Shown here piece by piece: positions 1-39,711 of a stretch of DNA of 39,711 nucleotides; positions within the stretch are counted from its first letter, which is position 1, and each line of letters begins with the position of its first letter. The stretch is from the NCBI GenBank assembly GCA_012519635.1, contig JAAYPV010000099.1, forward strand, positions 1 to 39,711, given 5' to 3'. Both the position numbers and the translations under genes were made by a program. Source of the DNA: Clostridiales bacterium. GTDB taxonomy: Bacteria; Bacillota; Clostridia; Oscillospirales; Ruminococcaceae. The notes under the pieces are model-generated. The model saw nothing but the letters and a program-made list of their open reading frames with translations, was not told where the DNA came from and did no database searches.

Positions 1-2
1 TC

Positions 3-293
3 GCTGATATTGAGATTGGTGATAAAACTGCAATAAAACTTGAAGCATATCCATATAACAAATATGGAACAGTATCAGGAACAATTACCTACATTAGTCC
101 AAGTGCTTTCATTAATGAGCAGATGGGAAGCGTTTACCTTGTCAAAATCAAGCCTGAAAATGTAAGTGAAAGTATTGATATAATGTCAGGGCTTACTGGA
201 ATGGTGGAAATCAAAACGGATAAACGTACAATTATGGAATACTTCCTTGACCCCATTATTAAAGGATTTGATGAGAGTTTGAAGGAGAAGTAG
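3..293 (+). CDS. C-terminal fragment of HlyD / RND periplasmic-adaptor-like secretion protein (truncated by window start)
   Basis: Open frame from window edge to TAG at 291-293: ADIEIGDKTAIKLEAYPYNKYGTVSGTITYISPSAF...VYLVKIKPE...IMSGLTGMVEIKTDKRTIMEYFLDPIIKGFDESLKEK, typical of HlyD-family C-termini. Confidence 0.75.
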   Translation, partial: ADIEIGDKTAIKLEAYPYNKYGTVSGTITYISPSAFINEQMGSVYLVKIKPENVSESIDIMSGLTGMVEIKTDKRTIMEYFLDPIIKGFDESLKEK

Positions 294-462
294 GTTGTTG
301 AAATTATTGTGATTAATGGTTCAACAAAAAGAATTTATTTATAGTAACAACAAAATATATTTTATTATAGGCATCTATTTTGTATACGCATGACATCTAA
401 CATACTTAAAATAAAATAGATGCACAAACAAAAAGCAGAGTAAGTTAATACTGATTATTATG

Positions 463-500
463 AAAAACACTACTGATTATTGGAAGTCAGTGGTGTTTTT
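463..500. terminator. Rho-independent-type terminator hairpin
   Basis: AAAAACACTACTGA / TCAGTGGTGTTTTT inverted repeat with T-run. Confidence 0.6.
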
Positions 501-590
501 CATTTCTAGATGTTTATGTGTGAGTGATATTATTGTTTGCAGCATGTGCAGATGCACTGAATGATGTAAAAAAACAAAGCAAATATTTTG

Positions 591-966
591 GATGGCAAAA
601 ATAGTGTCAGTCAAGGTATTGAAAAGGAAGAAAATAATGAAAAAGTAGATTAAGGTACATTAGAGCAGATTCGCAATCAGCTTGTAGCAAGAAAGTCGCT
701 TTCTATCCCATGTACAAATCTTTGTTATGTAATATCATGTAAAGGCTATTCTTTTTATGACGCATGGGGAGTAGATATAAAGTGAAGATTGGTATTCTCG
801 TAGCATATGTCATATGAATTGTGAATTTTAAGTTAAACCTATGTGTTTTTTTAAAACTAATAATTACATGCCTTAGATAAGTGATTATGGAGAAATTTAC
901 CATGTTGACGCTATTACGGGATATGTACATATCAGAAAGATAGGATATTTAAAATACTTAAAGTAG
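591..966 (+). pseudogene. possible eroded coding remnant
   Basis: Protein-like stretches broken by stops and a frame change: DGKNSVSQGIEKEENNEKVD*GTLEQIRNQLVARKS...GYSFYDAWGVDIK* then (other frame) DYGEIYHVDAITGYVHIRKIGYLKYLK*. Confidence 0.3.
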
Positions 967-1056
967 AAAAAAAAAATAAGTTACTAAAGCTTTAATTTTA
1001 TATTAATAAATTTATCATAAATTAAGAAAAAAGATAAAAATATAGTATTAATATTG

Positions 1057-1085
1057 TTGATTAATAACAGAATTTATGATATACT
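1057..1085 (+). promoter_or_regulatory. sigma-A-type promoter (TTGATT-N17-TATACT, TG extended -10) for GH5 gene
   Basis: Motif spacing read directly; about 70 nt upstream of ATG 1157. Confidence 0.55.
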
Positions 1086-1156
1086 AACATAATAAGAATA
1101 AAAATATTAAAATTTATTCTTATAAAAACAAAATATATGAAGAGAGGGAATTAAAA

Positions 1157-3085
1157 ATGCTTGCAAAGAAAATAGTTGCTGCTGCTTTGGCAGTTGGTAT
1201 GGTATTTTCAGCGTCTACTAGTGTTGTGAGTTTTTCTAATTTAAAAGCATCAGCGGAAGCTGGAAAAACTGGAACACTTTATGGAGACGCAAATTGTGAT
1301 GGGGTAGTGGATGTTTATGACCTTGTTGCTGCAAAAAGAAATATAACAAGTACACTCACAGAACAAGGTAAAATTAATATTGATTTTAATGGTAATGGTG
1401 TTGATTCATCCGATATCCTACAAATTAAAAAGTATCTTTTAGGGGTAGTAGATACGCTTACAGGTCCTCAAAAGGAATATGATGGAGAATACAATATTCC
1501 TGAAATTTCAATTGAGTCAAAGGATATTCCAAATCTTGAATCATTTAAATTTGTTGCAAAGATGGGTGCAGGTATTAACTTAGGTAATACTTTAGATGCT
1601 GTATCTGACAGCGCTCCTGCTGGAGAAGCAAATTTATTCCTAGAAACAGCATGGTGTGGAGTAAAGACTACTAAGGAGATAATTGACAGCATAACTAATC
1701 AGGGGTATAAAACAATCAGAATTCCTGTTTCATGGCATAATCATGTAGATGCAGATTTTAATATTCATGTAGAATGGCTTAACAGAGTCCAAGAAGTAGT
1801 GGATTATGCTATTGATAATAATATGTATGTAATTATTAATATTCATCATGATAATGAGTATGATTATATGTATCCAAGCTATGCTCATTTAGAGAACTCA
1901 AAGAAATATGTAAGTAAGATTTGGTCACAGGTTGCTGAAAGATTTAAAGATTATGATGAACATCTTATCTTTGAGACACTTAATGAACCAAGATTGCAAT
2001 ATACAAGCTTTGAATGGGTTTATTCATCTTCATCAGATGAGTGCAGAGAAGCAGCAGATTGTATAAATCAGTATAATCAGGCAGCACTTGATGCTATTAG
2101 AGCAGCAGGTGGAAATAATGCTAATCGATATGTAATGGTTCCAGCATATGCTGGTAAGGCAGAAGCTGCTATGGCAAATGAGTTTAAGCTTCCTGAGGAT
2201 AGTGCGACAGACAAATTAATTCTTTCTGTTCATGCTTATATTCCATATAATTATGCTATGAATGCTCCAGAAGCACCAGGAAGCACAACTGAATTTACTG
2301 ATGCTGACAAAGCTGAAATAGATAATGTTATGGAAACATTATATGTGATGTTTATTTCAAAGAACATTCCTGTTGTTATAGGTGAATATGGTGCAAGAAA
2401 CAAAAATGTGGACGGAAAAGATTATACTCAGGGAAGAGTTGATTACGCTGCAAATTATGTTGCATCAGCAAGAGCAAGAGGAATAAGCTGTGTATGGTGG
2501 GATAACAATGCATTTGAGAGCAGATCAGGCGAAGCATTTGGACTTCTTCACAGAGCTTCAAATACATGGACATTTGACGCTATTGCATATGCAACAGTAA
2601 AATATGGTGACAGCTCAAAGACAAAGTTTGTAACTCCTTGGTATGATCCAGATTCATCTACAGGTGATGAAGCAACAATCCTTCCTGATGGAACAATCAT
2701 GTTCCCAATAGAGATTGGTGAGAAGGTAATTCTTGGTGTTGAACTTAATAGTGGTGTAGCACAATTGGGTGGAGCACTCACATTTAGCGTATCACTTTAT
2801 GGAACAAATTACTGGGTAGCATATCAGTGGTCAGCAACATCATCAGGAAATATTGAAATTGATATGAGAGTTCCTAATATGGCGATTAATTCTAATATTC
2901 CAGATGATGGAACAGGTTCAAATGCTGTAACAGATGAAACTGTGTTATCAGAAATAGGTAAACTTGTTATGAAGGGTAATTCAACCTCAATTCAATACTG
3001 GTGGGCATGTGACACAGGTTGGAACAATTTAACTGAACCATTTGATCAATACGGAAGAATTGTATCAGCTTCAGCTGGTAAATAA
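1157..3085 (+). CDS. Secreted GH5 family glycoside hydrolase (endoglucanase-like) with N-terminal dockerin and C-terminal putative carbohydrate-binding domain
   Basis: Signal peptide; two dockerin repeats GDANCDGVVDVYDLVAAKR and DFNGNGVDSSDILQIKKYLLG; GH5 motifs INLGNTLDA, IRIPVSW, INIHHD, FETLNEPR, VIGEYGA. Confidence 0.93.
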   Translation: MLAKKIVAAALAVGMVFSASTSVVSFSNLKASAEAGKTGTLYGDANCDGVVDVYDLVAAKRNITSTLTEQGKINIDFNGNGVDSSDILQIKKYLLGVVDTLTGPQKEYDGEYNIPEISIESKDIPNLESFKFVAKMGAGINLGNTLDAVSDSAPAGEANLFLETAWCGVKTTKEIIDSITNQGYKTIRIPVSWHNHVDADFNIHVEWLNRVQEVVDYAIDNNMYVIINIHHDNEYDYMYPSYAHLENSKKYVSKIWSQVAERFKDYDEHLIFETLNEPRLQYTSFEWVYSSSSDECREAADCINQYNQAALDAIRAAGGNNANRYVMVPAYAGKAEAAMANEFKLPEDSATDKLILSVHAYIPYNYAMNAPEAPGSTTEFTDADKAEIDNVMETLYVMFISKNIPVVIGEYGARNKNVDGKDYTQGRVDYAANYVASARARGISCVWWDNNAFESRSGEAFGLLHRASNTWTFDAIAYATVKYGDSSKTKFVTPWYDPDSSTGDEATILPDGTIMFPIEIGEKVILGVELNSGVAQLGGALTFSVSLYGTNYWVAYQWSATSSGNIEIDMRVPNMAINSNIPDDGTGSNAVTDETVLSEIGKLVMKGNSTSIQYWWACDTGWNNLTEPFDQYGRIVSASAGK

Positions 3086-3126
3086 AAAAGAGGTACATAA
3101 TTTAAAATTAGAATAATCTTTCTTTT

Positions 3127-3157
3127 CCCGACTGTTGATAAAGCAGTCGGGTTTTTT
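3127..3157 (+). terminator. Rho-independent terminator of GH5 gene
   Basis: CCCGACTG-N9-CAGTCGGG followed by TTTTTT. Confidence 0.85.
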
Positions 3158-3193
3158 CAGATTCATGTATTTTGATGCTAGAAAAGATAATAT

Positions 3194-3227
3194 AAAAAGG
3201 AGTGAATAGTAAAATTCACTCCTTTTT
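3194..3227. terminator. Bidirectional terminator hairpin, downstream of the minus-strand operon
   Basis: AAAAAGGAGTGAAT / ATTCACTCCTTTTT, perfect 14-bp stem. Confidence 0.75.
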
Positions 3228-3245
3228 CATTTTATAAAGCTATAA

Positions 3246-4151
3246 TTATACTTCAACAGTAACGATAAAACCATCTATATTATTTCCGGAAATAGTATAA
3301 TTTTTATTAGGTTCTATATGAATTTCTGTGGTATCATTAGCAGTATTTTGAGGAACATAATAAACCTCATATTTTTTTTCACCTACAGTAATTTTTAAAC
3401 GACCTGTTATAAAATCATAACCCTTTACTAACTCAATATATTCCTCAAGGCAAAGGTTATTTTCTTTCATATAAACTGCATGAGGAACACCTACATAACG
3501 GAAATGTGAGTAGCTCGCATCATGCCCTGTTATATCGCTTTTTCCTTCAGGATATCTTTCAATAAATCCATATTTATGGCAGTTTTCAGTTACCCATGCA
3601 TATTTATCAGTCGGTGTATATTGAGCAGATGAATTTGCATCTATACGGATACCAATATTAAAGCTCAGACCAGTTATTATTTCAGAAGTTACATCTGTAA
3701 GACTGTTTCTATAAGCATCAATAATTCTAATATCCTCACTATTATTAACGGAATAGTAGCCATCCATAAATTGATTCAAAGCAATTAATGCATCTGTATT
3801 TAAGGAAACCTCATTATCAACCACATAGTAATGGCGTTCTGCAGGATAATCCTTTATAACCGTTGCAGTAGGTGCAGCAGGTTTGGTATATGGATTTGCA
3901 CTATTAACTAAAATAAGGTTACCAGTTTTAATATCAGAATTATTTTTAATAACTTTTTCGACAGTAGCAACACTACTACTTGAATTTGTCTCTGATGTAA
4001 TAGAAGGTGAGGAACTAGGTGTTTTTTTGTTTTTATCCTTTTTACCTGAAGCAGCTTTATTAAGAGCTGTTGCAATAAGTATGATAATAAGTATAAATAT
4101 AGCTGAAACAGCTATAATACGGTCATATCTTACTTTGTATTTTCTACTCAT
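3246..4151 (-). CDS. Membrane-anchored M15B/VanY-like D-Ala-D-Ala carboxypeptidase homolog, catalytic residues apparently lost
   Basis: N-terminal TM; TENCHKYGFIERYPEGKSDITG...SHFRYVGVPHAVYMKENNLCLEEY is VanY-like; SxHxxGxAxD and ExxH motifs degenerate. Confidence 0.75.
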   Translation of the reverse strand: MSRKYKVRYDRIIAVSAIFILIIILIATALNKAASGKKDKNKKTPSSSPSITSETNSSSSVATVEKVIKNNSDIKTGNLILVNSANPYTKPAAPTATVIKDYPAERHYYVVDNEVSLNTDALIALNQFMDGYYSVNNSEDIRIIDAYRNSLTDVTSEIITGLSFNIGIRIDANSSAQYTPTDKYAWVTENCHKYGFIERYPEGKSDITGHDASYSHFRYVGVPHAVYMKENNLCLEEYIELVKGYDFITGRLKITVGEKKYEVYYVPQNTANDTTEIHIEPNKNYTISGNNIDGFIVTVEV

Positions 4152-4199
4152 TTTGATTTAACAGTCCTTTCTAATAATAATTATGTCTTCGGTTATATT

Positions 4200-4919
4200 T
4201 CACAGGTGAGTTGTCAATGCTGACAATACATCCTGAATTGATTTACTTTCAGCATAAAGAAAGTTAACAGGCTCATTTATATATTCTAGGTAATGAGCAT
4301 CAGAATTTGTGATAATATTACAATTTGATAAATAACTATGTTGTTCAACCAGCTTGTCTTTTTGGTTTATATCTTTAATTTCCACACATTTAAACTTACT
4401 GTCCGGAGGGATAAAACCTAAATTTGACAGAAGGCTATTAGAAGACTTGTCGATATGGGCTGGAATCATAATGCCATCATATTGTCTAATAGCATCATAC
4501 AATCCATCAAAGCTCAAATCAACAGCATTAATAAGCAAATTAGATACTTTTCCTATAATATTATCGTCTTCATCGCAGATTTGTTGTTTACCGAAAATGT
4601 CTTCATTATTTGGCGTAGGTAAAATTATTGAGGAAACAAACTCGTCAAACAGCATAGCCCTATTTAAATCTGGAAAAAGGCATACAACATGAACTTCTTC
4701 AGATGTACATATTTCCATACCTGGAATAGCAAGCACTCCATATGCCTCTGCGAGCTTCATTACAGCAGGACAATTTTTACATGAGTTATGGTCAGTGATA
4801 GCAATCACATCAAGTTCTTTTAAAGCAGCCATGCCAACAATATTTGATGGAAGCATATCATCATCGCCACATGGTGAAAGGCATGAATGGATGTGTAAAT
4901 CATATGAAAGCTTAAGCAT
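4200..4919 (-). CDS. PHP-domain metal-dependent phosphoesterase
   Basis: YDLHIHSCLSPCGDDDMLPSNIVGMAALKELDVIAITDHNS...PAHIDK...NSDAHYL PHP motifs. Confidence 0.9.
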   Translation of the reverse strand: MLKLSYDLHIHSCLSPCGDDDMLPSNIVGMAALKELDVIAITDHNSCKNCPAVMKLAEAYGVLAIPGMEICTSEEVHVVCLFPDLNRAMLFDEFVSSIILPTPNNEDIFGKQQICDEDDNIIGKVSNLLINAVDLSFDGLYDAIRQYDGIMIPAHIDKSSNSLLSNLGFIPPDSKFKCVEIKDINQKDKLVEQHSYLSNCNIITNSDAHYLEYINEPVNFLYAESKSIQDVLSALTTHL

Positions 4920-5259
4920 TGATCAATTCATGTACCAACAAAGCAGTTTCGAAGATAGGCATACTGCTTTGCAAAACGGTAATATCCTGTTGCTTAGCTT
5001 TTTCCATTGCAGTTAAATCAAGCGTAACACCATCAGCAAGAATTATGCAGGCTACATCTACAAGTACAGCAACTGCCAGAGTATTCACATTCCCCATAAC
5101 TGTAATCCATGCAGAATTAGCAGGTGCTTTGCTCATTGCAATGCTTAATAAATCGCAACAAAACGGTTTATTTATACTAATATCAAGATTGTTTCCAGGA
5201 TTGATTACAGTAAAATTTGTATTTTTGATCAAATCATTAACAGTCATAACAAACCCCAT
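4912..5259 (-). CDS. DRTGG-domain protein (second copy)
   Basis: Similar to the 7004-7354 product (SAWITVMGNVNTLAVAVLVDVACIILADGVTLDLTAMEKAKQQDITVLQSSMPIFETALLVHELI); stop overlaps start of PHP gene. Confidence 0.7.
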   Translation of the reverse strand: MGFVMTVNDLIKNTNFTVINPGNNLDISINKPFCCDLLSIAMSKAPANSAWITVMGNVNTLAVAVLVDVACIILADGVTLDLTAMEKAKQQDITVLQSSMPIFETALLVHELINA

Positions 5260-5262
5260 AAT

Positions 5263-6534
5263 TTATTTATTATTTAATTCTTTAGATTTCTGTTTAATAT
5301 ATTTTCTTAACACTTCAATGCAGTCATGCTCAGAAGCTACACCACGAACGATATCCTCAGCAAGGGACTTACAGGTAGGAGCACCACATGAGCCACAATC
5401 AAGACCAGGAAATTTATCACACAATTCATTTATTCGTGACATAGCAGCAATACTATCCATAAAGTTATCAGCAAGCTTAAAAACAGGATTATACTCAATT
5501 GGTTTTTGAAGAAAAGCCTCATCAATATAATCTGTATTAAGATGATTACAAGCAACAGGTAGGTATTTACATAAATGCTTTAGTTTTGCCTGTGCAACAT
5601 ATGGATTTTCGACAGTCAGTACACCACCAACGCAGCCACCACTACATGCATTTAGCTCAATAAACTCAAGTCTGTTAATTTTCTCATCTTCCAAGTCCTC
5701 AAGTACTCGTATAACATTTTCTATCCCATCAGCAGCAAGATAGCTATCAGTAAGCATTCCACCTGATTCACCACCACTATTTCCCCAGCTTACACCTATT
5801 CGTCCGGAAGAAGATAATTCTTCGGGCATATCGACAACCTGCTTCATAAGTGGTAATAAAACAGGGTAGACCTCCTTAATTGCAATAACAGCATCAACAT
5901 CGGATTTATCAATACCAATAGGTTTTTTACAAGCTGTGACCTTAGCGGGACATGGTGATATAAATATAACGCCTATTTTGTCAGATGGGAGTCCTGTATT
6001 TTCAATAGCCTTTTTTCTTGCGAGAGAAGCAGCTATATCCACTGGAGCATTAAAGGGTAGTAAATGTTCAATGAGGTTTGGAAAACGAATACTTACAAGG
6101 CGAACAATTGTTGGGCAAGCGGTACTGATAAATGGCCTTTTTTTCTTATTATCAGCAACATATCGGCGCGACATTTCAGACACCATTTCAGCAGCACTGC
6201 TTACCTCATAAACATCGTCAAACCCCATGAGCTTCAATGCATTCAGAACAATATTTATATCATCAAGATTATTAAATTGAGCATATAGAGAAGGAGCAGG
6301 CAGTGCTACCTTATATTCATAATTTTTTAAAACATCTATAGGGTCATATGTAGCAAGTTTTGCGTGGTGTGGGCATACACGAATACATTCTCCACAGTCA
6401 ATACAAAATTCAGAGATAATAGTTGCTTTACCATTTCTTACACGGATGGCCTGTGTAGGACATCGTTTTATGCAGTTTATACAACCTTTACACAAGTCAC
6501 TATTAAGGTGTACAGAATGTTCAAAATCTGTCAT
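5263..6534 (-). CDS. Sensory-type [FeFe] hydrogenase (HydS-like): 2x[4Fe-4S] ferredoxin domain, H-cluster domain, C-terminal 4-Cys Fe-S domain
   Basis: CKGCINCIKRCP, CIDCGECIRVCP; H-cluster motifs TACP, SPCPAK, ELNACSGGCVGG; C-terminal CGSCGAPTCKSLAEDIVRG. Confidence 0.88.
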   Translation of the reverse strand: MTDFEHSVHLNSDLCKGCINCIKRCPTQAIRVRNGKATIISEFCIDCGECIRVCPHHAKLATYDPIDVLKNYEYKVALPAPSLYAQFNNLDDINIVLNALKLMGFDDVYEVSSAAEMVSEMSRRYVADNKKKRPFISTACPTIVRLVSIRFPNLIEHLLPFNAPVDIAASLARKKAIENTGLPSDKIGVIFISPCPAKVTACKKPIGIDKSDVDAVIAIKEVYPVLLPLMKQVVDMPEELSSSGRIGVSWGNSGGESGGMLTDSYLAADGIENVIRVLEDLEDEKINRLEFIELNACSGGCVGGVLTVENPYVAQAKLKHLCKYLPVACNHLNTDYIDEAFLQKPIEYNPVFKLADNFMDSIAAMSRINELCDKFPGLDCGSCGAPTCKSLAEDIVRGVASEHDCIEVLRKYIKQKSKELNNK

Positions 6535-6581
6535 AAACGAAAATCCTCCTTTATAATAAATTAGGCAAAACTATATACTGT

Positions 6582-7007
6582 TTATTTAATATAAACCTTC
6601 ATGGTAACAGTTGTGCCGACACCTACGGTCGATTTAATTGACATTTCATCAGAATATTTTTGCATATTAGGTAATCCCATTCCAGCCCCGAATCCTAAAG
6701 AGCGAATGTTATCAGGTGCAGTTGAGAAACCAGCAGTCATAGCTTGTTCAATATCTTTAATACCGGGACCTATATCGTCAAGAATAATTACTATTTCGGT
6801 AGGAGAGATTTCGACAGTTATTTCTCCTCCGTTTGCATGAATAACCATATTTATCTCCCCTTCATACATTGCAATAGCAACTTTTCTAATTACTTCGGGG
6901 GGGAGATTCATTTTTTTTAATTTACTTTTCACATCACTAGAGGCTTCACCAGCACGGGTGAAGTCTTCGGAAGACACTGAATATTTAAGAGTTATCGTGT
7001 TGCTCAA
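6582..7007 (-). CDS. HATPase_c anti-sigma-factor/serine-kinase-like ATP-binding protein
   Basis: INMVIHANGG N-box, IILDDIGPGIKD G1 box, SLGFGAGMGLPNM G2; TTG start (7007) with GGAGG upstream, overlapping stop of upstream gene. Confidence 0.82.
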   Translation of the reverse strand: MSNTITLKYSVSSEDFTRAGEASSDVKSKLKKMNLPPEVIRKVAIAMYEGEINMVIHANGGEITVEISPTEIVIILDDIGPGIKDIEQAMTAGFSTAPDNIRSLGFGAGMGLPNMQKYSDEMSIKSTVGVGTTVTMKVYIK

Positions 7008-7354
7008 TTCATAGCACCTCCGTGCAAGCCATTTGAATAGAGCAAGCCACAAGCAGTAAACATTCTGTGTTTAGTAGAAAGTAAAGGTATATTTCTTTCA
7101 ACAGCAAGCTTAATCATATTTTCATCGGGAAGTTTTCCACGAACAAAAACGATGCAAACCATATCCATCATTTCAGCGGTACGAATTACTTGAGGATTGC
7201 AAAGTCCAGTTAGAAGAACGGACTGGTCTTTAACAAAGGCGAGTACATCACTCATCATATCGGAACCGCAGGCGGTATGTAATTCTTTATCGGTAGAATC
7301 TTCGCAACATAGAATTTCAGCATCAAGCAACTTAGCAATGTCCTTGACAGTCAT
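7004..7354 (-). CDS. DRTGG-domain protein (first copy)
   Basis: MTVKDIAKLLDAEILCCED...LTGLCNPQVIRTAEMMDMVCIVFVRGKLPDENMIKLAVERNIPLLSTKHRMFTACGLLYSNGL; GGAGG upstream of ATG 7354; ORF track start 7402 is too far upstream. Confidence 0.75.
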   Translation of the reverse strand: MTVKDIAKLLDAEILCCEDSTDKELHTACGSDMMSDVLAFVKDQSVLLTGLCNPQVIRTAEMMDMVCIVFVRGKLPDENMIKLAVERNIPLLSTKHRMFTACGLLYSNGLHGGAMN

Positions 7355-7426
7355 ATGTAAATTACCTCCAAAATAAAAATAAAAAAACAAAAAATTAAAC
7401 AATCGAAAAACAACCTATTAGTGATA

Positions 7427-7456
7427 ATTATAACATATTATATCGTATTATGTAAA
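7427..7456 (-). promoter_or_regulatory. sigma-A-type promoter for DRTGG-HATPase-HydS operon (TTTACA-N18-TATAAT)
   Basis: Read on minus strand upstream of ATG 7354. Confidence 0.45.
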
Positions 7457-7524
7457 GGGTTTATATTAATTTTAAATAAATATTTTAGTATGCAAAATAG
7501 ATTCTATTAATAGTTCTAGCATTC

Positions 7525-7552
7525 ACATGAACCCATTATTTAACATATTATA
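7525..7552 (+). promoter_or_regulatory. Candidate sigma-K promoter (AC-N17-CATATTATA) upstream of dpaA
   Basis: Matches AC-N16/17-CATANNNTA; dpaAB (spoVF) is sigma-K dependent in B. subtilis. Confidence 0.35.
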
Positions 7553-7620
7553 AAAAAGAAAATCTTATACTAGTTTATGATTATAAAAAGTATATAATGT
7601 AATAGAAATGAGGGCGCATT

Positions 7621-8508
7621 ATGGATACGACTAAATCATTTTTGGTTGCAGGAGGAGATTTAAGACAGGTATATTTAGCAGAAAAGCTTGCCACGAAGGA
7701 TAATATAGTATATGCAATCGGTTTTGATGAAAATATATCTTTCTCTGATGGTATTTGTCAGTTGGAAAACACAATTATGCTTACTGATAGGGTGGATTAT
7801 ATTGTATTGCCGTTGCCTGTATCAACTGATGGTGTAATGGTTAATGCTCCGTTTTGCAGACAATGTATTCCGCTTAATTCATTGACAACAGTTCTGAAGG
7901 ATGGCGGTATTGTTTTCGGTGGTAAATTTAATAATGCTTCCAGAAAGATATTTGCTAATAGCAGGATTGATACGATAGATTATTTTGATAGGGAAGAGTT
8001 AAATGTTTTAAATGCAGTTCCTACAGCTGAGGGAGCAGTACAGATAGCAATGGAGGAGCTTGCAACAACAATATTTGGTCAAAAAATTTTAATTACAGGT
8101 TTTGGAAGAATTACAAAGGTTCTTGTTAAAATACTTATAGGCTTAGGTGCAGATGTAACGATTGCAGCACGAAAATATTCGGATATTTCTTGGGCAGAAA
8201 TATATGGCTGTAAGGGGATACATATATCTCAGCTTAAGGAAAACATATCCGAGTTCACTGTAATTTTCAATACAGTGCCTGCACTGATTTTTGACGAGAA
8301 GATTTTAAAGCTTGTAAATAAAGATGTTTTGATAATTGATTTGGCATCAAAACCAGGAGGGGTTGATTTTGAAACAGCTGGTGTATTAGGTGTTAAGGTT
8401 GTGTGGGCGCTTTCACTTCCAGGTAAGGTTGCTCCGATAAGCTCTGGAGAAATAATAGCGTATACAATCCTCAACATTCTTAACGAAAGGGGAATGGCTG
8501 ATGATTGA
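7621..8508 (+). CDS. dpaA: Dipicolinate synthase subunit A
   Basis: FLVAGGDLRQVYLAEKLA, VLPLPVS, ILITGFGRITKVLVKILIGLGADVTIAAR, IDLASKPGGVDF, LPGKVAPISSGEIIAYTI; followed by dpaB. Confidence 0.92.
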   Translation: MDTTKSFLVAGGDLRQVYLAEKLATKDNIVYAIGFDENISFSDGICQLENTIMLTDRVDYIVLPLPVSTDGVMVNAPFCRQCIPLNSLTTVLKDGGIVFGGKFNNASRKIFANSRIDTIDYFDREELNVLNAVPTAEGAVQIAMEELATTIFGQKILITGFGRITKVLVKILIGLGADVTIAARKYSDISWAEIYGCKGIHISQLKENISEFTVIFNTVPALIFDEKILKLVNKDVLIIDLASKPGGVDFETAGVLGVKVVWALSLPGKVAPISSGEIIAYTILNILNERGMADD

Positions 8509-9082
8509 TTTTAAAGGAGTAAAAATTGCATTTGTCATGACGGGTTCGTTTTGTACATTTGCTAAGGCTTTTAAACAGATAAGGATATTAAAGGATTTAG
8601 GAGCAGAATTAGTACCAGTGATGTCATTTAATGCGTGTAGTTTGGATACAAGGTTTGGCAGTGCTGAAGAGAATATAGCAATTTTGGAGGAGATTTGTGA
8701 AAGAAAGGTTATTACAACTATTGAGGGTGCAGAGCCTATTGGTCCTAAGAAGATGGCTGATATCATGGTCGTTGCACCATGTACAGGAAACACGCTTGCG
8801 AAGCTAGCGTTAAGTATAACGGACACACCAGCTACAATGGCAGTTAAGTCGCATATAAGAAATGCAAGACCTGTTGTACTGGCGTTGGCAACAAATGATG
8901 CTTTGGCAGGTTCTTGTAAAAATTTAGGTTCACTTATGAATATTAAGAATTATTATTTTGTCCCATTAGCACAAGATGATTATGTGAATAAGCCAACATC
9001 ACTTGTATGTGATTTTGATCTTCTTCCACTTGCAACAGCAAGTGCTTTACAGGGCAATCAGCTTCAACCAATCTTAAACTGA
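8501..9082 (+). CDS. dpaB: Dipicolinate synthase subunit B (flavoprotein)
   Basis: FKGVKIAFVMTGSFCTFAKAF..., VVAPCTGNTLAKLALSITDTPATMAVKSHIRNARPVVLALATNDAL. Confidence 0.93.
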   Translation: MIDFKGVKIAFVMTGSFCTFAKAFKQIRILKDLGAELVPVMSFNACSLDTRFGSAEENIAILEEICERKVITTIEGAEPIGPKKMADIMVVAPCTGNTLAKLALSITDTPATMAVKSHIRNARPVVLALATNDALAGSCKNLGSLMNIKNYYFVPLAQDDYVNKPTSLVCDFDLLPLATASALQGNQLQPILN

Positions 9083-9106
9083 TGATTATATAATGGACAT
9101 CTAAGG

Positions 9107-9150
9107 AAAAAACCCTTTATCAGAGTATTTTCTCTGGTAAAGGGTTTTTT
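9107..9150 (+). terminator. Rho-independent terminator after dpaB
   Basis: AAAAAACCCTTTATCAGAG / CTCTGGTAAAGGGTTTTTT. Confidence 0.9.
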
Positions 9151-9309
9151 ATGAGTTTTATAGAGGAATGTATTTCTATTGGCATAACTAGAGGTTATAT
9201 AAATATTCCTATCTTTTATGTATAGTTTTGATAGAAAATACTTGAAATATTCTGTTTAATATGATAAAATTATGATTAGTGTTAATTTTACGGTGTGGAG
9301 GAATATATA

Positions 9310-9966
9310 TTGCCCTTACTTATATTTGATTTAGATGGAACATTGGTCAACTCAATTGAAGATTTAGCAGATGCAGTTAATAATTCTTTGAAGAAAATGG
9401 GGTACCCTGTGCATGATACAGCAAAATATAATTATTTTGTAGGTGATGGTGTAAAGGAGCTTTGTCAAAGGGCATTACCTGAAAATGAAAAAACAGAAGA
9501 AAATATAGATAAATTACAGCAGCTTTTTAAAGAGTATTATGAGAAGAATTATCTAGCGAAAACTAAAGAATATGTAGGTATAAGGCTATTGCTTGATACG
9601 CTTAAGGGTGCAGGAGTGAGGCTAGCTGTTGCATCAAATAAAACTCATGAGTTCACTGTTAAAATAGTTTCTGATATTTTCGGAGATAATTTATTTGATT
9701 ATGTTTTAGGTAGTAAAAATGATATCAATAAGAAGCCTTCTCCTGAAATTTTAAACACAATAATAGATAAAATTGGTGTTGGCAAAGAAAAATCCTTCAT
9801 GGTTGGAGACACTAATATCGATATTCTTACAGCTAAAAATGCCGAAATAAGGTCTATTGGTTGTCTTTGGGGATTCAGGACAAGAGAAGAGCTTGAAAAA
9901 GCGGGTGCTGATTATATAGTTAATGATCCAATAGAAATATTGGAAATTATAAAAAAGGAGTTATGA
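9310..9966 (+). CDS. HAD-family phosphatase, phosphoglycolate phosphatase-like
   Basis: LLIFDLDGTLVNS, VASNK, KPSPEI, MVGDTNIDI; likely TTG start after GGAGG (the listed GTG 9295 lies in the RBS). Confidence 0.87.
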   Translation: MPLLIFDLDGTLVNSIEDLADAVNNSLKKMGYPVHDTAKYNYFVGDGVKELCQRALPENEKTEENIDKLQQLFKEYYEKNYLAKTKEYVGIRLLLDTLKGAGVRLAVASNKTHEFTVKIVSDIFGDNLFDYVLGSKNDINKKPSPEILNTIIDKIGVGKEKSFMVGDTNIDILTAKNAEIRSIGCLWGFRTREELEKAGADYIVNDPIEILEIIKKEL

Positions 9967-9969
9967 TTT

Positions 9970-10536
9970 ATGCATTATGATGTTAAAGGAGTTGCTGAAA
10001 GACTCAAGGGATTAAGAGAAATGATGGATTATTCCGTAGAATATGTTTGCGAAAAATTAGGCATAACTAAGGACGAGCTTGAGCTTATAGAATCAGGAGG
10101 AAAAGATATTTCAATAACATTTATTTATAAATGTTCAGAGCTTTATGGAGTTGATTTAATTGAAATTCTTACTGGGGATAATCCTAAGCTACAAAAATAT
10201 GCAATTGTCAGAAAGTATAAGGGATTACCAATAGAAAGACGAGAGAGCTTCGAATATCAACATTTAGCTTATATGTTTAAGAATAAGTCCATTGAGCCTC
10301 TTTTAGTAAATGCTCCATATGATAGTGAAGCGGAGAATAAACCTATATTATTATCATCACATGAGGGTCAGGAGTTTGACTATGTGCTTGAGGGGACATT
10401 AAAATTCGTGATTGATGGTAAAACTGAAATCTTAAATGCGGGAGATTCTGTTTATTATGACTCAGCAACTCCTCATGGAATGATAGCAATTAATGGCGAA
10501 AGCTGTAAGTTTTTAGCTGTTTTAATAAAGAAATAA
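9970..10536 (+). CDS. XRE-family HTH regulator with C-terminal cupin domain
   Basis: N-terminal HTH (LKGLREMMDYSVEYVCEKLGITKDELELIESG) and cupin (HEGQEFDYVLEGTLKFVIDGKTEILNAGDSVYYDSATPHGM). Confidence 0.88.
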   Translation: MHYDVKGVAERLKGLREMMDYSVEYVCEKLGITKDELELIESGGKDISITFIYKCSELYGVDLIEILTGDNPKLQKYAIVRKYKGLPIERRESFEYQHLAYMFKNKSIEPLLVNAPYDSEAENKPILLSSHEGQEFDYVLEGTLKFVIDGKTEILNAGDSVYYDSATPHGMIAINGESCKFLAVLIKK

Positions 10537-10564
10537 ATTTAGCGGTGTGAAAGGAAAAGTAAAA

Positions 10565-12238
10565 ATGGATCACAATTTCGTAAAAAGTTTTAATGAAAAT
10601 TTTTGTAAAGAGCAATATGATGAAAATGGCTTATTGAAAAGCTTTGAACTTACACTTGATGATAACTTTAATTTTGGATATGATGTTATAGATGCCATAG
10701 CTAAGGAAGAACCAGACAAATTAGCTTTACTATGGTGTAATCCAAGTGGAGAAGAGAGAAGATTTACATTTTCAGATTTGATGAAAAAAAGTAATCAGAC
10801 TGCAAATATGCTCCTTGCAAATGGTGTCAGAAAAGGAGATATGGTAATGTGCGTATTGAAAAGACATTACCAGTTCTGGTTTGTAACAATAGCTTTATGT
10901 AAAATAGGAGCTATAATGATACCTGCGACAAATCAGCTTACAAAAAAAGACTATGTGTATCGCTTTAATTCAGGTAATGTAAGCTACTTAATAGCTACTT
11001 CTGATGGAGATGTTCCTAAACATGCTGAGGCTGCTATGGAAGAATATGATGGCATTAAGAAGAAGTTCATCGTTAAAGGAAATCGTGATGGTTGGGTAAG
11101 CTTTGATGAGGAAATAGAAAAATATCCTGAGACTTTAGATAGAATTGAAACTAAGCTTGAGGATAAAATGCTTGCATTCTTTTCCTCAGGAACCACTGGT
11201 TATCCTAAAATGGTAATTCATACTCATGACTATGCTGCAGCACACATTGCTACTGCAAAGCATTGGCATAATTTGCATGATAAAAGCCTTCACTTAACAA
11301 TATCCGAAACAGGCTGGGGAAAGGCTATGTGGGGTAAAATGTACGGGCAATTTATCATGGGTGCGACAGTATTTGTTTATTATTTTGATAGGTTTGTTCC
11401 AGCAGAAATATTAAGCCTAATTGAGAAATATAAAATTACTTCACTTTGCTGTCCTCCTACTATGTATAGATTTTTTATAAAAGAGGGTATGGAGGGTTAT
11501 GATTTAAGCTCATTGGAGTATGCAACTGTTGCAGGTGAGGCGTTAAATCCTGAGGTATTCAATAAATTTTATGAATATACAGGATTAAAGCTTATGGAGG
11601 GCTTTGGACAGACAGAAACAGTTATTGCTGTTGCAAACCTTGTAGGTTCAGAACCTAAGCCAGGTTCTATGGGTAAGCCCGTGCCTTTATATGATATTGC
11701 AATTGTTGATGAAAATGGAAATGTTGTTCCTGATGGAGAAACTGGTGAAATTGTATTCCGCACTGAGGGTAAAAAGAATTATGGACTCTTTAAGGGATAT
11801 TACAATAGTCCAGAAACAACAAATAAAGCATGGCATGATGGCTTGTATCATACTGGTGATACAGCATGGAGAGATGAGGATGGATACTTCTGGTATGTAG
11901 GACGAACAGATGATGTTATAAAGGCATCCGGATATAGAATTGGACCATTTGAAATCGAAAGCGTATTGATGGAGCATCCAGCAGTTTTAGAGGTTGCGGT
12001 TACTGGTGCAAAGGACCCTATTAGAGGTCAAGTTGTTAAAGCGACAATTGTACTTACTAAGGATTATAAGGACAAGGCATCTGAAGTATTAGTAAAAGAG
12101 TTACAGGAACATGTAAAGCGTCAAACAGCTCCTTATAAATATCCTAGAATTGTCGAATTTGTTGATGAATTGCCTAAAACAATAAGCGGGAAAATTCGTA
12201 GAGTTGAAATCAGAGAACGCGACAATTCAACGGACTAA
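10565..12238 (+). CDS. AMP-dependent acyl-CoA synthetase/ligase
   Basis: FFSSGTTGYPKMVIHTH, GFGQTETV, YHTGDTAWRDEDGYFWYVGRTDDVIKASGYRIGPFEIESVL, PKTISGKIRR; ATG 10565 preferred. Confidence 0.92.
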   Translation: MDHNFVKSFNENFCKEQYDENGLLKSFELTLDDNFNFGYDVIDAIAKEEPDKLALLWCNPSGEERRFTFSDLMKKSNQTANMLLANGVRKGDMVMCVLKRHYQFWFVTIALCKIGAIMIPATNQLTKKDYVYRFNSGNVSYLIATSDGDVPKHAEAAMEEYDGIKKKFIVKGNRDGWVSFDEEIEKYPETLDRIETKLEDKMLAFFSSGTTGYPKMVIHTHDYAAAHIATAKHWHNLHDKSLHLTISETGWGKAMWGKMYGQFIMGATVFVYYFDRFVPAEILSLIEKYKITSLCCPPTMYRFFIKEGMEGYDLSSLEYATVAGEALNPEVFNKFYEYTGLKLMEGFGQTETVIAVANLVGSEPKPGSMGKPVPLYDIAIVDENGNVVPDGETGEIVFRTEGKKNYGLFKGYYNSPETTNKAWHDGLYHTGDTAWRDEDGYFWYVGRTDDVIKASGYRIGPFEIESVLMEHPAVLEVAVTGAKDPIRGQVVKATIVLTKDYKDKASEVLVKELQEHVKRQTAPYKYPRIVEFVDELPKTISGKIRRVEIRERDNSTD

Positions 12239-12277
12239 GTGTTTATATTGTTTCACATGGAACATAATGTAAAAAAC

Positions 12278-12315
12278 AAGTCACATAGAAGGTTTGCTTT
12301 CTATGTGACTTTTAT
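12278..12315. terminator. Terminator hairpin between convergent acyl-CoA ligase and sigK
   Basis: AAGTCACATAGAA / TTCTATGTGACTT with T-run. Confidence 0.8.
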
Positions 12316-12320
12316 ACTGT

Positions 12321-13016
12321 TTACTCAAAATCGGGATATAAGCATTTTTTCAGTTTTTCAAGGGCTTTTTTTTCAATTCTTGAAACATATGAACGAGAAA
12401 TATTTAATTTTAAGGCGACATCCTTTTGTGTAAGAGGTATATGACCAAATAATCCATAGCGATTAATTATTATATCAAGTTCTCTTTTATCCAGGCATTT
12501 ATCAATAAATTTATAAAGTTGTTGAGAACCAATCATTAAATCAATTTGTTCAATTATATTTCTATCATCAGCAACAATATCCATTAATGTTAGCTGATTA
12601 CCGTCCTTATCGGTATCAATGGGTTCATCCATATATAGATCGCCTGAACATTTTTTCTGAGAACGAAAATGCATAAGTATTTCATTTTCAATACATTTAC
12701 TTGCATAGGTTGCAAAACGATTGCCTTTAGTGGAATCAAAGGTAGAAACAGCTTTTATTAGTCCAACCGTACCAATAGATATAAGTTCATCTTGGTCTTT
12801 AATACTGGAGTAATATTTTTTTATTATATGGGCGACAAGGCGTAGGTTATGCTCTATGAGTTTGCAACGAGCCTCTTTGTCCCCCTTTGACATACGCTCA
12901 AAGCATTCTGCCTCTTCTCTTTTTGATAAAGGTTTGGGGAAAACGCTATAATTGTCTACATGCAAAGCAAAGAAAAATAAATTATTTAAAGCAGCACTTA
13001 TAATATTCAATAACAT
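12321..13016 (-). CDS. sigK: Sporulation RNA polymerase sigma factor SigK (contiguous, with pro-sequence)
   Basis: MLLNIISAALNNLFFFALHVDNYSVFPKPLSKREEAECFERMSKGDKEARCKLIEHNLRLVAHIIKKY...DELISIGTVGLIKAVSTFDSTKGNRFATYASKCIENEILMHFR; HTH LTQKDVALKLNISRSYVSRIEKKALEKL. Confidence 0.93.
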   Translation of the reverse strand: MLLNIISAALNNLFFFALHVDNYSVFPKPLSKREEAECFERMSKGDKEARCKLIEHNLRLVAHIIKKYYSSIKDQDELISIGTVGLIKAVSTFDSTKGNRFATYASKCIENEILMHFRSQKKCSGDLYMDEPIDTDKDGNQLTLMDIVADDRNIIEQIDLMIGSQQLYKFIDKCLDKRELDIIINRYGLFGHIPLTQKDVALKLNISRSYVSRIEKKALEKLKKCLYPDFE

Positions 13017-13038
13017 TGTAATCAACCCTTTCATTGTA

Positions 13039-13068
13039 AATGTATGAAGGGGTGCTTGTTCAATATAC
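13039..13068 (-). promoter_or_regulatory. Candidate sigma-E promoter for sigK (GTATATT-N15-CATACATT)
   Basis: Read on minus strand directly upstream of sigK RBS; -10 matches CATACAHT, -35 6/7 to KMATATT. Confidence 0.5.
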
Positions 13069-13181
13069 AATATTTTCTATAAATAAATTTATTATAGATT
13101 TTATATATTTAAAATGGTTTATATTAGTAAATAGTTTTATTAAAAGTACTCCTGCAGGTTTGGTTATTTTTTATTTTTCTA

Positions 13182-13210
13182 TTGATTTTTTTTTATGTAT
13201 ATTGTATAAT
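13182..13210 (+). promoter_or_regulatory. sigma-A-type promoter (TTGATT-N17-TATAAT) for PP2C gene
   Basis: About 35 nt upstream of ATG 13246. Confidence 0.55.
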
Positions 13211-13245
13211 TATTTTATTATTTTTGAGAAAAGTGAGATACATGG

Positions 13246-13998
13246 ATGTACTTTTGCTGTGGTATTACAACTAAAGGCATTATGCCGCACAATGAAGATG
13301 CTTTTTTGATTAATAAAATTGTAGGTACTGATGGTATAGTTGAAGCTAATATGACTGCACCTTTTATTGCAGCCGTATCTGATGGCGTATCGAGTGAGTT
13401 ATCTGGAGAAGTGGCCTCTAGATTATGTATGAAATTTTTGCGTAATATAAAAATATCGCCTAAGACGAATTTACAAAACAGAATATTGAAAATACATGAG
13501 CGATTAAAAAGATACGGTGTTAATAAAAGTGATTTTGCAAATATGCAAGCTACCTTATGTGCATTAGTTGTAGATGAAAAAAATAAAATACACACGATAA
13601 ATGTTGGCGATTCAAGGCTATACATATATAAAAATTCATCGTTACATCAGCTTTCAAAGGACCAGTCACTGGTTCAAATGCTATATGATGAAGGTGCAAT
13701 TTCTGCCGAGGAAAGAAGAACACATACCCATAAAAATATAATATTTCCTGTTATGGGCAATAACACTTCTGAGCCCAAGATTGATATACAATGCTTAGAT
13801 TTTGAGATTGAATATGGTGACCTCTTTATTTTATGTACAGATGGATTAACTGATTATGTATCCAATTCGGACATAGAAGAAGTACTTTCACTTCCGTTGA
13901 ATTTAAGTAAAAGGCTATCAAAACTAGTGGATACTGCACTTCATAAAGGAAGTAAGGACAATATAACTATTGTTGGTATATGTAATATGAATAGGTAG
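13246..13998 (+). CDS. PP2C-family serine/threonine phosphatase
   Basis: NEDAFL, AAVSDGVSSELSGEVAS, INVGDSRLYIYKNSSLHQLSKDQSL, LFILCTDGLTDYV, KDNITIV. Confidence 0.9.
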   Translation: MYFCCGITTKGIMPHNEDAFLINKIVGTDGIVEANMTAPFIAAVSDGVSSELSGEVASRLCMKFLRNIKISPKTNLQNRILKIHERLKRYGVNKSDFANMQATLCALVVDEKNKIHTINVGDSRLYIYKNSSLHQLSKDQSLVQMLYDEGAISAEERRTHTHKNIIFPVMGNNTSEPKIDIQCLDFEIEYGDLFILCTDGLTDYVSNSDIEEVLSLPLNLSKRLSKLVDTALHKGSKDNITIVGICNMNR

Positions 13999-14018
13999 CA
14001 ACTTAAGACATTGAGATA

Positions 14019-14047
14019 CCCTTCTTGTTGATTCAAGAGGGGCTTTT
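14019..14047 (+). terminator. Terminator after PP2C gene
   Basis: CCCTTCTTG-TTGATT-CAAGAGGGG-CTTTT. Confidence 0.6.
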
Positions 14048-14089
14048 GTATTATATTTTAAAAGCTTGTAGTTAAAATCTTCTAAATAC

Positions 14090-14118
14090 TCGACAAAGTT
14101 AAAATTAAAGTGTATAAT
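14090..14118 (+). promoter_or_regulatory. sigma-A-type promoter (TCGACA-N17-TATAAT) for sbcC
   Basis: Upstream of ATG 14152. Confidence 0.55.
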
Positions 14119-14151
14119 AATGTATGTTAAGATTAAAATAGGAGAAGAGTA

Positions 14152-17100
14152 ATGAAACCCTTAATTTTGAAAATGAGTGCATTTGGTCCATTTGCCGATG
14201 AAGTAGAAATACCTTTTTATCAATTTGATTCACAAGGGTTATTTCTTATAACCGGAAATACAGGTGCTGGTAAGACTACCATATTTGATGCGATTTCATT
14301 TGCTTTATACGGAAATACAAGTGGGATAACAAGAACGGTAGATATGGTAAGAAGTGATTTTACATCACCTGAAAGTGAAACATATGTTTATTTAGAGTTT
14401 TTGCATAAAGGGAAAAAATACATTGTAAAACGAAATCCACAATATTTAAGACCTAAGAAGAGTGGAACTGGAATGACTTTTCAATCTGCTGATGCAGTGC
14501 TTACATACCCTGATGGCAGAATTGAAACTGGTATTAAAAATGTAACAAATTGTATCGAGGAGCTCTTGTGCATAGATTGGAAACAGTTTAAGCAGCTGGC
14601 AATGATAGCACAGGGTGAGTTTTTGAATTTAATTTTAGCTAATGGAAATGAAAGAGGTGCTATTCTTAGAAAAGTATTTAATACTCAGAAATATGCAGAT
14701 ATGCAAAAGAATCTTAAAGAAATGGCATCAAGTTTGAAAAGGGAATGTGAGGAAAGTGACAACACAATAATAAGATATTTATTTGATATAAGTTTTGATG
14801 AAAACAATGATTTTTTTCAACCTATAAAGGAATGGAGGAAATCCCCTTCAGTTCATAGTGCTAATGAAATCATTGCTTTATTGGAGAAAATACTAATTGA
14901 CGATAAAAATAAGGTTAAAACTTTTAGAGATAAGTTAAATAAAATCGTAGATGAAATATCTAAAATATCGGTTGAATATGAGCTTGCAAAGGTTAATAAT
15001 GATAAGCTTGATAAGCGTAATAATCTTATATCAGATAGAAAACAGATGCTTGGAAGGGAAGATGAAATAAGGAATAAGAAAGAGCAGTATACCCTTTCAC
15101 AAAGAGCAGTCAATACTGTCAAACCTTTTGAAGATAAATATATTCGAGAGAAGAAAGAGAGAAATGGGCTTATAGCTTTTATTGAAATTACTGAAGAAAA
15201 AATTTCAAAATCAGAGAAAAAAATAATAGAATTAATGGTTAAGATGAAACAGTTAGAGGAAAATTTACCTTTGGCTGAAAAAATAAATGTATGTATAAAA
15301 GAAGTAGAAAGCCAGATTAATTTATATGATGATGTAAATGAACTTAATAGAGAGCTCGGGGAGTTGCAGATTAAGAAAAAAGAAATTTTGGCTTTATTAT
15401 GTAATAATGAAAATGAAAAATATGAGCTTGAAAAGAATAAAAATAGTCTTTCAGATGAATTAAAAAAGCTGGAGGATGTGGATGAACGATTTCTTATATG
15501 CGCTAAAAGGCTTAACGAAGTAAAACAAAGTTTAAATAAGATTAAACAAATGCTTGATGAGTATAATGATATTTTAGAGGATAAAAAATCATTAGAAAAG
15601 GTACAAAATCAGTTTCTGGAATTGGAGAGGCAATATAAGATAAAAAACGAAGAATGTAATAATGCGGATGCTGAATTTATGCGTGCACAAGCAGGAATTA
15701 TGGCAAGCAATTTAAAATATAATGAACAATGCCCTGTATGCGGTTCAACCACACACCCATGTAAAGCCAAGCTGTCAGAAACATTAATAACTGAAGCAGA
15801 GCTGAAAAAACTTAAGGAAAAAACATTAGAATTACATAAGGCTGTAGATAATCTGAGTCATAAATGTGGTGAATTAAAAACCAGATATGATTTAAATACT
15901 GAAAGGCTTAACTCACAAATTAAGGAAATTTTTAATATAGAAACTGATTCGTTAGATATTAAATATTTCTTAAATGAGCAGTCAGAAAAATATTTTAATG
16001 AGTGGAAAGAACTTAAAACTGAATATGAAAGCCTTTTAAATTCTAGGGAAAACAAAAGAAGAAGTAAAGAGAAGTTGCAGAAAATAACAGAAAAAATCGA
16101 TGAGATATGTTTAAGTATTAACAGTGAAAAAGCTAAACTGAATCAAGTAGAAATTGAGATTAGCAAGCTTGATGAAAGATTAAAATTAATAAGAGGACAA
16201 TTAAAATATAGTTCAAAAGAAGAGGCGATTAAGAAAATTGAAGAATATAAGAAAGAATATATCCGATTAAAATCTGAATTTGAAGTGGCTAGTAAGGAGT
16301 ATAATGACTGCAATGTGGAAACTGAAAGCCTGAAAGCTGTTCTTGCAAATAACAAACAAAAATTAATTGAATTAGAGAAATCCTATACTAAAGCTCAACA
16401 GGATTTTATACAAAAACTTAGAGAATGTGGTTTTGAGGATGAAAAAGATTATCATAACTATTTAATATCTGATGAAGAGCTTCATTCAATGAATGAAGAA
16501 ATAAATAATTATGAAAACACAATGAGAATTATTAATGAAAGAATTGCTCAGTTAGAGAATGAAACTAAGGATTTAGAAATTGTAAATTTACAGGATATAC
16601 TTAATAAAAAAGAAGAATTAATTCAAGAAAAGACACTGTATGATGAAGTAATACAAAGCTTGTCAAGCAAAATAAGTAATAATAGCATGATTTATTCACA
16701 GGTTAGTGCTGAGATGAAAAGTCAGAATGATAAGCGTAATAAGTTTATGCTTGTGGATGAGTTATCAAAAACTGCAAATGGTGAATTAGCTGGTAAACAA
16801 AAGTTAGCTTTTGAGCATTATATTCAAGCATTTTACTTTGAAAGGATTCTTCATGAGGCTAACAAAAGATTAAAGTCTATGACAGATGGGAGATATGAGC
16901 TCTTAAGAAAAGAGGAGGCAAGTGATAATAGAATAAATGCAGGCTTGGAAATTGATATAATGGACTATTATACGGGTAAAATACGCTCTGCAAAGTCACT
17001 TTCAGGTGGAGAAGCTTTTAAGGCATCATTGTCACTTGCATTGGGATTATCCGATGTAATACAAAGCTTTGCGGGAGGAATAGAAGTTGATACAATGTTC

Positions 17101-17289
17101 ATAGATGAAGGATTTGGGGCATTGGATAGTGAATCTCTTGAATCTGCAATAACAACCTTAAATACTCTAACAGAGGGGAACAGATTAGTTGGAGTAATAT
17201 CCCATGTAGAAAGTTTGAAAGAAAAAATTGAAAAGAAAATTATTGTTTTAAAGGGTGTAAGTGGAAGTACGATTAAATGTAAAATTTAG
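14152..17289 (+). CDS. sbcC: SbcC-like SMC/Rad50 family exonuclease ATPase
   Basis: MKPLILKMSAFGPFADEVEIPF...LITGNTGAGKTTIFDAISFALYG; long coiled coil; zinc hook CPVCGSTTHPC; LSGGEAFKASLSLALGLSDVIQ; MFIDEGFGALD. Confidence 0.93.
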   Translation: MKPLILKMSAFGPFADEVEIPFYQFDSQGLFLITGNTGAGKTTIFDAISFALYGNTSGITRTVDMVRSDFTSPESETYVYLEFLHKGKKYIVKRNPQYLRPKKSGTGMTFQSADAVLTYPDGRIETGIKNVTNCIEELLCIDWKQFKQLAMIAQGEFLNLILANGNERGAILRKVFNTQKYADMQKNLKEMASSLKRECEESDNTIIRYLFDISFDENNDFFQPIKEWRKSPSVHSANEIIALLEKILIDDKNKVKTFRDKLNKIVDEISKISVEYELAKVNNDKLDKRNNLISDRKQMLGREDEIRNKKEQYTLSQRAVNTVKPFEDKYIREKKERNGLIAFIEITEEKISKSEKKIIELMVKMKQLEENLPLAEKINVCIKEVESQINLYDDVNELNRELGELQIKKKEILALLCNNENEKYELEKNKNSLSDELKKLEDVDERFLICAKRLNEVKQSLNKIKQMLDEYNDILEDKKSLEKVQNQFLELERQYKIKNEECNNADAEFMRAQAGIMASNLKYNEQCPVCGSTTHPCKAKLSETLITEAELKKLKEKTLELHKAVDNLSHKCGELKTRYDLNTERLNSQIKEIFNIETDSLDIKYFLNEQSEKYFNEWKELKTEYESLLNSRENKRRSKEKLQKITEKIDEICLSINSEKAKLNQVEIEISKLDERLKLIRGQLKYSSKEEAIKKIEEYKKEYIRLKSEFEVASKEYNDCNVETESLKAVLANNKQKLIELEKSYTKAQQDFIQKLRECGFEDEKDYHNYLISDEELHSMNEEINNYENTMRIINERIAQLENETKDLEIVNLQDILNKKEELIQEKTLYDEVIQSLSSKISNNSMIYSQVSAEMKSQNDKRNKFMLVDELSKTANGELAGKQKLAFEHYIQAFYFERILHEANKRLKSMTDGRYELLRKEEASDNRINAGLEIDIMDYYTGKIRSAKSLSGGEAFKASLSLALGLSDVIQSFAGGIEVDTMFIDEGFGALDSESLESAITTLNTLTEGNRLVGVISHVESLKEKIEKKIIVLKGVSGSTIKCKI

Positions 17290-17310
17290 AATTAGGAGAG
17301 GTTATTGATT

Positions 17311-18405
17311 ATGAATGGATATGATGTGATTGCTGAGGAGTTGTCTAATGAGGAATTAAAAAAAGGTCTAAAAAAATGTTCAAACAGGAATTCAGCTCTT
17401 TTATTAATATTAACAGCAATTGTAATGATTTTTGCATACCTAATTATGCCATCAATAATAAAATTAATTGATGGAAAGTTTTCAGAAACAACAATTGCGT
17501 CAATAAAAAAAATGCTGGTTTTTATTGTTCAATTTGCAGTAGCTGTTCCAATAGTTTTAGTAATAGGAAATAAAAATCATAAACATAAGGCTAAAACATA
17601 TTTTCATAAACCTCAGGCTTCGAAGGGGTTTATTGCCAAATGGACAATCATAACAATGGGGTTATCTTACGCAACAAATTATATTTTTACGATAATTTTT
17701 TTAATCATTCAAGTGATAACAGGCAAAACTTTAAATGCAGTTAGTTTAATTGCTGAAGATACACTTTTTGATAGGATTATAATGTTTGTTACAATAGCAG
17801 TTTTAGCACCGATTTTTGAAGAACTATTATTCAGAGGAACGCTTTTATCCCATACTATTAAATATGGACAATGGTTTGCAGCGATAATGATAGGATGCAC
17901 GTTTGGTTTGTATCATCAAAATTATCAGCAAATCTTTTATGCATCAGTAATGGGAGTTTTAGCATGCTTTTTAGTTATAAAAACAAAATCAATAATAACA
18001 TCAATGATAATACATTTTTCATTAAATTTAATTGGTGCCATTCAATCAATGTTTTTATCCAGAATGGACCTTACAATACTTGAAAGCACAGATAATAATA
18101 AGGTAACAGAATATGTTTTTAATAATATATCCCTGTTTATTGGAATAGGAATAATGTCGTTATTCACTATAGTAATAACTATTATAGGTGTTATTTTGTT
18201 TATAATTGAAATTATGAAGAACAGGGAAGTTTTTAAGCTGGAAAACATATGCCCACAGTTATCAGGCATGGAAAAGGCAGTAACATATCTTACTGCCCCA
18301 TTAACAATTATTACTGCTATTGTACTTTTAGCATTTACTGTAATGAATGCTTTCCCTCATCTTTACACAATGCTTGATGAAAGCATAAAAGCTGTCTTTA
18401 GCTAA
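17311..18405 (+). CDS. CPBP-family intramembrane metalloprotease
   Basis: Multiple TM segments; FEELLFRGTLLS, GLYHQN, IIHFSLNLIG; ATG 17311 preferred. Confidence 0.88.
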   Translation: MNGYDVIAEELSNEELKKGLKKCSNRNSALLLILTAIVMIFAYLIMPSIIKLIDGKFSETTIASIKKMLVFIVQFAVAVPIVLVIGNKNHKHKAKTYFHKPQASKGFIAKWTIITMGLSYATNYIFTIIFLIIQVITGKTLNAVSLIAEDTLFDRIIMFVTIAVLAPIFEELLFRGTLLSHTIKYGQWFAAIMIGCTFGLYHQNYQQIFYASVMGVLACFLVIKTKSIITSMIIHFSLNLIGAIQSMFLSRMDLTILESTDNNKVTEYVFNNISLFIGIGIMSLFTIVITIIGVILFIIEIMKNREVFKLENICPQLSGMEKAVTYLTAPLTIITAIVLLAFTVMNAFPHLYTMLDESIKAVFS

Positions 18406-18406
18406 G

Positions 18407-19939
18407 TTATTTCTTTTTCTTTTTTACAATACCTAAAATAAATAAAGCAGCGGCAGGCATGACTATTATGTCACCTATATATGAATATAGGGTTCTGTCG
18501 TTGCTTGTGTTAAATGATGCATTAAGAACACTTAATTCGTATTTAGGAGCGACCTTTTCTACTTTTCCATAAGGAGAAATAACCGATGATATTGCGGAGT
18601 TGCTGCATCTTAACACATAGCGTTTATTTTCGACAGCTCTTAGGATAGCATGTGAGTGGTGTTGGTATAAAGCAGGTGTTCTGCCGAACCAGGAATCGTT
18701 GCTGAGAATAGCTATAACATCAGCGTCTAGCTTAACAGTTTTTCTTGATATTGTAGGAAATATTGATTCAAAGCAAATTACGCCGCCGAATTTTGCAAAA
18801 TCTGTTTGTAAGACCATACATTCTGTTCCTTGAGTATAAGGAGTGGATTCTAAAAAAGTGCCAGGAATAAATTTTGAGAGTATGAACTCAAAAGGAATCA
18901 TTTCACCCATAGGTACTAGTAATTGTTTGGAATATATATCGGATACTTCTCCATTAGGTTTTATTGCAATCATTGAGTTATATTTTATATCATCTTTGTA
19001 ATGAATATAGCCGAAAATTAAGGTAATATCATATTCTTGAACTAGATTTAAAATAATATTAAATTTTTCATCATGCTGAAATATATCAAATGGAATAGCA
19101 GTTTCGGGAAATAAAACGACATCTGTTTTATCAGTTATTGATTTTTTTGTCGTATCAATATATAAATTAAAAACCTCATCACTTGAAACTGCCCATTTTT
19201 CAAGCCCAGCAAAGTTCCCCTGTATTATGGTTGCATTATAATTTTTATTTTCCTCTTCGATATTTTTAAATCGCAAAATTCCATACCCCATATTAATAAT
19301 GAAAACAGCTATTGAAACAGCAAGATAGGTATAACATTTATTAGGTGTTTTTACATTTAAAATGGAGTATGCAATAAATCCGTTAATTAGAAGAATTAAA
19401 AATGAAATAAATAATGAGCCGAAAAGGCTTGCCGATTGAATAAAATAGGTTAGTGGAGATACAATATTGGCTAATCGTGCCCAAGGAAAAGCAAGCGGAT
19501 AAAATATTCCCTGTAACCATTCTCCAAATATATAAAGCAGTGAAAAAATTATGATATCAAGGGCATCATTGCGTTTAATTTTATGGTAAAAAGCACAGGC
19601 TATAATCCAATAAAGGGCTATTACCAAACCGATAAAAATAATGGAAAGCGTGAGTATTAATATTGATTTTACTTTGCTCTGGTTTATATATGGTGATAAT
19701 AGATACATCCAGTACAAGGTGATTCCGTAAAATGATAACGAAAATGTTAGCATATATAAAATAATCCTACGCTTATTGAGGGTATTGTTTTTTAAAAATA
19801 CAAGTAAAAGAGGAATTGCTCCGAAGAAAACAAGCCAGAACAATGATTCAAACATATAGCTTATTGCAAGTAAGGTACCTGAAAAGGCACACATAGCAAA
19901 GCAAAAGCTTTTTTTATTATTGATATTTTCTATTTTCAT
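18407..19939 (-). CDS. lnt: Apolipoprotein N-acyltransferase
   Basis: Multi-TM N-terminus plus nitrilase domain; FPETAIPFD (Glu), SKQLLVPMGEMIPFE (Lys), GGVICFESIFP (Cys) catalytic motifs. Confidence 0.88.
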   Translation of the reverse strand: MKIENINNKKSFCFAMCAFSGTLLAISYMFESLFWLVFFGAIPLLLVFLKNNTLNKRRIILYMLTFSLSFYGITLYWMYLLSPYINQSKVKSILILTLSIIFIGLVIALYWIIACAFYHKIKRNDALDIIIFSLLYIFGEWLQGIFYPLAFPWARLANIVSPLTYFIQSASLFGSLFISFLILLINGFIAYSILNVKTPNKCYTYLAVSIAVFIINMGYGILRFKNIEEENKNYNATIIQGNFAGLEKWAVSSDEVFNLYIDTTKKSITDKTDVVLFPETAIPFDIFQHDEKFNIILNLVQEYDITLIFGYIHYKDDIKYNSMIAIKPNGEVSDIYSKQLLVPMGEMIPFEFILSKFIPGTFLESTPYTQGTECMVLQTDFAKFGGVICFESIFPTISRKTVKLDADVIAILSNDSWFGRTPALYQHHSHAILRAVENKRYVLRCSNSAISSVISPYGKVEKVAPKYELSVLNASFNTSNDRTLYSYIGDIIVMPAAALFILGIVKKKKK

Positions 19940-20155
19940 ATTTAATTCCTTTAAATAATATAATAACTAAATATATAACAGAATGATTAATAAAAAACAG
20001 TATAATAGAATTTTCATTAAAATTTACTAATAATTATATATTTAAAACGCGTAATTGTCAACATAATCAAGCTTATACTATTATGCAGTACCATTCTTGT
20101 AAATATTATATGGTTTATTATTTAAATTATTTTTATAAATTAAGATAAAATACTC

Positions 20156-20184
20156 TTGCAAAAAAAAAAAATATGTAGTAATAT
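20156..20184 (+). promoter_or_regulatory. Candidate promoter TTGCAA-N17-TAATAT containing an A12 tract
   Basis: A-run 20160-20171 lies across the -35 end and spacer. Confidence 0.4.
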
Positions 20185-20221
20185 AAAATAGTATTAGTGT
20201 GGTTAAGGAGGAATAAATGGA

Positions 20222-21166
20222 ATGTTAATAAGTGCAGTTGTTCCATGCTATAATGAAGAAGAAGTACTCCCTCTTTTTTATGAAAAAATGTGCGAAATTA
20301 TGTCAAACATGAAAAAGACATATAATAATTTGGAATTTGAGCTTTTATTTATTGATGATGGTTCTAAGGATAAAACCTTGCTGAAGCTAAGAGAACTTTC
20401 TAAGCTTGATAAAAGAGTGAGATTTATTTCTTTTTCAAGAAACTTTGGCAAGGAATCAGCTATGTTTGCGGGATTGGAAAATTCGAAAGGTGATTATGTT
20501 GTTGTATTAGATGCAGATTTACAGCATCCACCTGATTTTATACCACAAATGTATGAATATGTAAAAAGTGGAGAATATGATTGTGCTACAACAAGAAGGG
20601 TTAGCAGAAAAGGTGAATCACCTGTTCGTTCATGGTTTGCAAGGATGTTTTATAAGATTATGAATAAAATATCCCAGACTGAAATAGTTGATGGAGCACA
20701 GGACTTTCGCTTTATGACAAGACAGATGGTAAATTCAATACTTGAACTGAAGGAATACAACAGATTTTCTAAAGGAATTTTCAGTTGGGTAGGATATAAG
20801 GTAAAATATATAGAATATGAAAATGTAGAGCGTGCAGCAGGAACAACGGCATGGTCATTCTGGAAATTATTTTTGTATTCCATAGATGGAATTTGTGCAT
20901 TTTCCACCTTCCCATTGGCAATTTCTATGTTTTTAGGTGTATTATCATGCACACTAGCTGTTTTAATATTTGTTATATCTTTAATTATGTCAGCTGTTGC
21001 AGGTAATGATTTAGAATTTCCAACAATTGTAAGTTTAATATTATTGCTTGGCGGATTACAATTGGCTTGTACAGGTATTTTAGGACAATACCTATCAAAA
21101 ACCTATCTTGAATCCAAAAAAAGACCAATTTATCTAGTAAGAGAAACAGAAGAAGGAATCAAGTAA
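20222..21166 (+). CDS. Family 2 glycosyltransferase, DPM1/GtrB-like, two C-terminal TM segments
   Basis: VVPCYNEEEVLPLFYEKM, FIDDGSKDKT, FSRNFGKESAMFAGLENSKGDYVVVLDADLQHPP, GAQDFRFMTR. Confidence 0.92.
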   Translation: MLISAVVPCYNEEEVLPLFYEKMCEIMSNMKKTYNNLEFELLFIDDGSKDKTLLKLRELSKLDKRVRFISFSRNFGKESAMFAGLENSKGDYVVVLDADLQHPPDFIPQMYEYVKSGEYDCATTRRVSRKGESPVRSWFARMFYKIMNKISQTEIVDGAQDFRFMTRQMVNSILELKEYNRFSKGIFSWVGYKVKYIEYENVERAAGTTAWSFWKLFLYSIDGICAFSTFPLAISMFLGVLSCTLAVLIFVISLIMSAVAGNDLEFPTIVSLILLLGGLQLACTGILGQYLSKTYLESKKRPIYLVRETEEGIK

Positions 21167-21198
21167 TAAATTAAACATATAAAATAAATTTTTAATAT

Positions 21199-21238
21199 GG
21201 CTGTTCCTTGATAACCAGCCAAAATAAAAAACAGGGGA
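21199..21238 (+). ncRNA. preQ1 class I riboswitch candidate upstream of queT
   Basis: P1 GGCTG/CAGCC, 12-nt loop TTCCTTGATAAC ending in conserved C, A-rich tail AAAATAAAAAA, then CAGGGG able to pair with loop TCCTTG; tail is the queT SD. Confidence 0.8.
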
Positions 21239-21245
21239 TGATTAT

Positions 21246-21761
21246 ATGAAAAAATTATCAGCTGATAGATTAGTAAAAATAGCTGTGGTTGCAGCGATTT
21301 ATGTAGTGCTTACCGTCGCAATAGAGCCACTTTCTTATGGAGTGATACAATTTCGTTTTTCAGAATTATTAATGCTATTATGCTTTTATAAGCTTGATTA
21401 CTGTATATCGCTTACACTTGGATGTGCAATAGCAAATTTATTTAGTCCATTTGCAATAATTGATGTGCCTTTTGGAACATTAGCAACATTAATATCTGCT
21501 ATACTGATTTACAAATGCAATAAGCTATGGCTTGCGTCAATATTTCCAACAATTTTAAATGGAATAATAGTTGGATTAGAGCTTAATATTTTCTATGATT
21601 TGCCTTTATGGGGCTCTGCTTTGTCGGTTGCATGTGGGGAATTTGTTGTTGTAACCCTGTTGGGAGTTCCTGTTTTTCTTGCACTTCAAAAGAATAAGCT
21701 GTTTGTAAAGACAATAGGAGCAGATTCCAAAAAAGTATCAATTTATAAAAATGCAGTTTGA
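21246..21761 (+). CDS. queT: QueT-family queuosine-precursor transporter
   Basis: AAIYVVLTVAIEPLSYGVIQFRFSELLMLLCFYKLDYCISLTLGCAIANLFSPFAIIDVPFGTLATLISA. Confidence 0.93.
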   Translation: MKKLSADRLVKIAVVAAIYVVLTVAIEPLSYGVIQFRFSELLMLLCFYKLDYCISLTLGCAIANLFSPFAIIDVPFGTLATLISAILIYKCNKLWLASIFPTILNGIIVGLELNIFYDLPLWGSALSVACGEFVVVTLLGVPVFLALQKNKLFVKTIGADSKKVSIYKNAV

Positions 21762-21791
21762 TTAAATTAAATCATAAGGGGTGTAGATATT

Positions 21792-22775
21792 TTGAATAGC
21801 AAAACAAGACTTATAATATCTATTCTCTTTATTATTTCAATTGGACTTGCTATTGCAGTGACAAGATTCAGCTTTCCTGGAAACTATAAAGGTTTAAATG
21901 TAATCGCAACACCAGATATACAATCGGTTACAAATATAACCTATAACAATTATACAGTGTTTAAGAGCAGCGAAAATTTGTATGGAGTTATTGATAATAA
22001 TGAAAGGGTAATAATTGAGCCTATTTGGAATGATATTATCTTTACAAGTTCAGGTAAAATGATAGTATCCAAAAATATCGATAACAATTATTATTCAGGA
22101 GTTATAGATAATCAGGATAATATACTTATTCCATGTATATATAGTGAGTTTGAGGAAGTTAACAAAGATGTAATTATCGGTTATTTATATGAAAATAATA
22201 ATATTGTAGTGTTTAATGGAGACTTTCTACCCTATATTAATGAAGAATGGGACAGGTGTGTTGTAAACAATAATTTTATATTTTTGTATAAGGATTCAAT
22301 TCGGTATATGGGTCGTATAAAAGAGGGAAAGCTTGATTTAATAAAGATGGATGTTTCAGGCAGTATAATGGACAAACCCTTTAAGCTCTCGGTTTATGGT
22401 GATAAATATAAAATTAATTCTAATTACAAACTGATGCAGGAGATATTTAATATATCATTAGTAGTTTTTGAGCAGTTGTTTAAATTTAATTATGAAAATC
22501 TAGATATAAACAATTCAAATATTATTCAAAACGCCTCCATGAAGGATTATGAGTTTTTAAGGCTCTATAATGTTGCATTTGACATATGTGAGGACATATA
22601 TTCTCGCACAAATTACAGATTAAATGTAGATTTTCAGTGCATACCTAAGTCTAATCTAGACTTTGAGGAGAATTTTCAAAATAAGTTAGATTATACAATC
22701 AGTATTTGTATAATAAAGGACAGAAATGGAAAGTTAACAATTAAGAGTATTGACAAAAAGGAAATTGCTAAGTGA
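21792..22775 (+). CDS. Membrane-anchored/secreted protein with WG-repeat-like N-terminal region; function unknown
   Basis: N-terminal TM; LYGVIDNNERVIIEPIWNDI... SGVIDNQDNILIPCIYSEFEEV resembles WG (KWG) repeats; TTG start. Confidence 0.6.
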   Translation: MNSKTRLIISILFIISIGLAIAVTRFSFPGNYKGLNVIATPDIQSVTNITYNNYTVFKSSENLYGVIDNNERVIIEPIWNDIIFTSSGKMIVSKNIDNNYYSGVIDNQDNILIPCIYSEFEEVNKDVIIGYLYENNNIVVFNGDFLPYINEEWDRCVVNNNFIFLYKDSIRYMGRIKEGKLDLIKMDVSGSIMDKPFKLSVYGDKYKINSNYKLMQEIFNISLVVFEQLFKFNYENLDINNSNIIQNASMKDYEFLRLYNVAFDICEDIYSRTNYRLNVDFQCIPKSNLDFEENFQNKLDYTISICIIKDRNGKLTIKSIDKKEIAK

Positions 22776-22802
22776 ATATTTTAAAATGAAAGAGGGTCAT
22801 TT

Positions 22803-23294
22803 ATGAAAAAGGTAGCAATTATTATGGGTAGCGACAGTGATTTAGGTGTTGTAAAGGAAGCTATTATAGAATTGAAGAAGTTTGAAGTTCCATATGAGGT
22901 TCATGTAATGTCTGCTCACCGCACTCCTGAACAAGCTTCAGACTTTTCTAGAAATGCAGTTGCAAATGGGTTTGGAGTAATAATTGCAGCGGCAGGTAAA
23001 GCGGCTCATTTAGGTGGTGTTCTTGCAGCACATACAATACTCCCTGTAATAGGTCTTCCAATTAAATCATCGATACTTGATGGTCTGGACGCATTGCTTT
23101 CTACTGTTCAGATGCCAAAGGGTATACCTGTTGCGACAGTAGCAATTGATGGAGCAGCTAATGCAGCTATTTTAGCTGTACAGATGCTTGCAATATCAGA
23201 TGGTAATCTTGCAAATAAGCTTGTAAAAATGAAGGAGGCAATGGCTGAAGAAGTTATTGCTAAGGATAAAAAGCTTCAGGAGCAGGATTTTTAA
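22803..23294 (+). CDS. purE: 5-(carboxyamino)imidazole ribonucleotide mutase / AIR carboxylase
   Basis: IIMGSDSDL, VMSAHRTPEQ, AAAGKAAHLGGVLAAHTILPVIGLP, LLSTVQMPKGIPVATVAI. Confidence 0.95.
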   Translation: MKKVAIIMGSDSDLGVVKEAIIELKKFEVPYEVHVMSAHRTPEQASDFSRNAVANGFGVIIAAAGKAAHLGGVLAAHTILPVIGLPIKSSILDGLDALLSTVQMPKGIPVATVAIDGAANAAILAVQMLAISDGNLANKLVKMKEAMAEEVIAKDKKLQEQDF

Positions 23295-23354
23295 GCAGGA
23301 TAACCTTATAGGTTTGATAAATAAATTTTATTTTAATTCGGAGGAGTAAAAATT

Positions 23355-24071
23355 ATGGATTTACAAAAGGTGGAACAGTTGTATGAGGGAAAGGCTAAAA
23401 AGGTATATGCTACTAATAACCCAGATTATGTTATAGTTGACTACAAGGATGACGCTACTGCTTTTAATGGCGAAAAAAAGGGTACCATTAACAATAAAGG
23501 AATTATAAATAATAGGGTAACAAATCATCTTATGAAGATGCTTGAAAAGGAAGGAATTCCAACACATTTTGTTGAAGAAATTTCTGATAGAGAAACAATT
23601 GTTAAGAAGGTTACAATAGTACCTCTTGAAGTTATAGTTAGAAATATTGCAGCTGGTTCATTGTCAAAAAGAATAGGCTTGCCTGAAGGAACAAAGCTTG
23701 GTAAAACTGTATTGGAATTTTGCTATAAGGATGATGCTTTAGGTGACCCAATGGTGAATGAATATCATATCTTGGCAATGGAGTGGTGCACAAAAGAGGA
23801 ATTGGAACTAATTTCAGATTATTCTTTAAAGGTAAATGATTTACTTTCAGCATATCTCAAAGATTTAAATATTGAACTAATTGATTTTAAGCTTGAATTT
23901 GGCAAAACAAGTGATGGAACAATCGTTCTTGCAGACGAAATTTCTCCTGATACATGTCGTTTCTGGGATAGTACAACAGGTGAGAAGCTAGATAAGGATA
24001 GGTTCAGACGTGATCTTGGTGGAGAAGAAGATGCATATAAGGAAATTATGAAAAGACTTTTAGGCGAATAA
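23355..24071 (+). CDS. purC: Phosphoribosylaminoimidazole-succinocarboxamide synthase
   Basis: [52 protein letters not shown]. Confidence 0.96.
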
Positions 24072-24116
24072 TTTAATTTTAATTAAAGAATCTTAAATTA
24101 AAGTGAGGCCAAAATT

Positions 24117-25538
24117 TTGAATAAGATTAATGAAGAATGTGGAGTTTTTGGAATTTATAGTAAAATTAATAACTCCGATGTAACATTACGAACATATAGG
24201 GCACTTTATGCTCTTCAACACAGAGGTCAGGAAAGCTGCGGAATTGTTGTTAATGACAAGGGTGTTTTTTCATATCATAAGGATTTGGGATTAGTGCCTG
24301 AGGTATTTGATAAAACTCATATTGACAGACTAGGCGATGGAAATATTTCAATAGGTCATGTACGCTATTCAACAACAGGAAAGCCTAACCGTTCAAATGC
24401 TCAACCATTAGTTGTTAGGCATATTAAAGGGCCTATGTCGATTGCACATAATGGAAATTTAATTAATGCAAGACAATTAAGAGAAGAATATGAGTTAAAG
24501 GGTGGTATATTCCACAACACAAATGATACTGAGGTAATTTCATATGTAATTACTGAGCAAAGGCTTATTCAACCTTCAATAGAGAAGGCTGTTGAACAGG
24601 CTTTGTATAAAATCAAAGGTGCTTATTCATTAATTATCATGTCGCCTCAAAAACTTATTGCAGCAAGGGATCCACATGGTTTCAAGCCTCTATGCATGGG
24701 AAAATGCAGTGATGGCTCTATTGTGTTTGCATCTGAATCATGTGCGTTGGATAGTGTTGGTGCTGAATTTGAAAGAGACATACTACCGGGAGAAATTGTA
24801 GTAGTAAATGAAGAAGGAATTCGTTCGATAAAAACACATTGTGGAAAAAAACCTTCTTTATGTGTTTTTGAATTTGTTTACTTTGCAAGACCTGACTCTG
24901 TTATGGAAGGTGTTACTGTTCAAACAGCCAGATTAAGGGCAGGCAAGTATTTGTGGGAGGAACATCCAGTAGATGCTGATGTTGTTATTGGCGTTCCTGA
25001 TAGTGGACTTGATGCTGCATTAGGCTTTGCTAATGCATCTGGAATTCCATATGGGGTAGGATTTATTAAAAACAGATATGTTGGAAGAACATTTATACAG
25101 CCTACACAAGCACAGCGTACTGATGCAGTAAGAATCAAGCTGAATGTAGTTAAGGAAGTAGTAAAGGGTAAAAAAGTTGTACTTATTGATGATAGTATTG
25201 TAAGAGGTACTACCAGTGCAAGAATTGTAAATTTACTTAGGGAGGCTGGTGCTAAAGAGGTTCACATGAGAATATCGAGTCCTCCATTTACCAACCCATG
25301 CTATTTCGGAACAGATATTGATAGTAAGGATAAGTTGATAGCATGTAAAATGGAAATAAGTGATATAGCAAAACATATAGGTGTTGATTCACTTGGGTAT
25401 TTAAGTATAGAAGGTGTATTAAATATAGCTAAGGAGGCAGACTGTTCATTCTGTACAGGTTGCTTTACTGGCAAATATCCTATAGAAGTGCCAAAAGAGA
25501 TGCCAAAGGATAAGTTTGAAAAGAGGATTGGACAATAA
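24117..25538 (+). CDS. purF: Amidophosphoribosyltransferase
   Basis: EECGVFGIYS, LQHRGQESCGIV, IGHVRYSTTG, VVLIDDSIVRGTTS, CSFCTGCFTGKYP; TTG start. Confidence 0.96.
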   Translation: MNKINEECGVFGIYSKINNSDVTLRTYRALYALQHRGQESCGIVVNDKGVFSYHKDLGLVPEVFDKTHIDRLGDGNISIGHVRYSTTGKPNRSNAQPLVVRHIKGPMSIAHNGNLINARQLREEYELKGGIFHNTNDTEVISYVITEQRLIQPSIEKAVEQALYKIKGAYSLIIMSPQKLIAARDPHGFKPLCMGKCSDGSIVFASESCALDSVGAEFERDILPGEIVVVNEEGIRSIKTHCGKKPSLCVFEFVYFARPDSVMEGVTVQTARLRAGKYLWEEHPVDADVVIGVPDSGLDAALGFANASGIPYGVGFIKNRYVGRTFIQPTQAQRTDAVRIKLNVVKEVVKGKKVVLIDDSIVRGTTSARIVNLLREAGAKEVHMRISSPPFTNPCYFGTDIDSKDKLIACKMEISDIAKHIGVDSLGYLSIEGVLNIAKEADCSFCTGCFTGKYPIEVPKEMPKDKFEKRIGQ

Positions 25539-25580
25539 TAATATTTACAAAATAAGCATTGAATTTATGGAGGAATTTAA

Positions 25581-26615
25581 ATGAAAAGCTATTCGGAAAG
25601 CTATAAAGCAGCAGGAGTTGATGTTACTGCCGGTTACAAGGCGGTAGAATTGATGAAATCACATATTGCAAGGACAATGATAAAGGGTGCAAATACAGAC
25701 ATCGGTGGATTTGGTGGACTTTTTGAATTGGACATGACAGGTATAAACAAACCTGTTATGGTTGCTGGAACTGATGGTGTAGGAACAAAGCTAAAGATTG
25801 CATTTATGGTTGATAAACATGATACAGTTGGAATAGACTGTGTTGCAATGTGTGTAAATGACATTATTTGCTGTGGAGCAAAGCCGTTGTTTTTCCTTGA
25901 TTATATTGCTACAGGCAAAAATTATCCTGAAAAAATTGCTGAGATTGTTTCGGGAATATCAGAGGGCTGTGTGCAGGCAGGCTGTGCATTAATTGGTGGA
26001 GAAACAGCTGAGATGCCGGGATTTTATCCTATTGACGAATACGATTTAGCTGGATTTGCAGTTGGTATTGTTGACAAGGATAAAATAATACAACCGAATG
26101 AGCAAAAGGCTGGAGATGTTCTGATTGCATTAAAATCAAGTGGTGTTCATTCAAATGGCTTTTCATTAATAAGAAAGGTATTTACAGTAAACGGACAAAC
26201 ACTAGCTAGATATTTTTCTGACCTTACCTGCACACTAGGTGAGTGTCTGATGACTCCTACAAAGATATATGTAAAGTCAATTTTAAACCTAATAGAGGAA
26301 GTTAAGGTAAAATCAATAACCCACGTAACTGGTGGTGGATTTTATGAGAATATTCCGCGTTCATTGCCAGATGGTATATCAGCAAAGATAGAAAAAGGTT
26401 CCGTACAGATATTACCTATATTTGAATTAATTGCAAGAACAGGTCATATTCCAGAAAGAGATATGTTTAACACATTTAATATGGGTGTTGGAATGATTGT
26501 TTCAGTAGATAAAAATGATGTAGATAAGACACTTGCCTCCTTGAAAGCAAGTGGAGAAGAGGCATATGTAATCGGAGAACTTGTAAATAGTGATGAGGGA
26601 GTAATAATGTGTTAG
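25581..26615 (+). CDS. purM: Phosphoribosylformylglycinamidine cyclo-ligase
   Basis: [70 protein letters not shown]. Confidence 0.96.
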
Positions 26616-26678
26616 TCTAATTATATTTCTCAGACTATGTGAAACATACAATTTGTAGGCATTAAAGGAGCGGTTGTC

Positions 26679-27308
26679 ATGAAAAATATAGTGGTACTTG
26701 TATCAGGTGGAGGGACAAATCTGCAAGCATTGATAGATGCTCAAAACAGGGGAGAGATTATAAACGGAAAAATTTCATGCGTAATATCCTCTAAATCAAA
26801 TGCATATGCACTAACAAGGGCGATAAATAACGGTATTCCAACCAGGGTTATACAGACTAAGGATTATAAGGATAATATTTCTTATAGTAAAGCCATTCAC
26901 GAGGCTTTATATGAAGAATATGCCGATGTCGTAGTTCTTGCTGGTTTCATGACAATACTTGATGCATTAGTAATAAAAGCCTATCCTAACAAGATAATCA
27001 ATGTTCATCCATCCTTAATACCATCATTTTGTGGTAAAGGTTATTATGGACTTAATGTTCATAAGGCAGTACTTGAATCGGGGGTAAAATTAACAGGTGC
27101 AACTGTTCATTTTGTAAATGAGATACCTGATGGTGGTGCAATTATTATGCAAAAGGCTGTTGAGGTTAAGAGAGGAGATACTCCTGAGATTTTACAAAAG
27201 CGCGTAATGGAAGAAGCGGAATGGAATATATTACCTAAATCGATTTCCTTATTCTGCCAGGAAAAGATTGAAGTTATAGATAACAAGGCATTTATAATAG
27301 AGGAATAA
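26679..27308 (+). CDS. purN: Phosphoribosylglycinamide formyltransferase
   Basis: VVLVSGGGTNLQALIDA, LAGFMTIL, INVHPSLIPSFCGKGYYGLNVHKAVLESGVKLTGATVHFV. Confidence 0.95.
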   Translation: MKNIVVLVSGGGTNLQALIDAQNRGEIINGKISCVISSKSNAYALTRAINNGIPTRVIQTKDYKDNISYSKAIHEALYEEYADVVVLAGFMTILDALVIKAYPNKIINVHPSLIPSFCGKGYYGLNVHKAVLESGVKLTGATVHFVNEIPDGGAIIMQKAVEVKRGDTPEILQKRVMEEAEWNILPKSISLFCQEKIEVIDNKAFIIEE

Positions 27309-27335
27309 GTTCCTGTTTAATACGGAGGATAATAA

Positions 27336-28049
27336 ATGGAAATGATTTCAATAAAAAAAGAACTTAAAAGTAATTCCTATCCGGGTAGAGGAATTATTAT
27401 AGGCAAATCTAAAAATGGAGGTAAGGCTGTTATTGCGTATTTTATCATGGGAAGAAGCGAAAACAGCCGTAATAGAATTTTTGTTGAGGATGGAGATGGC
27501 ATCAGAACAGAAGCATTTGATCCATCTAAAATGGTTGATCCAAGTCTAATAATATATTCGCCTGTTAAGGTATTAGGTAATAAGGTTATTGTTACAAATG
27601 GTGACCAGACCGATACGATATATGAATTAATGAATAAGCAGTTTACATTTGAGCAAGCTCTCAGAACAAGGGAGTTTGAGCCAGATGCGCCTAATTTTAC
27701 TCCAAGAATTTCTGGAATAGTGAAGCTTGAGGATAATGATATTAATTATGCAATTTCAATTTTAAAAACTGCAAATGGAAATAGTCAATCATGTCAGCGT
27801 TTTAATTTTGCCTATAATAATCCTATAAATGGCGAGGGACATTTTATTCATACCTATAAATGTGACGGTGACCCTTTGCCAAGCTTTGAGGGTGAGCCAA
27901 AGCTTATCTCTATACCTGATGATATAGATGAGTTTGCAAATTTACTTTGGGATAGCTTAAATGAAGAAAACAAGGTATCTCTTTTTGTCAGATACATTGA
28001 TTTAAAATCAAATGAAGTAGCAAGTAGAATTATTAATAAAAATAAATAA
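27336..28049 (+). CDS. IMP cyclohydrolase, PurO-like (PF07826-type)
   Basis: YPGRGIIIGKSKNGGKAVIAYFIMGRSENSRNRIF...; located between purN and AICAR transformylase. Confidence 0.85.
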   Translation: MEMISIKKELKSNSYPGRGIIIGKSKNGGKAVIAYFIMGRSENSRNRIFVEDGDGIRTEAFDPSKMVDPSLIIYSPVKVLGNKVIVTNGDQTDTIYELMNKQFTFEQALRTREFEPDAPNFTPRISGIVKLEDNDINYAISILKTANGNSQSCQRFNFAYNNPINGEGHFIHTYKCDGDPLPSFEGEPKLISIPDDIDEFANLLWDSLNEENKVSLFVRYIDLKSNEVASRIINKNK

Positions 28050-28125
28050 ATACATGAATATATTCCTTTATTAATTTAAATGTAATTTAAAAAGTATAAA
28101 TATTAGTCGGAACAAGGAGTAACAT

Positions 28126-29304
28126 ATGTCAAATGAATTAAAATTAAAATACGGATGTAATCCTAACCAGAAACCATCCAGAATATTTATTGAAGATGGT
28201 GAATTACCGATAGAAGTATTAAATGGTAATCCAGGATATATAAATTTACTTGATGCGTTTAATGGCTGGCAACTTGTAAAAGAGCTTAAGGCCTCAACTG
28301 GTATGTGTGCAGCGACATCTTTTAAGCATGTTTCACCTGCAGGTGCTGCAATTGGTGTGCCATTAACCGATACATTAAAAAAAGTTTATTTTGTTGATGA
28401 TTTAGGTGAGCTATCACCATTGGCTTGTGCATATGCTAGGGCTAGAGGTGCGGATAGAATGTCATCGTATGGTGACTTTATCGCATTGTCTGATATTTGT
28501 GATGCCTCAACTGCAAAAATTATTCAGCGTGAGGTATCTGACGGAATTATTGCTCCTGGCTATACATATGAGGCATTGGAGATACTCAAATCCAAAAGAA
28601 AGGGAACATATAATATTATAAAAATAGATGAAAATTATGTTCCAAACGCAATTGAGCACAAGCAAGTTTTTGGAATAACATTTGAACAAGGTAGAAATGA
28701 TTTAGTAATTGATAACACACTGCTTAAAAATATTGTTACAGAAAATAAGGATATTCCAGATGATAAAAAGTGTGATTTGATTATATCTTTAATTACATTA
28801 AAATATACACAATCAAATTCTGTATGCTATGTTAAGGATGGTCAGGCAATTGGTATCGGTGCTGGCCAGCAATCAAGAATTCACTGCACAAGGCTTGCTG
28901 GAAACAAAGCAGATATCTGGTGGCTAAGACAGTCTGAACAAGTTTTGGGCTTAAAGTTTGTAGATAATATTCGTAGAGCAGATAGGGATAATGCTATTGA
29001 CATATATCTTTCTGATGATTATATGGATGTACTTGCTGATGGAGTATGGCAGGGCATTTTCAAGGAAAAGCCTGAGGTTTTTACAAAGGAAATGAAGGAA
29101 GAATGGCTTAAAAAGAATACAGGTGTATGCTTAGGTTCTGATGCATTTTTCCCATTTGGTGATAATATTGAGCGTGCTTATAAAAGTGGTGTATCATATA
29201 TTGCACAGCCTGGTGGCTCTATCAGGGATGATAATGTTATTGAAACATGTAATAAGTATAATATAGCTATGGCATTTACAGGAATACGATTATTCCATCA
29301 TTAA
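28126..29304 (+). CDS. Stand-alone AICAR formyltransferase (PurV-type; PurH C-terminal domain without the N-terminal cyclohydrolase)
   Basis: LKYGCNPNQKPSRIF, LNGNPGYINLLDAFNGWQLVKEL, SFKHVSPAGAAIG, AYARARGADRMSSYGDFIALSD, GIGAGQQSRIHCTRLA. Confidence 0.92.
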   Translation: MSNELKLKYGCNPNQKPSRIFIEDGELPIEVLNGNPGYINLLDAFNGWQLVKELKASTGMCAATSFKHVSPAGAAIGVPLTDTLKKVYFVDDLGELSPLACAYARARGADRMSSYGDFIALSDICDASTAKIIQREVSDGIIAPGYTYEALEILKSKRKGTYNIIKIDENYVPNAIEHKQVFGITFEQGRNDLVIDNTLLKNIVTENKDIPDDKKCDLIISLITLKYTQSNSVCYVKDGQAIGIGAGQQSRIHCTRLAGNKADIWWLRQSEQVLGLKFVDNIRRADRDNAIDIYLSDDYMDVLADGVWQGIFKEKPEVFTKEMKEEWLKKNTGVCLGSDAFFPFGDNIERAYKSGVSYIAQPGGSIRDDNVIETCNKYNIAMAFTGIRLFHH

Positions 29305-29323
29305 TTAAAATGGAGTATGGGTT

Positions 29324-29488
29324 ATGAAGGACAGAAAGGTTTTCACAATTATAGGTGTATTTTGCATACTTTTGGCGATTGGGGTTATTATTTTTGCGTT
29401 AGTTAAAGGTAATGAGTTTAACTTTCTTATGATATTGCCGCTTATTTTTGCAGTAAGCTGTTTAGTTATTGCGAGAACATCAAAATGA
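29324..29488 (+). CDS. Small (54 aa) two-TM membrane protein, not in ORF track
   Basis: MKDRKVFTIIGVFCILLAIGVIIFALVKGNEFNFLMILPLIFAVSCLVIARTSK*; fills the gap between AICAR transformylase gene and purD. Confidence 0.6.
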   Translation: MKDRKVFTIIGVFCILLAIGVIIFALVKGNEFNFLMILPLIFAVSCLVIARTSK

Positions 29489-29503
29489 CCATTGGAGGTA
29501 AAA

Positions 29504-30787
29504 ATGAAAGTATTAGTTGTTGGCGGTGGTGGCCGTGAACATGGGATTATAATGAAGCTTGCAGAAAGCAGTAAGGTAGATAAACTTTATTGCACTCCTG
29601 GTAACGGAGGAATCTCAAAATACGCTGAATGTTTTTCAGTTAAAGCAGATGATATAGATGGTGTTGTAGAACTTGCTAAGAAAATTTCAGCAGATATGGT
29701 TGTAGTTGCACCTGATGACCCACTTGTTTTAGGAATGGTTGATGCACTTAATGCCGAAGGTTTTATGACATTTGGTCCAAATAAAATGGCTGCTATAATA
29801 GAGGGAAGCAAGGTTTTTTCTAAAAACTTAATGAAGAAATACAATATTCCTACTGCAAAATATGAAGTATTTGATAATGCAAATGATGCTATTTCATATG
29901 TTGAAAAGGAGAACACATATCCAACTGTCGTAAAAGCTGATGGTCTTGCATTGGGTAAGGGAGTAATTATTGCTAAAAACTTTGATGAAGCTAAGGCTGC
30001 TATTCATTCCATTATGGATGATAAAATCTTTGGTGAAAGTGGTTCAAGGGTTGTAATTGAAGAATTTCTAACTGGTCCGGAAATATCCGTACTATGTTTT
30101 ACTGATGGAAAAGCAATCAAGCCTATGGTATCATCAATGGACCATAAGAGAGCATTGGACAATGATGAGGGATTGAATACTGGTGGTATGGGAACAGTAT
30201 CGCCTAATCCTTATTACACAAAGAGTATAGCTGATGAGTGTATGGAGAATATATTTAAGCCTACTATTGATGCTATGAATAGAGAAGGTAGAAAGTTTAA
30301 GGGTTGTTTATACTTTGGATTAATGCTTACTCCTGGTGGTGTAAAGGTTATAGAGTATAATTGTAGGCTTGGCGATCCTGAAACACAAGTTGTATTACCA
30401 TTGCTAAAGACTGATTTATTTGAAATTATGCTTGCTATTTATGAAGAAAGACTTGAGGAAGTTGATATAGAGTGGGAGGATGGCTCTGTTGCTTGTGTAA
30501 TTTTAGCAAGTGGTGGTTATCCTCAAAAATATGAGAGCGGAAAGCAAATTAAAGGACTGAATGAAAACGGACAAATAGAAAATGCATTTATTTATCATGC
30601 TGGAACAAAATATGAAAATGGTTTCTTCTTAACTTCTGGTGGAAGAGTTTTAGGTGTTACTGCAAAGGGCATGGACTTACAGGAGGCTTTGGATAAAGCA
30701 TATAAAACTGTAAATTTAATAAGCTTTGAGGGAATGCATTATAGGAAAGATATAGGAAAGAAAGCACTTTTGGCATTAAATAAGTAA
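29504..30787 (+). CDS. purD: Phosphoribosylamine-glycine ligase
   Basis: MKVLVVGGGGREHGI, GSRVVIEEFLTGPEISVL, NTGGMGTVSPNPYY, EYNCRLGDPETQVVLP; ATG 29504 preferred over 29492. Confidence 0.96.
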   Translation: MKVLVVGGGGREHGIIMKLAESSKVDKLYCTPGNGGISKYAECFSVKADDIDGVVELAKKISADMVVVAPDDPLVLGMVDALNAEGFMTFGPNKMAAIIEGSKVFSKNLMKKYNIPTAKYEVFDNANDAISYVEKENTYPTVVKADGLALGKGVIIAKNFDEAKAAIHSIMDDKIFGESGSRVVIEEFLTGPEISVLCFTDGKAIKPMVSSMDHKRALDNDEGLNTGGMGTVSPNPYYTKSIADECMENIFKPTIDAMNREGRKFKGCLYFGLMLTPGGVKVIEYNCRLGDPETQVVLPLLKTDLFEIMLAIYEERLEEVDIEWEDGSVACVILASGGYPQKYESGKQIKGLNENGQIENAFIYHAGTKYENGFFLTSGGRVLGVTAKGMDLQEALDKAYKTVNLISFEGMHYRKDIGKKALLALNK

Positions 30788-30808
30788 TTTAGTAAGGGAG
30801 GCTTGCAG

Positions 30809-31435
30809 TTGAAAAAGCTCATCAATTTTAAAAATTGTATAATTATGGGTATATACTCAAATATAATGTTCATATTATTCATAATTATCTGCTTATTTTA
30901 CTATGACTTATATGGCAATTCTGGAATTGCAAGTACTCCGTTTGAGATTATAGCATATACTGTTGAAGCATTAGGTTTTATTTTGATGAGTATTTCAATT
31001 ATTGGAATTATTTTAGTAGTCAGACAAAGAATGATTATGAAAGTCCTTATGGCAGTATATTTAGTTCTAGAAGTCGTCATTATGCTTGCTGATTTCCAAT
31101 TTCTATCGCTTGGTGATTGGTATAATGGTTACTCAAAAGTATTAATCATTTCACATGCTATTTTTTCAGCATTTGTTTGTTTAAGCTATATGTCACTTGA
31201 TTATAAAAAAATTCCCTTTCAGATTATAGTAGGGATTGCGTCCTGTATTATGCTTGCAGGTATGTTTTGTATTATTTTTAATATAAGGATTTATGCCAGT
31301 GTACTTACTAATTCATTTGCTTACCTTTTCCTTTATATAGCAATGTTGATTCAGTTGAATCTGGAGGTTTTACAGGTTGATTGTTATGGTGACAGAGCAA
31401 CTGTAGCTGAATATAAAAGCTCATTTTTTGATTAG
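30809..31435 (+). CDS. Hypothetical multi-TM membrane protein
   Basis: About six hydrophobic segments; AGGGAGG RBS before TTG 30809; no family recognised. Confidence 0.6.
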   Translation: MKKLINFKNCIIMGIYSNIMFILFIIICLFYYDLYGNSGIASTPFEIIAYTVEALGFILMSISIIGIILVVRQRMIMKVLMAVYLVLEVVIMLADFQFLSLGDWYNGYSKVLIISHAIFSAFVCLSYMSLDYKKIPFQIIVGIASCIMLAGMFCIIFNIRIYASVLTNSFAYLFLYIAMLIQLNLEVLQVDCYGDRATVAEYKSSFFD

Positions 31436-31457
31436 TACTTTGGAGGTGTAGCCCTAA

Positions 31458-33278
31458 ATGAATGAACGCTTGCCTTATCTTCGTGAAAAGACATCAGGGC
31501 TAACAGTATCGCCGGGTGTATATATTATGAAGGATAAGCAGGGCAAAATAATATATATCGGGAAGGCTAAAAATCTTAAAAATCGTGTAACAAGCTATTT
31601 CAGGGAAACTCCGGACCATACGCCAAAAGTCAGCCAGATGGTATCATTAGTTTATGATTATGATTTTATTGTTACGGATACAGAATATGAAGCTTTGGTT
31701 TTGGAATGCAGTTTAATAAAGCAGCATAAGCCTAAATATAATATACTTTTAAAAGACGATAAGGGTTATCACTATATTAAGGTTTCTAAAGAGGCATATC
31801 CTAAGATAACTGCTGAAAAGCAGATAAGTAATGACGGTAGTATATATTTAGGTCCGTATACCAGCTCAGCTGTTACAAAACAAGCCGTTAATGAGGCTAA
31901 TTTGGTATTTAAGCTACCTACATGTAAACGAAGATTTCCACAGGAATTTAAAAAGGATCGTCCCTGTCTTTATTATTACATTAGTCAATGTATTGGTGTT
32001 TGTAAGGGTGATGTAAGTGCAGAGGAATATAATGAATTTGTGTCTCAGGCAATAGACTACATTAAAAGTGGAAGTAGTGCTTCAATTGAAAGAATGCAAA
32101 AGGAAATGGAGGAGGCAGCTGAAAATTTGGATTTTGAACGAGCTGCTGTACTTCGTGATAGAATTTCAGCGATATCGAAAGCCAGCCAATCACAGAAGAT
32201 TTTTGATAATGAGCTAAAGGATACTGATGTAATTGCGCTTGCACAAAATGTAGGTGCTTCATGTGTAGCACTTTTGATGTATCGTAATGGAAGATTATTT
32301 GATAAATCGACATATATTTTTAATGATGACGATACTGAAGAGGATATTTTAGAGGCATTTATTGTTCAATATTATCAAAGCAATGATATACCAAAGGTGA
32401 TATTGATTGAACGCGAATTACCTAATAAAGAGTTGATAGAAGAATTACTGCGTAAAAGATGTAATCATGCAGTAAATTTATTATATAGACAAAGAGGTAA
32501 TTCACTAAAGCTGATTATGCTTGCAAAGAATAACGCAAGCGAGCATTTATCATTAAGAGTTGGTCGCACAGGTAAGGAAATAATTGCGTTAGATGAACTA
32601 GCAAGGCTTTTAGGTATGGACAAACCGCCATTATATATAGAAGCATATGATATTTCAAATCTTGCATCAACTGCAATGGTTGCAGGAATGGCTGTATTTG
32701 AAAATGGAAGACCACTAAAGAGTGCATATAAGCGTTTTTCAATAAAGAATGTGGGTGCACAAAATGATTATGAATGTATGCGTGAGGTATTAGTTAGACG
32801 GTTTAACCGATATTTTGAGGGAGAGGAAAAGGGTTTTTTACGCTTGCCCGATTTAATATTAGTTGACGGTGGTAAGGGCCATGTTAATGCAGTTGAGCCT
32901 GTTTTACGGGAAATGGGTATTGATGTGCCTGTTTTTGGTCTTGTTAAGGATAGTAAGCATCGTACACGGGCAATTGCATCAAGTGGTTCAGAGATTTCAG
33001 TTACAAGTACTAAAGCAGCATTTATGCTTATCACAAAAATTCAAGATGAAATGCATCGTTTTGCTATATCATATCAGAGAAGTAAACACGCAAAAACTAC
33101 TTATGAATTGGAGCTTACAAAAATAAAAGGAATAGGTCTAAAAAAAGCACAAAAGCTATTAACAACATATAAAACAAAAAAAGCATTAAAATCTGCAACA
33201 GTTGATGAAATTTCAAAGCTTTTAGCAGTTAAAAATGAAACTGCAGTTGAAGTTTACAAATTTATAGAGAAATTATAG
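31458..33278 (+). CDS. uvrC: Excinuclease ABC subunit C
   Basis: SPGVYIMKDKQGKIIYIGKAKNLKNRVTSYF, CLYYYISQCIGVC, AYDISNL, DLILVDGGKGHVNA. Confidence 0.96.
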   Translation: MNERLPYLREKTSGLTVSPGVYIMKDKQGKIIYIGKAKNLKNRVTSYFRETPDHTPKVSQMVSLVYDYDFIVTDTEYEALVLECSLIKQHKPKYNILLKDDKGYHYIKVSKEAYPKITAEKQISNDGSIYLGPYTSSAVTKQAVNEANLVFKLPTCKRRFPQEFKKDRPCLYYYISQCIGVCKGDVSAEEYNEFVSQAIDYIKSGSSASIERMQKEMEEAAENLDFERAAVLRDRISAISKASQSQKIFDNELKDTDVIALAQNVGASCVALLMYRNGRLFDKSTYIFNDDDTEEDILEAFIVQYYQSNDIPKVILIERELPNKELIEELLRKRCNHAVNLLYRQRGNSLKLIMLAKNNASEHLSLRVGRTGKEIIALDELARLLGMDKPPLYIEAYDISNLASTAMVAGMAVFENGRPLKSAYKRFSIKNVGAQNDYECMREVLVRRFNRYFEGEEKGFLRLPDLILVDGGKGHVNAVEPVLREMGIDVPVFGLVKDSKHRTRAIASSGSEISVTSTKAAFMLITKIQDEMHRFAISYQRSKHAKTTYELELTKIKGIGLKKAQKLLTTYKTKKALKSATVDEISKLLAVKNETAVEVYKFIEKL

Positions 33279-33304
33279 ACAAGTATATAAAAATGATATA
33301 TAAT
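33276..33304 (+). promoter_or_regulatory. sigma-A-type promoter (TAGACA-N17-TATAAT) for rsmD-coaD
   Basis: Begins at the uvrC stop codon region; read directly. Confidence 0.55.
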
Positions 33305-33366
33305 GTATTATGTTAAGTATTAAATAATATACTTAAAAGCTTTATAAAGTTAAGAGGAGTTAAGTA

Positions 33367-33924
33367 ATGCGTGTAATTACTGGAATTGCAAGAGGGCGTT
33401 GTCTGGAAACACTTGAAGGTAATGAGGTTCGTCCTACTTCTGATAAGGTAAAGGAAGCAATTTTTTCGGCTATTCAATTTGATTTACCTGGAACAAATGT
33501 ATTAGATTTATTCTGTGGTAGCGGACAACTTGGAATAGAAGCATTAAGTCGCGGTGCAAAATATTCTGTGTTTGTGGATAAGAATAAGGACTCCATTGAA
33601 ATAACCAAAAAAAATATAGAAACTGTTGGCTTTTCGGAAATATCAAAAGTAATTCAGATGGACAGTTTGGATTTCTTAAAGCAAACAAAATTAAATTTTG
33701 ATATAGTATTTATTGACCCACCATATAATCATGGTTTGATTGAATCAGCTCTTGAACTTTTATCAGATAGGATAAATGATGGTGGAAAAGTAATTTGTGA
33801 GCATGAATCAGAACTTAATTTACCTGAAATAACAGGGGAATTAATATTAAATAAAGAATATAAACACGGTAAGGTAAGGGTTAGCCTTTTTACTAAAAGT
33901 CCTAAGGGGAGTAGGTATGAATGA
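33367..33924 (+). CDS. rsmD: 16S rRNA (guanine966-N2)-methyltransferase
   Basis: MRVITGIARGR, LEGNEVRPTSDKVKEAIFSAI, VLDLFCGSGQLGIEALSRGA, IVFIDPPYN. Confidence 0.95.
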   Translation: MRVITGIARGRCLETLEGNEVRPTSDKVKEAIFSAIQFDLPGTNVLDLFCGSGQLGIEALSRGAKYSVFVDKNKDSIEITKKNIETVGFSEISKVIQMDSLDFLKQTKLNFDIVFIDPPYNHGLIESALELLSDRINDGGKVICEHESELNLPEITGELILNKEYKHGKVRVSLFTKSPKGSRYE

Positions 33925-34427
33925 GAAGAATAGCAGTTTGTCCTGGAAGTTTTGACCCTATAACATTAGGACATTTAGATATAATTAAAAGGGCGTCAAA
34001 GCTGTTTGATAAGGTAATAGTACTGATATCTGCAAATGCAGCAAAAACTACAAGCTTTTCGTTTACTGAAAGACTGTCTTTTATTGAAAAAGCAACTTCT
34101 GAATTAGCTTTGGATAATGTCGTTATCGATATTTTAGATGGATTATTGGCTGACTATGTGAGAAATGTTGGCGCAATAGCAATAGTAAAGGGTTTACGAG
34201 CTGTAAGTGACTTTGAATATGAATTTCAGATGGCATTAGCTAATAAAAAACTTTATGAGGGAGCAGAAACTGTTTTCTTAACTACAAGTGCAGAAAACAT
34301 GTATCTGAGTTCGAGTGTTGTAAAACAGATTGCAAGCTTTGGCGGTGATATCAGTCATTTTGTGCCAGGTTGTGTTTTAGAGGATATTAAAAACAGGTTG
34401 GTAAAGGAGAATAGAAATGAGTATTGA
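33921..34427 (+). CDS. coaD: Pantetheine-phosphate adenylyltransferase
   Basis: AVCPGSFDPITLGHLDIIKRASKLFDKVIV, VKGLRAVSDFEYEFQMALANKKL, SSSVVKQIASFGGDISHFVP. Confidence 0.96.
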   Translation: MRRIAVCPGSFDPITLGHLDIIKRASKLFDKVIVLISANAAKTTSFSFTERLSFIEKATSELALDNVVIDILDGLLADYVRNVGAIAIVKGLRAVSDFEYEFQMALANKKLYEGAETVFLTTSAENMYLSSSVVKQIASFGGDISHFVPGCVLEDIKNRLVKENRNEY

Positions 34428-34902
34428 TGAGATATTAGATGAAATGGATGAGCTTTTGGATAAATCACCATCAGTCCCATTTTCTGCACATAAGGTTATG
34501 GTAGATGTAGAAAGAATGAGAGATTTAATTAACGATGTACGTTTGAATATTCCTCAGGAAATTAAAAGAGCAAAGCTGATTGACTTTGATTGCAATAGAA
34601 TAATAAAGGAAGCTGAAGCAAAGGCTGAGGCAATAGTGAGGAAAGCAGAAGAACGCGCAAAGATTATGGTATCCAATGATGCTATTGTCAAAGAGGCAAA
34701 GCAAAAGGCGATTGATATGCTGACTAAGGCTCAGCAAAGCTCTAAGGAAATAAAAAGTGCTACTAATACATATGTAAATAATGTTTTATCGGATACTGAA
34801 AAGTTTTTGCAGAACAGCTTGCAGAATGTTAAAAAAACTAAACAAGAGATTACTCAGGTTAAAAGTACACCTCAAAAAACAAATGAGAAAAATCCTTTTT
34901 AA
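34417..34902 (+). CDS. Hypothetical coiled-coil protein overlapping coaD
   Basis: Ala/Glu/Lys-rich heptad region (IIKEAEAKAEAIVRKAEERAKIMV...); start overlaps coaD end. Confidence 0.7.
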   Translation: MSIDEILDEMDELLDKSPSVPFSAHKVMVDVERMRDLINDVRLNIPQEIKRAKLIDFDCNRIIKEAEAKAEAIVRKAEERAKIMVSNDAIVKEAKQKAIDMLTKAQQSSKEIKSATNTYVNNVLSDTEKFLQNSLQNVKKTKQEITQVKSTPQKTNEKNPF

Positions 34903-34974
34903 TAGATGTTATAGCTCTTTACAGTATTTAAGCATAATATCATACTAAAAAATAATAATTTTAATACAATCTTC

Positions 34975-35003
34975 TTGACAAGTGTAAAAGTTTATGATAA
35001 AAT
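34975..35003 (+). promoter_or_regulatory. sigma-A-type promoter (TTGACA-N17-TAAAAT) for rplU operon
   Basis: Consensus -35, 17-bp spacer with TG extension. Confidence 0.65.
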
Positions 35004-35007
35004 AAAA

Positions 35008-35085
35008 AAGCCGCATATGTACGGTTCTGCAAATATACTTAATGTATATACCGTTCGTAGCGAGTTTTATAGAAAAGGCAGGTGC
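35008..35085 (+). ncRNA. Ribosomal protein L21 leader-type structured 5' UTR
   Basis: Structured leader directly before rplU: ACGGT/ACCGT with inner TATAC/GTATA stem (35021-35054). Confidence 0.55.
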
Positions 35086-35089
35086 CAAA

Positions 35090-35401
35090 ATGTACGCTGT
35101 AATTGAAACAGGAGGAAAACAATATCAGGTTAAGGAAGGTGATGTTGTTTTCGTAGAAAAGTTGGATTGTGAGGTTGATCAAACCGTTAGCTTTGACAAA
35201 GTTGTTGCGGTTGGAACTGATAATGGTTTAAAAATTGGAACTCCATATGTAAGTGGTGCAACTGTAGAAGCAAAGGTTCTGAAGAATGGTAAAAGCAAAA
35301 AGATTACGGTATTTACCTATAAACCAAAGAAGGGTTCAAAGAGAAAACAAGGTCATAGACAGCACTATACTTCAGTAAAAATTGAAGCAATAAAAGCTTA
35401 A
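35090..35401 (+). CDS. rplU: 50S ribosomal protein L21
   Basis: [25 protein letters not shown]...[28 protein letters not shown]-track start at 35042 lies inside the leader. Confidence 0.96.
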
Positions 35402-35402
35402 T

Positions 35403-35720
35403 ATGATTCTTGCTGAATTTTTTAAAAAAAACGGTAAATATGTAGGCTTTCAGATAAGTGGACACGCTGGTTATGATGAATATGGTCTGGATATAGCTTG
35501 TGCAAGTGTATCTTCGGCTGTTCAACTGACAGCTAATACAATTACTGAATTTATGAAAATAAAGGCTGATGTGAATGTTTTATCAGATACAATCAGCTTG
35601 AATATTAACGAAGATTCAACAGGAATGAGTTCAGTAATTATTGAAAGCTTAAAGTACCATTTGGAATTGATATCGCAGCAATTTAAAAAAACAATCAGAA
35701 TAAAAGCTACGGAGGTGTAA
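35403..35720 (+). CDS. prp: Ribosomal-processing cysteine protease Prp
   Basis: [32 protein letters not shown]; between rplU and rpmA. Confidence 0.9.
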
Positions 35721-35724
35721 GTTT

Positions 35725-36006
35725 ATGATAAATATTAGTATGCAATTTTTTGCTCATAAAAAAGGAGTTGCTTCTACAAAGAACGGTCGTGACTCAGAGT
35801 CAAAAAGATTGGGAGTAAAAAGAGCTGATGGCCAGTATGTACTAGCTGGTAATATTTTGGTTCGTCAACGCGGTACGCGTATTCATCCTGGAGTAGGTGT
35901 TGGCAAGGGTTCAGATGATACATTATTCGCATTAGTTAGCGGAAGAGTTAAGTTTGAGCGCCTAGGTCGTGATCGCAAAAGAGTATCCGTTTACGCTGAG
36001 CAGTAA
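35725..36006 (+). CDS. rpmA: 50S ribosomal protein L27 with Prp-cleavable N-terminal extension
   Basis: [37 protein letters not shown]. Confidence 0.96.
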
Positions 36007-36029
36007 TCGGGAACATAACATTAAAAATC

Positions 36030-36060
36030 AATCCTGAGCATTCGCTTGGGATTTTGTTTT
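36030..36060 (+). terminator. Terminator/attenuator-like hairpin between rpmA and obgE
   Basis: AATCCTGAGC-ATTC-GCTTGGGATT followed by TTGTTTT. Confidence 0.6.
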
Positions 36061-36066
36061 ATTGCA

Positions 36067-36090
36067 TTCCATTTGATAAATCAAATGGAA
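36067..36090 (+). repeat. Perfect 10-bp inverted repeat immediately upstream of obgE RBS
   Basis: TTCCATTTGA-TAAA-TCAAATGGAA. Confidence 0.7.
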
Positions 36091-36107
36091 ATATAGAGGA
36101 GAATAAT

Positions 36108-37376
36108 ATGTTTGTAGATAAGGCTAAAATAACAATTAAAGCTGGAGATGGCGGAGATGGAGCAGTATCATTTCGTCGTGAAAAGTATATCAGTGCTGGT
36201 GGACCTGACGGTGGCGACGGTGGAAAAGGTGGAGATATCGTCTTTTTAGTTGATGATAATTTCTCAACCTTAATTGATTTTAAATATAAAAAAAAGTATG
36301 TTGCTGATAATGGTGAAAATGGTGGACCCAAAAATTGTTTTGGTAAATCTGCAAAGGATTTAATAATTAAAGTACCTAGAGGAACTGTTATCAAGGAAGC
36401 TAAAACTGGTCGGATAATGGCTGATTTATCTGGAAATGAACCTGTGGTTTTAGCAAGAGGAGGTAAGGGTGGCAAGGGTAATGCAAATTTTGCAACAGCT
36501 ACACGCCAAATACCTCGTTTTGCAAAGCCTGGATTACCTGGAGAAGAATTTGAGGTTATATTGGAGTTAAAGCTTATTGCTGATGTCGGATTGGTCGGTT
36601 TTCCAAATGTAGGTAAGTCGACGCTAATTTCAGTAGTAAGTTCTGCTAAACCTAAGATTGCAAACTACCACTTTACAACATTAACACCTGTTTTAGGAGT
36701 AGTTAGTATTGAGGAAGGGAAATCCTTTGTAATGGCTGATATTCCTGGGCTGATTGAAGGTGCAAGCGAAGGAATTGGTCTCGGGCATGAATTTTTAAGG
36801 CATGTGGAGCGTTGTAGGCTTATTGTTCATGTACTAGATGTATCAGGCGTTGAAGGTAGAAATCCTATTGATGATTTTGAAATTATAAATGCTGAGTTAA
36901 AGAATTTTAGTGAAGATTTATCAAAATGTCCACAAATTGTCGCAGGAAATAAATGTGATATGGCTACTGGAGAGCAAATAGAAGAGTTAAGAAAGTATAT
37001 TGAATCTAAAGGATATAAGTTTTTTCCAATTTCTGCAGCAACAACACAGGGCACTTCTGAGTTGATTTATGAGATATCGCAGGTTTTGGATACTCTCCCA
37101 CCGGTTAAAATTTATGAACCGGAGCCTATTACTATAGCACAGGATGATGTAAATAATAAGAGCTTTGAAGTTGAAGTAGAAGATGGAATCTATTATGTAG
37201 ATGCAAAATGGCTTGCTCCAATCATTAGAACAGTAAATATGGACGATTATTCTTCATTACAATATTTTCAGCGTGTTTTACGCAATAGTGGTATAATAGA
37301 TAAGCTACTAGAAATGGGTATACAGGAAAATGATACGGTTAATATTTTAGGATTTGAATTTGAATTTATTAACTAA
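36108..37376 (+). CDS. obgE: GTPase Obg/CgtA
   Basis: MFVDKAKITIKAGDGGDGAVSFRREKYISAGGPDGGDGGKGGDIVF, VGLVGFPNVGKSTLISVVSSAKPKIANYHFTTLTP, C-terminal OCT domain. Confidence 0.96.
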   Translation: MFVDKAKITIKAGDGGDGAVSFRREKYISAGGPDGGDGGKGGDIVFLVDDNFSTLIDFKYKKKYVADNGENGGPKNCFGKSAKDLIIKVPRGTVIKEAKTGRIMADLSGNEPVVLARGGKGGKGNANFATATRQIPRFAKPGLPGEEFEVILELKLIADVGLVGFPNVGKSTLISVVSSAKPKIANYHFTTLTPVLGVVSIEEGKSFVMADIPGLIEGASEGIGLGHEFLRHVERCRLIVHVLDVSGVEGRNPIDDFEIINAELKNFSEDLSKCPQIVAGNKCDMATGEQIEELRKYIESKGYKFFPISAATTQGTSELIYEISQVLDTLPPVKIYEPEPITIAQDDVNNKSFEVEVEDGIYYVDAKWLAPIIRTVNMDDYSSLQYFQRVLRNSGIIDKLLEMGIQENDTVNILGFEFEFIN

Positions 37377-37398
37377 CTTTTTTTATGGAGATATAGTT

Positions 37399-37806
37399 AT
37401 GACAAAAAAACTTGAAATAAGAGAGGTAAACCAGTTTAGCCCATTAACATTAGCTTTTTTAGGCGATGCTGTTTATGAACAGCTTGTCAGGGAACGACTT
37501 GTTATTGAAGCAAATATGTCTGCTGGAAAGCTTCATGATATGAAAATAAAACTTGTTTGCTCTTCATACCAGTCAAATGCTATTGAAATGCTCAAAGAAC
37601 ATTTGACGGAATATGAATATGCTATATATAAAAGAGGTAGGAATGCTTCAGGCAATACTGTTCCCAAAAATGCGAATGCTTGTGAGTACAGACGAGCAAC
37701 AGGGCTTGAGTGTTTGTTTGGATATTTGCATTTATTAGGTGAAAAGCAAAGAATAGATGAGTTATTTGATTTGATATGGAATTTTAATGGAGTTAAGGAG
37801 AGTTAG
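37399..37806 (+). CDS. mrnC: Mini-ribonuclease III
   Basis: LTLAFLGDAVYEQLVRERLV, KRGRNAS, YRRATGLECLFGYLHLLG. Confidence 0.92.
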   Translation: MTKKLEIREVNQFSPLTLAFLGDAVYEQLVRERLVIEANMSAGKLHDMKIKLVCSSYQSNAIEMLKEHLTEYEYAIYKRGRNASGNTVPKNANACEYRRATGLECLFGYLHLLGEKQRIDELFDLIWNFNGVKES

Positions 37807-37807
37807 T

Positions 37808-38539
37808 ATGGCAGGGCATTCTAAATGGAACAATATTAAAAGACGTAAGGAAGCTACTGATGCTGCAAGAGCAAAAATTTTTACTAAAATTGGTCGAGAG
37901 ATGATTGTTTGCATAAAAGAAGGAGGACCGGACCCTAATAATAATTCAAAACTTCGTGATTTAATTGCAAAAGCAAAGGCAAATAATGTTCCAAATGATA
38001 ATATTGAGCGTTTGATAAAGAAAGCATCTGGTGAAGGTAACAAGGAAAACTATGAAAGCATGGTTTATGAGGGCTATGGTCCAAACGGTGTAGCAGTGAT
38101 TGTTGAGTGTTTAACTGATAATAAGAATCGTACAGCTGGTGAAATGCGTCATTACTTTGATAAGTTTGGCGGAAATCTTGGTACTCCAGGTTGCGTATCA
38201 TTTATGTTCTCTCAAAAGGGTATCGTTATCGTTGAGAAAAATGGAGTGGATGAAGAAAAATTTATGGAGGACTGCTTTGAATGCGGTGCAGATGATTTTT
38301 CAATTGAAGATGGAGTTATTGAGGTTATTACTGCACCTACAAATATCCATCAATTAAAAGAAGGTTTGATTGAACGAGGATATAAAATACTTTCAGCAGA
38401 GGTAGTGCAGGTTCCATCAACATATACAACTCTTACTGATGAGGATAGTATCAAGATGATGAATAATTTGCTTGACCATCTTGAGGATAACGATGATGTA
38501 CAAAATGTTTGGCACAACTGGGATATGTCTGAGATGTAA
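37808..38539 (+). CDS. yebC: YebC/PmpR-family regulatory protein
   Basis: MAGHSKWNNIKRRKEATDAARAKIFTKIGREMIV...GPNGVAVIVECLTDNKNRTAGEMRHYF. Confidence 0.96.
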   Translation: MAGHSKWNNIKRRKEATDAARAKIFTKIGREMIVCIKEGGPDPNNNSKLRDLIAKAKANNVPNDNIERLIKKASGEGNKENYESMVYEGYGPNGVAVIVECLTDNKNRTAGEMRHYFDKFGGNLGTPGCVSFMFSQKGIVIVEKNGVDEEKFMEDCFECGADDFSIEDGVIEVITAPTNIHQLKEGLIERGYKILSAEVVQVPSTYTTLTDEDSIKMMNNLLDHLEDNDDVQNVWHNWDMSEM

Positions 38540-38554
38540 AATTTAATCAAAAGT

Positions 38555-38590
38555 AAAATCCACCATACTTAAATAATTAAGGTGGATTTT
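38555..38590. terminator. Rho-independent terminator after yebC
   Basis: AAAATCCACC / GGTGGATTTT. Confidence 0.8.
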
Positions 38591-38706
38591 CTATTTATAA
38601 ATTTTTTCAATATGGAATGAAAAATGAGATATCGAGAGAAATAGAGATATTAAGAGAGATTTTAAGCGTAAGAGTGATATAAATTAAAAATTCGTTATTT
38701 TGACTA

Positions 38707-38735
38707 TTGACAATTTTATAGCAAAAATATATAAT
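38707..38735 (+). promoter_or_regulatory. Consensus sigma-A promoter (TTGACA-N17-TATAAT) for rplM-rpsI
   Basis: Perfect -35 and -10 with 17-bp spacer. Confidence 0.85.
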
Positions 38736-38744
38736 GTTTTATGT

Positions 38745-38835
38745 TATGTCAAGGAATGTGCAAATACCGATGTTTCGGTGCTTGCGGTTGCACATAAAAA
38801 TATAGATTAACCCATCTGTAAATTTATCTTGACCA
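38745..38835 (+). ncRNA. Ribosomal protein L13 leader
   Basis: TGTGCAA/TTGCACA (38757-38794) enclosing ACCGA/TCGGT hairpin, directly before rplM. Confidence 0.75.
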
Positions 38836-38859
38836 AATTTAAAATACGGAGGAATAAAT

Positions 38860-39288
38860 ATGTCAACTTATATGCCAAAGGCTAAGGATGTCAGCCGTAA
38901 ATGGTATGTTTTAGATGCTGCAGGCAAGCCGCTTGGTCGTGTTGCAGCTAAGGCAGCTCACATTTTGCGTGGAAAACATAAACCAACATATGCACCACAT
39001 TTTGATAATGGTGATCATGTTATTATTATTAATTGCGATAAGGCTATTTTAACAGGAAATAAGCTAGAGCAAAAGAAATACACATGGCACACAGGTTGGA
39101 TTGGTGGACTAAAGCAGGTTAAATACAAAGACCTGATGGCTACAAAGGCGGATAAAGCTATGATGATAGCTGTAAATGGTATGCTACCTAATAACACTAT
39201 GGGCAGAGCTGCTCTTAAAAGATTAAGAGTTTATAAAGGTGCAGAACATGCACATCAAGCACAAAAGCCTGAGAACTATGAAATATAA
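38860..39288 (+). CDS. rplM: 50S ribosomal protein L13
   Basis: MPKAKDVSRKWYVLDAAGKPLGRVAAKAAHILRGKHKPTYAPHFDNGDHVIIIN. Confidence 0.97.
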   Translation: MSTYMPKAKDVSRKWYVLDAAGKPLGRVAAKAAHILRGKHKPTYAPHFDNGDHVIIINCDKAILTGNKLEQKKYTWHTGWIGGLKQVKYKDLMATKADKAMMIAVNGMLPNNTMGRAALKRLRVYKGAEHAHQAQKPENYEI

Positions 39289-39304
39289 GAAGGGGGTAGC
39301 TTAA

Positions 39305-39706
39305 ATGTACGAATCAAAACAAAAATATTACTACGGTACTGGTAGAAGAAAACATTCTGTTGCAAGGGTAAGGGTATATCACGGAAGTGGTAATATTACA
39401 ATTAACGGCAGAAGCATAGATGATTATTTTGGTCTTGAAACATTAAAATATATTGTTCGTCAACCATTGGCTCTAACAGATACAAATGATAAGTTTGATA
39501 TAGTATGTACAGTTGCTGGTGGTGGCGTAACTGGACAGGCTGGTGCTATCAGACATGGTTTGTCAAGAGCGTTGCTTGTTTATGATCCAGAATTGAGACC
39601 TGTATTGAAAAAGGCAGGTTTCTTAACTCGTGACCCAAGAATGAAGGAAAGAAAGAAGTACGGCTTGAAGGCTGCTCGTCGTGCTCCTCAGTTCTCAAAG
39701 AGATAA
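39305..39706 (+). CDS. rpsI: 30S ribosomal protein S9
   Basis: [29 protein letters not shown]...[14 protein letters not shown]; stop at 39704-39706. Confidence 0.97.
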
Positions 39707-39711
39707 TTTCA

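Follow-up and report, generated by a model that had tools for sequence, protein, structure and literature searches.

The window, meaning the whole stretch of 39,711 nucleotides that was analyzed, contains six closely spaced open reading frames on the minus strand, running from position 7402 to position 3246. In the order of reading, these are DRT1 (7354 to 7004, 116 amino acids), a stand-alone DRTGG-domain protein; HAT (7007 to 6582, 141 amino acids), a SpoIIAB-like GHKL ATPase; HydS (6534 to 5263, 423 amino acids), an [FeFe]-hydrogenase of group D (M2e), putatively sensory; DRT2 (5247 to 4912, 111 amino acids), a second stand-alone DRTGG-like protein; PHP (4919 to 4200, 239 amino acids), a putative phosphoesterase; and a VanY-like membrane-anchored protein (4151 to 3246). 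The names come from Pfam matches (DRTGG, 2e-9; HATPase_c_2, 2e-10; Fe_hyd_lg_C, 2e-32; FeS, 9e-11; PHP, 2e-7; VanY, 8e-9), supplemented by the predicted fold for DRT1, intact motifs for HAT, residues and a tree for HydS, and metal ligands for PHP. DRT2 was named from its family profile and synteny.

HAT starts with a TTG that overlaps the stop codon of DRT1, and DRT2 and PHP overlap by 8 bases; translation is therefore probably coupled at both junctions. The conserved MTV was taken as the start of DRT2, with the ATG at 5259 as a possible alternative. Upstream of the genes, a candidate sigma-70-type promoter (minus strand, 7456 to 7427) consists of TTTACA, an 18-base spacer, and TATAAT, with a TG before the -10 hexamer. 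It matched 11 of the 12 consensus positions and ranked first among 28 sites in the region, a number of sites near chance, and it stands as a consensus match only. Downstream, an intrinsic terminator is predicted on the same strand from 3227 to 3194 (-18.3 kcal/mol, z of -6.9 by folding), which on paper is active in both directions. A preliminary description of this DNA had claimed six tightly packed minus-strand genes with these domain names, this promoter, and this terminator hairpin, and our analysis agreed on each.

Conservation was examined in two separate samples. The first comprised 108 HydS loci. Of these, 28 came from relatives, with each genus represented once, and a HydS alignment retrieved the other 80, which are named loci; each gene was sought with its own profile HMM, and loci were counted where testable. 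Beside HydS, DRT1 was found in 106/106 loci, HAT in 107/107, DRT2 in 92/97, and PHP in 90/94. The second sample took in 150 genomes from across the phylum, representing dozens of families, and here group D HydS was present in 50 genomes, HAT in 54, and DRT1 in 54. Genomes with HydS almost always had the partners (HAT in 50/50 and DRT1 in 49/50), and those lacking it rarely did (4/100 and 5/100, respectively). The co-occurrence with HydS gave p < 1e-31 by Fisher's test, with kinship between the genomes ignored. Two apparent cases of partial module loss, G002 and G186, proved to be split modules, at least in part. Some partners were also found fused in one frame (DRT1-HAT, HydS-DRT2, and PHP-HAT2), each in few genomes and with sequencing errors possible among them. 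Such fusions argue for physical contact of the fused partners.

The VanY-like gene did not share this pattern, as it was detected by profile HMM beside HydS in only 2/91 loci, both from the genus of the window. VanY D,D-carboxypeptidases carry the zinc-ligand motif SxHxxGxAxD followed by a second histidine. In the window and its congener, SEIITGLSFN stands in place of this motif, so that the first ligand histidine and the aspartate are lost; the second histidine is kept in both and lost in a third sequence (L064). The VanY-like protein is probably catalytically dead, and three further VanY-related genes lie elsewhere in the genome. A gap of 48 bases separates the gene from PHP with no terminator between the two, and it may be read through and possibly co-transcribed with the others. 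Judged by its sequence and distribution, it is an unrelated neighbor and not a component of the module. The preliminary description had placed all six genes in one unit and had put weight on their conservation beside HydS. This was borne out for DRT1, HAT, HydS, DRT2, and PHP in the loci, and for HAT and DRT1 in the genomes as well, and the VanY-like gene drops out. The conserved module is thus DRT1, HAT, HydS, DRT2, and PHP. The window carries a typical copy of it; the module is widespread and has been poorly described.

From its N-terminus onward, HydS consists of two [4Fe-4S] motifs, an H-domain, and a C-terminal Cx2Cx4Cx16C motif (C380, C383, C388, and C405). Pfam matched no PAS domain in it, and the 423-residue protein stops after the C-terminal cluster. 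All the H-cluster cysteines (one in L1, one in L2, and two in L3) are kept, with C140, C195, C297, and C301 invariant among 136 sequences. The proton-transfer cysteine C299 is replaced by alanine (A139 in the window), as in 124 of the 136 family members, and M353 by serine (S193), with serine or threonine in 134 of 136. M497 is replaced by asparagine in the window. Slow, putatively sensory group D enzymes are likewise described as keeping the H-cluster cysteines, losing C299, and having M353 replaced (PMC8163306). In our tree, HydS belonged to a clade of 30 sequences with support of 100/99, with group C as its sister and group A apart. TamHydS is absent from this tree, and group D placement with respect to it rests on its published features. 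Taken together, the HydS of the window is almost certainly a group D (M2e) [FeFe]-hydrogenase. An assignment to the PAS-bearing group C (M2f) was rejected, given the missing PAS domain and the sister position of that clade. The earlier claim of a sensory-type hydrogenase agrees with these residue changes and with the published work on TamHydS and TmHydS.

It could be argued that HydS is just another low-rate catalytic hydrogenase whose neighbors were carried along by operon history. The retention of every H-cluster ligand would suit this explanation, as would the reversible H2 chemistry reported for TamHydS (PMC8163306). However, C299 and both methionines are lost, and the co-occurrence of HydS and HAT in 50/50 genomes is far beyond hitch-hiking. 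We regard this explanation as very improbable.

The ATP site of HAT is intact, with N-box residues E48 and N52, D77 and G79 of the D-x-G motif, and the G-x-G-x-G stretch (G104 to G110) all conserved. SpoIIAB is its nearest solved structure, and HAT, an ATP-binding protein of the SpoIIAB type, is probably a Ser/Thr switch kinase. DRT1 scored 37.5 bits against the Pfam DRTGG model (cut-off, 25.2), and its predicted fold matched the DRTGG structure 2ioj with a TM of 0.82. Other fold matches were the DRTGG domain of the Clostridium perfringens CBS-pyrophosphatase, the N-domain of HPr kinase, and stand-alone DRTGG proteins. DRT2 of the window scored 19.1 bits against the same cut-off, and by profile it is clearly related to DRT1. 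The two proteins share an invariant D-x-x-S motif (D32 and S35 in DRT1), which is absent from the DRTGG domain of another type of protein (L221). In the DRT1 model, the segment that holds this motif (residues 31 to 44) is the least ordered and has the lowest confidence, as might be expected of a partner-binding stretch. To probe whether the serine of DRT2 might accept a phosphate from HAT, two genomes that retain DRT2 without a close HAT were compared, and they disagreed: the serine was lost in one (G042) and kept in the other (G057). The possibility that DRT1 is a cysteine-ligated Fe-S protein was also considered and rejected as a property of the family at large: C29, C67, and C102 are conserved among close relatives, but phylum-wide C67 is kept in only 5% and C29 in 59%.

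The metal ligands of PHP (H9, H11, D43, H44, E69, H77, H155, D207, and H209) were invariant or nearly so among 133 sequences, and Cys17 was invariant. The activities of both HAT and PHP were assumed from such motifs. The closest folds to PHP were EndoQ, RNase AM, and nucleotide phosphatases, including 2yb1, a PHP enzyme solved with AMP. Protein phosphatases were not among the nearest folds, a point against the main reading set out below, and a CpsB/YwqE-type tyrosine phosphatase was set aside since no such structure was recognized among the best matches. These folds raise the possibility that the output of the module is a nucleotide second messenger, with PHP degrading or editing a nucleotide (pAp-like, diadenosine, or oligonucleotide), the DRTGG or CBS domains binding adenylates, and H2 tied to an energy signal. 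The match of DRT1 to the DRTGG domain of the C. perfringens pyrophosphatase, which was solved together with CBS domains and has adenylate ligands, is consistent with this, as is the fusion of a CBS pair to HAT in four loci. On the other hand, the module holds no nucleotide cyclase or synthetase, and the D-x-x-S motif is missing from the other-type DRTGG domain. A nucleotide output therefore seems unlikely to us.

The preliminary description presented the sensor as having no catalytic partner, and it noted that neither HydA nor a maturase is present. This holds for the window and not for the genome, where HydA, HydB, and NuoE are encoded on contig C89 and HydG on C103. In relatives, the genes of the electron-bifurcating hydrogenase HydABC, in the order NuoE(HydC)-HAT2-Fd2-HydB-HydA, adjoin the module in 84 of 93 informative loci. 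Of those 84, 72 are divergent, five lie downstream in the same direction, five have the module inside the operon between NuoE and HAT2, and two are arranged otherwise. Phylum-wide, the commonest form is a ten-gene operon, DRT1-HAT-HydS-DRT2-PHP-NuoE-HAT2-Fd2-HydB-HydA, present in no fewer than 20 of the 40 distant loci. The hydrogenase thought to be missing has thus been relocated, and the bifurcating HydABC encoded elsewhere in the genome is the natural partner of the module. A functional linkage of the module to the bifurcating hydrogenase is very likely.

Such a linkage could also mean that the module serves in assembly, repair, or quality control of the bifurcating hydrogenase or Rnf, with HAT as a chaperone-like ATPase, the DRTGG proteins as scaffolds, and HydS carrying clusters or standing in as a dummy subunit. 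The module is nearly always beside the structural genes of multi-cluster complexes, the fusions imply physical complexes, and chaperones are among the GHKL folds. Against this, HAT is closest to the SpoIIAB switch kinases, several relatives have HydA without group D HydS, DRT1, or DRT2, and HydS keeps a full H-cluster site, a group D enzyme being catalytically competent in vitro (PMC8163306). We consider an assembly role improbable.

Variants of the module were informative about its input. Four of the 100 HydS-free genomes keep DRT1 and HAT, and a HAT with a CBS pair was found in 2/4 of these compared with 1/50 of the HydS-bearing genomes (p = 0.012, on small numbers). These HydS-free modules with a CBS-bearing HAT would fit an exchange of one sensor for another. 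Rnf operons follow two of the modules (L177 and L186), and a third (L210) stands beside Rex and NfnAB-like genes, with the Rnf, Rex, and NfnAB-like genes named by eye from their sequences. In genome G006 only HAT-DRT2 remains, oriented divergently from the hydrogenase operon, and in genome G042 only DRT2, in front of that operon. These remnants and the Rnf-linked modules show that HydS is dispensable, so that in some genomes the signal may be something other than H2. HydS thus seems to be the usual, exchangeable input of a module whose partners are apparently ferredoxin/NAD enzymes in general.

Rex-like operators were found in 16 of 68 shared intergenic regions, compared with a mean of 0.8 for scrambled palindromes, a 20-fold enrichment. 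Rex control of the bifurcating hydrogenase is reported to have experimental support in Caldicellulosiruptor (PMC8579813). No Rex operator was found in front of the module in the window, where the best site had four mismatches, and the region upstream of the genome's own hydC has a Rex-like site with three mismatches, which is not significant alone. Since hydrogenase transcription is apparently already under Rex in relatives, the output of the module would most naturally be post-translational.

Our main reading treats the module as the accessory half, probably with a regulatory function, of the electron-bifurcating [FeFe]-hydrogenase system of clostridia, giving H2-responsive control of ferredoxin/NAD enzymes, and we place its probability at about 0.5. 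That the role is a regulatory one we think likely; the following kinase/DRTGG/PHP switch we hold to be somewhat less likely than not. HydS would bind and slowly turn over H2 at the H-cluster and in this way report H2 pressure. Its state would be passed to the DRTGG proteins and to HAT, the probable Ser/Thr switch kinase; DRT2 is in frame with HydS in some genomes, as in L205, and DRT1 with HAT in others. PHP, as a metal phosphoesterase, would reset the signal by acting on phosphate on a protein or a nucleotide. The enzyme adjusted by the output would be HydABC in the majority of genomes and Rnf in a small number of them, and this control would most likely be post-translational. The C-terminal cluster of TamHydS was unresponsive to H2 by EPR in a published study (PMC13104023), which counts against the proposed H2-signaling route. 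A broader idea, which we consider rather doubtful, is that this is an unnamed phylum-wide device in which a SpoIIAB-like kinase, DRTGG proteins acting through D-x-x-S in a STAS-like role, and PHP control bifurcating and Rnf enzymes, with swappable inputs (a group D hydrogenase for H2 and a CBS pair for adenylates).

Land et al. raised the question of how signaling could proceed from a sensory hydrogenase of group D that lacks a PAS domain (PMC8163306), and the conserved partners provide a concrete, small gene set that bears on this question. The hosts set H2 output in the rumen, the gut, and biofuel fermentations, and, judging from the versions that lack HydS, bear a CBS pair, or are linked to Rnf, the same device may have a wider role in regulating ferredoxin/NAD energy metabolism. 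That group D HydS lies next to bifurcating hydrogenases was already published (PMC8163306, PMC3561251); the full module, the fusions, and the HydS-free, CBS-ATPase, and Rnf-linked versions were not found in the literature searched.

Among known systems, the SpoIIAB/RsbW partner-switching kinases have their fold family and ATP-site motifs in common with HAT. Those systems pair the kinase with a STAS antagonist and a sigma factor, whereas the module has DRTGG proteins in that place: neither a STAS antagonist nor a sigma factor is among the six genes of the window, and no consistent extra gene was seen inside the module in the mapped loci. TmHydS and the sensory hydrogenase of Ruminococcus albus are group C (M2f) enzymes, from the sister clade, and share a C-terminal FeS cluster and putative H2 sensing with HydS (PMC10055695, PMC6776011). 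Two features set them apart from the HydS of the window, which has neither: a PAS domain and, for the R. albus enzyme, a subunit that is a Ser/Thr phosphatase (PMC10055695, PMC6776011). Group C paralogues stand separately in relatives (L061-L063, L115, and L132).

The closest counterpart is TamHydS of Thermoanaerobacter mathranii, which has the same domain layout, C299 loss, M353 to serine change, and Cx2Cx4Cx16C motif as the HydS of the window (PMC8163306, PMC13104023). Its R30, R32, K35, K58, D378, E392, D393, and D403 occur at the same positions in our protein when the initial methionine is left uncounted, in an almost gap-free register, but R42 and S384 are not matched, being Phe and Ala there (PMC13104023). 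Like the module, the TamHydS locus has an HK-like ATPase next door and a bifurcating hydrogenase nearby; unlike it, the copy in the window is unlinked from HydABC. The neighbors named in the available published account are the HK-like ATPase and an AraC regulator only, and DRTGG or PHP partners are not described there. A similar arrangement appears in the M2e and TR(M3) gene pairs of Carere et al. (2012), in which M2e lies near a trimeric bifurcating hydrogenase with a kinase between them, as in the module loci; the other module genes are not discussed in the part of that paper available (PMC3561251). These pairs are from C. thermocellum, Caldicellulosiruptor, Thermoanaerobacter, and C. phytofermentans, with the locus tags Cthe_0335/0340-0342, Athe_1292/1297-1299, Csac_1857/1862-1864, Teth39_1463/1456-1458, and Cphy_3798/3803-3805 (PMC3561251). 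Judging from the numbering, the spacing of these tags would fit the ten-gene order described here.

The divergent intergenic regions between the module genes and the hydrogenase operon (the electron-bifurcating HydABC operon that usually adjoins them) were scanned for palindromes matching the Rex operator pattern TTGTTAA-N4-TTAACAA with at most two mismatches. Rex-type operators were found in 16 of the 68 regions, compared with a mean of 0.8 regions matched by the 60 scrambled palindromes used as a control. Examples of the 68 are the regions at the module loci L110, L118, L131 and L082.

Reduced modules, which retain HAT and DRT2 only or DRT2 only, occur in L272 (genome G006), L273 (G042) and L274 (G057), and the hydrogenase operon adjoins two of these three. 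In the window, the module is flanked by a divergent pair (7621-9082), a dipicolinate synthase-like dpaA and a dpaB-like flavoprotein gene, and by a GH5 cellulase gene with a type I dockerin (1157-3085) that is convergent toward the module's terminator. Among the loci compared, the dpaA/dpaB-like neighbor was seen beside the module only in the congener.

In L205 (G171), the group D module is immediately preceded by a group C hydrogenase, whose long reading frame also encodes a histidine-kinase-like ATPase domain. A second HAT paralogue lies immediately 3' of PHP, ~2.4 kb past the HydS start, in L065 (uncultured Ruminococcus). The full module and HydABC, both close to Lachnospiraceae versions, were also found on a contig labeled Anaerolineaceae (Chloroflexota; L081), through either horizontal transfer or a binning error. 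L210 (G096) carries a DRT1-HAT pair without HydS, neighbored by Rex, multiheme cytochrome and NfnAB-like genes (Rex and NfnAB named by eye).

An N-terminal pair of CBS domains is fused to HAT in L177, L178, L186 and L208, and HydS is absent from three of these four loci. In L177 (G177) and L186 (G099), an Rnf operon, also named by eye, lies directly downstream of the module genes. This gene order suggests that the same module device may control Rnf.
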